Source of the DNA: Synechococcus sp. KORDI-52
Lineage (GTDB): Bacteria; Cyanobacteriota; Cyanobacteriia; PCC-6307; Cyanobiaceae
Assembly (NCBI RefSeq): GCF_000737595.1
Contig: NZ_CP006271.1
Location: forward strand, 558,001-622,000
Direction of reading: 5' to 3'
DNA length: 64,000 bases
Below are positions 1 to 64,000 of this stretch, in pieces; positions within the stretch are counted from its first letter, which is position 1; each line of letters starts with the position of its first letter. The notes under the pieces were generated by a model that saw nothing but the letters and a program-made list of their open reading frames with translations, was not told the DNA's origin and did no database searches. Made by a program: the position numbers and the translations under genes.

Positions 1-41
1 AACAGGCGAATTCGTAAACAGGCATTGTTTCGAGGGTATCA

Positions 42-79
42 AAACAAAGGAGTCAACCATGTGATTGACTCCTTTGTTT
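42..79 (-). terminator. Perfect 15-bp hairpin downstream of fmdA
   Basis: Bases 42-56 and 65-79 are exact reverse complements around an 8-base loop. The hairpin lies 22 bases past the fmdA stop codon. There is no long U tract on the minus-strand transcript, only an A/T-rich stem base, so termination is inferred from position and stem strength. Confidence 0.65.
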
Positions 80-100
80 CAGAGCTTTTCGGTGTTTTCC

Positions 101-1306
101 TCAGCAAGGAAGAATGTCTTTGTCAAAGATGGAGGTTGGCAATGCCAGGGTGCAGCATGCATTGGGAATGTCGACAATGCCGCTGATCCTGCCTTCGACA
201 GGTGCACAACTCAAGAGCAGGTAAGCCTGTTCGCCGGTGTAGCCGAATTTCTTCAGGTACTCAATGGCATTCAAGCAGGCACGACGGTATGCAATGTGCA
301 CATCCATGTAGTACTGCTTGCCTTCGAATTCATCAACAGAAATACCCTCGAACACGAGGTAGTCGCTGTAATGAGGCTCAACAGGGCTGGTCTTGAACAT
401 GGGATTGACCATCCCGTATTTGGCCATGCCACCCTTAATCAGATCAACATGCAGGTCGAGATAGCCTGACATCTCGATGGCACCACAGAAGGAGATCTCT
501 CCATCACCCTGGGAGAAGTGGATGTCTCCCATGGAAAGTTTTGCCCCTTCCACATACACAGGGAAGTAGATCCGTGTGCCTTTGGTGAGGTTCTTGATGT
601 CGCAGTTACCGCCATGTTCCCGGGGAGGAACGGTGCGTGCTGCTTCATTAGCGATGCGATCGAAATCACCCGCCGCCACATTGCCAAGAATGGCACTGTT
701 GGGGTTGGGCAGGGCGGCGAGCACGGGCTCACTGCCGGAAAGACCCGCACCGTAGGTCCTGCGATCCGGTGCGGTGTTGACCAGTTCTGTTTCCCTGCGG
801 TTCCACTCGTTGAGCAGTTCCATGGACGGGGCACAGCCGATCAATCCAGGGTGCGTGATTCCCGCGAAGCGCACACCGGGGATGTGGCGCGATGTGGTGT
901 AGACACCTTCCAGATCCCAGATGGCTTTGGCTGCTTTGGGGAAATGATCGGTCAGGAACCCGCCGCCATTCTCTTTGGCGAAAATTCCCGTGAACCCCCA
1001 TTCATCACCTTGGAGGGCACCTACCTCAAGGATGTCCACCACCAGGATGTCTCCGGGCTGAGCACCGTTCACCCAGATCGGGCCACTCAGGACGTGAACC
1101 ATCTCCAGGTTGACGTCAGCGATATCTTGCGGGTCGTCGTTGTCCTTGATCTGTCCATCGGTCCAGTCCTTGCATTCGATGCGGAACACATCACCTGGAT
1201 TGACGGAGGCAACAGCAGGAATGTCGGGGTGCCACCTGTTATGACCAGGCATCTCCTGCTGGTCCATCGGCTTGGTGAGATCCACCTTAAAAAGGGTCTC
1301 GGGCAT
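101..1306 (-). CDS. fmdA: Formamidase, acetamidase/formamidase (FmdA) family
   Basis: This 401-residue protein matches the FmdA/AmdA family (PF03069), cytosolic enzymes that hydrolyse formamide or short amides to ammonium and the acid. Family-type blocks are visible: MPGHNRWHPD near residues 19-28, HPGLIGCAPS around 152-161, HGGNCD at 231-236 and MGDIHFSQGDGE at 259-270. The length is normal for the family. The ATG at 1306 starts the conserved N-terminus, so the start is taken as given. It lies directly downstream of a second, unrelated formamidase in the same orientation, with a 182-base gap containing a hairpin and a possible NtcA site. The job is probably nitrogen scavenging from formamide. 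Substrate preference between formamide and acetamide cannot be read from the sequence. Confidence 0.9.
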   Translation of the reverse strand: MPETLFKVDLTKPMDQQEMPGHNRWHPDIPAVASVNPGDVFRIECKDWTDGQIKDNDDPQDIADVNLEMVHVLSGPIWVNGAQPGDILVVDILEVGALQGDEWGFTGIFAKENGGGFLTDHFPKAAKAIWDLEGVYTTSRHIPGVRFAGITHPGLIGCAPSMELLNEWNRRETELVNTAPDRRTYGAGLSGSEPVLAALPNPNSAILGNVAAGDFDRIANEAARTVPPREHGGNCDIKNLTKGTRIYFPVYVEGAKLSMGDIHFSQGDGEISFCGAIEMSGYLDLHVDLIKGGMAKYGMVNPMFKTSPVEPHYSDYLVFEGISVDEFEGKQYYMDVHIAYRRACLNAIEYLKKFGYTGEQAYLLLSCAPVEGRISGIVDIPNACCTLALPTSIFDKDILPC

Positions 1307-1408
1307 GAAAAAGCACTATCAACCAACAACATTCAAATCAGCACCAAAAAGGGGAGATGTTGTGGCTGATACTTATTTTGTCGAATAATTTTTTGCTTAA
1401 ATGTATTC

Positions 1409-1422
1409 GTATTGAATCGCAC
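1409..1422. promoter_or_regulatory. Possible NtcA-binding site upstream of fmdA
   Basis: The 14-mer reads GTA-N8-CAC on the plus strand, one base off the cyanobacterial NtcA consensus GTA-N8-TAC. It is centred about 110 bases upstream of the fmdA start in an AT-rich intergenic region. A nitrogen-control site would fit a formamidase, but such degenerate motifs occur by chance and no clear -10 box stands at the canonical distance. Confidence 0.3.
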
Positions 1423-1448
1423 TAAAACTTGGCTGCTTTTTTGATAAT

Positions 1449-1478
1449 GCCCGGAGCTGGTGCCAGGCAGCCCCGGGC
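1449..1478 (-). terminator. 11-bp hairpin downstream of amiF
   Basis: Bases 1449-1459 and 1468-1478 form an 11-bp GC-rich stem with one G-U wobble and an 8-base loop, 11 bases after the amiF stop. The minus-strand transcript has no U run after it. It probably separates amiF and fmdA transcripts or protects the amiF 3' end. Confidence 0.5.
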
Positions 1479-1488
1479 GCAAGCGCGC

Positions 1489-2538
1489 CTACAACGCGAC
1501 CGACTCAGTTGGTTTGGCAGCTGTCGTTCCGTTCTTTGGCATCGGACCCAGCTTCACACCTTCGGGGTAGTACTTCCATCCATCACGGATCCGAACGCTG
1601 CTGTCCCAGGGGAGTTTGTATTCGCCTTTGGCCAGGTCTTCAACCCAGGTGAGGTAGTTTTCTTTTTCGCCACCAGGCTTGCCCACATAGGCACGGCATC
1701 CAAGGTTGAAGATGTTGTTTTCGAGCGCCCAATTTTCCCTTGCCTTGTCAACAAGACGCGGGAATAGCTCTGCTGTAACGATCTCCCAGGGGTTCCGATG
1801 CCCTTGTTGGATGACGTTACCGTCGTAGTTGCAAACTGTTCCTTCGCCAAAGTAGTAAAACACACCATCGTATCCAGCAAGGTTCACCGAAATCGTGTAC
1901 ATCAGATTTTGCCAAGCATTGGTTCGGTTGGTCCAGATCCACTGATCATTCACTTGGGTTGAGTAACCAGAAATGCGGATGTAGACGTTCGCCCCCTTGT
2001 ACGCAGCTTCTCGAGCAAGTTCTGGGAACATGCCATCATGGCAGATGCAGACTGCAAGCTTCGAGCCTTTGGGTCCATCGCAGACAGGCATGCCGTAGTT
2101 GCCGGGCGACCATGGTTCGATGGGGACCCATGGTTGCAGTTTCCGATAGTGAAGTGCTATTTCGCCATCCGAATTGATGATGATGGCTGAATTGAACGGA
2201 GGTTTGCTTGGGTCGTCGTTGACCTCCATTAATGAAAACACGCCCCATACATCGTTCTCTTTGCAGGCTTGTTTGAAGCGGCCGATCTCTGGTGAATCGA
2301 TGGTCAGGAGCATCTCATCGTATGTCCAGATCGATGTGTTCAGCCCCTGAGTCGAGTACTCCGGCATCACGATCAGATCAGCTTCCGGATAGCCGGCCTT
2401 GGTTGTCGCCACTGCCTTGCAAATTTGATCAACCTGGGTCTGAATATCTTCTGGTCCTTTGATTACAGGAACCGGATACTGAATCATTGCAACGAGGAGT
2501 GATTCGTCCCAGGAACTTACGCTGCCTGTGCTGGCCAT
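1489..2538 (-). CDS. amiF: Formamidase, nitrilase superfamily (AmiF type)
   Basis: The 349-residue protein belongs to the aliphatic amidase branch of the nitrilase superfamily and follows AmiF formamidase closely along its length. The Glu-Lys-Cys triad is visible at E60 (in [10 protein letters not shown]), K133 (in HYRKLQPW) and C166 (in CICHDGM). The reaction is formamide + water to formate + ammonium in the cytosol. AmiF versus the acetamide/propionamide-hydrolysing AmiE was judged from remembered AmiF sequence blocks such as [13 protein letters not shown] and from the length. The ATG at 2538 has no adjacent Shine-Dalgarno; AGGAGAG lies 28 bases upstream, separated by a palindrome (see separate entry). 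It is followed by fmdA in the same orientation. Confidence 0.9.
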
Positions 2539-2542
2539 AAAA

Positions 2543-2573
2543 AAGAATGGGAATCATTCTTATTTTCTCTCCT
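2543..2573 (-). promoter_or_regulatory. amiF leader: palindrome between a distant Shine-Dalgarno and the start codon
   Basis: AAGAATG (2543-2549) and CATTCTT (2555-2561) form a perfect 7-bp inverted repeat. On the minus strand a strong AGGAGAG (2573-2567) precedes it, 28 bases from the amiF ATG. Folding out the 19-base hairpin leaves 9 bases, a normal ribosome-binding spacing. The palindrome also resembles a Fur-type operator. Either role is inference. Confidence 0.4.
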
Positions 2574-2654
2574 GCATTGGTGGCCGGCTGTATCTTCTGC
2601 TGCAGCTTTCAGTTTTTGCCTTGAAAAAGAGTCGCTTTTGATACCTTCGAGGGC

Positions 2655-3134
2655 TTAGTTGTCTTGGAAATCTCCCTTCCGGCAGGCGTTTTGGGCAAGC
2701 CGTTGCGCCCAGGCTGGTGCCTTTTCTCTGCCCTTGTTTTTCGTGGTGCCGTCGAAGTAGATCAACAGTTGCCAGTCGGTGTTTCCGCCTTCCGCTCCGG
2801 GGGTCTCGCCTGATTCCAGCCAGCGGCCGTAGATGTTGTCGTAGTTGGGCCAATTTGGCAGGTTCGGCATGCTGCACACGGCGTTGACCTCCGCAGCCTT
2901 TGCTTCTGCGGCAGGACTGCTGACTGCAACCCCGCCATCGAACAGTCCGTTGGGTGTTCCGGGCCGAAATGCCTTGGTCAGTGTGATGGTCGTTTCGCCT
3001 TCGGTCACGAGCGCATCGCCGGGCTTGGCATCCTGCAGCCGTGTCTCTGTTGGCGTGCCGCTACAGGCTTGGCAGAGCAAGGCCGCAGCGGCAGCCAGCA
3101 GGATTCGAGGTGTTGTGGCAGCTTGTTTTGGCAT
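2655..3134 (-). CDS. Small exported, possibly lipidated, protein of unknown function
   Basis: I do not recognise this 159-residue protein. Its N-terminus (MPKQAATTPRILLAAAAALLCQACSG) has two basic residues and a hydrophobic stretch ending at CQAC, a signal peptide with an imperfect lipobox; I chose the ATG at 3134 because an upstream in-frame start at 3191 would bury this signal. A GGAGGGG motif stands upstream of it. The mature part contains two further cysteines (in VCSM and NACRK) and a WQLLIYFDG segment. It is transcribed toward amiF with a 116-base gap. It would act in the periplasm or at a membrane surface. Confidence 0.65.
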   Translation of the reverse strand: MPKQAATTPRILLAAAAALLCQACSGTPTETRLQDAKPGDALVTEGETTITLTKAFRPGTPNGLFDGGVAVSSPAAEAKAAEVNAVCSMPNLPNWPNYDNIYGRWLESGETPGAEGGNTDWQLLIYFDGTTKNKGREKAPAWAQRLAQNACRKGDFQDN

Positions 3135-3358
3135 GACCTTGTGATGCCCCTCCCTGGGCCGAGACGCCCCTCTGTCTACATCCCGCTCCAACCGTTAAAA
3201 AAGTTTTTTTTTGACCGATGTGTAGTCATCCGAACGCCCTTAAGCGAGTTTGAGCGGAGAAGCTTTGTCTGTAGCAACGGCTACATTGCGTTCACCCTGA
3301 ACCAGGGCGCATCTACAACGAGCCAGGGAACGGGGGCTCGTCTTCTGCCGTCGTCGCC

Positions 3359-3778
3359 ATGTCAGTTCTCACTTTTCGCGGAGTCCGTTACGAACGGGGT
3401 TCTCAGCTCTCCAACTCTGAAGTTCCTGTCCAGCGGTTGGTGTATCGCTCTCCTGCCCAAGAGAAGCGCGTCATCCGCTCGGCTCCCACGGCGGCTCTGC
3501 TCCAGCTGGAGGACCCAAAGGAGGAGACCCCTCTTGTGTATCGCAGTGTTCCGGTTCGGCCCCTTCAGGCCAAGAGGCTTGACCGTGCCCCGATTCAACG
3601 AGGAGGAATCATTCGCTCTCGCATGACAGCTGAGCTGCTCGGTATTAACCCTGTAAAAGCTGCCGGCGCCCCTGTACATCCCCATGGTGTTGTTCGATCT
3701 CGTGCCACTGCTCATCTCCTCGGGCTGGACAGCGCGAGATCCAAGCCAACCCGTGTGTATCGAGGTATTGCCTATTGA
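3359..3778 (+). CDS. DUF4278 domain protein with internal repeats
   Basis: The N-terminus MSVLTFRGVRYERG is the signature of the cyanobacterial DUF4278 family, whose function is unknown. The rest of the 139-residue protein is built from degenerate repeats: a VIRSxxTAxLLxL unit at about residues 38-50, 84-96 and 111-123, and a VYRS/VYRG unit at about 28-31, 60-63 and 133-136. The protein is basic, has no signal peptide and no membrane segment. It is divergent from the preceding lipoprotein and convergent with the DUF1830 gene. The ATG at 3359 begins the conserved domain. Confidence 0.75.
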   Translation: MSVLTFRGVRYERGSQLSNSEVPVQRLVYRSPAQEKRVIRSAPTAALLQLEDPKEETPLVYRSVPVRPLQAKRLDRAPIQRGGIIRSRMTAELLGINPVKAAGAPVHPHGVVRSRATAHLLGLDSARSKPTRVYRGIAY

Positions 3779-3802
3779 CGTGATCCGCCATGACCAGCCC
3801 AG

Positions 3803-4072
3803 CTAGCTGGCCCAGAGGGATTCCGTTGCAGGCTCTTCATTCATGGCGTAGTCGCTTACATCGGCACGCACATGCAACATCTGCCCGCTCATTGACATTT
3901 TCCAGATTTCTAGGCGTGCATCCTGAGGCGCTTCAAACCAGAAGACTTCCGTAGGCATCACCACCTTCTCGCGATAGAAGTGGTCCTTACCAATGCATTT
4001 CACGATCACCATCCGGTCGGTGTCGTTTCGGTAAACGCACTCAATCATTCTAGGCATTTTGGATGATGCCAA
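3803..4072 (-). CDS. DUF1830 domain protein
   Basis: This 89-residue protein has the pattern of cyanobacterial DUF1830 proteins: an early CVYRNDTDRMVIVKC block, a central FYREKVVMPTEVFWFEAP block and an acidic end to the domain (ARLEIW). No function is known for the family and no signal peptide or membrane span is visible. It could start at the ATG at 4072 or at the internal methionine six residues later. It is convergent with the DUF4278 gene, 24 bases away. Confidence 0.7.
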   Translation of the reverse strand: MASSKMPRMIECVYRNDTDRMVIVKCIGKDHFYREKVVMPTEVFWFEAPQDARLEIWKMSMSGQMLHVRADVSDYAMNEEPATESLWAS

Positions 4073-4305
4073 TTTCGTGCGCTTAAGGCAAGCCGGGTGT
4101 TTGATTGGTCACCGAATCAGCACGTCTTTAGATTTGGTACAGGAACGTTGATACGAGGTGAAGACTTTTTGTAGTCTTCGCCACTTGTCTGGGCAGCTTT
4201 GAACGAAGGCTGGCGTTCAAGCGTTCGCGCAGTCCAAACAGCAGCATTCCGGTTTCACGTCAAGCCATTCTTTTTTGTGGCCAACTGTGTGATTGATGGA
4301 TCGAT
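4073..4305. other. Intergenic stretch with two hairpins, possible small RNA
   Basis: No convincing gene is seen here. Two stem-loops stand out: 4157-4166 with 4173-4182 (10 bp, one wobble, 6-base loop) and 4199-4205 with 4214-4220 (7 bp, 8-base loop). They are only 16 bases apart. Neither is followed by a U run on the plus strand. A non-coding RNA or a 5' leader is possible, but nothing in the sequence proves transcription. Confidence 0.3.
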
Positions 4306-4437
4306 ATGGGGGAAAGGAAGCCTGGAGGAATGAAGCGGGTTGAGGGTTGTTCCGTATTTGATTCAGAGGTGAAGCCCGCCAATCAGGCAATCGCTTCAGG
4401 CCTGGCTGCCAACGCTCCCGAGCACCCTGGACGGTGA
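4306..4437 (+). CDS. Candidate small ORF, 43 residues
   Basis: An ATG at 4306 opens 43 codons; a second in-frame ATG at 4330 with AAGGAAG nine bases upstream would give 35 residues beginning MKRVEGCSVFD. No hydrophobic segment or known motif is present. It lies in the 407-base gap between the DUF1830 gene and gpgS and ends 42 bases before the convergent gpgS stop. It may be chance; it is listed because it fills much of an otherwise empty gap. Confidence 0.25.
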   Translation: MGERKPGGMKRVEGCSVFDSEVKPANQAIASGLAANAPEHPGR

Positions 4438-4479
4438 TGAAGCTGGAGAGATTGTGCTGGAGCCATTTCTTGTTTTGTT

Positions 4480-5730
4480 TTACGCAGCAAGCTCAGAGGC
4501 CAATCGTTGTGGGTTGTGATTTGGCCGCTTCAGGGAGATTCGGTCGGCCTGCCCTGCTTCGGCCAGATCAGCTTGCAGGGCTGAGTTGCAACTGCGCAGT
4601 CGCGACCAGCTGGGCAGCTGATGCGCAATTGGTGCCTGCATCAGTTTGGCCAGGCCAGGGCGCAACAATCCTGCGAAGTTCTGCACAGCCAGTTCTTCAC
4701 CGTGGCGGTCATAGGGCAACCGATTGATCGCTGAATCAAGTCCGAATTGGCGCACGCGATCCTCTCCGACCCGCCGATACAGCACCTCAAGTGTCGGCAG
4801 TTGATCCATCGACATCACGCAGCCCTCGTGTTCCATCAGTCCCCGCAGGACTGTTCCAAAGATTTCGCCGGCCATGCGCTGCAACCCTTCAGTCGGTTGC
4901 TGGCCCAGTTCCTTGTGTTTGTGGTCAAACAGCCCAAGGTCAACTTGAGCAATGCGGCTGGGTGCTACGTGTCGATACACCTCAGAGAGCAGGCCAACCT
5001 CCAGCCCCCAGTCGGAGGGGATACGCAGATTCACCGCCAGATCGGTGGTGAAGGCGAACTCACCCGCCAGGGGATAGCGGAAGGATTGCAAATAGGCCAG
5101 GTAGGGAAGGGGGCCGAACACCTGTTCCAGACTGGCCAGTAGCGGACCAACGAACAGGCGGGTGGCGCGGCCTTGCAGGGCCTGGGTTTCCAGGGACAGG
5201 CGGCTGTAAAAAGCTTTGACGTAGGCAATGCCGTGGGATCGATCCAGCAGAGGGCGAAGCATGCGCTCTGGATACGCCGACCCGAAGGTTCTGATGTCGG
5301 CATCAAACAGGCCAACCACCTCAGCGTTCTGGCATGCCACCCCGAGCCCTTGCCAGACGGCCCAACCTTTGCCCGGTGGCCCTGTGACGTCGAGCCCCAG
5401 TTCGCCGACGGATTCGAGTAACTCCCGAACAGCGGGTCCATTGGTCCAGTGCACCCGAACGGGGAAGGGCATCCCTTCAAAAAATTGTTCTGCCGTCTTG
5501 ACGTCTTCGGCGCTTTTGGCTGCCAATGCAACCACCAACTCGTTGAGTCCCTTCAGTCCTGAGAGCGTGTCTCGGATCAGGCCCAGGGCCGGTCGGCTGA
5601 ATTCCTCCATCAGGCAGGGGATCAGCAGGGTGGTGGGTCGTTCACTCAGTTCCTTGTTGAAGGCAAATGCATCGAGGTTGCCCAAGCTGTAGTCATGAAC
5701 GGTGCTGATCAAGCCCTGCTGAAAATCCAT
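4480..5730 (-). CDS. gpgS: Glucosyl-3-phosphoglycerate synthase
   Basis: The 416-residue protein matches GpgS/mannosylglycerate-synthase-like glycosyltransferases that transfer glucose from an NDP-glucose to 3-phosphoglycerate, the first step to glucosylglycerate, a negatively charged osmolyte. The typical N-terminus MDFQQGLISTVHDYSLGN decided the start at 5730; upstream in-frame starts run toward the divergent gene. An IPCLMEE block follows at about residues 37-43, GPPGKGWAVW at about 117-126 and the metal-binding DAD at 153-155 (FDADIRTFG). It is divergently arranged with the phosphorylase and gpgP genes, 69 bases away, consistent with a shared control region for osmolyte synthesis. Confidence 0.85.
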   Translation of the reverse strand: MDFQQGLISTVHDYSLGNLDAFAFNKELSERPTTLLIPCLMEEFSRPALGLIRDTLSGLKGLNELVVALAAKSAEDVKTAEQFFEGMPFPVRVHWTNGPAVRELLESVGELGLDVTGPPGKGWAVWQGLGVACQNAEVVGLFDADIRTFGSAYPERMLRPLLDRSHGIAYVKAFYSRLSLETQALQGRATRLFVGPLLASLEQVFGPLPYLAYLQSFRYPLAGEFAFTTDLAVNLRIPSDWGLEVGLLSEVYRHVAPSRIAQVDLGLFDHKHKELGQQPTEGLQRMAGEIFGTVLRGLMEHEGCVMSMDQLPTLEVLYRRVGEDRVRQFGLDSAINRLPYDRHGEELAVQNFAGLLRPGLAKLMQAPIAHQLPSWSRLRSCNSALQADLAEAGQADRISLKRPNHNPQRLASELAA

Positions 5731-5799
5731 GTGGTGTTCGATGCAACAACAGAGGTCAGAGTCCTGCCTCATACCTGAGCGGTGTTGAGGAGGAAGGTG

Positions 5800-7527
5800 A
5801 TGCAGCTCCCGCGCGAAGAAACGCTGCGGATACTGCTTGGTGATCTTTACCCCGACGATTCTTCCGGGGACGGCCAGGAGTTGTCGTCGCAATTGCTGCA
5901 GATCTTGAGCCAATCGTCAGGAGATGGCGATATGGATGAACACATGCACCGTTGGGATGGCCGCGATGTGGTCTTGATCACCTACGCCGACACCATTGCC
6001 GATGAGGGTGTGCCAGGTCTTCAAGCGCTGAAGGCGTTTGTGAATCGCCATCTTCATCCCTTTGCAGCTGTGATTCATGTGTTGCCGTTTCTGCAATCCA
6101 CCAGTGATGGGGGGTTTGCGGTGGCCAGCCACACAAAGCTCGAGACGCGTTTCGGCGATTGGAGCGACCTTGCCGCCCTCGCCCATGGCCGGCGGCTCAT
6201 GGCTGATCTCGTTCTCAATCACGTGTCGGCGTCTCACCCCTGGGTGCAGCAGTTCATGCGGGATGAAGAGCCCGGCCGCTCCTGCGTGCTGGAGGCAGCA
6301 CCTCATCCCTGCTGGGCGGATGTTGTTCGTCCACGCAGTTCCAATCTGTTCACGCAATTGAGGGGCCCGAAAGGTGCGCGCCAGGTGTGGACCACCTTTG
6401 GTCCTGACCAGGTTGATCTCAACTGGCGCAGTGCGGAGGTGCTGCGAGGCTTTGCCCGTTTGATGCAGCGCATGACTGAACACGGGGTGCGTTGGATCCG
6501 TCTTGATGCTGTGGGTTTCGTCTGGAAGGAACCCCACACCTCCTGCATCCACCTGCCGCAGGCCCATCAACTGGTGCAGGTGTTGCGCCTGCTGCTCGAT
6601 CAGGTGGGGCCCGATGGCGTTGTGGTGACGGAGACCAACGTGCCGGAGCAGGAAAACCTGTCGTATCTGAGGAGTGGTGATGAAGCGCACCTGGCCTATA
6701 ACTTTCCGCTGCCGCCCTTGTTGCTGGAGGCCAGCGTCAGTGGCCGCGCCGATCTCCTGAATGCCTGGCTGAGTCGTTGGCCCCACTTGCCGCAGCAGAC
6801 AGGGCTGCTCAATTTCACCGCCTGTCATGACGGCATCGGCTTAAGGCCGCTGGAGGGCCTGATGCCCAAGAAGCGCTTGTTGCAGCTGTTGATCGGTTGT
6901 GAACAACGGGGTGGACTGGTCAGCCACAGGATGCTGAGTTCAGGCGACGAAGTTCCCTACGAGATCAATATCAGCTGGTGGAGTGCCATGGCTGATGGGG
7001 GAATTGATCCCACCTATCTCCAACGGGAGAGGTTTTTGCTGACCCAGCTGATGATGTTGGCCTTGCCCGGCGTTCCGGCCTTCTACCTGCCCGCGTTGCT
7101 GGCGGCTCCCAATGATCTGACCCGCTTTCGCCGCACGGGCCATCGACGGGATCTGAATCGGCCCAAGTTCACAACTCAAGCCTTGGAGCGACGTCTCGCG
7201 GATCCTGATGCCGATCCATCGATGCTGCTTCCGGTGCTCAGGCGGGCTCTGGCGGAACGTGCTGTACATCGGGCATTGCATCCGGATGCCTCCATGACGG
7301 TGCTGAGCGCGGATCGGAGTGATTGCGTTCTCCTGCAGCGTGCCCGCGGGGGGGAAACGTTGGTGGCGGTTCACAACATGACGGCATCGCGACTGAGCTT
7401 GCGCCTCAGTCGCTTGGGTGGCGATGTGAACGAGCCCTGGGCCGATTGCCTGAGCGGTCAGTTGTTCGCACCACAGCAGTTGCATTCGCTAGAGCCTTAT
7501 GCGGTTCATTGGTTGGTTCAGCCATGA
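5800..7527 (+). CDS. GH13_18 sugar phosphorylase, probably glucosylglycerate or sucrose phosphorylase
   Basis: The 575-residue protein is an alpha-amylase-clan enzyme of the sucrose phosphorylase subfamily. Catalytic residues are in place: nucleophile D236 (RLDAVGF), acid/base E278 (VTETN) and transition-state stabiliser D344 (CHDG). Such enzymes cleave a glucoside with phosphate to give glucose-1-phosphate. The position between gpgS and gpgP suggests glucosylglycerate as substrate, as described for some bacterial GH13_18 members, but sucrose or glucosylglycerol remain possible. The ATG at 5800 is chosen over a GTG at 5782 because GAGGAGG sits just upstream. Its stop overlaps the gpgP start by 4 bases. 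Confidence 0.82.
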   Translation: MQLPREETLRILLGDLYPDDSSGDGQELSSQLLQILSQSSGDGDMDEHMHRWDGRDVVLITYADTIADEGVPGLQALKAFVNRHLHPFAAVIHVLPFLQSTSDGGFAVASHTKLETRFGDWSDLAALAHGRRLMADLVLNHVSASHPWVQQFMRDEEPGRSCVLEAAPHPCWADVVRPRSSNLFTQLRGPKGARQVWTTFGPDQVDLNWRSAEVLRGFARLMQRMTEHGVRWIRLDAVGFVWKEPHTSCIHLPQAHQLVQVLRLLLDQVGPDGVVVTETNVPEQENLSYLRSGDEAHLAYNFPLPPLLLEASVSGRADLLNAWLSRWPHLPQQTGLLNFTACHDGIGLRPLEGLMPKKRLLQLLIGCEQRGGLVSHRMLSSGDEVPYEINISWWSAMADGGIDPTYLQRERFLLTQLMMLALPGVPAFYLPALLAAPNDLTRFRRTGHRRDLNRPKFTTQALERRLADPDADPSMLLPVLRRALAERAVHRALHPDASMTVLSADRSDCVLLQRARGGETLVAVHNMTASRLSLRLSRLGGDVNEPWADCLSGQLFAPQQLHSLEPYAVHWLVQP

Positions 7528-8315
7528 CCGCGGGTGTCGAGTCGAGCTGGTGGGTGGTGACCGATCTCGATGGCACGTTGCTGGATCACAACTACGACTG
7601 GTCGCCCGCCAAAGATCTCCTCTGCCAGCTGCAACAGCGCCGGGTGCCGGTGATCCCGTGCACCAGCAAAACGGCGGAGGAAGTGCGTGGCTTCAGAGCA
7701 GAGGCGGGGCTGCATGACCCATACATTGTTGAAAACGGCGGCGCTTTGCACGGTGAAACTTCCGCCGGGGATCCTTGGGAGCTCGCTCTGGGGGTGGATT
7801 GGACGGAGCTGAAACCCCAGTTGCAGCGTCTTCAGGATGAGCTGGGTGAGCCCCTGCGTCCGTTGGATGAACTCAGCGAGGCAGAGGGTCAGCAGTTGTT
7901 AGGGCTCAGTGGTGAGTCTCTGCGCCAGGCGCAGCGGCGCTGCTTCAGTGTTCCTTTCGTTCCGCCGTCGGCGGAGGGTCGGCACCGGCTCGACGTGTTG
8001 GTGCAGCGGATGGGGCTGACCGTGGTGCAGGGCAACCGCATGGGGCATCTGCTGGGCCCAAACGTCAGCAAAGGCAAGGCCTTGGCGACCTTGAAGCGTC
8101 ATCTGGGCGCCGAGCAGGTGAAGGTTTTGGCCTTGGGGGATTCCCCCAACGATCTGCCACTGCTCGATGTAGCCGATGTGGCCGTTGTTGTTCCTGGACC
8201 GAGCGGCCCCCATGCTGAGTTGCGTTCCGGCATCGCCGCCGGGAGATTCCAGCTGGCTGCTGCCCCCCATGCCAGCGGTTGGGATGAGGCTGTGCGCCGG
8301 ATACTTCGGATCTAG
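7524..8315 (+). CDS. gpgP: Glucosyl-3-phosphoglycerate phosphatase, HAD superfamily (MPGP family)
   Basis: The 263-residue protein is a Cof/mannosyl-3-phosphoglycerate-phosphatase type HAD hydrolase. Motif I is DLDGTLLD at residues 14-21, motif II the TSK near residue 50, and motif IV GDSPNDLPLL near residue 209. It should remove the phosphate from glucosyl-3-phosphoglycerate made by GpgS, releasing glucosylglycerate. The ATG at 7524 forms an ATGA overlap with the phosphorylase stop, so the two are translationally coupled. A longer in-frame extension inside the phosphorylase gene is rejected. Substrate is inferred from the neighbours; mannosyl-3-phosphoglycerate is the alternative. Confidence 0.82.
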   Translation: MTAGVESSWWVVTDLDGTLLDHNYDWSPAKDLLCQLQQRRVPVIPCTSKTAEEVRGFRAEAGLHDPYIVENGGALHGETSAGDPWELALGVDWTELKPQLQRLQDELGEPLRPLDELSEAEGQQLLGLSGESLRQAQRRCFSVPFVPPSAEGRHRLDVLVQRMGLTVVQGNRMGHLLGPNVSKGKALATLKRHLGAEQVKVLALGDSPNDLPLLDVADVAVVVPGPSGPHAELRSGIAAGRFQLAAAPHASGWDEAVRRILRI

Positions 8316-8334
8316 GCCGTCGCTGGCCCTCGGC

Positions 8335-9147
8335 TCAATGGAGCAGGGCGTGCCATAGCTCCACTGCAGTCGTCGTTGCCGCCATGGGCTGACCGTTGTG
8401 GGATGCGATCGGACGGCAGCTGAGGCTGTTGATCAGAACGGCCTGATCGTCGGCATCGAACTCGGCCGTCAGCTCGGTTTCTACCGCAATGCCCTGGGCC
8501 AGTGCACGGCCCCGCATCACCCCTGGAAGACAGCCGCTGCTGAGGGGCGGTGTCAGCCACTGTCCGTGACGCCTAACCAGCAGATTGGCGGCCGTTCCAC
8601 AACTCATGACCCCAGCCGTGTTCAAGAGCAGAGCGTCGTCGGCTCCTTGGTCCTGCGCTTCCCTACGGGCCTGGATGGCTTGTCCGTAGGCGAAGGTTTT
8701 GCAGCGGCTCAGCCGGCTGGAGGCGTTGCGGCACTCATGGCGGCTGGTGATGGTGGTGATGGATGTAAACGTCGGCGTGCAGGGATGGAGGGTGAGCCAA
8801 AACCGGTGATGTCCTGAGGCTGGAAGACCGATTCCGCGTTGTTCCGTACTGCCACGGCTCCAGTTGAGGCGCAGGGCCCCATGGCCTTCGCTCAGCCGGT
8901 TGCGTTGAATCGCTTCCTGAAGGAGAGGTTCCACTGCGTTGCGCTGGGGTGGTGGGTCCATGCCCAGCAGCGCAGCACTGTTGGTCCATCGCTGCAGGTG
9001 CTCCTCCAGGAGTTGCGGCTCACCGTTGCGGACCAGCACGGTTTCAAAGAGGCCATCTGCGAGGAGCAGAGCCCGGTCGTCGAGCGGAAGCTTCAGGCTT
9101 GCTGTTGTTCCCCACTGGCCGTCGAGCCAGGCAATGGATGACGTCAT
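8335..9147 (-). CDS. pabC: Aminodeoxychorismate lyase, class IV aminotransferase fold
   Basis: The 270-residue protein is a fold-type IV PLP enzyme. The PLP-binding lysine is K150 in the CKTFAYGQA segment, and the substrate loop follows with DDALLLN and the SGCLPGVMR block. In folate synthesis it releases p-aminobenzoate and pyruvate from 4-amino-4-deoxychorismate. The ATG at 9147 overlaps the pabB stop by 4 bases, which decides the start. A branched-chain or D-amino-acid transaminase is the main alternative on sequence, but the pabB neighbour supports pabC. Confidence 0.82.
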   Translation of the reverse strand: MTSSIAWLDGQWGTTASLKLPLDDRALLLADGLFETVLVRNGEPQLLEEHLQRWTNSAALLGMDPPPQRNAVEPLLQEAIQRNRLSEGHGALRLNWSRGSTEQRGIGLPASGHHRFWLTLHPCTPTFTSITTITSRHECRNASSRLSRCKTFAYGQAIQARREAQDQGADDALLLNTAGVMSCGTAANLLVRRHGQWLTPPLSSGCLPGVMRGRALAQGIAVETELTAEFDADDQAVLINSLSCRPIASHNGQPMAATTTAVELWHALLH

Positions 9148-10442
9148 GTCAGCGCCTCCAGCAGCGGCTGCAGTTTCCACATCAATTCCTCTGCTTCGCC
9201 GAGGGGATCCGAGTCGGCCACAATCCCGCAGCCGGCATGGGCCCTGAGGGTGTCGCCCTGTCGAAGCAGAGACCGAATCAAGATGTTGCTGTCGAAACTG
9301 CCATCCCAGTCGACCCGCAGCAGCGATCCGCAGTAAGGCCCCCGGCTGGTGGGCTCGAGTTCATGCAGCCGTTGGCAGGCCCGCAGTTTGGGTGCCCCGC
9401 TGATTGACCCTCCAGGCCAACAGGCTTCCAAAAGATCGACCCAACTCAACCCGGCATTCAGCTGTCCCTCCACGACCGAGGTGAGGTGATGAACGGAGGC
9501 ATAACTTTCGAGTCCCACCAGTTGGGGAACCTGAATCGAACCCGGCCTGCAGGCACGACCAAGGTCGTTGCGCAGCAAGTCGACGATCATCACGTTTTCC
9601 GCGCGGTCTTTGTCGCTGCACACGAGTTCTGCGGCAAGGTTTGCGTCGTGTTCAGGCTTGGCATGGCGCGGTCTCGTGCCTTTGATCGGTCGGGTTTGCA
9701 CGGCTCCCTGGGCACTTACCTGCAGAAATCGTTCCGGTGAAGATGACATCAACGCTTCGTTCTGGTCGCTGATGATCAGTCCTGCAAAAGGAGCTGGACA
9801 GGTGTTTCTCAGGGTGAGAAACAGTTCCAAAACACTGCTTCCCTCGGGCCAGGCTGTGCTGCAACACGCCGTGAGATTGGCTTGGAAGAGATCGCCTGCT
9901 GCGATCAGTTCACGGATGTGCCGCACGCCTGCGGCGTACTGATCTGTTGTGGTGTGGTGACGCCATGCCTCGAGAGGGATGGCGGCGGGCTTGCCCGTGG
10001 GTGGCTGAGTGCGAGGAACCAAGTGTTGGGTCAGGTTCTCCAGAGCCTTGGTGCTGGAGCCTTCGATCCATACCCTGCGTCGCTGGAGATCGAAGCGCAG
10101 CACCGGATCGTGGCGGGCGATCCAAAGCGTGGCCATGCCATCGCTAGCCCAGGGATTTCCCGGTTCCACCCATGCGGCGGCTTCATAGCTCAGCCAGCCG
10201 CACCAATGCCCTGGGGGCAGCCCACGCAGGGCCTCGAAGGGATTGGTCGCTCCTGGTTCCCAGGGGAGGCCGCGACAGCAGATGATCTCCTGAGGGGCGG
10301 CAGCCAGGGTGGCCCATCGCCCCAGCTGGCTTCCGTCGCCATCCAGCCAGACCAGGCCCTGTTCCCCATAGGCATGGGCCAGTTGGCGGGCCAGGGCTAT
10401 GGGCTCCTGCCAGGGCAGGTCAAGCCGCTTCGGGCTGATCAT
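9144..10442 (-). CDS. pabB: Aminodeoxychorismate synthase component I
   Basis: The 432-residue protein has the chorismate-binding domain of PabB/TrpE, with PIKGTRPR near residue 260 and GSISGAPK near residue 347. It is shorter than typical TrpE and is followed by pabC, so it is read as PabB, which aminates chorismate at C4 using ammonia from a glutaminase partner that is not in this window. ATGA overlaps join it to queC upstream and pabC downstream. Cytosolic; the product feeds folate synthesis. Confidence 0.85.
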
Positions 10443-11119
10443 TCCATCGCCTGGCTGCAGAGGTCAGGCCGTCCTGCTTCGCGCAGTGCCGCATCGCGAA
10501 TGCGGCAACTGTCACAGACACCGCAGGGAACGGTTCCGCCGCTGTAGCAGCTCCAGGTTGTAGCGATAGGAACATCCAGGCGAAGAGCTTCCTCAACGAT
10601 GCGAACCTTGCTCCACTGCACAAGGGGCGCCCAGAGTTGGGCGCCATGACCTTCACGACCTGCCTTGCTTGCCAGGTCGGCAAGAGCTTGGAAGGCCTGG
10701 AGATAGTCAGGTCGACAGTCTGGATACCCCGAGTAGTCGATCGCATTGACACCAATGACCAAGCGTTCGGCACCACGTGCCTCAGCCAGGCTGAGGCCAA
10801 TGGAGATGAACACGGTGTTGCGCCCGGGCACATAGGTGGACGGGATGCTGCCCCCCTCAACGCCGTCGGTTGGAATTGAGATGCTGGCGTCGGTGAGGGC
10901 TGAACCCCCCCAGCTGCCCAGATTCACGGCGATGCAGTGATGCTCTGCCAAGCCAAGCCGCTGAGCGACGGCAGCGGCGGCATCCAATTCGCGGCGATGG
11001 CGCTGGCCGTAGTCGAAGGAGAGGCCGATCACGCGGTCGCCTTGCTCGACAGCAAGTGCTGCGGCTGTGGCGGAATCCAGCCCGCCGGACAGCAGAGCGA
11101 TGGCAGTGCGTTGACTCAT
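10439..11119 (-). CDS. queC: 7-cyano-7-deazaguanine (preQ0) synthase
   Basis: The 226-residue protein is QueC. The ATP-pyrophosphatase loop SGGLDS is at residues 11-16, and a C-terminal zinc-type cysteine cluster is visible (CYSGG, CGVCDSC). It converts 7-carboxy-7-deazaguanine, made by QueE, to preQ0 with ATP and ammonia. The start at 11119 is set by the ATGA overlap with the upstream oxidoreductase; ten upstream in-frame residues are rejected. queE lies about 1 kb upstream in the same direction. Confidence 0.92.
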
Positions 11120-11970
11120 TTCAGGATGGTGAGTTCGTGCAGAGCGCAATAGTCCTGGTCGTCCAGCTCAGTGCCCTGCGCTTGTTCGAGCAGTGCAAGC
11201 AAACCGGAGAGTCCATGGTTTTGGAGTCCAGCGGTTGTGGCTTCCTCCAGAAAAAGGCGTAGGTCTTTACGCAGTAAGGCGGTGCTGAAGTTGGGATCGC
11301 CGTAGTGGTGATCCAGCATGCGCTGGAGTTTTTTGTCGAAGGTTGGTGCGTAGAGCGCTGAGGGCCGCAGGATCTTCAGGAAGGTTTCCACCGAAACCCC
11401 GTTCTGCTGAATCAAATGGAGGGAGAGCGAAAAGCTGTGGGTCAGGCTGGCGATCATTTGATTCAGGGCAAGCTTGGTGGCTGAGCCACTGCCCACCGGC
11501 CCGACGTGCAGCGGCTGCTCCGCGACATGCTTCAGAAGTTCCTGCTGTTGAGTGAAGGCATCGCTCTCACCACCCGCCATCACCAGCAGGGTGCCGCTCA
11601 GAGCCTGCGGCCGGCTCCCGAGAACCGGTGCCTCCAGGTAACGCCCACCTTGGTCAGCGACTTGCAGGGCGAGCTTGCGGCTTTCCTCTACGCCCATGGT
11701 CCCCATCGGGATCACCGTTGAGTCCTGCAAGGCTCCAACAGCACTGATCACGGATGCTGTCGTGGCCCCATCACGCAAGACCGTGATCAGGGTTCGGTTG
11801 TTCTGTGCAGCTTGGCTTAGATCGTTGATCGCCGTCGCTCCCTTCTTCACGAGAGGGACGAGGCGAGAGGGGTCGCGATTCCAGATGTGGACATCGAGCC
11901 CCTGCTCCAGCAATCGCGTGGCGATGGCCGATCCGAGGAGCCCTGTGCCCAGAACGCCCACTGGGGTCAT
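11116..11970 (-). CDS. NAD(P)-dependent oxidoreductase, 3-hydroxyisobutyrate dehydrogenase/GLYR family
   Basis: The 284-residue protein has a Rossmann GTGLLGSA at residues 8-15, the substrate block GTMGVEES near 93-100, a [11 protein letters not shown] block near 129-139 and a catalytic-type lysine in [11 protein letters not shown]. The family includes 3-hydroxyisobutyrate, tartronate semialdehyde and glyoxylate/succinic semialdehyde reductases. In a phototroph a glyoxylate or succinic semialdehyde reductase role is plausible, but specificity is not readable. It is translationally coupled to queC by a 4-base overlap. Confidence 0.8.
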
Positions 11971-12052
11971 GGCTCAGGCGATCAAGTGCTTCAGTTCCAC
12001 CTCAACGTAATGGGACCATCACGAGGATCGATGGGTTGGGGCGTCCCTCTCA

Positions 12053-12670
12053 TCAGCGGATTCCAAGCCATTTGTGGCTCTGCAGGCTGAGGCGCCATTG
12101 GGTGTGTTCACGCACATGCGCTACAGCCAGTTGTTCTCCTGTGGTGCTCTCCCATCCCGGCTGGAGCAGTCGCAGGGTGTCCGTCTGACATTGCAACTCC
12201 ATTGCAGCAGCAAAGCTGATGTCTTCCGGGCCATGCACGACGACCTTCAGCTCATGGCAGGCCTGCAGGAGGTCCTTCCGCGGTGGGTTGTGGCGTTTGG
12301 GGGAGAGCGTGATCCAGTCGAAGCGTCCGCTCAGCGGATCCACCCCACTCGTTTCCAGGTGAATGGGTAGGTCAACGTGATGATCAAGGGCCTGGGTCAG
12401 GGGATCAAGGTTCTGATGGAGAGGTTCTCCACCCGTGACCACAACGAAAGCAGCTCCATTGTTTTGAGCGTTCAGAGCCAGTTGAGCCAGCGTTTCAACG
12501 TCAACGGCAGGATGCTGGTCTCGGGGCCAGGAGTGCTTCGTGTCACACCACGGACAACCAACCGTGCAGCCGGCCAAACGGATGAAGAAAGCGCTGCGTC
12601 CCGAATGATGGCCTTCCCCTTGAAGGGAATGGAACGTCTCCACCACAGGGAAGAGCGAGGCATCAGCCAT
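12053..12670 (-). CDS. queE: 7-carboxy-7-deazaguanine synthase
   Basis: The 205-residue protein is a small radical-SAM enzyme of the QueE family. It opens with FHSLQGEGHHSG and carries the cluster cysteines C35, C39 and C42 (CTVGCPWC), followed by VVTGGEPL. It ring-contracts 6-carboxytetrahydropterin to 7-carboxy-7-deazaguanine, the QueC substrate. It starts 9 bases after the pyrG stop, so pyrG and queE are likely cotranscribed. The downstream gap to the oxidoreductase-queC genes is 82 bases. Confidence 0.92.
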   Translation of the reverse strand: MADASLFPVVETFHSLQGEGHHSGRSAFFIRLAGCTVGCPWCDTKHSWPRDQHPAVDVETLAQLALNAQNNGAAFVVVTGGEPLHQNLDPLTQALDHHVDLPIHLETSGVDPLSGRFDWITLSPKRHNPPRKDLLQACHELKVVVHGPEDISFAAAMELQCQTDTLRLLQPGWESTTGEQLAVAHVREHTQWRLSLQSHKWLGIR

Positions 12671-12679
12671 GGATGGCGC

Positions 12680-14347
<1,668 letters not shown>

Positions 14348-14398
14348 TCAAACTACCTGGCGTTGGTCGTGGGCTCCAGAGCCCAGTCGGTCGATCCG

Positions 14399-14869
14399 TC
14401 AGCTGTCGAGCAGGCTGCGCAGCATCCAGGCGGTTTTTTCATGCACCTGGAGGCGTTGGGTCAAGAGGTCTGCACTGGGTTGATCGTCTGCCGCGTCAGC
14501 CAGGGCGAAGACACCGCGGGCTGTTCGTGCAACCGCTTCATGGCCCGCCACCAGCTCCCGCACCATGTCCAAGGCCGGAGGATGTTGGTCAGCTTCCGGG
14601 ATGGAGGACAAGCCCGCCAGGGTGCTGCCGCCATGGGGAGCCATCAGGCCAAGGGCTCGGATCCGCTCGGCAATTTCATCCAGTGCGGTCCAAAGCTCGG
14701 TGTACTGCTCCATGAACATCAGGTGCAGTGTGTTGAACATTGGCCCGGTCACATTCCAGTGGAAACCGTGGGTTTTTCCGTACAACACATAGGTATCCGC
14801 CAAAAGCCTGCTGAGACCATCGGCGATGGTGTCGCGCTGTTCTTGGGAAAGACCAATGTCGATGTCCAT
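14399..14869 (-). CDS. dps: Dps-family ferritin-like DNA-binding/iron-storage protein
   Basis: The 156-residue protein shows the Dps pattern [17 protein letters not shown] at about residues 33-49, with the inter-subunit ferroxidase ligands H37, D64 and E68 ([15 protein letters not shown]). Dps dodecamers oxidise and store iron with hydrogen peroxide. An ATG at 14869 is preceded by an in-frame GTG at 14872; the ATG is preferred. The stop lies 69 bases before pyrG, and the sigma-factor gene ends 23 bases upstream. Confidence 0.88.
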
Positions 14870-14892
14870 CACTTGTGACTCGTTTCGTTGGT

Positions 14893-16026
14893 TCAGGAAT
14901 CAAGGCCCTGGATGTAATCCCGGACCTTGATGCGCCGTTGCGGTTGTCTCAGTTTGAGCAGGGCGCGGGTTTCGATCTGACGAACGCGCTCCCTGGACAG
15001 TTTGAGTTCTTCTCCGATCTGGGCCAAGGTCTGGGGGATGTCATCTTCCAGGCCGAAACGTCTCCGCAGGACAGCGGCCTCCCGACTGGTGAGTTCATCC
15101 AAGAGATCCTCCAGGTCGTTGTGGAGTTCGTCGTGGGTCAGGGTTTGTTCAGGGGTGGCATGGCCGTCTTCAATGAGATCCCCGAGCTGGGTGTCCTGTT
15201 CGCGGCCGACGCGGGTGTCCAGAGACACCGAGCGGGGCACACGGGCCAGGGTCTGGCGCACGGTGTCCTCACTGATGCCCAGTTCTCGAGCCAGATCTGC
15301 GATGGAGGCGATGCGACCTTCGTTGCTCGCAATCTCCTGCTGAACCCGTTTGATCCGGTTGAGTTTTTCGGTGACGTGGACGGGCAAGCGGATGGTGCGG
15401 CTCTGGGTGGCGATGGCCCTGGTGATGCCCTGTCGGATCCACCAGTAGGCGTAGGTGCTGAACCGGAAGCCGCGGGTGGGATCGAATTTTTCCACCGCCC
15501 GTTCCAGCCCGAGTGTCCCTTCCTGCACCAGGTCCAGGAGTTCCATGCCCCGCTGCTGGTACTTCTTGGCCACCGCCACCACCAGCCGCAGATTGGCCTG
15601 AATCATGTGGTCCTTGGCCCGCCGACCGTTGCGGAGTGCCAGTCGCAGGTCTTTGGCCTCCAGTTGAGCCTGCTCAGCCCAGATCTGATACCCCCGGTCG
15701 ATCCGCTGTTGTAGCTCCTGCATGGGCAGTCCGGCCGCCCTGGCCCATTCCTGCTTTGTAGGCCAGTGGCTGTGTTGATTCGCTTCCCGGCGTTGCAGTT
15801 CTTCGAGACGATGCAGTTCCCCGATGGCTGCGTGGCTGTTGGCCAGATCCCGTTGCTGCATCAGCAGTGCTTCGCGGCGCTGCACCAGACGGGCCAGGGT
15901 GACCTCCTCTTCGTTGGTGAGCAGGTCGACCCTGCCGATGTCCTGCAGATAAAGCCGCAACAAATCCGTCGTACCGCTGCTGCGGCGCTCACGGGTCCCC
16001 CCTGTCCGTCGGGGCTTGCTGGGCAA
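14893..16026 (-). CDS. RNA polymerase sigma factor, group 2 sigma70 type
   Basis: The protein carries region 1.2 ([22 protein letters not shown]), region 2 with the [16 protein letters not shown] and [11 protein letters not shown] blocks, and regions 3 and 4 ending in a helix-turn-helix ([10 protein letters not shown]). It lacks the long acidic N-terminus of the primary sigma, so it is a group 2 (SigB/C/D/E-like) factor. The longest frame would begin inside aspS. I prefer a TTG at 16026, preceded by CGAGG, which yields 377 residues beginning with a basic PSKPRRTGG segment. The start is uncertain; the product is not. Confidence 0.88.
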
Positions 16027-16129
16027 AAGCTGGCCTCGGTGAAGTCCAACTTCAGGGTTCCTCGCCGTCGACCTCAGTGCGACAAATGCGCTGATTCCCT
16101 TCGGGATCTGCTTCGGGCTGCTGCAGAGG

Positions 16130-17959
16130 TCAGTCCTCCTGTTCCGGCTCGACCCATGTGCTGGCCACATGCAGTTCCTCCAGCTGTTTGTCGGCCACGC
16201 CTCCCGGGGCATTGGTCATTAGGCAGCGGGCTTGTTGGGTCTTGGGGAAGGCGATGGTGTCGCGGATCGATTCCTCCCCAGCCAGCAGCATCACCATGCG
16301 GTCCACACCGAAGGCCAGGCCGCCGTGGGGAGGTGCGCCCATATCGAGAGCGTCCATGAGGAAGCCGAACTGCTCTTGGGCCTCCTCAAGGGGCAAACCA
16401 ACCGTCTGCAACACCTGCCGCTGCAGGGCGGAGTCATGGATGCGCAGGGAGCCGCCGCCGAGCTCAAGGCCATTGAGAACGAGGTCGTAGGCCTGGGCTC
16501 GAGCGCCGGGGAGGGTGTCAGACCACTTCGACGCATCGCTGCCGAGATCCTCGGCATTGGGAGCGCAGAAGGGGTGGTGCAGGGCCTCGTATCGGTTCTC
16601 GTCGCTGTTGAACTCGAACATCGGGAAGTCCACCACCCAGAGGAAGTTCCACTGGTCGTTGTCGCAGTCGGCCTTGACCATGCCCAGCTCCTTGGCCAGG
16701 TACTGGCGCACCCGGTCGAGAGCCTTGTTCACCGTGGCGGTGTCGCCGGCGCCGAACAGCAGCAGGGTGCCGGGTTCCGCGCCGGTGCGGCTGAGCAGCT
16801 CCTGCTTCTGCTCATCGCTGAGGTTGTCCTTGATGGCGCCGATCGTGTCGATCTCACCGCCGTCGCGCACCCGGATGAAGGCCAGGCCACCGGCACCGGC
16901 TTTCTGGGCCTCGCTGAACACATCACCGCCGGGTTTGATCCGAACGTTGCTCACCGCATCGTTGCCGCCGGGCACCGCGATGCACTTCACCGCGCCGCCG
17001 GACTTCACGGCACCACTGAACACCTTGAAGCCCATGTCCTTGACGATGTCGCTCACGTTGGTGAGTTCCATGCCGTAGCGGGTGTCGGGCCGGTCGGTGC
17101 CGTAGCGCTCCATGGCGTCATGCCAGGTCATGCGGGGGAAGGGCCGCGGCAGCTCGATGCCCTTCACGGTCTTCCAGATGGCGCAGATCAGCGCTTCGTT
17201 CAGCTCGAGGATCTGCTCCTGATCCATGAAGCTCATCTCGATGTCCAGCTGGGTGAATTCCGGCTGGCGGTCGGCCCGCAGGTCTTCGTCGCGGAAACAG
17301 CGAGCCACCTGGTAGTACCGCTCGATGCCACCCACCATCAGCAGCTGCTTGAACAACTGGGGGGACTGGGGCAGGGCAAACCATTCGCCGCCGCAGACCC
17401 GGCTGGGCAGCACGTAGTCGCGGGCGCCTTCCGGCGTGGAGCGGGTCAGCACCGGGGTCTCCACCTCGATGAAGCCTGCGTCTTCCAGGAAGCGACGGGC
17501 GGCCTGGATGGTCTGGGCCCGCAGCCGCAGGTTGTCGTTCATGCGCTTGCGGCGCAGATCCAGATAGCGGTGGCGCAACCGCAGCTCCTCGCGGGTGTTT
17601 TCCTCGTCGTGCACCGACACGGGGAAGGGCAGGTTGCCTTTCACGCTGTTCAGCACAGTGATGCCGCTGGCCAGCACCTCCACGGCCCCCGTAGCCAGCT
17701 TGTCGTTCAGGGATTCGCCAGGCCGGGCCCGAACTTTTCCTTCGACCTGCAACACGGTTTCGCTGCGCAGATGCTCGGCGACGGCGAAGACGTCGGCGCC
17801 CAGATCCGGGTCCACCGTGATCTGCACCGTGCCGCTGCGGTCCCGCAGGTCGATGAAAATCACCCCACCATGATCACGACGTCGGTCCACCCAGCCGCAC
17901 AGTTGCACCTGCTGATCGATGTTCTGTTCGCGCAGGTCGCCGCAACCGTTGCTGCGCAT
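16130..17959 (-). CDS. aspS: Aspartyl-tRNA synthetase
   Basis: The 609-residue class II synthetase has an N-terminal OB fold ([24 protein letters not shown]), motif 2 around [20 protein letters not shown], the bacterial insertion domain, and motif 3 [13 protein letters not shown] near the C-terminus. It charges tRNA-Asp, and possibly tRNA-Asn in organisms using the amidotransferase route. Length is typical of bacterial AspRS. It follows gcvT by 49 bases. Confidence 0.97.
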
Positions 17960-18008
17960 GGGATGTCTTCACTGGAGAAAAGCGAGTTTCCCACAGCAAC
18001 GGTGTGGT

Positions 18009-19112
18009 TCAGGCCCGTTTGTAGAAGGGCTTGCGAACGACCGTTGCTGGTTGGGCCTTGCCGCGGATCTCAACGCTCAGTTCGGTGCCGAGCTTGGCGA
18101 GGGATGGGGGCACGTAGGCCAGGGCGATCGCTTCTTCCAGGGTGGGGGACCAGGTGCCGCTGGTGACGATGCCGACCGTTTCCCCGTTGTGCACAACGGG
18201 GTAGTCGTGGCGGGCAATGGCACGACCCCGCAGCTTGAGGCCCACCAGGCGTTTGGCGGGGCCGGATTCTGCCGCCTGCTCCAGCGCCTGTCGGCCGACA
18301 AAATCCATGGGCATTTCCAGGTGCACGAGCCAACCCAACCCCGCTTCGAAGGGGTTGGTTTTGTCGTTCATGTCCTGGCCGTAAAGGTGCATGGCGGCCT
18401 CCAGACGCAAGGTGTCGCGCGCCCCCAGGCCGCAGGGGGTGACTCCGCGATCGAGCAAAAGCTGCCAGAGCTTTTGCCCGTCGTTGGCGTTGAGCAGCAG
18501 CTCGGCACCGTCTTCGCCGGTGTAGCCCGTGCGAGCGCTGAACACCGCTTGGCTCAGGCCCTTGAGCTTGAGCATCCGGTGGCCGAAGCGGGGCAAGCCG
18601 CTGAGGTCTTCACCGCTCAGCTCCTGCAGCACTTCCATGGCCTCAGGGCCCTGGAGTGCGAGCAGCACCCCGCCGTTTTTGATGTCGGTCACCGTCAGGC
18701 CGGCGGGTTCCATTTGTTCACGGATCCAGGCGGTGTCACTGTCGGCGCAGGCGGCATTGATCACCAGCACAAGCGCACCCCGTTCGGTATCGATGGCACC
18801 GCAGTCGTAAACGATGAGGTCGTCGCGAATACCGCCGCGTTCGTTCAGCAGAACGGAGTAGCAGGCTTCGCCGGGACCGATGCGGTGCAGATCGCTGGGG
18901 AGCAGCCGTTGCAGCGCATTCTTGGGATTGGTGCCCTCCAGACGCAGCACTCCCATGTGGGAGATGTCGAACATGCCGACCCGTTCGCGGACGGCCTTGT
19001 GTTCCTGAATCAGGCCGCTGAACTGAACCGGCATCTCCCAGCCGGCAAACGGCACCATGCGCCCTCCGGCGCTCCGGCAGGACTCAAACAGGGGAGTGCG
19101 CTGCAGGGACAT
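18009..19112 (-). CDS. gcvT: Aminomethyltransferase, glycine cleavage T protein
   Basis: The 367-residue protein has the GcvT folate-binding fold, with FAGWEMPVQF near residue 25, FDISHMG near 48, the SARTGYTGEDGAE block and a C-terminal barrel (DYPVVHNGETVGIVTSGTWSP). It transfers the methylene group from lipoylated H protein to tetrahydrofolate. The ATG at 19112 begins the conserved MSLQRTPLF; 14 upstream in-frame residues are discarded. gcvH and gcvP lie near 58-61 kb, so the system is split. Confidence 0.95.
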   Translation of the reverse strand: MSLQRTPLFESCRSAGGRMVPFAGWEMPVQFSGLIQEHKAVRERVGMFDISHMGVLRLEGTNPKNALQRLLPSDLHRIGPGEACYSVLLNERGGIRDDLIVYDCGAIDTERGALVLVINAACADSDTAWIREQMEPAGLTVTDIKNGGVLLALQGPEAMEVLQELSGEDLSGLPRFGHRMLKLKGLSQAVFSARTGYTGEDGAELLLNANDGQKLWQLLLDRGVTPCGLGARDTLRLEAAMHLYGQDMNDKTNPFEAGLGWLVHLEMPMDFVGRQALEQAAESGPAKRLVGLKLRGRAIARHDYPVVHNGETVGIVTSGTWSPTLEEAIALAYVPPSLAKLGTELSVEIRGKAQPATVVRKPFYKRA

Positions 19113-19242
19113 GGGGGCGGCGGGTAAGAAGCGCATTCTTATGGAGGGCTTCACGATCCGGAAGGGAACCCGGAAATTTGCCCTGGCTCATGGTCCGTTT
19201 CGACGACCGTCACTAGCTTGAGCGCGTTTCCGGGGCGAGTGT

Positions 19243-19455
19243 TTGGCCACCAGCTCCTGCTGTCGCAGCTGTCAGTACTGCACCCTGCCGGCAGGTGCAA
19301 GGGGGTGGTGCCGTCTGCGCCGGTTGGAGGTGCATGCCGAGCTTGCGGATCTGATGGTCTGTCATCACTGGACCCCCCGGTCCCCCAAGCTTCCGGCTCT
19401 GCAGAGCAGCGGTGTTGGTGAGCGTCAGCTGGAACTGGATCGCGGTTTGACCTAA
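19243..19455 (+). CDS. Candidate small Cys/His-rich protein
   Basis: A frame opening with TTG at 19243 encodes 70 residues with a cysteine-rich N-terminal half: CC, CQYC and WC within the first 30 residues, then a CHHW at about residues 41-44 after a VHAELADLM helix. The spacing suggests metal binding. The C-terminal part is rich in proline, serine and glutamate. No ATG or good Shine-Dalgarno is visible, so the start is a guess. It is divergent from gcvT by 130 bases. I judge it real from its composition only. Confidence 0.45.
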   Translation: MATSSCCRSCQYCTLPAGARGWCRLRRLEVHAELADLMVCHHWTPRSPKLPALQSSGVGERQLELDRGLT

Positions 19456-19540
19456 GTCCGGGTGAACGACCTCGCTTTGCCATTGCTGATGGCCTCCACA
19501 GGATTAACGCGGGATACTGCAGCCAACCCCCGTTGTTGCT

Positions 19541-19929
19541 TTGTCCGCCTCAGCACCGCTGACGCCTCTGGAACTGATCCAGGAACAGCCTGAGGTGGAT
19601 CGCCTGACCCTCCCTACCGGTACAACTGTTTTCAGTTCCGGTGAGCCTGTGCAGTTCATCCATGTGATTGAACGGGGATGGATGGAACTGAGCAGCGGTC
19701 CGATGAACCGCATTCGCTTTGGTCGCGGTGAATTGTTTTTCTATGAGGATCTGGTGGATGGCACCGAGTGCCACAGCCGTGATGCCACGGCGGTAACGCC
19801 CGTTTCGCTGTTCCGCTTAAGCCGCTCCAATTTTCTGGCGCTCATCCATCGGCACCCAACGCTGGTGCTGCAATTGCTCAGCAAACAGCACAGCCGGTTG
19901 CGGCAGCAGCGGGCTGATGCACGCCACTT

Positions 19930-19936
<7 letters not shown>
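19541..19936 (+). CDS. Stand-alone cyclic-nucleotide-binding-like domain protein (Crp-like, no DNA-binding domain)
   Basis: The 131-residue protein has a double-stranded beta-helix pattern of Crp-type sensor domains: a LPTGTTVFSSGEP turn, VIERGWMEL, the RGELFFYEDL phosphate-binding-cassette position, and a C-terminal helix (FLALIHRHPTLVLQLLSKQ). The classical cassette Arg/Ser pair is not evident. It ends right after the sensor domain, so no helix-turn-helix is present. The start is TTG at 19541, without a clear ribosome-binding site. It converges with speB, overlapping it by 7 bases. Confidence 0.7.
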
Positions 19937-21659
<1,723 letters not shown>

Positions 21660-21881
21660 TCATCTCTCCAGCTAAGGACCCAGGGGGGCCTCTCCCCAAA
21701 CACCACATGCAGCGCCATCAGCACAAAAAACACAACGGTCAGTGGTTTCGAGGTTTTGGTTCTCGAACTGCCGTCGACGAGGGCTGTACCTGTACCAGGC
21801 TCTTTCCGTCAGATCACGGTTGTGGCGTGATTGATTCACGCTGTAGAGGCATCTTGTTGTTCTTGACCCAGGAGATCCGCT

Positions 21882-22313
21882 GTGCAGGACCTGGTGGTGA
21901 ATGAGCGGTTGACCATTCCATCCAGGGACTTGCGCTGGCGCTTCAGCCGCTCATCCGGTCCCGGCGGACAGGGAGTCAACACCACCGATTCCCGTGTGGA
22001 GCTGCTTCTCGATGTGGCGAACTGCCCCTATCTGGGGCCATTTCGTCGCGCCCGACTGATGGAGCACTTCCAGGCCCGGTTGGTGGAGGGTTGCTTACGG
22101 GTTGTGGTCGCTGAAGAACGCTCCCAATGGCAGAACCGTCAGAAGGCGCTACATCGCATGGGGGAGCTGCTGCGGGAGGGTTTGCAGCCACCACCTCGCG
22201 CCCGCAAAGCCACCCGCCCCGGACGCGGTGCGGTGAAGCGGCGTTTGGACACGAAAAAAAGGCGTGGTGAGGTCAAGCGTCAACGGCGCAGCCGGCCATC
22301 CATGGACGATTGA
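21882..22313 (+). CDS. arfB: Peptidyl-tRNA hydrolase ArfB-like, RF-1 domain ribosome rescue factor
   Basis: The 143-residue protein is a codon-independent release factor homologue. The GGQ motif is in SGPGGQGVNTTDSRVE near residues 25-40, and the C-terminus is a strongly basic tail (RPGRGAVKRRLDTKKRRGEVK) of the kind ArfB inserts into the empty mRNA channel. It would free stalled ribosomes by hydrolysing peptidyl-tRNA. Translation begins at GTG 21882. It is convergent with mazG, 15 bases away. Confidence 0.88.
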   Translation: MQDLVVNERLTIPSRDLRWRFSRSSGPGGQGVNTTDSRVELLLDVANCPYLGPFRRARLMEHFQARLVEGCLRVVVAEERSQWQNRQKALHRMGELLREGLQPPPRARKATRPGRGAVKRRLDTKKRRGEVKRQRRSRPSMDD

Positions 22314-22327
22314 TTGACGTCAGACGA

Positions 22328-23143
22328 TCAGGTTTGTTCCGCCCGGATCGCCGCTTTGGCCTGTTTCCAGAGGGTCTCCAATTCGTGGATGCTGCGACCC
22401 TGCAGATCCCCATCCAGGGCAGCTTCCACGCGGGAGAAGCGGTCGAGAAAGCGCTGATTCGTCCCGGCGAGACCCTCTTCCGGTTCGATGTGGCACCAAC
22501 GCGCCACGTTCACCAGGGTGAAGAGCAGATCGCCGAGTTCCTCCTGGGCATGGTCTCGGTTGCCGTTGGCCACGGCCTCCTTGAGCTCGTCCAGCTCTTC
22601 ATGGACTTTCTCCCAGACGCCGGCCATGTCGTCCCACTCGAAGCCGGCCTTGGCTGCTTTCTTCGAGATGGTCATCGCTCCAGCAAGGGCCGGCAGTCCG
22701 CGCACCTTGGATCTGAGTCGGTCGCTTAACGGGCTGGTGGAGCCGCACAGGGCCGCCGCCTGCTCCTCCATCTTGATCGCCTCCCAGCTGCGTCGCACAT
22801 CGGCACTGCTGCTGGCCTTGGCATGGCCGAACACATGGGGGTGACGGCGGATCAGCTTGTCGCTGATGCCATCGGCAATCGCATCGAGATTAAACCGTTG
22901 CTCCTCCCTGGCGATCTGCGCATGCAGCATCACCTGCAACAGCAGGTCGCCGAGCTCCTCCCTCAGGTGGTTGTCATCTCCATGACGGATGGCATCAGCC
23001 ACCTCGTGGGCTTCCTCCAACACGTAGGGCACCAAGGATGAATGGGTTTGTTCCAGATCCCAGGGACAGCCCGTTGCCGGATCCCTGAGTTTTGCCACGA
23101 CATCAATCAGTCGTTGCAGCGCATCAGACGGAGCGTTGGCCAT
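22328..23143 (-). CDS. mazG: Nucleoside triphosphate pyrophosphohydrolase
   Basis: The 271-residue protein has two tandem MazG domains. The first starts LRDPATGCPWDLEQTHSSLVPY and includes EEAHEVADAI and EELGDLLLQV; the second includes ELDELKEAV and EELGDLLFTLVNVARW. These acidic motifs bind Mg and the triphosphate. The enzyme hydrolyses NTPs to NMP and pyrophosphate and probably cleans non-canonical nucleotides. It lies 33 bases after the membrane protein gene. Confidence 0.93.
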   Translation of the reverse strand: MANAPSDALQRLIDVVAKLRDPATGCPWDLEQTHSSLVPYVLEEAHEVADAIRHGDDNHLREELGDLLLQVMLHAQIAREEQRFNLDAIADGISDKLIRRHPHVFGHAKASSSADVRRSWEAIKMEEQAAALCGSTSPLSDRLRSKVRGLPALAGAMTISKKAAKAGFEWDDMAGVWEKVHEELDELKEAVANGNRDHAQEELGDLLFTLVNVARWCHIEPEEGLAGTNQRFLDRFSRVEAALDGDLQGRSIHELETLWKQAKAAIRAEQT

Positions 23144-23176
23144 GAAGGAGCAACAACCGGGGCAACGCCCACCTTC

Positions 23177-23686
23177 TCACCGCTGTCGTTTGTTCGACCA
23201 TTCCTGGGGCCAGGGGTCGCCATCGAGGATGAGATGGATCCACGCGCTGCCCTCCAACCCCACCGCCAGGCCGATGCACTCACGCGGGTACTGGCTGATC
23301 AGTTGCTGGAGACCTGTCAGGAGCATCGATGGCGAAAGTGCTGGAATCGCCATGGTGGCGATGAGGCACCAGCTCAGCAGCACGCTCAGTCGCAGGCTTG
23401 ATCCAAGCAGTGGACCATGGGACCAGAGCGATCGATGGGGAATCAGACGTCGGTAGGGCCACCAGAGGAAGCCGAGGGCTCCCCATCGCCGCAGGGCGTT
23501 TGATCGCGTATCAAGATCAGGGGAAAGCCAGAGCCCCCCGACCAGGCAGCTCGCCATGGCAATCAGGGCTGCAGGGAGTCCAGCCACCAATCCGGTTGCG
23601 AGCCCGAGAGGGAGACTCAGGATCCAGATGCTTTGATCATGCTGGCGACCCGATGCCAACCCGTTGGAAGTCTGGTTTGATCCCAA
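23177..23686 (-). CDS. Membrane protein, DUF2227-like putative metal-binding family
   Basis: The 169-residue protein has several hydrophobic segments (about residues 20-55, 65-80, 95-115), a WLSPDLDTRS motif near residue 53 and a HRSLWSHGPLLGS motif near 83-96, as in cyanobacterial DUF2227 proteins that resemble membrane-bound metal-dependent hydrolases of the YdjM type. Histidines and aspartates in those motifs are candidate ligands. Function is unknown. It is upstream of mazG in the same direction and 31 bases from the divergent tRNA gene. Confidence 0.65.
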   Translation of the reverse strand: MGSNQTSNGLASGRQHDQSIWILSLPLGLATGLVAGLPAALIAMASCLVGGLWLSPDLDTRSNALRRWGALGFLWWPYRRLIPHRSLWSHGPLLGSSLRLSVLLSWCLIATMAIPALSPSMLLTGLQQLISQYPRECIGLAVGLEGSAWIHLILDGDPWPQEWSNKRQR

Positions 23687-23717
23687 CCTGACGCGTTGAG
23701 GCAGAATCTGTAAACAA

Positions 23718-23789
23718 GGGCGATTAGCTCAGCGGTAGAGCACCTCCCTTACAAGGAGATTGTCACTGGTTCGATCCCAGTATCGCCCA
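23718..23789 (+). tRNA. trnV: tRNA-Val (UAC anticodon)
   Basis: The 72-base cloverleaf has a 7-bp acceptor stem (GGGCGAT with ATCGCCC), D stem GCTC/GAGC, anticodon loop CTTACAA with anticodon TAC (reads GUA/GUG), and the T loop TTCGATC. The lower base pair of the anticodon stem (C with A) is mismatched, the other four are normal. A follows the acceptor stem as discriminator; CCA is not encoded. Confidence 0.95.
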
Positions 23790-23942
23790 TTTTCACCATT
23801 GGCTTCTGCTGATTCCGGATGAGCCAAGGTTTCAAGGCTGTTGCTTGCATGGCGTGACCTTGATTCGCTCAGGCTCATCGGATTGTCAAGATCAACCAAG
23901 GGTTGATTCATTGTTTGGTGCGTAACAGTTCATTTAGGATGA

Positions 23943-24158
23943 ATGTGTGTAGAGGAGGTTCATGGAAACTCCTCTCTTCAGGCTTTCTGTAGCCGTGTTA
24001 ATTCTTCGGCAACCCCGGCCGATTATTTGTTTGGCTGCGTCTTGCTGGCTGTAATTTTTTTGTTGGTGTCCGCGTTTCTTTCCGTTCAGCAATATTCAAC
24101 AGGCGGAACCATTCAGATTCAGCACGCCGAATTTATTTATCGAGTGCGACACAGTTGA
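23943..24158 (+). CDS. Candidate small single-span membrane protein
   Basis: A 71-codon frame from ATG 23943 contains one clear transmembrane segment (about residues 27-49, DYLFGCVLLAVIFLLVSAFLS). AGGA stands four bases before the ATG, which is close. A competing start at 23962, with a good GAGGAGG, opens a different 30-codon frame, so the real N-terminus is open. No function can be given. It lies 154 bases after tRNA-Val in an AT-rich region. Confidence 0.4.
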   Translation: MCVEEVHGNSSLQAFCSRVNSSATPADYLFGCVLLAVIFLLVSAFLSVQQYSTGGTIQIQHAEFIYRVRHS

Positions 24159-24509
24159 GATTGTAGGCAGCGAGAAAGCCAATCGATGGCCTAAGAGCGT
24201 TTTTAAAAGTGTTTAAGCGTTTAATTTTAAGTATTAAGGAGGCTTTGATTGTTGCTGCTGATCGCATCAATTGTCTTGGTTGATTTTCGGTTAGCAAGGC
24301 TGGGTGCAGCTTCTCGCTCCTCATTTTTATCTGTTGCTGCTGCATTGTGTGGGGTCTGTGGATCTTGCCGGTGCTGAGCTTCGCTGCCGGTTGCGTGGTC
24401 TACGCCATTGTGGTTTTGCCAATGTAACCACATCTTTAGGAATTGAGGTTGAAAAATTTAGAGTTGACCAGAGTTCATTGAAAGGGAAGGAGAGGTCTGG
24501 CTTTCGTGC
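24159..24509. other. AT-rich gene-poor stretch after the small membrane ORF
   Basis: These 351 bases have lower GC than the flanks, with runs of T/A around 24190-24240. No frame here has convincing coding character. One unstarted plus-strand frame ending at a TAA near 24428 encodes a hydrophobic run (ILPVLSFAAGCVVYAIVVLP), which might be the remnant of a small membrane protein. No hairpin terminator or RNA gene was recognised. Confidence 0.35.
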
Positions 24510-24740
24510 ATGTTGTTAATGGTTCAGGGAAATATTGCCCAGGTGACGACAGGGCATGCTCTGACGGCATTGAAGGTCAGCCTTGGTGTGCTTGTTGCTT
24601 ATGTGGTGGCTAAAAAGATTCTCAGAGTTGATCGTTTTTGGAAGACGCTTGTCTTGCTTGCGGCAATTACGGCTGTAATTGATTTTTTAATTCACCCGAC
24701 GCACGTCGGTGAGGCCTGGTCTGAAGCTGTCTTGGCGTAG
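24510..24740 (+). CDS. Small membrane protein of unknown function
   Basis: The 76-residue frame begins at ATG 24510, with a second ATG at 24519 equally possible. It has two hydrophobic segments (about residues 22-36 and 45-60) separated by a basic KKILRVDRFWK loop, and ends in an acidic tail. Purine-rich GGAAGGAGAGG lies about 15-25 bases upstream. No family was recognised. It stands alone in the gene-poor region after tRNA-Val. Confidence 0.5.
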   Translation: MLLMVQGNIAQVTTGHALTALKVSLGVLVAYVVAKKILRVDRFWKTLVLLAAITAVIDFLIHPTHVGEAWSEAVLA

Positions 24741-24927
24741 GGGCAAGTGCCTTTGCAACGGTTGGTCATTTTATTGCAAATCCCTATCAAAAATTATGAG
24801 GTGCTAGCACTCTGAGCAGCCCTGTGATCTCAATCAAGATCGGTTGGGTGTTAACGCGGATCATTATTCATTGTGATTGGTTTGAGTGCCAACTTGTGAT
24901 CCGTTGTTTTGCGTTGTTGTTGGTTGG

Positions 24928-25395
24928 TTAGAGGGGCATTGGCGGACCCATGGATCCGGGATCCAAAATGACGCCTTGATTGACATAACCAATAATAATT
25001 TCTGCCCATGAGCGGCCTTTCTGAAGATCCTTTTTGACGCTCCATTCGATTTCTGCAATCTCTTGCTCAGGCAGGTTAAGTGCGGCAAGTAACTCGCGGT
25101 AAGCCTCGCGCTCTTGTGAGTTGATGTTCTCCTCTTCTGCTGTATTTTTTGAAACCCCAGCAACCAATCCTGCGATACGAGCTGCCAAGGCTTTGTCGCC
25201 AGGATTCTCAAGGCGTTGTGCAAGTTCAGTCAGGCTGGGGAGGTGATTCAAATCCATCGGCTCACCAGCGCTCAGGCCATGTCGGTTGGGAAGATCGAGG
25301 ATTAAATCTTTTTCTTCATCGGATATGGATCCATCGCTGAGTGCCATCACTTGGGCGATTGTGAGAAGTGTCGCGTCAATTGGTTTTGATTCCAT
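24928..25395 (-). CDS. TerB-like (tellurite resistance TerB domain) protein
   Basis: The 155-residue helical, acidic protein has the TerB/DjlA-like opening: ATLLTIAQVMALSDGSISDEEKDLILDL, where an acidic DGSISDEE turn follows a helix. The C-terminus has GRSWAEIIIGYVNQG. TerB-like domains are found in stress and membrane-associated proteins and may bind metal. Cytosolic; no signal peptide. It is an isolated gene in the region after tRNA-Val. The ATG at 25395 is the only sensible start. Confidence 0.65.
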   Translation of the reverse strand: MESKPIDATLLTIAQVMALSDGSISDEEKDLILDLPNRHGLSAGEPMDLNHLPSLTELAQRLENPGDKALAARIAGLVAGVSKNTAEEENINSQEREAYRELLAALNLPEQEIAEIEWSVKKDLQKGRSWAEIIIGYVNQGVILDPGSMGPPMPL

Positions 25396-25554
25396 TGGCT
25401 TTAATGAGGCTGTTTGTTTCTTCCAGACTGGCCCTCGCTTGCCCCAGCACCCATCAACTCAACGAATTTTGTTGGAAAAACTGACTTTTAATTGAGCCGT
25501 CTCCTCCCGTCTCATGCTCCAGGATGGCGGAATGGGTGACGGCCAAGCTGGTGG

Positions 25555-25815
25555 TTAGAAGCGCAAGCCGTGCGCCTTGCGAAGTCGATCATTGCTGACC
25601 AAGCACGTCCCCACATCAGGCTGAAGTGTGCTGGGTCGAAATTCAGTGTTCTCAAGAGGCTCAGTCGACTTCCCTCGCATCCAAACAAGTTGTCCGGTTG
25701 AAGCGTCACGTTTGCACTTCACCCACTCAGCAGCGTGCACCAGTGGAGCGCAAGAGATCAGCACTCCAACAATGACCAGCCAATGCGCTGAATGAGGGTT
25801 TGACATCTGGCTCAT
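25555..25815 (-). CDS. Small exported protein of unknown function
   Basis: The 86-residue frame begins with a typical signal peptide (HWLVIVGVLISCAPLVHAAEW, cleavage probably after AHA or HAA). The mature part is about 57 residues with two cysteines (KCKRD and GTCLV) that could form a disulfide, and basic ends. No family recognised. It would lie in the periplasm. It is on the same strand as the TerB-like gene, 159 bases upstream of it. Confidence 0.5.
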   Translation of the reverse strand: MSQMSNPHSAHWLVIVGVLISCAPLVHAAEWVKCKRDASTGQLVWMRGKSTEPLENTEFRPSTLQPDVGTCLVSNDRLRKAHGLRF

Positions 25816-26175
25816 TGAATTCCGGTGATGAGGTGATCAACTGCAGCAGCGCGTCGCGATGAGTGTTGCCGGCCCGATCGCCCGATCGAATCATTCGACT
25901 CTGATGGTGAAAACCTTGCTGCGTCAGCTGCACGTCCAATAAACCGAGCTTTCAGTCACAAGCCACCCTCCCCTGAGCTGCTGACGTGCAGGGCATGCCG
26001 TTGAAAGGGTGCTCGATCGGTCGTCAGGGCAGCCCTCAGCCTTCGTTCAAGGACGCATGGCGTTCATCCTGGTGCTCTGGCGGCGCCTACGGATGAACGG
26101 AGAAACTACCTTCTGCACTGGCTTGTTCAGCTGCCAGCATCTCTGCCATCCTCGCCATCAAGACAACGTTCAGGA
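25816..26175. other. Intergenic stretch without a convincing gene
   Basis: Short frames occur on both strands, but their translations look like shadows (rich in His, Arg and Cys, no hydrophobic periodicity). A short tandem-like GATCGCCCGATCG occurs near 25875. A 27-codon plus-strand frame starts at 25859 but lacks support. I see no RNA gene or terminator here. Confidence 0.4.
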
Positions 26176-26514
26176 TCACCCAAGACCTGTTTGGCGAGCC
26201 CACTCGCTGGCCTGTGCGAAGCTTGAGCCACGCCGAAGAGCCTCGATGGAGGCCCACAGCGCGAGAACCGATAACTCGATTCCATGAACCGAAGATCCAG
26301 CACTCCTCCCAGGGAGTGGCGCCCGGCCGGCAGCAGTGTCAGCCGCATTGACCTCAGCGGCTATGCCTCGGCCCAGCATCGCCGTTTTTTGAAAGCCGCA
26401 GCTGATCAGGCGTCCAGGGAGCCAATGCATCACTGAGACTCTCCTTCGGGTCAGAAGGAGCCAGAGCTGCATTAGGGCGTTCAGGATGCGTCTCGTCTGT
26501 CGGGCACCAGTCAT
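26176..26514 (-). CDS. Candidate orphan ORF, 112 residues
   Basis: The frame has no recognised domain. Its C-terminal half (GIELSVLALWASIEALRRGSSFAQASEWARQTGLG) looks like a regular amphipathic helix pair, while the N-terminal half is rich in basic residues. A reading-frame change near the stop would extend it by a short acidic tail seen in another frame. It has no neighbours within 300 bases on its strand. It may be a real orphan or a degraded gene. Confidence 0.3.
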   Translation of the reverse strand: MTGARQTRRILNALMQLWLLLTRRRVSVMHWLPGRLISCGFQKTAMLGRGIAAEVNAADTAAGRAPLPGRSAGSSVHGIELSVLALWASIEALRRGSSFAQASEWARQTGLG

Positions 26515-26567
26515 TCAGACGGGTCAGCAAGACGGATCAGCGTCCGTTTGATGTGGACTTTGGCTCT

Positions 26568-26663
26568 TCAGCCCTTTCCCTCCGTGTCCATGCCGCGACG
26601 GATCAGGCTTTGTGTCAACCAGAGCAGTCCGATGAAGCCCGCTGTGACGATGAGGAGTGACAA
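26568..26663 (-). CDS. Candidate 31-residue membrane peptide
   Basis: From a TTG at 26663 the minus strand encodes a hydrophobic helix, SLLIVTAGFIGLLWLTQSL, then a charged IRRGMDTEGKG end. The layout (one membrane span, charged C-terminus) is that of small photosynthetic or membrane-stress peptides, but I cannot assign it to one. There is no ATG and no clear ribosome-binding site; the frame is closed by TAG upstream. Confidence 0.3.
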   Translation of the reverse strand: MSLLIVTAGFIGLLWLTQSLIRRGMDTEGKG

Positions 26664-26750
26664 TATCCAGACTTGGCATCGATCCTTTGGACGCTACTCA
26701 AGGCCTGACGGCATCATGATGAAAATCTGAGCTGCCCGGGGCATTCGGTG

Positions 26751-26936
26751 ATGCAACTCGTCGTCGCACTTGTGGTTCCCATTGTTCTGTTGGTGGGCCT
26801 CACAGCACTCCTGGCCAGTGGCCGCCTGGTGTTGTCTCGGAATGCAGCATGGCTCCTGGCCCGTCAGAACACCATCTGGATGGCTGGCATCGTGGCGCTT
26901 GCCGCTGCTGCGGTGGTGGTTGCCCTGCAGCGTTGA
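26751..26936 (+). CDS. Small two-span membrane protein
   Basis: From ATG 26751 (a GTG at 26748 is adjacent) the frame encodes 61 residues with two hydrophobic segments: VVALVVPIVLLVGLTALLAS and IWMAGIVALAAAAVVVAL, linked by a basic RLVLSRNAAWLLARQ stretch. Hydropathy makes it believable despite the lack of a recognised family. It stands between the gene-poor stretch and the convergent 101-residue protein gene. Confidence 0.5.
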   Translation: MQLVVALVVPIVLLVGLTALLASGRLVLSRNAAWLLARQNTIWMAGIVALAAAAVVVALQR

Positions 26937-27055
26937 ACTTGGTCAGCAACAGAACGATCTGGATGCTTTCTTGGCTGGAGCAGGATTCGAGTGAGGCTTC
27001 ATCGGCGTCTTCTCTTGCCAGACGGATAAGCGCTTGCTTGCTCAGTGCATGACCA

Positions 27056-27084
27056 TGGAGGAGTGGGTTGTCCCCACTCCTCCA
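27056..27084 (-). terminator. Perfect 12-bp hairpin downstream of the 101-residue conserved protein
   Basis: TGGAGGAGTGGG (27056-27067) and its reverse complement (27073-27084) flank a 5-base loop, 11 bases after the minus-strand stop at 27095. No U tract follows. A transcript end is inferred. Confidence 0.6.
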
Positions 27085-27094
27085 GATGATTTGA

Positions 27095-27400
27095 TCAGCG
27101 GCTGCTGGAGCGTTTGCGCACAACTCTCGGGGTCTCTCGATCGGTTTTGGCTTCTGGTTCAGAGACCGTCTTGTCTTCGCCGCTTGCTTCCCCTTGTCCG
27201 GGCTCGTCGTCGGGTTCCTGCGCTTCGATCACGCCGAGCACCATGGCCGCTTCCAGCTGATCGCTCATGTCACCAATCGTGAGCAGGGCTTTCAAGACCA
27301 GCTGGGCGCGAGGCGCTTTTGGAAGACCTGGACGGAGCTTTTTGGTGGTGTTCCACAGCTCCAGGGCCACTTCCTTCAGCAGTTCCTTGTCAGCAGCCAT
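27095..27400 (-). CDS. Conserved cyanobacterial protein, probably TIGR03894 family
   Basis: The 101-residue protein begins MAADKELLKEVALELWNTTKKLRPGLPKAPRAQLVLKAL, which I associate with the TIGR03894 family of cyanobacterial proteins of unknown function. The N-terminal 55 residues look like a compact helical domain; the rest is a low-complexity acidic tail ending in a basic VRKRSSSR. The ATG at 27400 is preferred to one at 27409. A perfect hairpin follows the stop. Confidence 0.65.
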   Translation of the reverse strand: MAADKELLKEVALELWNTTKKLRPGLPKAPRAQLVLKALLTIGDMSDQLEAAMVLGVIEAQEPDDEPGQGEASGEDKTVSEPEAKTDRETPRVVRKRSSSR

Positions 27401-27457
27401 TCGATTCAAACGTGAATCGCACCATTCTCGTCATCGAGGGGTGGTCCCCCTCCCGAA

Positions 27458-27694
27458 TCAGAAGCAGAAGGGCAGGAATTGGGTGTGGCAGGCGGCATAG
27501 CCATCCACGAGGGGACCCAAGCCGATCTGGTGGATGATGCCGGCACCGGTGAGGCCTTCGGTGATGATTCCGATCACGATGCCGAGCATGGCGGCACGGC
27601 CGTTGAAGCGTTCGGCTTTTTTGAGCTGCTCCATGTGGATGTCGCGGGCGGCGACGCCCTGGAACCATGAGTCGTTGGCTTGGGTGGTTTTCAT
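27458..27694 (-). CDS. hli: High-light-inducible protein (Hlip), chlorophyll a/b-binding-like
   Basis: The 78-residue protein has the single-helix Hlip pattern, with the chlorophyll-binding ERFNGRAAMLGIVIGIITE around residues 30-48, an Arg/Glu/Asn set as in LHC helix I/III. It inserts in thylakoid membranes and protects photosystem assembly intermediates under high light. The C-terminus is an atypical hydrophobic tail with a cysteine near its end. ATG 27694 is preferred to the TTG at 27703. It follows the MBL-fold gene by 38 bases. Confidence 0.92.
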   Translation of the reverse strand: MKTTQANDSWFQGVAARDIHMEQLKKAERFNGRAAMLGIVIGIITEGLTGAGIIHQIGLGPLVDGYAACHTQFLPFCF

Positions 27695-27732
27695 CGAGCT
27701 CAAGCAGTTGTTACAAAGCTTAATTCAAAAAC

Positions 27733-28470
27733 TTAGTTTTTCAGCAGCAGGCGTTCCCCAGGCGTGGGATCGGTCCAGCTGCTGCTGGCCGGCAACTGAG
27801 ATCCCGTGCTGGCCACCGTTCCTTTCATCTGCAGGGCCCGGCTCAGGACGCCGCCGAATTGCACGTCGCCCCCGGATGTGCTGGCGAGCACCGTCCTGGG
27901 TTGGAAGCGTTCCATCAGTTGCGGCACCACGGAACAACCTTTTACGAACGCCCCAAGAGCGGGCAGCCCCAGATCCACCATTGGCGTGATCACGGCATCC
28001 AGCGGTTGTGGCTCCAGGGCTGGATCGAGAAAACCGTGGGGTTCCAGATAAAGCGAGCCTGCCGGATGTTCCAACACATAACCGTTTTCCACCATGGGCA
28101 CTGGCGCGCCGGCGCTGGCGCGCACCTGCAGCTCCAGGTGGGTTGTGCTCTCTCCGGGGGAGACGGCTTTCACGCTGGTGAAGCCCAGGCGTTCCACCAC
28201 CCGTCCTGCGGCCACCGATCCAATGACGGGCAGGGTTTTTGGCAACAGGGACAGGGTCTCTGGGTGGGCATGATCAGCAAGCCCCTGGGTGAGCAAGAGC
28301 AGATCCAGGTTCTCCGGGATGGCGCGCTCGCAGGGCAGTTCCCCTTTCAGCAGCCACTCTCCCGGAGGGAAACTCAGACGTCCACGCAGCCAGGGATCCA
28401 CCAGAACACGGAAATCATCGAATTCGAGTAACCAGCCATTGGCTCCGTAGTAAGTGGCGGCCAGGGTCAT
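27733..28470 (-). CDS. MBL-fold metallo-hydrolase-like protein
   Basis: The 245-residue protein is a UlaG-like metallo-beta-lactamase fold: TYYGANGWLLEFDDFRVLVDPWL at the N-terminus and LLLTQGLADHAHPETL near residues 57-72. The usual HxHxDH is reduced to GLADHAH here, so the classical metal site is incomplete and hydrolase activity is doubtful. The C-terminal part contains SSxGGD-type loops. Its ATG at 28470 overlaps the Fur-family gene stop by 4 bases, so the two are coupled and may share a metal- or oxidant-linked job. Confidence 0.75.
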   Translation of the reverse strand: MTLAATYYGANGWLLEFDDFRVLVDPWLRGRLSFPPGEWLLKGELPCERAIPENLDLLLLTQGLADHAHPETLSLLPKTLPVIGSVAAGRVVERLGFTSVKAVSPGESTTHLELQVRASAGAPVPMVENGYVLEHPAGSLYLEPHGFLDPALEPQPLDAVITPMVDLGLPALGAFVKGCSVVPQLMERFQPRTVLASTSGGDVQFGGVLSRALQMKGTVASTGSQLPASSSWTDPTPGERLLLKN

Positions 28471-28877
28471 GACAAGCTTTGCTGCCGCTCGCGGCAGTCA
28501 CTGCAGAGACCGAAGAATTCAAGCGTGTGAAACAGAAGATCGAAGCCTTTGCGTCCGTCTTCGGGTACCTCAATGTTGTGAATCGGACAGTGATCGAGCG
28601 CCTGTGTTTTGCCGCAATCGACGCAGGTGAGGTGGTGGCGATCCAGCTCCAGCGGCGCGTAAAGCGCTTCACCGTTGGGCAGATGACGGCAACGCACCAG
28701 GCCGCGTTGCTGGAGTTGACGCAGATTGCGATACACCGTGGCCAGGCCCATGGTTTGCTCGGGTTCCAGGCTGCGGTGCAGTTGCTGACCGCTCATTTCA
28801 TCCCTGCAGGATTGAAGTTTCTCCAGCAACACCTTCTGGCGGGGATTGATCTTGGTTGAGGGACGTCGAGTGGCCAT
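28467..28877 (-). CDS. Fur-family metalloregulator, possibly Zur
   Basis: The 136-residue protein has a winged-helix domain (NPRQKVLLEKLQSC to TVYRNLRQLQQRGLV), then the dimerisation domain with CVDCG and, near the C-terminus, CSDCRE, the two CxxC motifs of the structural zinc site. HHLTCVDC and the HNIEVPEDGRKGFDLLFHTLEFFG segment hold possible sensory ligands. Fur, Zur and PerR cannot be told apart reliably; Zur is a reasonable guess because of the two CxxC motifs and short length. The start at 28877 avoids overlap with the fusion gene stop by 4 bases. Confidence 0.85.
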   Translation of the reverse strand: MATRRPSTKINPRQKVLLEKLQSCRDEMSGQQLHRSLEPEQTMGLATVYRNLRQLQQRGLVRCRHLPNGEALYAPLELDRHHLTCVDCGKTQALDHCPIHNIEVPEDGRKGFDLLFHTLEFFGLCSDCRERQQSLS

Positions 28878-28881
28878 GGTG

Positions 28882-30855
28882 TTAGAGAGCGACCAACCAG
28901 CGGCCGCCAAGGCTGACCAGCAGCAGCATCATGCTGCCTGTGACCCAGGCCCGCCGATTGAGATCCAGCAAGCGGCGGATCAAAACCACGGCGCCCATCC
29001 ATCCGATCACCATCACCACGGTCTGGCAGAAGCCGATCACATGGGAGTCGGCAGACCATTGCGGCCATCCATTCGGCAAAACGGTGCCGGCCTCTGCCAT
29101 GCCGATGGGTAGATGGCGTGCCAGGAGCAGGGCCCAAAGCATCGGCAAGCCGGCGTACAGCCATTGGCGGTTGAGCCATGAACAAGCGGCTGCTGGCAGA
29201 GCAAGGGCCAATGCCGCAATGCTGAGCCGTGCCAGTAGGGGGCCCTCATGCATCGAGGACGGTGCAAGTGGCAGCCAGCCCAGCAGGCGCTGCCAGTGGT
29301 GCAAGCAGACACCACCAGCCAGCACCAGGATCAAGCCGCGCTCTCCAGCAGGGGCCTGCGCGGTGCGTTGCAGATCGGCCGCCGGCGGCCGCAGTCGCAG
29401 CTGCACCGAGCGGTTGGGACAGGCCTGGGTGCAGGTCATGCAAAGCACGCAGTTGCGGTTGTCGCTCAGGTGGGCGGGATGGGTGCCCAGAGGACAGCCT
29501 TCGCTGGCCAGGCCCTCGCCGTCGGCGGGTCCGCCCTTGAAGCAGGCGTAGCTGCTGCAGCTGCCGCTGCAGGTGCCAGCTTCGGCGCGCAATTCAAGGA
29601 TTGAGAGCTTGGCAAACAGTCCATTCATCCCCCCCACGGGACAGAGGTAACGGCACCAGAAGCGTTTTTCAAAAACTGTTGAACTGATCACGGCTCCTGC
29701 CGTGATCAGCAACAGCAGACAGCTGCTCAGCCAGGCGGTGTTCTCGAGGTTCCAGACCTCTTCCCAAAGGAGAATCGCGGCAAATCCGGCAGCTAAAGCG
29801 GGAGCCCCCCAGCGGTCTAGGTCGCCGTGGGGCCAGCGTTTCTTCCGCCACGGGGTCAGCTTTTGGGTGATCTGTCCCCAGACCATGAAGGGGCAGATCG
29901 CACACCAGAGGCGACCCACCAGCGGGTAGCTCAGCAGGATCAATGGCCACCACCAGGCCCAGAACAGGGTCAGCATCGGATTGGACGCACGGTCTTGGGG
30001 GCCAAACCAGAGGGCCAGGTTCACGGCCACGAACAGCCAGCTCACCAGGCCAAACAGCAGCGAATTCCAAAGGGCAGGGGCGCGCATCCAGTCCCGCAGT
30101 TGCGGTTTCCAACGCCAGAGGTCAAAACGGGCCCGCCGTGTTTTTTCTTCGGCCCAGAAGACCTCTTCGGGGAGCAGTGGTGGCAGCTGGCCCTGGCTTT
30201 GCTGACGCGCCTGCCGCAAAGCGCGATTCACCATCGCTTCGAGTTCGCGCAAGTTGTTGGCGAAATCGTGGTTCTGAAGCCGTCGCACCACGCTGTCCGG
30301 CAGGGTGGGCGGCTGGCTCCAGCCGAGTCCAGGACCCTGCAGCCTCAGCATGTACCGCAACCAGTCCCCCAGGTCGGTTCGGCGCACCCGCAAGGGAGGC
30401 ACCCGGATGGTGCGCACCAGGCCGTCGAGAGCCGGGATGGCGGCTTCGCTTGTGAACAGCACGCGCCCTTGAAACCCTGGCGCCTCACCACGGGCCATCG
30501 CGATCAAGCGCTCTTGGACGTTGAGGTCGACCCGATCCATGCCGCTCACCAGCAGGCTGCTGGTTCCCAGCTTGTTCAGCAGATTGAGGCCACTGCCCTG
30601 CAGATCGCTGGCGTCTAGGCGTACCAGCAGACGGCGCCGTTCCGCTGATCCGTAATGCACCAGGGCGGCGAGATTGTCTTTTTCGAGGCCCGGCTCACCG
30701 CTGATCAGCACAGGACGGCGTTGCGGATCTCTGGCGGCGTCCAGCAGAGCAGTGCGCAGACGTTGGGCGTAGCGACTGGATCCCACCACCCCGCGTCGGG
30801 CCCGGCCCAGGACGAAGGGGGCCAGCTGCTGTAGTCCAGCGCTGGATTCAGCCAC
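28882..30855 (-). CDS. Fusion of a sigma54-activator-like AAA domain to a NapH-type polyferredoxin membrane protein
   Basis: The 657-residue protein has two parts. Residues 20-235 resemble an AAA domain of NtrC-type activators: degenerate Walker A SGEPGLEKDN near 52-61, a sensor-like RVLFTSE, and NNLRELEAMVNRAL at 200-213; the GAFTGA sigma54-contact loop is absent. From about 262 on there are membrane helices and cysteines of a NapH/NosR-like ferredoxin: CAICP at 318-322, CRYLCP at 401-406, C429, C433, C438, C454, and a full CVLCMTCTQACP cluster at 469-480. C-terminal helices follow. It probably couples ATP or ligand sensing to electron transfer at the membrane. It overlaps the SDR gene upstream by 8 bases. 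Confidence 0.8.
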   Translation of the reverse strand: MAESSAGLQQLAPFVLGRARRGVVGSSRYAQRLRTALLDAARDPQRRPVLISGEPGLEKDNLAALVHYGSAERRRLLVRLDASDLQGSGLNLLNKLGTSSLLVSGMDRVDLNVQERLIAMARGEAPGFQGRVLFTSEAAIPALDGLVRTIRVPPLRVRRTDLGDWLRYMLRLQGPGLGWSQPPTLPDSVVRRLQNHDFANNLRELEAMVNRALRQARQQSQGQLPPLLPEEVFWAEEKTRRARFDLWRWKPQLRDWMRAPALWNSLLFGLVSWLFVAVNLALWFGPQDRASNPMLTLFWAWWWPLILLSYPLVGRLWCAICPFMVWGQITQKLTPWRKKRWPHGDLDRWGAPALAAGFAAILLWEEVWNLENTAWLSSCLLLLITAGAVISSTVFEKRFWCRYLCPVGGMNGLFAKLSILELRAEAGTCSGSCSSYACFKGGPADGEGLASEGCPLGTHPAHLSDNRNCVLCMTCTQACPNRSVQLRLRPPAADLQRTAQAPAGERGLILVLAGGVCLHHWQRLLGWLPLAPSSMHEGPLLARLSIAALALALPAAACSWLNRQWLYAGLPMLWALLLARHLPIGMAEAGTVLPNGWPQWSADSHVIGFCQTVVMVIGWMGAVVLIRRLLDLNRRAWVTGSMMLLLVSLGGRWLVAL

Positions 30856-31756
30856 CGATCAGCTGCTCGCTCAAGCTCCAGAGCCGCTGCCGTTCGGCGG
30901 GTTGTTTCGCTGCCGGCGCAACCCGGCAGAGCACTGGCGCACCCCGCAGTCCACCGAATTGCTCAGGGCCGTAGTGCTCGCCACCCTGCGCTGTCGCCGC
31001 GGTGGCGGCATGCAGTTGCGGCAGGGCACCCATGCCGGCGCTTTGAAACAAAGGATCCATCAGTCGGTAGGCCAGGGCCTCCAAGCGGTTGCCTGTGCTG
31101 GCGATCGCGTTGGGTTGCAGTTCAGTGCGGGCGATGCCCGGGTGGGCGGCCAGGGAGCGGATGGGGCTCCCCTGCTCCCGCAGGTGCGCATCCAGTTCAA
31201 GGGCAAACATCACATTGGCGAGTTTGCTTTGGCCATAGGCCCCATAGCGGTCGTAACCCTTGTTCCAATTGGGATCGTCCCAGCGGATCGTGCCGAAGTA
31301 CTGCGCCCCGGAGGTCACCGTCACCACGCGGGGGTCTGGTCGGTTCTGCATCAGCGGCAGCAGCGCCTGGGTCAGGGCCATGTGTCCCAGGTGATTCACC
31401 CCGAACTGCAGTTCATGCCCCTGGGCGGTGCTGCAGCGCGGCGGTGCCATCACCCCGGCGTTGTTGATCAGCAGATCAAGGCATCCATAGCGCTCGCCGA
31501 CCGTGGTCGCCGCCCGTTGGACGCTGGCCAGGTCCGCCAGATCCAGGTCCACCAGATCCACCGCCCCCCCGTCCCGGTCTTGCAGCAGGTCCTGCTTGGC
31601 GCTCTCGGCTTTGCGGGGGCTGCGGCAGGCCAGCACCACGGTGGCTCCACAGCGCTTCAAGGCGCGTGCTGTTTCCAGACCCAGGCCACTGTTGGCTCCG
31701 GTGATCAGGACAATGCGCCCCTGCTGGTTCGGGATGTCAGCCGCGGACCAACCCAT
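30848..31756 (-). CDS. Short-chain dehydrogenase/reductase (protochlorophyllide/retinol-type SDR)
   Basis: The 302-residue protein has the Rossmann TGANSGLGLETA at residues 19-30, NNAGVM near 96-101 and the catalytic YGQSK near 173-177 preceded by a serine in VTVTSGAQ. It follows the arrangement of the retinol dehydrogenase/light-dependent POR neighbourhood of SDRs, but it is shorter than POR and the cysteines conserved in POR are not evident, so POR is not claimed. Substrate unknown. The gene overlaps the AAA-ferredoxin fusion by 8 bases and begins 39 bases after the methyltransferase stop. Confidence 0.8.
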   Translation of the reverse strand: MGWSAADIPNQQGRIVLITGANSGLGLETARALKRCGATVVLACRSPRKAESAKQDLLQDRDGGAVDLVDLDLADLASVQRAATTVGERYGCLDLLINNAGVMAPPRCSTAQGHELQFGVNHLGHMALTQALLPLMQNRPDPRVVTVTSGAQYFGTIRWDDPNWNKGYDRYGAYGQSKLANVMFALELDAHLREQGSPIRSLAAHPGIARTELQPNAIASTGNRLEALAYRLMDPLFQSAGMGALPQLHAATAATAQGGEHYGPEQFGGLRGAPVLCRVAPAAKQPAERQRLWSLSEQLIGG

Positions 31757-31795
31757 GGATCGAGGAGGAATGGCGCCATTGTGCCGAGTTTGCGT

Positions 31796-32608
31796 TCAGG
31801 GTCGTTGCGCCAGGACTTCCAACACGGTGGGGCCCACCCAGTAGCAACCAGGATTCGCGTGGGCGCGGGCGATTTCGTCCTGCGCCTCCAGTGCGTCGTC
31901 GGTACTCCAGTGGCCCAGGTGTTGGAGTTGCTGGCCGAACACCAGCACAAACCGCTCCATCCATTGCCCGGCCATGGAGGCGGCATCGCCCAGCACCGGG
32001 ATGGGCTTGAGGTGTTCGATCTGCCATCCGCGTTGATGCAGCAAGCCGGGGAGTTTCCGATTCACGTCGGGATCGCCGCCGTTTTCTCGAAAACTGGTCT
32101 GACAGGCCTGGCCAAAGCGCCGGATCGCTTGCCCGTGGGGATGCAACCCGAAGGTGTCCCAGTGGACGTATTCATGGATGAGCCATCGTCCACCCGGTGA
32201 GATGCACTGGTCCACCCCGCCCAACAGGGGCTCCAGCTGGGGCAGAAACATGGCCAACCAGCGGCACCACACCAGATCGAAGGATTCCTCCGGCCAGGGA
32301 TCGTTGAGCAGATCCTGTTGGCGAAGTTCCAGCTGCTGCAAGCCGGCTTGTTGTGCCATGCGGCGACCCGATGCCACGTAAATCTCACTGCGTTCGAGTC
32401 CAAGGACGCGGCCTTGAACGCCTACGACCTTGGCCAGATCCGCTGCTGCGAACCCCGGCCCCGCCCCCAGATCCAGCACATGCTGCCCTGTTTGGAGGCC
32501 GGCCCGATGCCAGGCGGCATGGGCTTCAGGTCGCCAAAACGCGTGTTGAAAACGCAGGCGTTCGAGCTCTTCGGCGTGGGTTCCGAGGAGATACGGGATC
32601 TCCGGCAT
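31796..32608 (-). CDS. Class I SAM-dependent methyltransferase
   Basis: The 270-residue protein has the SAM-binding motif VLDLGAGPGF at residues 44-53, an acidic residue after the second strand (VLGLERS) and a motif-4 region SFDLVWCRWLAMFL. The substrate is unknown; the C-terminal half resembles small-molecule methyltransferases. It is the second gene of a minus-strand run that continues through the SDR, the fusion protein, the Fur-family regulator and the MBL-fold protein. Confidence 0.8.
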   Translation of the reverse strand: MPEIPYLLGTHAEELERLRFQHAFWRPEAHAAWHRAGLQTGQHVLDLGAGPGFAAADLAKVVGVQGRVLGLERSEIYVASGRRMAQQAGLQQLELRQQDLLNDPWPEESFDLVWCRWLAMFLPQLEPLLGGVDQCISPGGRWLIHEYVHWDTFGLHPHGQAIRRFGQACQTSFRENGGDPDVNRKLPGLLHQRGWQIEHLKPIPVLGDAASMAGQWMERFVLVFGQQLQHLGHWSTDDALEAQDEIARAHANPGCYWVGPTVLEVLAQRP

Positions 32609-32629
32609 TGCAGCGTTTGGTTCTCCTGT

Positions 32630-32887
32630 TCAGTCTTCGGGGAAGAGCAGCTCGGCCAGTTCGTCAGCGTCCACGTCGTAGACGCGGGCCAGGCTGGTTT
32701 CGATCGCGTTGGTCACCTCACCGGGGAGAAAGCGCATGGAGTTCAGAGCGTCCTCGGCGATGTCGTCGGTGAGCAGCTTGTCGTCGCTGTCGAGCTTTTC
32801 ATCATTGATGACCGCCATCACCCAGCTCTGATAGGCGTAGACCAAATCAGAGAACTCGAGCTCGGGATCGTTCAGGTCCAGGGCCAT
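32630..32887 (-). CDS. Small acidic conserved protein of unknown function
   Basis: The 85-residue protein (MALDLNDPELEFSDLVYAYQSWVMAVINDEKLD at the start) is very acidic and predicted helical, with no signal or membrane segment. The ATG at 32887 is chosen because the upstream 12 residues look unlike protein and the gap to the divergent gene is 44 bases. Its downstream neighbour is the methyltransferase, 21 bases away. I do not know its function. Confidence 0.6.
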   Translation of the reverse strand: MALDLNDPELEFSDLVYAYQSWVMAVINDEKLDSDDKLLTDDIAEDALNSMRFLPGEVTNAIETSLARVYDVDADELAELLFPED

Positions 32888-32931
32888 GTGAGAGCAACCA
32901 GTCAACCCAGTTTGACCTCTCACAGGAGAGG

Positions 32932-33393
32932 ATGAACAGCATGGATTCCGCTGATGCCACTGGCCTGCAGGCCACGCTGTTCGATTTCGCCATTGCTGAG
33001 CTGGTGCGGCAACACCGCGAGAGCTTTCAGCCCTTTTGGACAGCTGAAAGCTGGGTGAAACTGTTGATCTGGTTGTCGTTGAATTGCGGCAGCTCCGGGG
33101 ATGAGGCCGGTATGGCCCGTTTCGTTGAAGCGCTCGGTCCGAGCCTCACCTCCCGGATGCGGCGAGTCTTTTTTGAACGGGAGCTGGAGGCTCTCGATCT
33201 GCAGGTGATGGCCGACCCCGCTGAGCAGCAGGTGCTGGTGTTGCCGATGGGTCCCGGTGTTCCCCTCGATCTGGAGCGGGCGGCGGCGGTGATCGAGCAA
33301 GTTCAACTGCAGAGCCATGTGGTGGCTGACCGCAACCGCTGGCAGCAGTTTGATGCTGTGGTGGCGATACCTCGCATGGAGGCTGCGGCATGA
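32932..33393 (+). CDS. Conserved protein of unknown function coupled to a 2OG-Fe(II) oxygenase
   Basis: The 153-residue protein has no recognised domain. It begins with MNSMDSADATGLQATLFDFAIAELVRQHRESF; a second methionine at 32941 is an alternative. AGGAGAGG lies immediately upstream (about 32927-32931). It looks cytosolic and helical at the N-terminus, with a beta-rich C-terminal half. Its stop codon overlaps the ATG of the oxygenase gene by 4 bases, so the two proteins are probably made in matched amounts and may interact. Confidence 0.65.
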   Translation: MNSMDSADATGLQATLFDFAIAELVRQHRESFQPFWTAESWVKLLIWLSLNCGSSGDEAGMARFVEALGPSLTSRMRRVFFERELEALDLQVMADPAEQQVLVLPMGPGVPLDLERAAAVIEQVQLQSHVVADRNRWQQFDAVVAIPRMEAAA

Positions 33394-34013
33394 ATCTGAT
33401 CGGGCGCTACAGCAATGCCGGGTTCGAGGCGGTGGCCGACGCCGTGGCTGAGTTTTATGGCCGTCGTGACGATCTGCGGCGCACCGGGGTTGCCTTTGGC
33501 GCTGAGGGAGATGGGGAGCCGGCGAAGCAAAGCACCGACATCAGCCTGGTGGCGATTGATCGTTCTGAGCCTGAAGCCTTTGCCCTGTCTCAACTGATCC
33601 TGCGTGGGGTGACGGCAGGTTTGGAGCGCTATCTGCAGGAGCGGCCACTGTTCCGTAAGTGCTGCCCGCAACAGAGCCTATTCGTGAACCCGATCTTCAA
33701 TCTTCAGCACTACGCCCCGGGGGAAGGCTTCAAGCGGTGGCACTGCGATTGGACCATCAGCGATGAGGCCACCGAGCCGGTGCATCGGGTGTTGGCTTGG
33801 ATTCTCTACTGCAACGACGTGGATGAGGCAGGCACCGAGTTTCACTGGCAGGACCACCACGAGCCGGCGGAGCGGGGCAAGCTGCTGATCTTCCCGGCTG
33901 GTCCATCCCATATCCATCGGGGACGGGTCAGCGAGAGGGCCAGCAAGCTGATCGCCACAGGTTGGATCAACGCTGGACGAGAGACGGATTACTTAGGTCG
34001 GCTCGCCAGTTGA
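33390..34013 (+). CDS. 2-oxoglutarate/Fe(II)-dependent oxygenase, prolyl-4-hydroxylase-like
   Basis: The 207-residue protein has the double-stranded beta-helix iron site: H118 and D120 (RWHCD), then H174 or H176 (PSHIHRG), and a basic residue nearby (R182 or K186) for 2-oxoglutarate. The FNLQHYAPGEGFKRWH segment is typical of P4H-like oxygenases. The substrate is unknown; protein or small-molecule hydroxylation are both possible. ATG 33390 is fixed by the 4-base overlap with the upstream gene. It converges with the MscS gene, overlapping its end by 21 bases. Confidence 0.82.
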   Translation: MNLIGRYSNAGFEAVADAVAEFYGRRDDLRRTGVAFGAEGDGEPAKQSTDISLVAIDRSEPEAFALSQLILRGVTAGLERYLQERPLFRKCCPQQSLFVNPIFNLQHYAPGEGFKRWHCDWTISDEATEPVHRVLAWILYCNDVDEAGTEFHWQDHHEPAERGKLLIFPAGPSHIHRGRVSERASKLIATGWINAGRETDYLGRLAS

Positions 34014-35309
34014 GGACGGCTCTTCGTTCGCCTCTTCAGCCTGCAGTGGCTTGCTACCTCCAAGGCGCAGAGTCTGGTCCTTGGACGGTGGCCACTCCAT
34101 CGGATACACCTGTCGCTGCGGGAAGGGGATGCCGATACCGTTTTTGTCAAAAGCCGTCCAGATGGCTTGGCGCAAGTCACTCCCCACTCCGAAGGCTTCC
34201 AGTGGGTTGCGCACCCAGAACAACAATTTGTAGTTGATCGAAGAATCGGCGAAATCCACCGTGAAAGCGGCCGGGGGCGGGTATTGCAGCACCTTCTCAT
34301 GCTGACGGGCGACCTCCTCCAGCACCGCGATCACTTGGCTGGGTTCGTGGTGATAAGCCGCTCCGACCACCACCACGTCGCGGCGTGAGGTTTCCTCCGC
34401 GGTGTACGACTCCGCCTCCTGGGTGAAGAAGTTCTGGTTGGGAATCAGAAGTTCCGCTCCATCGCGGCCGCGGCGCAATTGGGTGGCCCGCAGCCCAAGT
34501 TTTCGCACGGTGCAGGGGTCGCCGTTGATCATCAGAATTTCGCCAGGGCGTACGGAACCTTCAAACAGAAGCCAGAGGCTGCTGATGAAGTTGGAGATGA
34601 TCTCCTTGATGCCGAAGCCGATGCCCACAGAGAGACCTCCGGCCACCGCCACCAGGGCCGCGCCATTGATGCCGATGTAATACGCCACCCCCATCACGCC
34701 GATGCCGATCACCGAATAGCGAAGAATCACTTCCAGCGCTTTGCGGCCTTGGGGCTTGATGCCGAAGAAGCTGCCCCCCAGCCAGGCGGCGAAGGCCGCT
34801 GGACGGCTGGCCAGGGCGATGACCAGGTAAACGATCACCAGGGCGGTGAACAATTTGCCGATGGTGAGTGTGACCCCAAACACGTCGCCAATGGATATCA
34901 GCGACAACGATTCCCGGCTCCCCAGCATCTGGAAAAAGGTGAGGATCGACATCACCAGAAGCACAGGCCGGAAGAACGATTTGTCGATTTCTTCCACGGG
35001 GACTTTGGGGAAGCGGCCGAGGATCAGCTGCTTGGTGGGTTCCACGCAGCGCCACAGCACCCAGAGCAGCGATAGATATTGCAGGTAGCCGGCTGTGATG
35101 CCGGCAAGGGTTAAACAGCTGGCACTGATGAACAACACCGCCGGTACAACAAGATGCTTCAGGCTCGCGATCAAGGGGTTGCTGAGCCTGCGCTTGACCC
35201 GGGATTCGATGGTGATGGCTCCTACGAACAATCCCACCTGAAGGAGGACGGAACCTCGCTGCAGATAGCCCATCCAGGCGGAGGTCTCAGCGGTGATTTC
35301 GGTGATCAT
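33993..35309 (-). CDS. Mechanosensitive channel, MscS family
   Basis: The 438-residue protein has about five hydrophobic helices, then the conserved pore-lining block GGLSVGIGFGIKEIISNFISSLWLLFEGSVRPGEIL at roughly residues 220-255 and a cytoplasmic beta domain ending with RRDVVVVGAAYHHEPSQV. MscS channels open on hypo-osmotic swelling and release solutes. The ATG at 35309 overlaps the stop of the solute-binding lipoprotein by 1 base (TGATG), so the two are coupled. Confidence 0.88.
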   Translation of the reverse strand: MITEITAETSAWMGYLQRGSVLLQVGLFVGAITIESRVKRRLSNPLIASLKHLVVPAVLFISASCLTLAGITAGYLQYLSLLWVLWRCVEPTKQLILGRFPKVPVEEIDKSFFRPVLLVMSILTFFQMLGSRESLSLISIGDVFGVTLTIGKLFTALVIVYLVIALASRPAAFAAWLGGSFFGIKPQGRKALEVILRYSVIGIGVMGVAYYIGINGAALVAVAGGLSVGIGFGIKEIISNFISSLWLLFEGSVRPGEILMINGDPCTVRKLGLRATQLRRGRDGAELLIPNQNFFTQEAESYTAEETSRRDVVVVGAAYHHEPSQVIAVLEEVARQHEKVLQYPPPAAFTVDFADSSINYKLLFWVRNPLEAFGVGSDLRQAIWTAFDKNGIGIPFPQRQVYPMEWPPSKDQTLRLGGSKPLQAEEANEEPSSTGEPT

Positions 35310-36541
35310 CAGTTGCTTTCCCGCAAACTCTTGAGGATTTTTTGACTCGACTGTTCGGGAGAACTGACGTCGTAGATGGTGTCCAGCAGGGCATTTGAAA
35401 TGGCTTCATAACGCTCCGGATCCCGGAACACCCGCGCTTTGGATCGCCCTTGACTGGCTTTCCCCTTCATCGATTGCTCTCCGTACATCGCCAGAGCTTC
35501 GGCTCCGCCGGGGATTTTGGCGGCAACAATCTTTGCGGCTTTCCGATTCACGGGCAATGAACTCCGTCCGGCAAGGGCATAGGTCTTCTGGGCCCAGGGC
35601 TTGGTGATGAAGTCGATCATCACCAAGGCCTTCTGCCGTTGCTTTGGGCTGGAGTTGCGTCCCAGGGACCACACCTGCAGCTTGGTGGTTGCTTTTCGAC
35701 GTTTGGACGGGCCTTTCGGCAGCTGCGCGAGGACCAGCTTGTCGCCCATTTTTTCTCTCAATTCCCGCAGGCTGCTGCTCCAGCAGGTGATCCAATCCAG
35801 GTCTCCAGCCACCAAGGCGTCGCGGAGATGGCGCTGATCGTTCAGAAAACGAATGTTCTGCTGATAACTCGCGTTTTTGAGCCAGCGCAACCATCGGGTG
35901 ACGTTGGCCTGGCGATCAGCATCTGCCGGGAGTTTTGCAAGGGCGGCTTCCATGGCTTCCCCCGCATCAAAGCTTTCAGCGCTCCAATACAGATCCTTCA
36001 GCTGAAGGGCCATGCCGAAGTTGTTGTCTCCGCTCTCCTGCTCCATCTCCTGCAGGGTCTGAGGAGGGGACTTCAAGCGTTCCTTGTTGAAGCAGGCCAG
36101 CTGCACGAACTGGTTCACCGGCCGGCCGACCAGTTGTCCGTTGCTGGCGGTGACGAGGTCAAAGAGAAACCTCGGCGTGTCAGCACGATCCTCAGCTGAG
36201 ATCTCCATTGGATCCACAAGGTTCTGCTGGTACAGCTCGAGGGCTGTGTCGCTATCGGTGATCAGCAGATCGGGGCCAAAGCCGCTGCGGGTCTGCTTCG
36301 TAATCTCATCAATGAAATTTTTCCTCGACGACAGGGTGAGCTGAGGACGAATGTTGGGGTCCACGCTCTTGATGTGCTCAATGGCCTCTTCAGTGACCTC
36401 CCGCAGCCGCTCGTAGTCCTCGCTGGAGACGGTTTCTGCATTGTTGATCGTGCGCACCACTTTGATCACGACCGGTGGGCGCCAAATGCTGCAGCCTCCA
36501 CTGAGGGCTGCCAAGGCAATGCCCAGGGCCAGATTCCTCAT
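35309..36541 (-). CDS. Extracellular solute-binding lipoprotein
   Basis: The protein from the ATG at 36541 (410 residues) begins MRNLALGIALAALSGGCSIW: a basic n-region, hydrophobic core and the lipobox LSGGC. The body has the features of ABC-type extracellular solute-binding proteins (SDTALELYQQNLVDP, FVQLACFNKERL, TKPWAQKTYALAGRSSLPVNRK). No ABC permease or ATPase gene adjoins it; instead an MscS channel gene follows with a TGATG overlap. Ligand unknown. Upstream in-frame methionines at 36637, 36619 and 36556 are less likely because they would disturb the lipoprotein signal. Confidence 0.78.
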   Translation of the reverse strand: MRNLALGIALAALSGGCSIWRPPVVIKVVRTINNAETVSSEDYERLREVTEEAIEHIKSVDPNIRPQLTLSSRKNFIDEITKQTRSGFGPDLLITDSDTALELYQQNLVDPMEISAEDRADTPRFLFDLVTASNGQLVGRPVNQFVQLACFNKERLKSPPQTLQEMEQESGDNNFGMALQLKDLYWSAESFDAGEAMEAALAKLPADADRQANVTRWLRWLKNASYQQNIRFLNDQRHLRDALVAGDLDWITCWSSSLRELREKMGDKLVLAQLPKGPSKRRKATTKLQVWSLGRNSSPKQRQKALVMIDFITKPWAQKTYALAGRSSLPVNRKAAKIVAAKIPGGAEALAMYGEQSMKGKASQGRSKARVFRDPERYEAISNALLDTIYDVSSPEQSSQKILKSLRESN

Positions 36542-36635
36542 CCGGATTGCGCCCATGACCAAGCCTGAATAGCGCGACTTTAGGGGCGTAGGCCACTCTG
36601 AACAGGGCTTTGCGAGCATGGGTGGCTGTGTGCCC

Positions 36636-39389
36636 ATGCCTGCCGTGCCCGAACTGGCGAAGACCTACGACCCGGTTGGCACGGAGGCCCGTTGGCAGCA
36701 GGCCTGGGAGGAGCAGGGGGCGTTCCATCCCGACCCGAAGGCCCCCGGTGAGCCGTTCTCGGTGGTGATCCCGCCGCCGAACGTCACCGGCAGCCTGCAC
36801 ATGGGCCATGCCTTCAACACGGCCCTGATCGACACGATCGTGCGCTACCAGCGCTTGGCGGGGAAAAACGTGCTCTGCCTGCCCGGCACCGATCACGCTT
36901 CGATTGCGGTGCAGACGATCCTCGAAAAGCAGCTGAAGGAAGAGTGCAAGACCCGCCACGATCTCGGCCGTGATGCCTTCCTGGAGCGGGCTTGGGAATG
37001 GAAGGCCGAAAGCGGTGGCCGCATCGTGGGCCAGCTGCGGCGGTTGGGGTATTCCGTTGATTGGAAGCGCCAGCGCTTCACCTTGGATGAGGGCCTGAGT
37101 GAGGCGGTGAAGGAGGCCTTCGTGCGGCTGCACGAGCAGGGGCTGATTTACCGCGGTGAGTACCTGGTGAACTGGTGCCCCGCCTCCGGTTCGGCGGTGA
37201 GCGATCTGGAGGTGGAGATGAAGGAGGTGGACGGCCACCTCTGGCATTTCCGCTATCCGCTGAGCAGCGGCGACGGCTACCTGGAGGTGGCCACAACCCG
37301 TCCCGAAACAATGCTGGGCGACACGGCGGTGGCGGTGAACCCCACCGACGAGCGCTACGCCCACCTGGTGGGCCAGACCCTCACACTGCCGTTCGTGGGT
37401 CGGGAGATCCCGATCGTGGCCGACGACCACGTGGAGAAGGAGTTCGGCACCGGCTGCGTCAAGGTGACGCCGGCCCACGACCCCAACGATTTCGCCATCG
37501 GCCAGCGCCACGGTCTGCCCCAGATCACGGTGATGCGCAAGAACGGCACCATGAACAAGGAGGCCGGCCAGTTCGAGGGGCTGGATCGCTTCGAGGCCCG
37601 CAAGGCCGTGGTGGCTGGCCTGGAGGAGCTTGGACTGCTGGTGAAGGTGGAGGACTACCGCCACAGCGTTCCCTATTCCGATCGCGGCAAGGTGCCTGTG
37701 GAGCCGCTGCTCTCCACCCAGTGGTTTGTCAAAACCGAGCCTTTGGCGGCCCGCTGCCGTGAGGCCCTCGAGAAGCAGGACCCCCGCTTCATCCCCGAGC
37801 GCTGGGAGAAGGTTTATCGCGACTGGCTTACCGACATCCGCGACTGGTGCATCAGCCGCCAGCTCTGGTGGGGCCATCGCATCCCCGCCTGGTTCGTGAT
37901 CAGCGAGACCGGTGGCAAGTACACCGACACCACGCCCTATGTGGTGGCCCGCAACGAAGCCGAAGCCTTGGAGAAGGCCAAGGCGGAGTACGGCGCGGCG
38001 GCGGAGATCGAGCAGGACGAAGACGTGCTCGACACTTGGTTTTCCAGTGGCCTCTGGCCCTTCTCCACCCTGGGTTGGCCCGATGCTGACAGCGCTGACC
38101 TGCAGCGCTGGTACCCCACCAGCACCCTGGTGACGGGCTTCGACATCATCTTTTTCTGGGTGGCCCGGATGACGATGATGGCCGGCGCCTTCACCGGCGA
38201 GATGCCCTTCCAGGACGTCTACATCCACGGCCTGGTGCGGGATGAGCAGAACCGCAAGATGAGCAAAAGCGCCGGCAATGGCATCGATCCGCTGCTGCTG
38301 ATCGACCGCTACGGCACCGATGCCCTGCGTTTCGCCCTGGTGCGGGAGGTGGCCGGTGCGGGTCAGGACATCCGCCTGGATTACGACCGCAAGAAGGACA
38401 CCTCCGCCACGGTGGAGGCTTCGCGCAACTTCGCCAACAAGCTCTGGAACGCCACCCGTTTCGCTCTGATGAACCTGGGCGGCGAAACGCCGGCCCAACT
38501 CGGGGATCCCGACCCCGCAGCCCTGCAGCTGGCGGACCGCTGGATCCTCTCTCGCCTGGCCCGGGTGAACCGGGAGACGGCCGAGCGCTACAGCAGCTAC
38601 GGCCTCGGTGAAGCGGCCAAAGGGCTCTATGAGTTCGCCTGGAACGACGTCTGCGATTGGTATCTGGAGCTGAGCAAGCGCCGGCTCAACCCCGGTGAGA
38701 ACCCCTCAGCCGAGGCCCTGGCTGATCAGCGGGTGGCCAAGCAGGTGCTGGCCAAGGTGATTAGCCAGATGCATCTGATGCTGCACCCGTTGATGCCCCA
38801 CCTCACCGAGGAGCTCTGGCACAGCGTCACCGGCGAGCCGGAGACCACCTTCCTGGCCCTGCAGCCCTGGCCGGCCCTGGATGAAAGTGCTCTGGATGAT
38901 GCGTTGGAAGCCTCCTTCGCTGAGCTGATCGGCGCCATCCGTGTGGTGCGCAACCTGCGGGCGGTGGCGGGCCTTAAGCCCTCGCAATCGGTGCCGGTGC
39001 GCTTCGTCACCGGCCGCGGCGAACTGGCGGCTGTGCTCACCAAGGGCAAGGCCGACATCACGGCGCTGACCCGGGCGGAGTCCGTGGCGGTGATGGCGGA
39101 GGCGGAGGCTGATGCGGCTCCAGTGGCCAAGGCCCTGGCGGGGGTGAGCGGTGAGCTGCAGGTGCTGCTGCCGATCGAAGGGCTTGTGGATCTCGATGCG
39201 CTCAAGGGCCGCCTGGAGAAAGACATCGCCAAGGCCGAGAAGGAGATTAAGGGCCTGGCGGGCCGGCTGGGCAACCCCAACTTCGCCGACAAGGCGCCGC
39301 CGGAGGTGGTGGCGGAATGCCAGGCCAACCTTGATGAGAAGCAGGCCCAGGCCGATCTGGCTCGCAAGCGCTTGGCGGATCTGAGCTGA
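36636..39389 (+). CDS. valS: Valyl-tRNA synthetase
   Basis: The 917-residue class Ia synthetase has the HIGH motif as HMGH in [15 protein letters not shown], the editing (CP1) domain with [17 protein letters not shown], the KMSKS loop as [13 protein letters not shown], and the C-terminal coiled-coil arm rich in Lys, Glu and Ala. The ATG at 36636 is chosen although 36618 is also possible. It charges tRNA-Val. Divergent from the solute-binding lipoprotein. Confidence 0.97.
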
Positions 39390-39393
39390 GTCG

Positions 39394-40368
39394 GTGATTC
39401 AGGTTGAGGGGCTGAGCAAGATTTACCGGGTTGCCGAGAAGCAGCCCGGCTTGGCCGGCACCCTGCGCCATTTCATCCGCCGCTGCACCCGGGACGTCAC
39501 CGCGGTGCAGGACGTTTCCTTCCGGATTGAACCTGGGGAGATGGTGGGCTTTCTCGGTGCCAACGGCGCCGGTAAAACGACCACGCTCAAGATGCTCTGC
39601 GGCCTGATTCACCCCAGTGCCGGGGAGGTTCAGGTGGCCGGGCATCGGCCCCAGCGCCGGCAGGCGGACTTTCTGCGCCGGATCACCCTGGTGATGGGGC
39701 AGAAGCAGCAGCTGCTCTGGGACTTGCCGCCGATGGATTCGCTGCGGGTGAATGCGGCCGTCTACGGCATCCCCGATGGCGTGGCTCGGCGGCGGATCAA
39801 CGAGTTGGCAGACCTGCTGGAGCTGGGGGAGGAGCTCACCCGGCCGGTGCGCAAGCTTTCCCTGGGCCAGCGGATGAAGGCCGAGCTGTTGGCGGCACTG
39901 CTGCACGAGCCGGAGGTGCTGTTCCTCGATGAACCGACCCTGGGGTTGGATGTGAATGCTCAGGCCCGGGTGCGTCAGTTTCTGGCGGAGTACAACCGCC
40001 GCACGGGGGCAACGGTGCTGCTTACCAGCCATTACATGGCTGACATCACGGCGTTGTGCTCTCGGGTGCTGTTGATTCATCAGGGGCGGTTGTTCCACGA
40101 CGGCCCCCTCGAGGCGCTGGCTGATCAGCTGGCGCCGGAGCGGGAGGTGCGGTTGGAGTTGGAGTCGCCGGTGGCGCCTGAAGCCTTGGCTGGTTTGGGA
40201 CGGTTGGAGTTGATGGAGGGGTGTGACGTGCGGCTGTTGGTGCCCCGCGATCAGCTCACGGCCGTGGTGGCCCAGCTGCTGGATCGTTTTGCAGTGCGCG
40301 ATCTGGACGTGACCGATCCGCCGATTGAGGAACTGATCGGTGGCCTGTTCCGCCAGGGGCGCGTCTGA
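39394..40368 (+). CDS. ABC transporter ATP-binding protein (ABC-2 export type)
   Basis: The 324-residue protein has Walker A GANGAGKTT, the Q loop MGQKQQLLWDLP, signature LSLGQRMKAELL, Walker B VLFLDEPTLGLD and H loop TSHY. A C-terminal extension is typical of ABC-2 exporter ATPases. It begins at GTG 39394, 5 bases after valS, and forms an operon with two permease genes by TGATG overlaps. Substrate unknown. Confidence 0.9.
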   Translation: MIQVEGLSKIYRVAEKQPGLAGTLRHFIRRCTRDVTAVQDVSFRIEPGEMVGFLGANGAGKTTTLKMLCGLIHPSAGEVQVAGHRPQRRQADFLRRITLVMGQKQQLLWDLPPMDSLRVNAAVYGIPDGVARRRINELADLLELGEELTRPVRKLSLGQRMKAELLAALLHEPEVLFLDEPTLGLDVNAQARVRQFLAEYNRRTGATVLLTSHYMADITALCSRVLLIHQGRLFHDGPLEALADQLAPEREVRLELESPVAPEALAGLGRLELMEGCDVRLLVPRDQLTAVVAQLLDRFAVRDLDVTDPPIEELIGGLFRQGRV

Positions 40369-41165
40369 TGCGGATCTTCGGCCTGAACCGGCGGATCATC
40401 CGGGTGCTGCTGGGCTCCCAGTACGCCCACATGCTCGAGTACCGGGCCGAGATTGCTCTCTGGGCTCTCTCCGGTGTGTTGCCGTTCATCATGCTCAGCG
40501 TCTGGAGTGGCAGCGATGCGCGCTCGGGGCTGGGGCTGGATGGGGTGGCCCTGGATCGCTATTTCCTCAGCGCTTTTCTGGTGCGCCAGTTCTCGGTGGT
40601 GTGGGTGGTCTATGCCTTTGAGGAAGACGCTCTTCTCGGCCGGCTTTCGCCCTATCTGCTGCAACCACTGCACCCACTCTGGCGTTATGTGGCGTCTCAC
40701 CTGGGTGAGCAGCTCACCCGTCTGCCCTTCGCGGCCCTGATCGCTGCGGTGTTCTTTGCGGTGCAGCCCCAGGCCTTCTGGTTGCCGTCGTTGGAGGGCG
40801 TCCTGATGGCCTGGATCGCCACCTGGATGGCCTTTGCCATTGCCTTCCTGTTCCAGAGTCTGATTGCGGCCCTGTGCTTCTGGAGTGAAAAGGCCAGTGC
40901 CCTGGAGAGGCTCCAGTTCATTCCGTTTGTTTTTCTCTCTGGCTTGTTGGCGCCGCTCACGGCCTTCCCTCCGGCGGTGCGGGCTGTGGCCCAGTGGACA
41001 CCGTTTCCGTATCTGATCGACTTTCCGGCTCGGGTGCTGGCGGGCCAGCCGGTGGATCTGCTGGCGGGCTTCGGGGCGCAGCTGGCTTGGATTGCCCTGT
41101 TGTTGCCGCTTGTGCTGCTGCTTTGGCGGGCCGGGGTGCGGCGCTACAGCGCCATGGGGGCCTGA
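40368..41165 (+). CDS. ABC-2 type permease subunit
   Basis: The 265-residue protein has six hydrophobic segments and belongs with ABC-2 family permeases (PF06182-like; FRA-type CSQYAHMLEYRAEIALW and the QSLIAALCFWSEKASALERLQFIPFVFLSGLLAPL block). The ATG at 40368 overlaps the ATPase stop (TGATG). With the second permease it forms a heteromeric membrane domain. The transported substrate is unknown. Confidence 0.85.
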   Translation: MRIFGLNRRIIRVLLGSQYAHMLEYRAEIALWALSGVLPFIMLSVWSGSDARSGLGLDGVALDRYFLSAFLVRQFSVVWVVYAFEEDALLGRLSPYLLQPLHPLWRYVASHLGEQLTRLPFAALIAAVFFAVQPQAFWLPSLEGVLMAWIATWMAFAIAFLFQSLIAALCFWSEKASALERLQFIPFVFLSGLLAPLTAFPPAVRAVAQWTPFPYLIDFPARVLAGQPVDLLAGFGAQLAWIALLLPLVLLLWRAGVRRYSAMGA

Positions 41166-41953
41166 TGAGGCGGTACTGGCGAACCCTGTGTCGCTTCTGG
41201 GGCACAGCCGTGGCGGTGCAGTTGGAATATCAGGTCAACGTCTTGATCGAGCTGCTGGCGGTTGTGATGAGCCTCAGCGGCAGCCTGTTTCTGCTTTCGT
41301 TGTTCTATGGCTCCAATCAGACGTTGGGGGGCTGGAGCTGGGCCCAGGCCCTGATGGTGCAAGGGCTTTATACGGTGTTCGACGGCATGGCCAGCACCTG
41401 GCTGCGCCCCAACCTCGGCGCGATCGTCACCCACGTGCGCGAGGGCACCCTGGATTTCGTGCTGCTCAAGCCGATCGACAGCCAATTCTGGTTGTCGCTT
41501 CGTACGCTGTCCCCAGCGGGGTTGCCGGAAATCTGCCTGGGGCTTGGGCTCCTGCTCTGGGGCAGTCGCCAGGCCGCTGTGGAGTTCAGCCTGTCCTCCG
41601 TTTTCATCGTGCTGGTGATGCTGCTGGCCGGAGGCTTGATCCTCTATTCGCTCTGGTTTCTGATCGCTGCCACCAGCATCTGGTTCGTCAAAACCTGGAA
41701 TGCCACCGAGGTGTTGCGGACGCTGTTGTCCTCCGGCCGTTATCCCCTCACCGCCTATCCACCAACCCTGCGCCTTGTGTTCACTGTGGTGCTGCCAGTG
41801 GCGTTTCTCACCACGGTGCCTGCCCAGGTGTTGCTCGGCGAGGCCGCCGTTCCGATGGTGTTGACTGGCTTGGGCTTGGCAGTGATGTTTTTTGCAGCGG
41901 CGCGGACTTTTTGGTTGTTTGCCCTGCGCTCATACACCTCAGCATCCAGTTGA
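41165..41953 (+). CDS. ABC-2 type permease subunit
   Basis: The 262-residue protein has about six membrane helices and the same family organisation as its neighbour: N-terminal basic helix (RRYWRTLCRFWGTAVAVQLEYQVN), then VMSLSGSLFLLSLFYG and a VREGTLDFVLLKPIDSQFWL loop. The ATG at 41165 overlaps the upstream stop as TGATG; a longer in-frame start inside the first permease is rejected. It completes a three-gene exporter of unknown substrate. Confidence 0.85.
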   Translation: MRRYWRTLCRFWGTAVAVQLEYQVNVLIELLAVVMSLSGSLFLLSLFYGSNQTLGGWSWAQALMVQGLYTVFDGMASTWLRPNLGAIVTHVREGTLDFVLLKPIDSQFWLSLRTLSPAGLPEICLGLGLLLWGSRQAAVEFSLSSVFIVLVMLLAGGLILYSLWFLIAATSIWFVKTWNATEVLRTLLSSGRYPLTAYPPTLRLVFTVVLPVAFLTTVPAQVLLGEAAVPMVLTGLGLAVMFFAAARTFWLFALRSYTSASS

Positions 41954-42101
41954 GAGGACCTGCTAGGCGGATTGACGGTGAAGAACTGGAGGCAGCCCAT
42001 CCTTTAAGGGGGGCGTGCCTGAGCGATTGAAGGGTCGGCATCAAGTGAACCTCTTGTCGTGGATGTGCTTTTGTGTGCGGTATGCGATAGATCGAGCCAA
42101 T

Positions 42102-42118
42102 TCAATCGTTCCGATTGA
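42102..42118 (-). terminator. Possible short hairpin after the GGDEF-EAL gene
   Basis: TCAATCG (42102-42108) and its reverse complement (42112-42118) flank a 3-base loop, 28 bases after the minus-strand stop at 42146. The stem is only 7 bp and has no U run, so this is a weak candidate. Confidence 0.3.
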
Positions 42119-42145
42119 GGTTCAGGGTTGAAATCAATGGGATAA

Positions 42146-44527
42146 TTAATTTTGTCGGCAGCTGCCGTCTGCATTGAAGAGGTAGCCCTGTGCATATTCG
42201 CATCCCAATGATTCGAGAATGCGTTTCTGCTCGAATGTCTCAACTCCTTCTCCGATGAGAAACATGTTGAAGGCTTTGGACATGTCGATAATTGATTTGA
42301 CCAATTCACTCCCTGACTCTTTGTTTAAATTTTTTGTGTATGAGCGATCAAGTTTTAGGCAGCTAAATGGTAATTTCCTCAAAAGCTCGATTGACGAATA
42401 TCCCGTTCCGAAGTCATCAAGATAAAAGCTGACTCCATGGTCTTTTAATTTTGACATATGTGTCTTCGTGGTTTGCAGATCCTGAAGGAGTGCTGTTTCT
42501 GTGATTTCGATGCGGATCAACCCAGGGTTGATCGAACGATCTTCCAGGTTTCTGGTGAAAGTGTCAGGAAAGTTTGGTTCCAGGAATTGAAGTGGGCTGA
42601 TGTTGATTGATATGTAGGTCTTGTTGCCAGGGCTTTGCTCTTTAATCTTGCTCTTGATATTGTCAAGGATTGATGTTGTGAGCAGACCGATAATGCCTGA
42701 TTCTTCTGCGCATTCAATTAGATAGGGAATCGGCTTTTTGAGTGCTGGGCATCGAAACAGAGCTTCATGTCCCACAACGGTTGGGTGATGACTTAAAGCA
42801 TTTCCACCCGAAAGTTCGACAATCGGTTGTAGGAGCAATCCAGTTTCTCCCGTTTCAATCATGTCTCTTAATTTTTCGGACGTATTTGCTTTTGACATAA
42901 TGGCCGATGCCATTCCTTTCTCGTAAATGAAATAACGGTTGCGGCCGATTTCTTTGGCCTTATACAGAGCTATATCGGCTTTATCTAAAAGTGTTGATGC
43001 AGATTCTGAATTGGGGCTATCCAAGCAAATTCCGATGCTGCAGGTGTTGTTGGATCTGCATGCTTCAAGTTGATAGGGATGAGTAAGTCGTAAAAGCAAT
43101 TTTTCTCCCATTGCTTTCACCCTCTCCATCACCAAGGATGAATCTTCCATAGGAAAGCGTGTGATGATAACGAATTCATCGCCTCCAAGTCGGGCGAGAA
43201 AGTCAGTAGGGCGCACACATGACTTGAGGCGATTGGCAAATTCAATGAGGAATTGATCTCCCGTGGTGTGGCCATGGGAGTCATTTAAAAATTTAAAGTT
43301 ATCAACGTCGATCATGAAAACAGCAAGTCGATACTCTTTTCGCAGCAATCCTTTCGTTGATCTAGAGATTTCCTCCTCAAAAGCGGAACGGTTCATTAAG
43401 CCTGTAAGTGTGTCGTGGAATGCAAGGTGTTGGATGCTTTTTTGTTGCTCTTTCTCGCGAGTAATATCATTGGCCACAAGGGCAACGACGCTGGGTTTTT
43501 GATTAATGGCCTCAGTGACGACGGCTTCTATCTTTAGGAAGCATTCCTTTTTTGATCTTGTTTTAACGGCTTTAATTTCTGTCCCTATGGTTGAGTTGGT
43601 TTCTAGATTGCAAGTTTGATTACTCACATTGTTGAGAAATTTTCGAAATCTTCTGTGATCCTCTGGTGCTATAAACTGTTTCCACCATTCATTTGCCTCG
43701 CTCGGTTGATGTTGCTGCATCAGTGCCGTCGTGCTTGCAGAGATCTCCAGCAACATTCTCATCTTTAGCGAGAGTATCGATCGGTCATTGCTGATCTCCC
43801 ACTCCCACCATCCGTCATTGGTGCCTTCAAAGGCTGAGCGCGTGCGTAACTGCGCTTCCTCAAGATCATCGATCAAGCTTGATATCTTTGAAAGCTTCTC
43901 TTTTTCACGTTTTAGCTGGTTCCTGCTGGTTAGAGCAAGTGCTCCAAAAGTTGGGATAAAAATTGTCCCAAATGCACTGAACAAAACCAACTCAATATTT
44001 CTCAGGTTTTTGCGATCGTCTCCGCTTCCGAGTGAATGTCCAGTCAGTGTTCCCAATTGAATATCCCGGTTGCTGATCAAGGCCCGCCCTGTGAAATTCT
44101 CTTTTTTAATGTCTGCAACGTCGGTGGGCATGTCTTCAAGACTGCATTCCGCGGGAACCCTGTTGTAGATTACCTCTGGTTTTTGATCTCTACTGGTTCG
44201 AGTGGCTATTGACAAGCTCTTGCCCTTGTTGTCTGTGACGACAAGGCAGGTGATGCTCGGATTTTCTCGCAGAAGGTTGATGAGATTATTGTCGATATTC
44301 GCGTAATCTTTTAGCAATACTGGGTTTTCAAGTTGTATTGCGATTCTATTGATTACATTCTGAAAGTCAATTTTTTGCTTTTTTTGCAATTGATGTCCAA
44401 GCCACGCATCAGATCCGATTGCGGCGATTGAAAGGCAAACGATTGGTATTGTAAATGGAGTTGATCTCCAGATAAAATTTTTGCATCTAACAGATAGCTG
44501 TTTGATGTTTATATTATGGCGAATCAT
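42146..44527 (-). CDS. Membrane-anchored GGDEF-EAL cyclic-di-GMP protein with PAS-like domain
   Basis: The 793-residue protein has an N-terminal helix (about residues 24-42), a periplasmic stretch to about 178, a second helix (about 179-200), a PAS-like region (about 230-355), then GGDEF (448-452) with the inhibitory-site RxxD as RPTD at 439-442, and an EAL domain with E588, N642, E674 and E677, D704-D705 (DDFGTGYSS), K725, E760. Both catalytic sets look intact, so it may make and degrade c-di-GMP. Base composition is AT-rich compared with the flanks. The ATG at 44527 overlaps the lipoprotein stop by 4 bases, so the lipoprotein is likely its periplasmic input. Confidence 0.88.
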   Translation of the reverse strand: MIRHNINIKQLSVRCKNFIWRSTPFTIPIVCLSIAAIGSDAWLGHQLQKKQKIDFQNVINRIAIQLENPVLLKDYANIDNNLINLLRENPSITCLVVTDNKGKSLSIATRTSRDQKPEVIYNRVPAECSLEDMPTDVADIKKENFTGRALISNRDIQLGTLTGHSLGSGDDRKNLRNIELVLFSAFGTIFIPTFGALALTSRNQLKREKEKLSKISSLIDDLEEAQLRTRSAFEGTNDGWWEWEISNDRSILSLKMRMLLEISASTTALMQQHQPSEANEWWKQFIAPEDHRRFRKFLNNVSNQTCNLETNSTIGTEIKAVKTRSKKECFLKIEAVVTEAINQKPSVVALVANDITREKEQQKSIQHLAFHDTLTGLMNRSAFEEEISRSTKGLLRKEYRLAVFMIDVDNFKFLNDSHGHTTGDQFLIEFANRLKSCVRPTDFLARLGGDEFVIITRFPMEDSSLVMERVKAMGEKLLLRLTHPYQLEACRSNNTCSIGICLDSPNSESASTLLDKADIALYKAKEIGRNRYFIYEKGMASAIMSKANTSEKLRDMIETGETGLLLQPIVELSGGNALSHHPTVVGHEALFRCPALKKPIPYLIECAEESGIIGLLTTSILDNIKSKIKEQSPGNKTYISINISPLQFLEPNFPDTFTRNLEDRSINPGLIRIEITETALLQDLQTTKTHMSKLKDHGVSFYLDDFGTGYSSIELLRKLPFSCLKLDRSYTKNLNKESGSELVKSIIDMSKAFNMFLIGEGVETFEQKRILESLGCEYAQGYLFNADGSCRQN

Positions 44528-45420
44528 TGGAGATATTGTTGCAGATTAAGCTCTTTTATGCTTGCGTAGTCTCTTGTGTAATTCGCTGGAATTGGATGAG
44601 TTAGTTGTGCACTCCTCAGCATTGAGGCATGCCTATCGTCTTGTCTTAGGTTGAGCCAGGCTTGTTGGATGTCTTGAACTTCACTGTTTGGAAGTTTTGT
44701 GGATGCTGAGAATGGGTGTGCTGGAAATTCCAGGGTTTCGGCAATAATTGTTAATTGTGATCGAAGATTCTCGTCTTCGCGCTGGTATGTCAAGAACACT
44801 CCGCCTCCAATGATGCTTGGATCAGTGGCTACGATTCGGTATACATTCTGATGCGTTTTGACATAGCGGACTGGTAAATCAATGCCATTGATGTCGAGAT
44901 AGCTCTTATTCAGCAGTGATGCTCCAAAGGCGGTGCCAAAAGGTGCTACAAATGTTTCATTTTCTATGTCGCTTAACTGTTTAATTCCGCTGCTTTTGTT
45001 CGCCACAATGATTCCCTTGATGTGGCTTTTCTCGTCTCTTATGATGGGTTCATATTTGTCATTATGCTTTGATTGTTGAAAAGGGCACATGAAAGTGTAA
45101 TCAATTTCTTCGGCTTCAATGGCGGCTAGATAGTCTACATTCGATTTGTGATGCTTGATCTCAAAGCAAACATTTGTTTGTTGCCCTATTTTGGTCAAAA
45201 GTGGCCAATATATTGAATGTATATCTGATGCCGTTAATCGGGGAATTGCCGCAAATATTCGTCGTTGGGCTTGAGTTGATGAACTGCCAGCGCAGTCCTG
45301 CTGTTTGATGAAGGTGTCTTTTTTGGTCTTGGATGAGAGTTGCTCATGTGTCGGCTGAGAGTTGTTCGACTTGCAACTTAAAAGGGCAAGCAAAACGATC
45401 AATGAAAGAACTATTTTCAA
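44524..45420 (-). CDS. PhnD-like periplasmic solute-binding lipoprotein
   Basis: The 298-residue protein has a lipoprotein signal ending LLALLSC (C16) and the type II periplasmic binding fold of PhnD/phosphate-phosphonate binding proteins: FAAIPRLTASDIHSIYWPLL, EIDYTFMCPFQQ, FVAPFGTAFGASLLNK and VATDPSIIGGGVF. No ABC permease or ATPase is next to it. Instead it overlaps the GGDEF-EAL gene by 4 bases, suggesting that its ligand controls the membrane protein. The ligand may be phosphonate, phosphite or some other small anion. Low GC like its partner. Confidence 0.85.
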   Translation of the reverse strand: MKIVLSLIVLLALLSCKSNNSQPTHEQLSSKTKKDTFIKQQDCAGSSSTQAQRRIFAAIPRLTASDIHSIYWPLLTKIGQQTNVCFEIKHHKSNVDYLAAIEAEEIDYTFMCPFQQSKHNDKYEPIIRDEKSHIKGIIVANKSSGIKQLSDIENETFVAPFGTAFGASLLNKSYLDINGIDLPVRYVKTHQNVYRIVATDPSIIGGGVFLTYQREDENLRSQLTIIAETLEFPAHPFSASTKLPNSEVQDIQQAWLNLRQDDRHASMLRSAQLTHPIPANYTRDYASIKELNLQQYLQ

Positions 45421-46150
45421 TTGATCACTGCTTCTTTGTGGAATCTAGCTCGGTTTGGGGATGACCAGTATTGGATGGTTGTCTTTTTTTAGGGCTATCC
45501 CACCTGTGCTCTCTTTTTTTGTGGGAGGTGCAATGCTCTCTTCAGTGGTGCTTCGGCTGTTTGATTGTGCTGATTCAGTCTTGGCTTGTGGATCTGCTGG
45601 ATCTTTTGCGCACTCCGTTTGGAGCGCTTCTTTTCATTCCGATCTATGCCTTGTGGGTCACTCTGCTGCTGCCGGGTGTCTGGGCTTCGATGCTGGCGGG
45701 GGTTTTGTATGGGCCTTGGCTTGGTAGCGCCGTTGTCTTCTTCGCTGCCTGCCTGGGGGCTGAAGTGGTGTTCCTGTTAGGTCGTCACTGGTTGCAGGGT
45801 TGGGTGCGCCAGCGGCTGACGCAATGGCCGAAGCTTCATGCAGTTGAGCAGGCTGTAAATCAGGAAGGCTTGAAGTTGGTTCTGTTGACCCGCTTGTCAC
45901 CCGCCTTTCCCTTCTCGTTGCTGAATCTGGCCTATGGCCTCAGCGCTGTGTCCTTACGGGATTACAGTATTGGCTTGATCGGGATTCTTCCGGGCACGGT
46001 TCTGTTTTGCGGGCTCGGCGCCCTGGCCGGTGACGTTGCGCGATTTAATGATGTCCTTGCCGGTGAGGCTGATGGCTTCACCTGGGGTCTTCGTGTGATG
46101 GGTGTCGTGGCCACCTTGGCGGTGGTCTGGCTGGTTGGTCGTGCCGCCCG

Positions 46151-48781
<2,631 letters not shown>

Positions 48782-48825
48782 CACCAGCTCTCAAAGCAGG
48801 GCCGAGTCTGACTGACCACGGCAAG

Positions 48826-49401
48826 ATGGCGCTGATTCGGATCTCCTCCCCCCGTTCTGTGCCTTTGCAGCCCCTGCTGCCGTTGTTTCATCGCCTCAAC
48901 CGGGAGCATTTCGGCGGCGCTTTGGTGGATGGGGGTCAGCCGTTGACGGCGGTGCGTTGGAGCGATGGACGGATGAGCCGCACGGCGGGGTTCTACCGCC
49001 GGGGTCCCGGGGTGGGTGAGGGCCGGGGCAGCGAGATCGTGCTGTCGCGTCCGGTGCTCGAGCCGTTGCCGCAGAGCGCCACGGAAAGCACGCTCTGCCA
49101 CGAGATGATCCATGCCTGGGTGGATCTGGTGCAGCGTCGCCGCGAAAGCCACGGGCCGCTGTTCCGAGCTCGGATGGCTGCCATCAATGCGGCTCAGAGC
49201 CGGTTTCAGGTGAGCATTCGCCACAGCTATCCGGTGCCGCCCAGAACGCCGCGTTGGCTGGCGGTCTGTCCCCGTTGCGGCCGTAGTACCCCCTGCCGGC
49301 GGCGAACGCGCAATGCTGCCTGCCGCTTCTGTTGCATTGAGCACTTTCACGGCCGCTGGGATGCCAGCTGCGTGCTCAGGTACGTGGAGGCGGAGGGCTA
49401 G
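48826..49401 (+). CDS. SprT-like zinc metallopeptidase domain protein
   Basis: The 191-residue protein has the SprT HExxH-type site as HEMIH in TLCHEMIHAWVDL near residues 90-102, with a downstream histidine in RESHGPLFRARM. The C-terminus has a CPRCGRS and CRFCCIEH pair that forms a zinc ribbon. In eukaryotes SprT-like proteins (Spartan) cleave DNA-protein crosslinks; bacterial roles are little studied. The ATG at 48826 starts 44 bases after the divergent gene. Confidence 0.8.
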   Translation: MALIRISSPRSVPLQPLLPLFHRLNREHFGGALVDGGQPLTAVRWSDGRMSRTAGFYRRGPGVGEGRGSEIVLSRPVLEPLPQSATESTLCHEMIHAWVDLVQRRRESHGPLFRARMAAINAAQSRFQVSIRHSYPVPPRTPRWLAVCPRCGRSTPCRRRTRNAACRFCCIEHFHGRWDASCVLRYVEAEG

Positions 49402-49497
49402 ATGGAGGTGTTCTGGCTGTCTCTGGAGTGCGGCGGTGTGGTGATTGTGTTGCTGGGATTGCGGCGGGAACAGTGGTTACGCCGCCGCCGTCGGTAA
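49402..49497 (+). CDS. Candidate 31-residue membrane peptide
   Basis: The ATG at 49402 directly follows the SprT-like stop (TAG ATG). The peptide is MEVFWLSLECGGVVIVLLGL followed by a basic RREQWLRRRRR end: a short hydrophobic span and a strongly positive tail. The tail would stay on the cytoplasmic side. No Shine-Dalgarno is needed if it is translated by re-initiation. It is too short for homology recognition and may be chance. Confidence 0.4.
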   Translation: MEVFWLSLECGGVVIVLLGLRREQWLRRRRR

Positions 49498-49506
49498 CGT
49501 CAGGGG

Positions 49507-50040
49507 ATGGAGGAGCATTTCGACCGGTTGGATCGGTTCCGTGATCAGCGGGATCGCCGTCTCGACCAGTTCTTGGAAACTGGACGTCAACTTGTGGATG
49601 GAGTGTCCGGTCGTCGTCCTGGACAACGCCCCGGGCAGCGGCGCTCCGGTTTGGATCTCGATTCGGTGGGCCGCTGGGTTGGCGAAAAAGTGGAGTGGCT
49701 GCTGGAAGAGGACGACGACTGGCAGGAGCCTTGGCAAGAGGCTGGCCGTGGCCGCCCAGAGCCTGCGCGTTCGATGCGCTCTGCCCGGCGCCCCCTTGAG
49801 GCGATCTCCCGCCGTAGGCGACGCGGAGCCTCAGCTCAGGTTCCAGCGCCAACAGCCACGCCGACTGTGGCTCAGGAGTTCAATTCCGATCCAGGGGAGT
49901 GGCCGGAGGACGACAGCTTCCGGGTGCAGCGCTGGTCACGCTCGGGCCAGCCGGCAGCCCGTCCGGAGCCCGAAGCCGCCCCCAATCCAGCGGGCTATCG
50001 ACGGGCCTTGCCGCGGTCCAGCCGCCGCCGGGCCGATTAA
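49507..50040 (+). CDS. Conserved Arg-rich protein of unknown function
   Basis: The 177-residue protein starts MEEHFDRLDRFRDQRDRRLDQFLETGRQLV, a charged helix, and continues as a low-complexity, Arg/Pro/Ser-rich disordered chain with one hydrophobic-like stretch (GRWVGEKVEWLLEEDDDW). It may bind nucleic acid or a membrane surface. The ATG at 49507 stands 9 bases after the 31-residue ORF stop. It is convergent with and overlaps the next gene by 4 bases. Confidence 0.5.
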   Translation: MEEHFDRLDRFRDQRDRRLDQFLETGRQLVDGVSGRRPGQRPGQRRSGLDLDSVGRWVGEKVEWLLEEDDDWQEPWQEAGRGRPEPARSMRSARRPLEAISRRRRRGASAQVPAPTATPTVAQEFNSDPGEWPEDDSFRVQRWSRSGQPAARPEPEAAPNPAGYRRALPRSSRRRAD

Positions 50041-50474
50041 CGGCTGGCGTGAAGTGAGCGCGGGCTGACCCGGTAGCGGCAGCCTCGTTCAGCCAGCTGG
50101 TGGTTCACATCGTCGAGCAGCTCTCCGGGCATCTCTTCCGCCATCTGGTCGGCCGTGGCCGTGATGGAGGGAGATCCCACCTGGAGGGCTTCCAGCAGTT
50201 GGGTCCACTGCTCCACTTGGAGGCTGCGGCTCATGGGTTCATACCCCTTTTTTTCCAGCAGCTGGCTGCAGACGGAGCGGTTCCAGAGCACGGTGCGTCC
50301 CTGGCCATGGGGGCCGGTCTGCATGGCGGCATTGGCGTCGAGGGCGCTCTGGGTGGGGCGTCCGCGACGGTCACGCCAGCCTTGATGCTCAAGGGTTTTG
50401 CCGCAGTGAATTGCCGAAATGCCGTAGATCCGACCGAGGTCGGTGAGGCTGAGCCAGGAGGTGGTGGCAGCCAT
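50037..50474 (-). CDS. Conserved cyanobacterial protein of unknown function
   Basis: The 145-residue protein begins MAATTSWLSLTDLGRIYGISAIHCGKTLEHQGWRDRRGRPT, which resembles a winged-helix or phage-antirepressor-type DNA-recognition start. The C-terminal half carries an ESPSI-like low-complexity stretch and ends RYRVSPRSLHAS. The ATG at 50474 is preferred to 50516 because it begins the regular region. A role in gene control is only a guess. Confidence 0.5.
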   Translation of the reverse strand: MAATTSWLSLTDLGRIYGISAIHCGKTLEHQGWRDRRGRPTQSALDANAAMQTGPHGQGRTVLWNRSVCSQLLEKKGYEPMSRSLQVEQWTQLLEALQVGSPSITATADQMAEEMPGELLDDVNHQLAERGCRYRVSPRSLHASR

Positions 50475-50564
50475 GACACGGTGACCCGAAGTGCTCACAT
50501 CTTCCTGACAGCACAACTAAAGGCAAGTTGTCAAGAGCAAATCCCAACAAACCCGCAGGATTGT

Positions 50565-51101
50565 TCATGAATTTTGTTGAAATTCCTGGCGCAGCGTGGG
50601 CCCAAGCCAGGTTTCGAGTTGCGGGCTGAACACTTCGCGAATCACGGTGAGGGCCTTGCCCTGGCGGAAGAAGCGGTAGTGGCGGCTCCAGTAGGGGCCG
50701 CGATGGCCAAAGGTCTGGTCGAGCCACTCCCCTTCCACCAGCGCCAGGCCATCCACTTCGCGGAACAGCTCAGAACGCCCTTCAGTGAGGCTTTTCCAGA
50801 TCGGTTGGTTGCGGTCTCGCAAATGCCAATCCGCTTCGGCTTGGTTCCACCAGCTTTCGGCCCAGGCCAGCGGAGTACCGCCGCAGGTCAGCCACACCTG
50901 GCGGCGCAGCAGGGGGGCCATCAGTTCCTTCACTTCCTCGGGTGCCCCGGGATGGTCGACTGGGTCGGCCTCCATGGCGATCAGATCCACGGCCACCGGT
51001 GAACCGGTGAGCAGGCGCAGGTGGCGAGTCGGGCTGCCATCCCCCAGCAGCATCAGCCTCCAGGGGCCGGGGAGTTGGCGAGGCCCCTCCGCCGAGAGCA
51101 C
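50565..51101 (-). CDS. Chorismate lyase, cyanobacterial type (DUF98)
   Basis: The 178-residue protein resembles the cyanobacterial chorismate lyase family (PF01947): LPGPWRLMLLGDGSPTRHLRLLTG at the start, RRQVWLTCGG in the middle and GHRGPYWSRHYRFFRQGKALTVIREVFSP at the end. It makes 4-hydroxybenzoate for plastoquinone. The start is GTG 51101; upstream in-frame codons (ending WQAPTAA) also look protein-like, so the true start may be an unusual codon further on, overlapping the neighbouring gene. Confidence 0.75.
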   Translation of the reverse strand: MLSAEGPRQLPGPWRLMLLGDGSPTRHLRLLTGSPVAVDLIAMEADPVDHPGAPEEVKELMAPLLRRQVWLTCGGTPLAWAESWWNQAEADWHLRDRNQPIWKSLTEGRSELFREVDGLALVEGEWLDQTFGHRGPYWSRHYRFFRQGKALTVIREVFSPQLETWLGPTLRQEFQQNS

Positions 51102-51160
51102 CGCCGCGGTCGGGGCTTGCCAGAGCTGGCGCGGTGATGGATGAAGTTGCGGGTTTGGGT

Positions 51161-51772
51161 TCAGAAGAGCCCTCCCACCGAGAGGGTTTGGCTCAGGCCG
51201 TTGCGGCTGATCACGGCACCGCTGTCGGTGACGGCGGTGAGGGTCCAGCCGCTGCTGCCGATGGCATCGCCGATGCCGGCGGACACCGATCCCTGCCCCA
51301 GCTGAAAGATGGCTGAGCTGGTTCCACCGGGGCCCTGCACAATGCCGTTGAGTTTAGGAGTGCTCTCGATTGGAGCCGGGGTTTGATCGCTGGTTTGGGA
51401 CTCAACTGGCAACGGCTGCTGGATTGGCAGGGTCAGGGGCTCCAGGCTCTGGATCGCCACTGCAGCGTCCACAGGTGTCGCCCTTTCTTTGGAGCGGGCC
51501 TCCTGGGCCGTGAGTTGGTCGCGCAGCCGTTCGATCAGGGCAACGTTTTGCTGTCGTTCCAGGTCCAGGCGAGAGCGTTGCAGGCTGTTCACCACCCATC
51601 CGCTGCAGATCACCCCGGCGAGGGCGACGCCACTCATGAGTGGCAGCAGCCAGGGGGCGGCAGAGCGACGGTCCGGGACCGCCGCGGCTGGCTCATGCAC
51701 ATCAACATCCACTGGCACCAGGTGTGGCTGGGCGGGGGGCGTGGCCGTCTCACGCTCAAACACCTGGTCCAT
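51161..51772 (-). CDS. Membrane-anchored protein with PilP/GspC-like C-terminal domain
   Basis: The 203-residue protein from ATG 51772 has one transmembrane segment (WLLPLMSGVALAGVICSGWVVNSL), a coiled-coil-like stretch (RSRLDLERQQNVALIERLRDQLTAQEA), a Pro/Thr-rich linker and a short beta domain (SSGWTLTAVTDSGAVISRNGLSQTLSVGG) like the homology regions of type IV pilus PilP or secretion GspC. No pilus genes adjoin, so function is uncertain. An upstream start at 51838 is possible. Confidence 0.55.
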   Translation of the reverse strand: MDQVFERETATPPAQPHLVPVDVDVHEPAAAVPDRRSAAPWLLPLMSGVALAGVICSGWVVNSLQRSRLDLERQQNVALIERLRDQLTAQEARSKERATPVDAAVAIQSLEPLTLPIQQPLPVESQTSDQTPAPIESTPKLNGIVQGPGGTSSAIFQLGQGSVSAGIGDAIGSSGWTLTAVTDSGAVISRNGLSQTLSVGGLF

Positions 51773-51854
51773 CACCTGCTCGGCACGCAGATTCCAGTAA
51801 GCATGTGAGGTGGGAACCCGGGCTGACACTGCAGGCACTTACAGGGCACCAAAG

Positions 51855-53786
51855 TTATCGAGCTTCTGCGGTCGGGGCGAGGGGTTGGTGTTGCCTGTTC
51901 TGCAGTTCCAGCCACATCAGCAGGGCTGTGATGTCGGCCTTGCTGACGCCGGGGATTCGGCTGGCCTGACCCAGGGTGGTGGGTTGAATCGCCGTGAGCT
52001 TTTCGCGGGCTTCGTTCGAGAGGGTGCCGATATCCGTGTAGTTCAGATTGTCAGGCAGCTTTCGCTGGCTCTGGCGTTTCACTTGATCGATCTGCTGTTG
52101 CTGTCGCTGTAGATAGCCGCTGTATTTGATGTCGATCTCAGCCCCTTCGCGCACCGGTAGAGCCAGGTCGGCATCGGCCAGGCCATGGCGCACCAAATCG
52201 GCGGCGTGCATGCCCGGTCGGCGCAGAAGGTCGGCCAACGTGATGGAGCCCTTGATCGCTGCACCGGTTTCCTGCTCCACCGCCGGAGCCACCGGATCGC
52301 TCACCTTGAGCCGCACAGTTTCCAGCCGTTGCTTTTCGCTCTCCAGGGCTTGGAGTTTGTCTTCGAACAGCTGCCAGCGGCGGTCATCAATCAGGCCGAG
52401 CTCACGGCCCAGGGGCGTCAGCCGGCGGTCGGCGTTGTCACCTCGCAGGATCAGACGGTATTCGCTGCGGCTGGTGAGCACGCGGTAGGGCTCGCGCAGG
52501 TCTTTACTCACAAGATCGTCGATCATCGTGCCGATGTAGCTGCCTTCGCGGGGGAAGTACACCGGCTCCTGGCCGCCGACCATGCGAGCGGCGTTGACGC
52601 CGGCCACCAGGCCCTGGGCGGCAGCTTCCTCGTAGCCTGTGGTGCCATTGAGCTGGCCGGCGCTGAACAAACCGCGCACCAGCTTGGTTTCCAGGGATGG
52701 CTTGAGCTGGGTGGCGGGCAGGTAGTCGTAATCCACCGAATAGGCCGGCCGCAGCATCACCGCTTGCTTCAGGCCCGGCAAGCTGCGCAGCAGTTGCAGT
52801 TGGATCGGTTCCGGCAGGCCGGTGGAGAAACCCTGCACATAGATCTCCGGCGTGTCACGCCCCTCCGGCTCCAGGAAGATCTGGTGACTGTCCTTGTCTG
52901 CGAAGCGAACGATCTTGTCTTCGATGGAGGGGCAGTAGCGGGGCCCTTTGCTGTCGATCACACCGCCGTAGATGGCGGTGAGGTGCAGGTTGTCGCGAAT
53001 CAGCTGATGGGTTTCGGCTGTGGTGCGGGTGATGTGGCAGCTCATCTGCTCACCGCTCACCCATGCAGCCGGGTCAAAGGAGAAGAAGCGGTCCGCCGCA
53101 TCGCTGGGCTGCTCCTCCAGTTGATCGAGGGCGATGCTGCGGCGGTCCACCCGGGCAGGGGTGCCGGTTTTGAGCCTGTCGGTCTGGAAGCCGAGGTGCT
53201 GCAGCGCTTCGGTGAGGCCTTCGGCGGCCTGTTCGCCAGCGCGGCCAGCGGCCATCGATTGATGCCCCACCCAGATGCGGCCTCCAAGGAAGGTGCCGGC
53301 GGTGAGGATCACAGCGTCAGCGCCATAGACGCTGCCGAAATAGGTGCGGATTCCGCTGATGCGTTGCTGATCGCCTTCACCGCTGGTTTCCAGCCCGGTC
53401 ACCATGGCTTCGCGCAGGGCGAGGTTGGGGGTGTGCTGGAGCAGTTGCAGCATCTGCCTGGAATACAACCGCTTGTCGGTTTGGGCGCGCAGGGCCCAGA
53501 CGGCCGGGCCGCGGCTGGCGTTGAGGATGCGCTTCTGGATGGCGGTGGCATCGGCCAGGCGTCCGATCACGCCACCGAGGGCATCCACTTCATGGACGAG
53601 CTGGCTTTTGGCCGGGCCGCCGACGGCAGGGTTGCAGGGCTGCCAGGCGATTCGATCGAGATTGAGGCTGAACAAGGCGGTGTTGAGTCCCAGCCTTGCG
53701 GCAGTGATCGCCGCTTCACAACCGGCGTGGCCGCCGCCGACCACGATCACGTCGAAGGATTCGGTGGGGGCTGCGGAGAAGCTCAT
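51855..53786 (-). CDS. mnmG: tRNA uridine 5-carboxymethylaminomethyl modification enzyme
   Basis: The 643-residue protein opens with the FAD-binding [12 protein letters not shown] and has the GidA signature [17 protein letters not shown], the FAD-site segment [28 protein letters not shown] and a helical C-terminal domain. With MnmE it installs the cmnm5 group on wobble uridine 34. The length is standard. ATG 53786 starts the conserved domain after about 15 residues. It lies between the PilP-like gene and dnaB. Confidence 0.96.
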
Positions 53787-53807
53787 GGCTTCATTATCTG
53801 AGTTGGT

Positions 53808-55214
53808 TCAGGCCGCCAGGTTGCGGAAGCGGGTGAACTGGGGCTCGAACAGCAGCTTCACCGTGCCCACAGGGCCGTTGCGGTGCTTGGTCACGATCAC
53901 TTCGGTGATGCCGCGGTCGGGGGTTTCCGGGTTGTAGTACTCATCGCGGTAGATCATCAACACCAGATCGGCGTCCTGTTCGATCGAGCCCGATTCCCGC
54001 AGGTCGCTCAGCATGGGGCGCTTGTTGGTGCGTGCTTCCACGCCGCGGCTCAACTGCGAAAGGGCAATCACCGGCACGTTCAGTTCCCGGGCCATCTGCT
54101 TCAGGCCCCGGGTGATGCGCGACAACTCCTGCACGCGATTGTCGGAGCCCGAGCCTTCCATCAACTGCAGATAGTCGATCATCACCAACCCCAGCTCCTT
54201 GCCCTGTTCCGCCATCAGCCGACGGCACAGTGAGCGCATCTCCAGCACGCCGGAGTTGGGTTTGTCGTCAATGAAGATCGGCAGTTGCCCCAGGCTGTTG
54301 ATGCCCTGGCCCAGCAGCGGCCATTCCTCCTGTTGCAAACGTCCAGTGCGCAGCCGCCCCGCTTCAATGCCCACCTCCATCGAGAGCAGGCGGTAGGTGA
54401 GCTGTTCTTTGCTCATCTCCAGGGAGAACAGGCACACCGGCAGGTCGTGCAGCTGCGCCACGTTCTTGGCCAGGTTCAGCACGATCGAGGTTTTGCCCAT
54501 GGCCGGCCGGCCGGCCACGATGATCAGGTCGCTGCGTTGCAGACCCTGGGTCATCGCATCCAGGTCGTAGAAGTTCACGGGGATGCCGGCCACCGAGGTG
54601 CCCAGCGAGCGACTTTCGATCTCCTCAAATGTCTGGGTGAGGATCTCGGCCGTGGGGGTGAGGCCTTTGGAGGGTTTCTCCTGGCTGATGGCAAAGATCT
54701 TCTGTTCCGCCTGGTCCAGCACCTGCTCCATGGGCAGGGTCTGGTCAAAGCCCAGCTGGATCACTTCGTTGCCGGAGCGGATCAGCTGGCGTCGGAGGAA
54801 CTTGTCCATCACCAGTCTGGCCACCTGCTCGATTGAGGCGGTGGACGGAACCCGCTCCACCAGCTCCACCAATCGGCTGTTGCCTCCCACCTTCTCCAAG
54901 GCGCCGGTGTCGGCCAGCCAGGCGCTCATGGCGGTGAGATCCGTCGGTTTGCCCTGACCATGCAGCATCAGGGCGGTGCGGAAGATCTCCCGGTGGGCGT
55001 TCAGATAAAACGCTTCCGGCTGCAGAACATCGGCGACACGACCGATAGCATCGGGATCCAAAAGAATGCCACCCAGGACAGCTTCCTCGGCCTCCAGGTT
55101 CTGGGGCGGAAGCGAATCAGGCAGAGCCTCGAAATTGGGCTCGTCATCTCGACGGCCTTTGCCAAATCCACGGCGTCCCCCATCGTTGTTCTCTGGCAGG
55201 GGGACGCTCACCAT
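53808..55214 (-). CDS. dnaB: Replicative DNA helicase DnaB
   Basis: The 468-residue protein has the N-terminal helical domain (PPQNLEAEEAVLGGIL), Walker A GRPAMGKTSIVLNLA, motif H2 VMIDYLQLME and the C-terminal RecA fold with SDLRESGSIEQDADLVLMIYRDEYY. No intein is present; length is normal for DnaB. The hexamer unwinds DNA at the replication fork. It is 71 bases downstream of rplI on the same strand. Confidence 0.97.
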   Translation of the reverse strand: MVSVPLPENNDGGRRGFGKGRRDDEPNFEALPDSLPPQNLEAEEAVLGGILLDPDAIGRVADVLQPEAFYLNAHREIFRTALMLHGQGKPTDLTAMSAWLADTGALEKVGGNSRLVELVERVPSTASIEQVARLVMDKFLRRQLIRSGNEVIQLGFDQTLPMEQVLDQAEQKIFAISQEKPSKGLTPTAEILTQTFEEIESRSLGTSVAGIPVNFYDLDAMTQGLQRSDLIIVAGRPAMGKTSIVLNLAKNVAQLHDLPVCLFSLEMSKEQLTYRLLSMEVGIEAGRLRTGRLQQEEWPLLGQGINSLGQLPIFIDDKPNSGVLEMRSLCRRLMAEQGKELGLVMIDYLQLMEGSGSDNRVQELSRITRGLKQMARELNVPVIALSQLSRGVEARTNKRPMLSDLRESGSIEQDADLVLMIYRDEYYNPETPDRGITEVIVTKHRNGPVGTVKLLFEPQFTRFRNLAA

Positions 55215-55285
55215 GGCGGCAGGGCGCGAAGCAAAGGGATCACACTCTGGCTCGGATGAGCCATTTGAGTGTCATTTGACAGGGA

Positions 55286-55744
55286 TCAGTAGCTGACCAC
55301 TTCCAGGTTGATTTCAGCGGTAACTTCGCTGTGCAGCTTGACCGAAACGGTGTATTTGCCGGTGCGGTGGATTTCAGGCACCACGATGTCGCGGCGATCG
55401 ATGTCCTTCTTGGTGGCTGCTTCGATGGCCTCGGCCACATCACCATTCGTCACGGTCCCGAACAGCACGTTGTCTTCACCGGTCTGCTTCTTCACGGTGA
55501 AGCGTCCAATGGTGGAGAGAGCTGTTTTGAAGTCAAGGGCTTGCTGTTTCAGCGCTGCCTGGCGTTCAGCTTCCTTGGCCCGGCGGTGCTCAACCTGCTT
55601 CATCACCGCAGGGGTGAGGGGCACAGCCTTGCCGAAGGGTAGGAGGAAATTACGGGCGTAACCCGGAGCCACCTCCACCAGGTCGCCGTCCTTGCCGAGG
55701 CTGAGGACGTCCTCATTCAGTACGACTTGTACACGCTTAGGCAT
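55286..55744 (-). CDS. rplI: Ribosomal protein L9
   Basis: The 152-residue protein begins with the L9 N-terminal domain ([36 protein letters not shown]), then the long connecting helix and the C-terminal domain ([21 protein letters not shown]). It binds 23S rRNA at the L1 stalk. ATG 55744 is the family start. rplI-dnaB order is common in bacteria. Confidence 0.97.
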
Positions 55745-55780
55745 GGGACCGGAACGAAGGTTGGAGACGGGTGCGATCGA

Positions 55781-55796
55781 CCACGTTACGACGTGG
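55781..55796. repeat. Perfect palindrome between desaturase and rplI genes
   Basis: CCACGT (55781-55786) and ACGTGG (55791-55796) flank a TACG tetraloop. The site is 27 bases downstream of the desaturase stop and about 37 bases upstream of the rplI start. It might be a transcript-end hairpin of the desaturase or an operator for rplI; neither is proven. Confidence 0.35.
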
Positions 55797-55822
55797 CCTG
55801 TTGTCGAAGCTTGTCTGGAGCC

Positions 55823-56734
55823 TCAGGAGGCGCCGGGGACGTAGCGGGCTGTGCGGATTCGGCTGGCCAGTCCAAGGCGCTTGAGCAGTCGCACATGTTG
55901 CCAGGTGAGATCGAATTCAAACCAGCGCAGTCCATGGCGGGCACTTGCCGGATGGGCGTGGTGATTGTTGTGCCAGCCTTCTCCGAACGAAAGCAGCGCC
56001 ACCCACCAACAGTTACGGGACAGATCCGGGCAGTCGAAATTTCGGTAGCCGAAGGCGTGGGTGGCTGAATTGACCAGCCAGGTCACGTGGTACACGACCA
56101 CAAGGCGAAGAGGGATGGCCCACAGCACAAGTCCAAGGCCACCACCGTGGACCTGAGCAGCTTCACCGAACCAGTAAAGCCCCAACCCGAGGGGGATTTG
56201 CAGAAGCAGGAACCACCGGTCAAGCCAGCGATAAAAAGGATCGCACTGCAGGTCACCGGCGTAGCGGTCGAGTTCCTTCAGGGCAGGGATGTCATGCAGC
56301 ATCCATTCGCTGTGACTCCACCACAAACCTCGACCAGCGTCGTGGTGATCAATCGGCTGGTCGGAAAAACGATGGTGATGGCGGTGGAGTCCGACCCATT
56401 CGATCGGACCGCTCTGGCAGGCCAGGGTGCCCATCAGCACCAGGATGCGCTCAACCCACACCGGCACCACCAGGCTTCGGTGCGCCACCAGACGGTGCAG
56501 GCCCAGGGTGACGCCTAGCACCGTCATCCAATAGAGAACGCCGAAGGCCACAACGCCCTGCCAGCTCCAGAAGCGCGGCAGCAGCGCCACAGTGGCGAGC
56601 ACGTGCATCACCAGCATGAAACTGGTGGTTCCCATTTTGAGTTTGCGCTGACGCGCTGGCAGGGGGTCGCGCGGTGCCATCACCGCGGCCCGCTGCCGAA
56701 GCTCACGGGTATCAGCTGTTTGCGAGGAAACCAA
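55823..56734 (-). CDS. desC: Acyl-lipid desaturase, probably Delta9 type
   Basis: The 303-residue protein has the three histidine boxes of membrane desaturases: HRLVAH, HRHHHRFSD and HNNHH, with intervening membrane helices. It puts a double bond into thylakoid-lipid acyl chains; the spacing fits the Delta9 (DesC) class. I set the start at TTG 56734 because AGGAGA lies 6 bases upstream. A longer frame to 56899 has no such support, and an internal ATG would cut off the first residues. Confidence 0.82.
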   Translation of the reverse strand: MVSSQTADTRELRQRAAVMAPRDPLPARQRKLKMGTTSFMLVMHVLATVALLPRFWSWQGVVAFGVLYWMTVLGVTLGLHRLVAHRSLVVPVWVERILVLMGTLACQSGPIEWVGLHRHHHRFSDQPIDHHDAGRGLWWSHSEWMLHDIPALKELDRYAGDLQCDPFYRWLDRWFLLLQIPLGLGLYWFGEAAQVHGGGLGLVLWAIPLRLVVVYHVTWLVNSATHAFGYRNFDCPDLSRNCWWVALLSFGEGWHNNHHAHPASARHGLRWFEFDLTWQHVRLLKRLGLASRIRTARYVPGAS

Positions 56735-56881
56735 ACGGATTCTCCTGGGTTTGACAAGGCCGCTCAGACAGGAAAACCAGGGAGCGGATGGTGCCGTTAG
56801 TGACAGAAATCTAAAGGAGTTGCCGCATCGCAGCGGCTTCCCAGGTTTTGAATGCTGGTGTTGGCCAGGGTTTAGGACGGC

Positions 56882-58174
56882 ATGACATCCGTCAGACAAG
56901 TGGTGGTCAGTGCGTTCGCAGATGATCTGATCGACGCGGTAGCGCTGAATCAGGCAGATCTCGCTTCAGCGAGGACGGCGGCGGTGGGGCAACGCTTGCA
57001 ACGCGTGTTGGAGGCCCTGGCGGCGGAGCGCGTCGGAACCCAGCACTTTGCCTCGCTCACTGGCTACGGCCACGGGGATCAGGGGCGTGAGGTGGTGGAT
57101 CGGGTGTTTGCCCGGGTGCTGGGGGCCGAAGCTGCGGCGGTGCGCCTGCAATTTGTCAGCGGCACCCATGCCATTGCCGCAGCGCTGTTCGGGGTGCTGC
57201 GGCCCGGTGATCGTTTGTTGTCCATCACCGGACGTCCCTACGACACCCTCGAGGAGGTGATCGGTCTCCGTGGAAGGGGCCAGGGCTCCCTGGCGGAGTT
57301 TGGGGTTGCCTACGACGAAATTGACCTGCAGCCGGACGGGTTGGTGGACGTGGTGGCGTTGAGCCAGGCCCTGGAGCAACCCTGCCGGATGGTGCTGATC
57401 CAGCGAAGTTGTGGCTACAGCTGGCGTCCATCGGTCATGATCGATCAGATCGCGGAGCTGTGTGAGCGCATCCATGCTTGCCAGCCTGACTGTGTTGTCT
57501 TCGTGGACAACTGCTACGGCGAGTTGGTGCAGGATCAGGAGCCGACGGCCGTCGGGGCGGATCTCATCGCTGGATCCTTGATCAAGAACCTTGGCGGCAC
57601 CATCGCCCCCACCGGTGGTTACATCGCCGGCCGCAGGGATCTGGTGGAGCAGGCCTGCTGCCGGCTTACAGCCCCGGGGATCGGTAGTAAGGGCGGCACG
57701 GGATTTGATCTGCAGCGATTGGTGCTGCAGGGGCTGTTTCTGGCACCGCAGATGGTGTCGGAGGCCTTGATCGGCGCGGATCTGGTGGCAGGGGTGTTTG
57801 AGCGGCTGGGCTTCCCCGTGAATCCAGTGCCCGGGGCCGTACGCAGCGATTTGATTCAGGCGGTACAGCTGGGCAGTCCGGACGCCCTCAAAGTGGTGTG
57901 CCGTGCTTTCCAGGCGATGTCACCGATCGGGGCCTACCTCGATCCGGTGCCTGCCTCGATGCCCGGCTATGCCTCGGATCTGGTGATGGCCGGGGGAACG
58001 TTCATCGACGGCTCGACAAGTGAATTTTCGGCCGATGCGCCGCTGAGGGACCCGTTCAACCTTTATGTGCAGGGAGGCACCCATCGATCCCACATCCGCT
58101 TGGCCCTGTGCCGTGCGTTGTGTGACCTGGACGCGGCAGGACTGATCAATCTCCCGCAAACTGGTACAACCTGA
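56882..58174 (+). CDS. PLP-dependent enzyme, PF06838 (methionine gamma-lyase/aluminium resistance) family
   Basis: The 430-residue protein is a fold-type I PLP enzyme: GYGHGDQGREVVDRVFARVLGAE at the N-terminus, the PLP lysine in GSLIKNLGGTIAPTGGYIAGR and the SGTH block near residue 95. It is often annotated as a methionine gamma-lyase or aluminium-resistance protein. True reaction unknown; cysteine/methionine metabolism is plausible. It precedes gcvH by 10 bases. ATG 56882 is taken as the start. Confidence 0.8.
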   Translation: MTSVRQVVVSAFADDLIDAVALNQADLASARTAAVGQRLQRVLEALAAERVGTQHFASLTGYGHGDQGREVVDRVFARVLGAEAAAVRLQFVSGTHAIAAALFGVLRPGDRLLSITGRPYDTLEEVIGLRGRGQGSLAEFGVAYDEIDLQPDGLVDVVALSQALEQPCRMVLIQRSCGYSWRPSVMIDQIAELCERIHACQPDCVVFVDNCYGELVQDQEPTAVGADLIAGSLIKNLGGTIAPTGGYIAGRRDLVEQACCRLTAPGIGSKGGTGFDLQRLVLQGLFLAPQMVSEALIGADLVAGVFERLGFPVNPVPGAVRSDLIQAVQLGSPDALKVVCRAFQAMSPIGAYLDPVPASMPGYASDLVMAGGTFIDGSTSEFSADAPLRDPFNLYVQGGTHRSHIRLALCRALCDLDAAGLINLPQTGTT

Positions 58175-58184
58175 AATTGTGTCG

Positions 58185-58574
58185 ATGGCGTTCGCGTTCC
58201 CCGACTCTTTTCGCTTCGCCGACAGCCACGAGTACGCCAATGCTGATGGTGAGCTGGTGCGGGTTGGCATCAGTGCTTTCGCCGTTGATCAGCTGGGCGA
58301 CATTGTCTTCGTGGACCTGCCGGAGGTGGGCACCAGCCTGGCGAAGGGCACCAGCTTTGGATCGGTGGAATCGGTGAAGGCTGTCGAAGATATGTACGCG
58401 CCCATGGCTGGCGAGGTGGTGCAACGCAATGAGGCAGTGCTGGCCAGTCCGGAGGAGCTTCAGAACGACCCCCATGGCGAGGGCTGGCTGCTGGTGCTGC
58501 GTCCAACGGATCTCTCCGAGCTCGACAGCCTGATGACCGCGGAGGCCTACGGCGCCAAGGTCAACGCCGGCTGA
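58185..58574 (+). CDS. gcvH: Glycine cleavage system H protein
   Basis: The 129-residue protein carries the lipoyl-lysine K65 in [14 protein letters not shown], and the early [20 protein letters not shown] pattern of H proteins. It shuttles the aminomethyl group between P, T and L proteins. ATG 58185 is preferred to the GTG at 58179, though either is possible. It lies 10 bases after the PLP-enzyme gene and 55 bases before gcvP. Confidence 0.96.
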
Positions 58575-58629
58575 CATCAATGGCGGGGCGCCGCTCTTAC
58601 CATCGTTTGGCGGGCTGCTGCTTCAAACG

Positions 58630-61500
58630 TTGATTTCTCCTTTTTCGCAGCGGCACATTGGCCCGAATCAGGCGGAACAGAGCCGAATGCTGGAGGCACT
58701 TGGCTACAGCGATCTGAATGCGTTCATCGCTGATGTCGTGCCCGCCGATATCCTCGATCCAGTGCCTCCGCTCGAAGCGTTGCCGGAGGGTTGTGGGGAG
58801 GCGGAGGCCCTCCGGCAGCTGAACCAGCTGAGTGAGGCCAACGCCCGGCGACGTTCCCTGATCGGGTTGGGCTACTACGGCACAGCAACCCCGGCGTTGA
58901 TTCAGCGCCACGTGTTCGAAAATCCTGCTTGGTACACCGCCTACACCCCGTATCAGGCCGAAATTGCCCAGGGGCGTCTGGAGGCTCTGCTCAACTTTCA
59001 AACCTTGATCAGCGAGCTCACGGGCTTGCCGATCGCCAATGCGTCGCTGCTCGATGAAGCCACCGCAGCGGCGGAGGCCATGAGCCTCAGCTTCGGGGTG
59101 TGCCGGCGCGCTGAGGCGACCCGGTTCCTGGTCGACTTCAATGTGATGCCGCAGACCTGGGCTGTGCTACAGACCCGCGCCGCTCCCCTCGGCATCGTCC
59201 TCGAGCAGATCGAACCGGGCACGGCCCTGATTGATGCGTCCGTGTTTGGTGTGCTGCTGCAATTGCCAGGTGCTGATGGCTGCATCTGGGACCCATCGGC
59301 CGTTATTGAAGCGGCCCATGCGGCGGGTGCTTTGGCCACCGTGGCCATCGATCCGCTGGCGCAGACCCTGATGGCGCCCGTGGGATCCCTGGGGGCAGAC
59401 ATCGCTGTGGGCAGCGCTCAACGCTTGGGGGTGCCGATGGGATTCGGCGGCCCGCACGCCGCCTTTTTCGCCACGGTTGAGTCCTACAAGCGTCAGATCC
59501 CCGGCCGCCTGGTGGGGCAGTCCAAGGATGCCGAAGGTCATTCGGCGCTGCGGCTGGCGTTGCAGACGCGTGAGCAGCACATCCGTCGTGACAAGGCCAC
59601 CAGCAACATCTGCACGGCCCAGGTGTTGCTGGCAGTGATGGCCTCGTTTTATGCGGTGCACCACGGGCCTGATGGTCTGCAGGCCATTGCTCAGCGCATT
59701 GTTGGCCTGCGCAGCCAGCTGGAGCAGGGCCTGCGGGCCCTGGGTTATCCGCTGGAGCTGGCCGATCGTTTCGACACCGTCACCGTCCACTGTGCGTCGG
59801 CACCGACTGTGCACCGCGCTGCCGCAACGGCTGGTTTCAATCTGCGGGTGCTGCCCGATGGTGCAGCGCCGGCAGATGCCACCGGATTCGGCATCAGCCT
59901 CGATGAGCTCTCGGATCAACAGGAGCTGCAAGCCCTGCTCGCCCTGTTGGCCGATGCCAGTGGTCAGGCCACCCCGGAACTCGAGTCTGAGCAGCCCCTG
60001 TCCCTCTCCCTGCCGCAACGCAGCCAGCCCTGGCTGAGCCAGCCGGTCTTTCACCAGTACCGCAGCGAATCGGAGTTGCTGCGGTACATCCAGCGGTTGG
60101 TGAGCCGTGATCTGTCGTTGGTGCACGGGATGATCCCGTTGGGCAGTTGCACCATGAAGCTCAATGCCGCGGCTGAGCTGCAGCCGGTGAGCTGGCCTGC
60201 TTTTGCCGCATTGCATCCGTTTGCTCCAGCCGATCAGGGCCAGGGTTATCGCCGTCTGGCCGACGATCTGGAGCAATGGCTGGCTGCTCTGACGGGCTTT
60301 GCCGCCGTGTCGTTGCAGCCCAATGCCGGTTCTCAAGGGGAATACGCCGGGCTGCTGGTGATTCGCGCCTGGCACCGCTCCCGCGGTGAGGCCCATCGCG
60401 ACATCTGTCTGATTCCCACCAGCGCCCATGGCACCAACCCAGCTAGTGCCGTGATGGCTGGCCTCAAGGTGGTGGCCGTGGCCTGTGATGACGAGGGCAA
60501 CATCGATCAGCAGGATTTGGCGGCAAAGGCTGCCGAGCATGCCGATCGGCTGGCGGCGCTGATGGTGACTTACCCCTCCACCCATGGGGTTTTCGAAGCC
60601 GGCATCCGTGAGATCTGTTCGGTGGTGCATCAGCACGGCGGCCAGGTGTACCTCGACGGGGCCAACCTCAATGCGCAAGTGGGGCTGTGCCGTCCCGGTG
60701 CTTTCGGCGCCGATGTTTGCCACCTCAATCTGCACAAGACGTTTTGTATCCCCCACGGTGGTGGTGGCCCGGGTGTGGGGCCCATCGGTGTGGCGGCGCA
60801 TCTGGCGCCATTTCTCCCGGGCCATCCGTTGCTGGCCTCGGCACCCTCAGCCATCGGCCCTGTTTCGGCGGCACCGCTCGGCAGCGCCAGCATTCTCCCG
60901 ATCAGCTGGATGTATCTGCGGATGATGGGAGCGGAGGCCCTGCGTCAGGCCAGTGCCGTCGCGCTGTTATCGGCCAACTATCTGGCCCATCGGCTCGATG
61001 CCTCGTATCCCGTCCTGTTTCGAGGCAGCACCGGTCGGGTGGCTCACGAATGCATCCTTGATCTACGTCCACTGAAGCGGGATGCGGGGATCGATGTGGA
61101 TGACATCGCCAAGCGGTTGATGGATTACGGCTTCCATGCACCCACGGTCAGCTGGCCGGTGGCTGGAACCGTCATGGTGGAACCCACCGAGAGCGAGAGC
61201 CTGGCGGAGCTTGATCGCTTTGCCGATGCCCTGGTGGCCATCCGTGAGGAGATTCGTGCCATTCAAACCGGCGCAATTGATCCTCAGAACAACCCGCTGA
61301 AGCGTGCGCCGCACACCCTGGCTGCCGTTACAGCGGATGACTGGGATCGTCCCTACAGCCGTCAACAGGCTGCCTTCCCAATGGAGAGCCAGCTCGAGTT
61401 CAAGGTCTGGCCGGCTGTGGCGCGTATTGATAACGCCTTCGGCGATCGCAACTTGGTTTGCACCTGTCCTTCCGTGGACGCGCTGGCCACCGCGGCTTGA
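58630..61500 (+). CDS. gcvP: Glycine dehydrogenase (decarboxylating), P protein
   Basis: The 956-residue single-chain P protein begins [12 protein letters not shown] and has the PLP lysine in [18 protein letters not shown] near residue 700. It decarboxylates glycine and passes the aminomethyl group to GcvH; in phototrophs this serves photorespiratory glycine. The start is TTG at 58630; upstream codons in the same frame have no ATG or GTG. It follows gcvH, forming a gcvH-gcvP pair, with gcvT 39 kb away. Confidence 0.95.
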
Positions 61501-61629
61501 AGTTCTGGTGCGAAGGCTTCAGGGCTTGTAAATTTTCACCGAAAGTGGAAAAATTCGTTTGATTCCGTTTATCGCACTTGCGAGTTCGGTCAAACTATCC
61601 GACAACTGATTCGTCTGTCGGGGGACACT

Positions 61630-61884
61630 ATGGATCGGGACACCAACAAGAAATCTGCTCTCAGGAGCTCTGAAGGGCCTGCCCTCCCGCAACTTCCGGA
61701 GGGTCTTGAGTCGGCCCTCAATCGTGGCCATACATTGTCAATTGAAGGAACAAATGTGATTCGGGTTCCCTTCGGCACCCGCCGGTCCCGCCGCAGTCGT
61801 CCTGAGCGGCCCGACCACTGGGCCACCCTGGTGATTCCTTTTCAACCTGTGGGTGATCCCACTCCGCCACCGGCCGCGGCCTGA
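61630..61884 (+). CDS. Small conserved protein of unknown function
   Basis: The 84-residue frame (start ATG 61630) is basic in its middle (PFGTRRSRRSRPERPDHWATLVI) and has no membrane span or known domain. GGGGGA lies a few bases before the ATG. It is convergent with the following short gene, with a 2-base gap. Composition is regular enough to look coding, but no function is seen. Confidence 0.5.
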   Translation: MDRDTNKKSALRSSEGPALPQLPEGLESALNRGHTLSIEGTNVIRVPFGTRRSRRSRPERPDHWATLVIPFQPVGDPTPPPAAA

Positions 61885-61886
61885 GT

Positions 61887-62084
61887 TCAGGCCACACCGA
61901 TTTCAGCTTTTTCCTGAGATAGGCGCCAGTCAAGCAGGGCCTTGACGTCGGCCAACGAGCAGGTTGGTGTCCGGAATGGCAACAGCCTCATCGGGCTGCG
62001 CTCCGGCCGCACCAGCCAACTGTGGTTGGTTTGAGGCATCAAAAGGAACCCGCGATACCGCACCGCGGTCTCCTGACCGTTCAT
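61887..62084 (-). CDS. Small conserved cyanobacterial protein of unknown function
   Basis: The 65-residue protein begins MNGQETAVRYRGFLLMPQTNHSWLVRPERSPM, with the order of beta strands then a helix LADVKALLDWRLSQEKA. It resembles short DUF proteins found across cyanobacteria, with an RPERSPM turn. Function unknown. The ATG at 62084 is preferred to 62093. Confidence 0.55.
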   Translation of the reverse strand: MNGQETAVRYRGFLLMPQTNHSWLVRPERSPMRLLPFRTPTCSLADVKALLDWRLSQEKAEIGVA

Positions 62085-62257
62085 GAATCCCATCGCTCAA
62101 GGGATCGGTTGAAAGTGACCCCGCCATTTCAGGGCGCAGATTCTGGTCTCTCGCACTTGCACCGAATCTCTTCCGGATTGCTTTGTTTAGGTGATCAAAC
62201 GGAGATCAGATTGCGAGATTGCAACGGCCCGCCAGCCGGCGCGTCGAGGCGGATGGT

Positions 62258-62998
62258 TCATGCCATCGCAAAGAGAAGCACGTCAGCCGTGTTGCTGAGA
62301 ACGATCAGCTCCTGCTGTGTGGTTGCGTCGTGGTTCATGCCCAGTCCGTCGCCCCGCCGGAGCGGTCGCCTGGGCCTGCCGTTGCTGTGCAGGTTCAGCT
62401 CGCCCTCAATCACCTGAATCCATCGCCACGGCTTATTCACTGTTGGCAGGGGCAGCTGCTGCCCTCGTTTCGGTTGAGCACGCCACAGGTGGATGGGACG
62501 GGCGATGGCCATTGCCTCGCCGGGTCCATCTGGCGCAATCAGGGGTGTCCAGTGCTCACCGAGTGCGAATGACTTCTGTTCATAGGCGGGTTCGAGCCCT
62601 CGTTGAGTCGGTTCCAGCCAGATCTGCAGCAATCGGCAGGGAGTGTTGCTTCGGTTGATCTCGCTGTGCAGGAGGCCGGTCCCTGCGCTCATGCACTGCA
62701 CTTCGCCGGCACGCAGAACTTCGCTGTGTCCCATGGAGTCGGCATGGGTCAGCTCCCCGTCCACCATCACGGTGATGATTTCCATGTCGCGGTGGGGGTG
62801 CATGCTGAAACCCTGGCCTGCAGCGATGGTGTCGTCGTTGATCACCCGCAGGGGGCCAAAGCCCATCCAGTTCGGATCCTGATGGCTGCCGAAGGAAAAG
62901 CTGTGCCATGAGTCGAGCCAGTCCAGTTGGCTGTGAAAGCGCTCGTCAGCCAGGCGGATCACCGTTGCGGATGTGCTGTTCGATGGTGCTGCGCACAC
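62258..62998 (-). CDS. Pirin-family bicupin protein
   Basis: The 246-residue protein has the pirin N-terminal cupin with FSMHPHRDMEIITVMVDGELTHADSMG and the metal-ligand HSEIN in GTGLLHSEINRS. The C-terminal cupin is degenerate. Pirins bind Fe and some have quercetinase activity; here the substrate is unknown. The start at 62998 gives about 12 residues before RLADERF, and an alternative start is not obvious. Confidence 0.85.
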   Translation of the reverse strand: MCAAPSNSTSATVIRLADERFHSQLDWLDSWHSFSFGSHQDPNWMGFGPLRVINDDTIAAGQGFSMHPHRDMEIITVMVDGELTHADSMGHSEVLRAGEVQCMSAGTGLLHSEINRSNTPCRLLQIWLEPTQRGLEPAYEQKSFALGEHWTPLIAPDGPGEAMAIARPIHLWRAQPKRGQQLPLPTVNKPWRWIQVIEGELNLHSNGRPRRPLRRGDGLGMNHDATTQQELIVLSNTADVLLFAMA

Positions 62999-63030
62999 GG
63001 TTCGTAGAGGCGTGATGGATGACGTTCGAC

Positions 63031-63546
63031 CTAGAGCTCCAGCGGTGACATCTGCAGAAGGCGCTGCACTAGGTCGCTGATGCTCTCGTCCTGCGGTGGT
63101 TTGGCATGGTTGCTCAAGAGCTGACGCCCCACCACCTGAGCCCCGAGGTGGGTGAGTTGGATGCGCAGTGACAGGAGCAGTTCCATGCCGCCACCGCCAG
63201 AGAAGGTGGCCATGGCAATCGGGCGACCATTGAAGAGGGACCGGAAGTCGTCTCCTGTGACGGAGAGCCAGGCAATGGCATTGGTAAGGGTCGGCGGAAT
63301 GGAGCCGTTGTATTCCGGCGCGCAGATCACCCAGCGCGGTGCTTGATGCAGCTTGTCGTGCAGGATCTCGAGGTCAGTGCCTGCCCCTACTGCCTTGACT
63401 CTCGGTGTGAAGAGAGGCAGGTCGATCTCTGTGAGATCGATCAGTTCGGCACTGGCGTTCTGAGCTGCTGCGGCCTGCACGAAGCGTTCTGCCAGTTTGA
63501 GGTTCTCGCCATTGCTCGCTGTCAGGACGACGAGATCAGAGGACAT
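63031..63546 (-). CDS. NADPH-dependent FMN reductase family protein
   Basis: The 171-residue flavodoxin-like protein (MSSDLVVLTASNGENLKLAERFVQ at the start) has the APEYNGSIPPTLTNAIAWLS flavin-binding loop and a FSGGGGMELLLSLR stretch. It would reduce FMN or a quinone with NAD(P)H. The ATG at 63546 is preferred to 63585, which adds a non-conserved 13-residue leader. Confidence 0.82.
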   Translation of the reverse strand: MSSDLVVLTASNGENLKLAERFVQAAAAQNASAELIDLTEIDLPLFTPRVKAVGAGTDLEILHDKLHQAPRWVICAPEYNGSIPPTLTNAIAWLSVTGDDFRSLFNGRPIAMATFSGGGGMELLLSLRIQLTHLGAQVVGRQLLSNHAKPPQDESISDLVQRLLQMSPLEL

Positions 63547-63672
63547 GGAGGGTTTGGCGTGTGTCTGAATCGTGTTGGTTCTCAACCGTTTTCACAACCA
63601 GGCCCGCCCCGCAGGGGGACATGGTGACGGACCTGGCTGTGACGTTGGGGCTCGTGTTGGTTGGGACGAGTC

Positions 63673-64000
63673 TCAGGCTGCTTTCAATTCCGCTTCGCAG
63701 TAAGGAATAAAACTGGTTTTGCGGGCACCGCAGATGGGGCACTGCCAATCGTCTGGAATCGCTTCAAAGGGGGTGCCGGCAGCGATGCCGGAATCCGGAT
63801 CCCCCTCGGCGGGGTCGTAGATCATCGAGCACACCTTGCAGATCCATTTGCCCGGGATCGGTTGATCGGCTTGGCCTGCGGTGCCCTTGCCTTGTAGGGC
63901 TTCGAGGGCAACGCCATAGGTTTTGGCGTGATGCTGCTCGATCGGGGTCAGAAGGCCGAAGTTCTTGGCGGCGGTGCGGAAGAGGCCCGCATGCTCCTTG
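63673..64000 (-). CDS. Rubrerythrin, C-terminal part only (cut by window edge)
   Basis: The minus-strand frame enters at base 64000 and ends at the TGA at 63673. It shows the end of the ferritin-like domain ([24 protein letters not shown]) and a rubredoxin domain with CKVC and CPICG, the four iron cysteines, followed by [17 protein letters not shown]. Rubrerythrins reduce hydrogen peroxide. The N-terminus lies beyond the window. Confidence 0.88.

Follow-up and report, generated by a model that had tools for sequence, protein, structure and literature searches.

The window, a stretch of 64,000 nucleotides of Synechococcus sp. KORDI-52 (contig NZ_CP006271.1, positions 558,001 to 622,000), carries the gene of a periplasmic-binding lipoprotein joined to that of a membrane GGDEF-EAL enzyme. 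The evidence as a whole is best explained by a bipartite periplasmic receptor of the XAC2383-XAC2382/NspS-MbaA kind whose outputs have been swapped, a reading that we regard as probable. The periplasmic ligand of the PhnD-fold lipoprotein would be a small molecule, probably not an oxyanion, and the closed, ligand-bound form of the lipoprotein would dock onto the enzyme's LapD-like periplasmic domain, shifting the GGDEF-EAL protein between c-di-GMP synthesis and hydrolysis. Because the enzyme contains both motif sets, the lipoprotein most likely acts as a switch, like NspS on MbaA. The strain would have acquired the two genes as a cassette; a strain-specific c-di-GMP network is also there, whose best candidate effector would be an exopolysaccharide machine resembling nfrB-nfrA-ybcH and carrying a c-di-GMP-binding MshEN domain. 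From the sequences we infer the physical interaction, the ligand, the direction of enzymatic activity and response, and NfrB as the target. The features of the locus are:

41955-45527: AT-rich insert, about 3.57 kb, holding both genes, delimited by DNA similarity to sister loci
42146-44527, minus strand: GGDEF-EAL membrane receptor enzyme, 793 aa, ATG start (ORF list); from N to C terminus TM, LapD-like periplasmic domain, TM, linker/PAS-like region, GGDEF, EAL
43832-44527, minus strand: stretch coding for the TM/periplasmic sensor region (enzyme residues 1-232), a domain also found in histidine-kinase and GGDEF-only partners elsewhere
44524-44527, minus strand: 4 bp shared by the end of the lipoprotein gene and the start of the enzyme gene (ORFs and sequence)
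44524-45420, minus strand: PhnD-fold periplasmic-binding lipoprotein, proposed ligand sensor, 298 aa, TTG start

Both reading frames and their overlap are as an earlier note on this DNA had described them. At the left edge of the insert, DNA similarity to the sister loci ends at 41951-41955; at the right edge, one row matches again from 45528 and 15 of 25 rows from 45570-45574, the latest return being at 45633, with the position 45528 set by eye from shared GTGCAATGCTC. The further ORFs within the insert are all small, and a repeat search at both edges detected no direct repeat or transposon-type edge repeat linking them. The description of an AT-rich pair in a GC-rich region was confirmed by the GC profile (0.43-0.44 in 42001-45000 vs 0.62-0.67 in the neighbouring 5 kb to the left and the 4 kb from 46001) and by the codon check (GC3 of 0.41-0.45 for the pair vs 0.80-0.86 for three flanking genes). 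The lipoprotein had also been said to lack ABC partners, and no ABC importer genes linked to it were found at the locus: the sole ABC set consists of ABC-2 genes at 39394-41953 (+), on the strand opposite to the pair and present in sister genomes without it.

The acquisition proposed in the same note is borne out by an empty site. Both flanking genes are present and adjoining in 22 of the 25 sister loci compared, which indicates that lipoprotein and enzyme were acquired by this strain as a two-gene cassette. Among the three loci without adjacent flanks, L048 is short and L069 is a diverged second copy within one genome, in which the ABC-2 gene has no match; at L051 (G021) another gene stands beside TVP38 in the place expected for the ABC-2 gene, so this junction may take other inserts too. 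The pair may instead have been lost from all sisters, but the window genome sits within the main clade of the genus (89/100, in a short gene tree with only 3 of 20 inner branches starred) and the empty-site genomes lie outside that clade.

The coupling of lipoprotein and enzyme, likewise proposed earlier, is strongly supported by comparison of their relatives. A second pair is encoded in the same genome (lipoprotein 39%, enzyme 42% identical), and lipoprotein relatives were found in 15 of 300 Cyanobiaceae genomes, its own included, at 16 loci. At 15 of these a GGDEF gene on the same strand lies downstream, directly adjacent in 13 cases and separated by 232 bp and by about 1.4 kb in the other two; at the remaining locus, L043, the lipoprotein gene is frameshifted and the contig stops within the partner's sensor domain. 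Scanning the genome contigs with the single protein gave 34 pattern matches with no relative among them. An alignment-based scan matched 351 relatives, and the 80 best were retained; its patterns NPYH and TH[SQ]NVYR skew any count of conservation in the columns concerned, and NPYH is present in all 14 Cyanobiaceae relatives in the alignment, which were found by similarity. Usable downstream partners were available for 74 of these best 80 loci (four of them Cyanobiaceae, three repeating the 16 loci; the other six loci had none). They include HisKA in 45, HATPase_c in 45 and GGDEF in 18, and no ABC-transporter family occurs among the 25 families found in these 74 partners.

The two parts also appear to have diverged together. 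Lipoprotein distances correlate with those of the partner sensors (r=0.894, 74 pairs, 17 of the 91 rows left out), a value reached in 0 of 2000 permutations and partly reflecting common species history. Among the partners of further relatives, a profile of 14 Cyanobiaceae partner sensors matched 42 of the 47 kinases and 14 of the 15 GGDEF proteins (E<1e-5), and it matched 0 of 65 control ORFs; the four duplicate loci L071, L075, L084 and L134 were left out of this test as of the 91-row lipoprotein set. By these matches, the family keeps recognisable periplasmic parts across exchanges of output among kinase, cyclase and cyclase-phosphodiesterase. A search in the reverse direction, with the sensor region of the window enzyme, is weakly sensitive and missed GGDEF-only partners, and therefore says little on orphan receptors.

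The enzyme matches EAL (PF00563, 1.4e-48) and GGDEF (PF00990, 1.2e-43), both far over the curated Pfam cut-offs. As the earlier note held, the catalytic sets and the RPTD inhibitory site look intact: RPTD-x5-GGDEF, EALFR, INISP, EITET, LDDFGTGYSS, LKLDRS, GEGVET and AQGYLF, which we take to be the catalytic motifs, were all found, and the enzyme looks able to make as well as destroy c-di-GMP. Hydrophobic segments at residues 25-43 and 180-198 bracket the presumed periplasmic region, modelled as an alpha/beta domain between long helices (pLDDT 83.4). Its best fold match, the LapD orthologue CdgS9 (4u64), is modest (E 1e-5, TM 0.39/0.66). Pfam gave no match for the sensor region of the window enzyme itself; among 30 sensor rows, CHASE8 and LapD_MoxY_N matched weakly in five and four, the window row having neither. 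The likeness to LapD/CHASE8 concerns the fold of the periplasmic domain. LapD's own motifs are degenerate, unlike the intact ones of the window enzyme, which does not reach the NCBIfam LapD equivalog (98.4 bits, cut-off 1020).

The lipoprotein belongs to Phosphonate-bd (PF12974; 109.7 bits, cut-off 27, E 2e-31) and has the lipobox LLSC, identified by eye. Its AlphaFold model (pLDDT 87.7) ranks XAC2383 top in VIA-align (Z 23.9, 247 residues, rmsd 2.7 A), with HtxB close behind (22.8), and PtxB first in Foldseek. By profile, the closest solved relatives are ArrX (nearest), PtxB, AioX and PhnD, and the PhnD equivalog TIGR03431 is not reached (31.8 bits, cut-off 261.1). XAC2383 was reportedly paired, in a 2018 J Biol Chem study, with XAC2382, named as a diguanylate cyclase. 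The resemblance of the window pair to XAC2383-XAC2382 lies in a PF12974 binding protein (XAC2383 being so classed in the available part of PMC10942540), a diguanylate cyclase partner and the top structural match; in contrast, sequence relation to the lipoprotein family is weak (hmmsearch E 0.0011, 60 profile positions) and the window partner adds an EAL domain.

NspS comes from a polyamine-binding family, unlike the window lipoprotein with its PF12974 domain. What the window pair would share with NspS-MbaA is the control of a membrane enzyme, one that makes or degrades c-di-GMP, by a binding protein in the periplasm (PMC8967002). Binding proteins are able to activate diguanylate cyclases or phosphodiesterases according to passages of one open-licence paper, and another names SBP_bac_3 as the only member of the periplasmic-binding-protein clan to have been studied in c-di-GMP networks (PMC8846402). 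We found no paper in the open-licence literature joining PhnD, GGDEF, c-di-GMP and periplasmic.

The kinase output of AioS and ArrS differs from that of the window pair. On the side of the binding proteins, AioX and ArrX (aioXSR, arrXSR) are PhnD-like proteins for sensing, not transport (PMC5908839, in the text available), and they are the natural precedent for a rival in which the lipoprotein binds like PtxB, PhnD, AioX or ArrX and the c-di-GMP switch is controlled by phosphonate, phosphite or an arsenic oxyanion. The oxyanion pocket of AioX is formed by Tyr88, Cys106, Tyr131, Ser161, Ser163, His192 and Asp210 (same source). We transferred these positions via the ArrX/PtxB alignments; the commonest family residues there are, in order, I, N, L, A, A/G, H and G, and those of the window lipoprotein N94, C112, I134, A164, G166, H190 and G205. 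Two of seven residues match (H190 and the private C112), and the equivalents of Tyr88, Tyr131, Ser161, Ser163 and Asp210 are all replaced. Because five of the seven pocket residues are replaced, control by phosphonate or another anion, as the earlier note had suggested for phosphonate, phosphite or arsenate, is not supported. We rate an oxyanion switch as distinctly unlikely, even counting PF12974 membership, the nearest solved relatives, the kept His190 and Ser at the Ser161 position in 11 of 90 other family rows in its favour; the shortfall to the PhnD equivalog weighs against it as well. In the alignment, Cys112 falls on an ArrX cysteine equivalent to the arsenite-binding Cys106 of AioX (PMC5908839), and the arsenite reading is kept only as part of this rival, the remaining pocket residues being absent.

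The ligand of the window lipoprotein has probably shifted, because the lipoprotein alone is accelerated and six family-invariant residues are altered. Its end branch measures 1.16 vs a median of 0.23 (91 rows, 10 without output label), and relative to L030 it has 61 private changes vs 19, whereas the partner enzyme is not accelerated (58 vs 74 changes, p=0.16). The same figures could be read as decay, since with family-invariant positions changed the window lipoprotein could have lost ligand binding: the import would be decaying, with the lipoprotein losing function and the enzyme unregulated or served by the lipoprotein of the second pair. The changed invariant columns and pocket residues fit this reading, but the ORF is intact, the 4-bp overlap retained and the fold well predicted, His190, GGG205-207, THQNVYR and AHPFSA are kept, and the partner's rate is unremarkable, so that we consider decay unlikely while giving it some weight. 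LapD-type and Cache-type domains are able to sense without a binding protein, and the enzyme might accordingly sense a ligand directly by its own periplasmic domain, the two genes adjoining merely as a co-travelling cassette. The insert holds no other recognised gene, as such a cassette would have it; the linkage at 15 of 16 Cyanobiaceae loci and in other phyla with differing outputs, together with the mirrored divergence, makes this very improbable.

A bipartite receptor would be embedded in a wider network. The statement that c-di-GMP proteins are scarce holds for the genus and fails for the window genome: GGDEF and EAL domains each occur in one of 34 genus genomes, in both cases the window genome, and are absent from all 33 sister genomes, 18 of which are 90% complete or better, while the window genome has nine GGDEF matches in eight genes and ten EAL matches in nine genes or remnants. 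It encodes three binding-protein/cyclase pairs and an operon of the order nfrB-nfrA-ybcH-like with overlapping genes. The second and third pairs, the strain-specific network, this operon and the private divergence of the lipoprotein had gone unmentioned in the earlier note. The NfrB match is strong (E 3.7e-287, 954.6 bits), and we term the protein nfrB-like because it misses the NCBIfam equivalog cut-off (1170). Its c-di-GMP-binding MshEN motif is over the cut-offs of NF053729 (63.1 bits, 38) and PF05157 (25.5 bits, 23.1), and both key MshEN glycines were located by eye. NfrB matches occur in 7 of 300 family genomes, GGDEF being present in all seven and the equivalog cut-off reached in none. 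The genome scan for PilZ effectors gave one match, below cut-off.

In E. coli, nfrBA-ybcH is a c-di-GMP-activated exopolysaccharide system (PMC8669469, PMC8669472, both in part), to which the window operon is alike in gene order, overlapping genes, MshEN domain and glycines and unlike in its cyanobacterial host and its sub-cut-off NfrB. We propose the nfrB-like operon as c-di-GMP target and best candidate effector; by contig numbering the pair is about 1.4 Mb away from it, and other genes for cyclases and phosphodiesterases lie closer. The pair seems to belong to a larger imported circuit, to which a c-di-GMP-driven sugar-coat machine also belongs. A bolder version, which we advance tentatively as somewhat short of probable, is that a complete foreign circuit was acquired, with three receptors, cyclases, phosphodiesterases and an NfrB-type polysaccharide, and that, once acquired, one receptor's lipoprotein changed its specificity to a new non-oxyanion ligand, so that a presumably marine planktonic Synechococcus-like cell gained an externally switched sticky coat in a genus otherwise without c-di-GMP. 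A phycobilisome linker gene was found in the genome. A 2014 review covering 83 finished genomes of cyanobacteria names Prochlorococcus, some Synechococcus and UCYN-A as the only ones without c-di-GMP domains (PMC4284465). With its eight GGDEF genes, nine intact or remnant EAL genes and nfrB-like effector on a c-di-GMP-free background, the strain is a natural test of the effect that a newly gained second messenger has on a cell.

As the periplasmic parts of the sensors are recognisable despite the output swaps, the ligand of one family member, once known, would inform many of the 351 relatives matched. The genes next to lipoprotein loci (one upstream gene at 42 of 60 loci, one next downstream gene at 53 of 57, with opposite-strand upstream genes and some near-duplicates left out) gave no clue to it save a GMC oxidoreductase, whose gene overlaps the lipoprotein gene in two Vulcanococcus-type loci (Pfam on one). 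Upstream neighbours are diverse, with IMS DNA polymerase in 9 of 42. HD_5 occurs in 10 of the 53 downstream neighbours and in 3 of the 42 upstream ones, accompanied by receiver domains in L092, L122 and L133, which were examined singly, and the strict HD-GYP motif is found at only 4 of 47 kinase loci. The HD_5 neighbours with receiver domains suggest that some kinase-type members also feed c-di-GMP hydrolysis.

The two genes of the pair lie on the minus strand at the positions proposed in the earlier note, the lipoprotein gene 5′ of the GGDEF-EAL gene and overlapping it by 4 bp:

44524-45420, minus strand: PhnD-fold lipoprotein gene, 298 aa, TTG start
42146-44527, minus strand: GGDEF-EAL gene, 793 aa

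Pfam scores are 109.7 bits (Phosphonate-bd) for the lipoprotein and 149.2 (GGDEF) and 165.7 bits (EAL) for the enzyme, whose GGDEF motif, RPTD I-site 5 residues ahead of it and EAL signature motifs are all present, bearing out the claim that both catalytic sets and the inhibitory site are intact. The reported AT-richness was likewise found, with 43-44% GC across the pair against 62-67% in the surrounding region, and a GC3 of 0.41-0.45 where three flanking genes reach 0.80-0.86. The observation stood; of its interpretation only part did, namely the acquisition and the coupling of the two proteins, and not the phosphonate or anion control. As a receptor, the pair represents a variation on a known type, and the strain-specific c-di-GMP circuit around it raises its interest.

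The lipoprotein and the enzyme form one unit. Among 300 sampled Cyanobiaceae genomes, 15 (KORDI-52 included) contain a relative of the lipoprotein, at 16 loci, 15 of which have a same-strand GGDEF gene downstream, adjacent in 13 cases, 232 bp away at locus L036 and about 1.4 kb away at L038; at the 16th locus (L043), the lipoprotein gene is frameshifted and the contig ends within the sensor domain of the partner. Partners are GGDEF-EAL proteins at four of the 16 loci, and KORDI-52 itself carries a second pair (39% identity for the lipoprotein, 42% for the enzyme). A reverse search with the sensor region of the window enzyme, which misses GGDEF-only partners and is therefore a weak test for orphan receptors, gave strong matches (E<1e-50) only at pairs (the two of KORDI-52 and those of genomes G131 and G243), and weak matches to the PAS-like part in five further genomes. 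In two Vulcanococcus-type genomes (L033:8206-9804 and L034:6164-7762), the lipoprotein gene shares 4 bp with a GMC-oxidoreductase gene, identified by Pfam at L033, which may point to the ligand.

Scanning one genome per species with a profile yielded 351 lipoprotein relatives, the best 80 of which include freshwater-type Betaproteobacteria, Methylococcaceae and Nitrospirae. The 74 downstream genes from these best 80, including four from Cyanobiaceae of which three repeat loci already counted, carry HisKA (45), HATPase_c (45), GGDEF (18) and EAL (one) domains; at least three are unrelated (L090, L127, L141) and one locus (L072) has another binding protein. Of the 47 partners with kinase motifs and the 15 with GGDEF motifs, 42 and 14 respectively match (E<1e-5) a periplasmic-region profile built from 14 Cyanobiaceae partners; the 65 control ORFs from the KORDI-52 genome give no such match. 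Lipoprotein and partner-sensor distances are correlated (r=0.894 over 74 pairs, a value reached in 0 of 2000 permutations), with a contribution from shared ancestry. A lipoprotein tree built by a quick method shows at least six output switches between kinase and GGDEF classes, and at least 10 with four classes; judged by sequence, outputs are swapped between the two types across the relatives. Five kinase-type relatives (L092, L101, L122, L133, L139) adjoin genes that carry an HD_5 domain (HD-GYP type) or its motifs. In the neighbour genes scanned, HD_5 turned up in 10 of 53 lying downstream and 3 of 42 lying upstream, so that the kinase branch may also act on c-di-GMP.

The structure model of the lipoprotein (pLDDT 87.7) is closest by VIA-align to XAC2383 (Z 23.9, rmsd 2.7 Å, 247 residues), reportedly the binding protein of a published receptor-cyclase pair, followed by HtxB (narrowly lower at 22.8), PtxB and ArrX; Foldseek ranks PtxB first and XAC2383 third. 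The nearest match in a sequence-profile comparison is ArrX (E 1.6e-18), XAC2383 being weak (E 0.0011). Pocket residues were mapped through the ArrX and PtxB alignments onto the AioX pocket list in an excerpt of PMC5908839. In the 90 other family rows, the oxyanion-holding Ser-x-Ser motif is mostly absent (at position 164, 77 rows have Ala and 11 have Ser; at position 166, nearly all rows printed have Ala or Gly), most rows have other residues in place of both pocket tyrosines and the aspartate, and His190 is kept in all 90. Because most oxyanion-pocket residues are replaced, the ligand is probably other than a simple oxyanion, which speaks against the suggested phosphonate or anion control.

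The window lipoprotein has itself diverged. Six columns invariant in the 90 others are changed (V59I, F97Y, E98L, N112C, Y114F, L134I); the search patterns bias the NPYH columns, and the 14 unbiased Cyanobiaceae rows agree. Further changes, P162G and N163T among them, affect near-invariant columns. Two of the six positions, 112 and 134, map to the pocket, and the other invariant positions appear to sit close to pocket residues along the sequence or close to the conserved VPQ. Compared with its relative at L030, the lipoprotein has 61 against 19 private changes (p=3e-6, outgroup L002; 48 vs 20 with L032 and 51 vs 21 with L070, both p<0.001), and the enzyme 58 against 74 (p=0.16), its EAL part being if anything slower (12 vs 24, p=0.046). 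The private changes are better explained by a re-tuned ligand site than by decay in general; decay confined to the lipoprotein is still a competing reading.

The claim that the pair was acquired is supported by an AT-rich insert opposite an empty site: the TVP38 gene directly follows the ABC-2 permease gene (end at 41954 in the window) in most sister genomes. Both flanking genes occur at 22 of the 25 sister loci retrieved, their matches lying no more than 123 bp apart; the exceptions are L048 (short), L069 (a diverged second copy) and L051 (another gene adjoining TVP38). Similarity to the sister loci ends at 41951-41955 and resumes at 45528-45633 (at 45570-45574 in 15 of 25 rows), and no repeat joining the two edges was found. 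The lipoprotein is present in one of 34 genus genomes, that of KORDI-52, which a short and weakly resolved gene tree places within the main clade of the genus, empty-site genomes branching outside it, making gain by this strain more likely than repeated loss in its sisters. The different gene at L051:2110-3609 (genome G021) suggests that the junction may accept other inserts. Since the first part of the TVP38 ORF (45471-45560) lies inside the insert and lacks a counterpart in most sisters, its true start probably lies at 45528 or further downstream. A second AT-rich stretch (24001-26000, GC 0.46-0.53) closely follows a tRNA-Val gene (23718-23789) and is possibly another island.

GGDEF occurs in 110 of the 300 Cyanobiaceae genomes. 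Within the genus, GGDEF (nine hits, eight genes) and EAL (10 hits, nine genes or remnants; E up to 1e-5 for both) are found only in KORDI-52 (1 of 34 each; completeness is 90% or more for 18 of the 33 sister genomes). Besides the one in the window, the GGDEF genes map to 0.72-0.73 and 2.036-2.061 Mb; six of these seven have a GC of 0.40-0.46 and the split one 0.53. Features of this network and its candidate target are:

L027:15761-16297 and following (G000:C1 2,038,955-2,039,427, the KORDI-52 contig): split GGDEF gene, two frames
L028:13547-15936 (G000:C1 2,056,546-2,058,935): third pair, NMT1-like lipoprotein gene (lipobox judged by eye) and GGDEF gene, 4-bp overlap
L026:5159-10708 (G000:C1 2,008,158-2,013,707): nfrB-nfrA-ybcH-like operon, overlapping genes

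Just downstream of the operon lies a truncated EAL gene. The NfrB-like protein scores 954.6 bits (E 3.7e-287), below the cut-off of 1170, and an MshEN-type c-di-GMP motif scores above its own; an NfrA C-terminal domain and a YbcH-type DUF4434 protein are also encoded. Excerpts of PMC8669469 and PMC8669472 propose the Escherichia coli operon as maker of a c-di-GMP-activated exopolysaccharide. An NfrB-like protein is present in seven of 300 family genomes, all seven with GGDEF and three with the lipoprotein (Fisher p=8e-4 and 0.003; 0.002 and 0.03 without KORDI-52), kinship being ignored and the same 300 genomes assumed behind all counts.

The periplasmic domain model of the enzyme (pLDDT 83.4) matches the LapD orthologue CdgS9 (E 1e-5, TM 0.39/0.66). 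By analogy with NspS acting on MbaA, as described in an excerpt of PMC8967002, the most likely mechanism is a lipoprotein-driven switch: ligand would, as the most likely first step, close the lipoprotein, which would then bind the LapD-like domain and move the enzyme between c-di-GMP synthesis and hydrolysis, with c-di-GMP acting on the NfrB-like synthase. Here we infer the interaction, the ligand, the direction of the response and the target.

Elsewhere in the genome, two GGDEF-EAL genes flank four others at L029:5283-15645 (G000:C1 722,282-732,644), a DyP-peroxidase-like, a cytochrome-P450-like and two genes without Pfam hits, all with a GC of 0.43-0.46, and at 366 kb there is another EAL remnant, interrupted by several stops. 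An AT-rich patatin-like phospholipase gene (L026:13128-14387) weakly matches the CBASS effector-lipase model (39.1 bits, cut-off 200).
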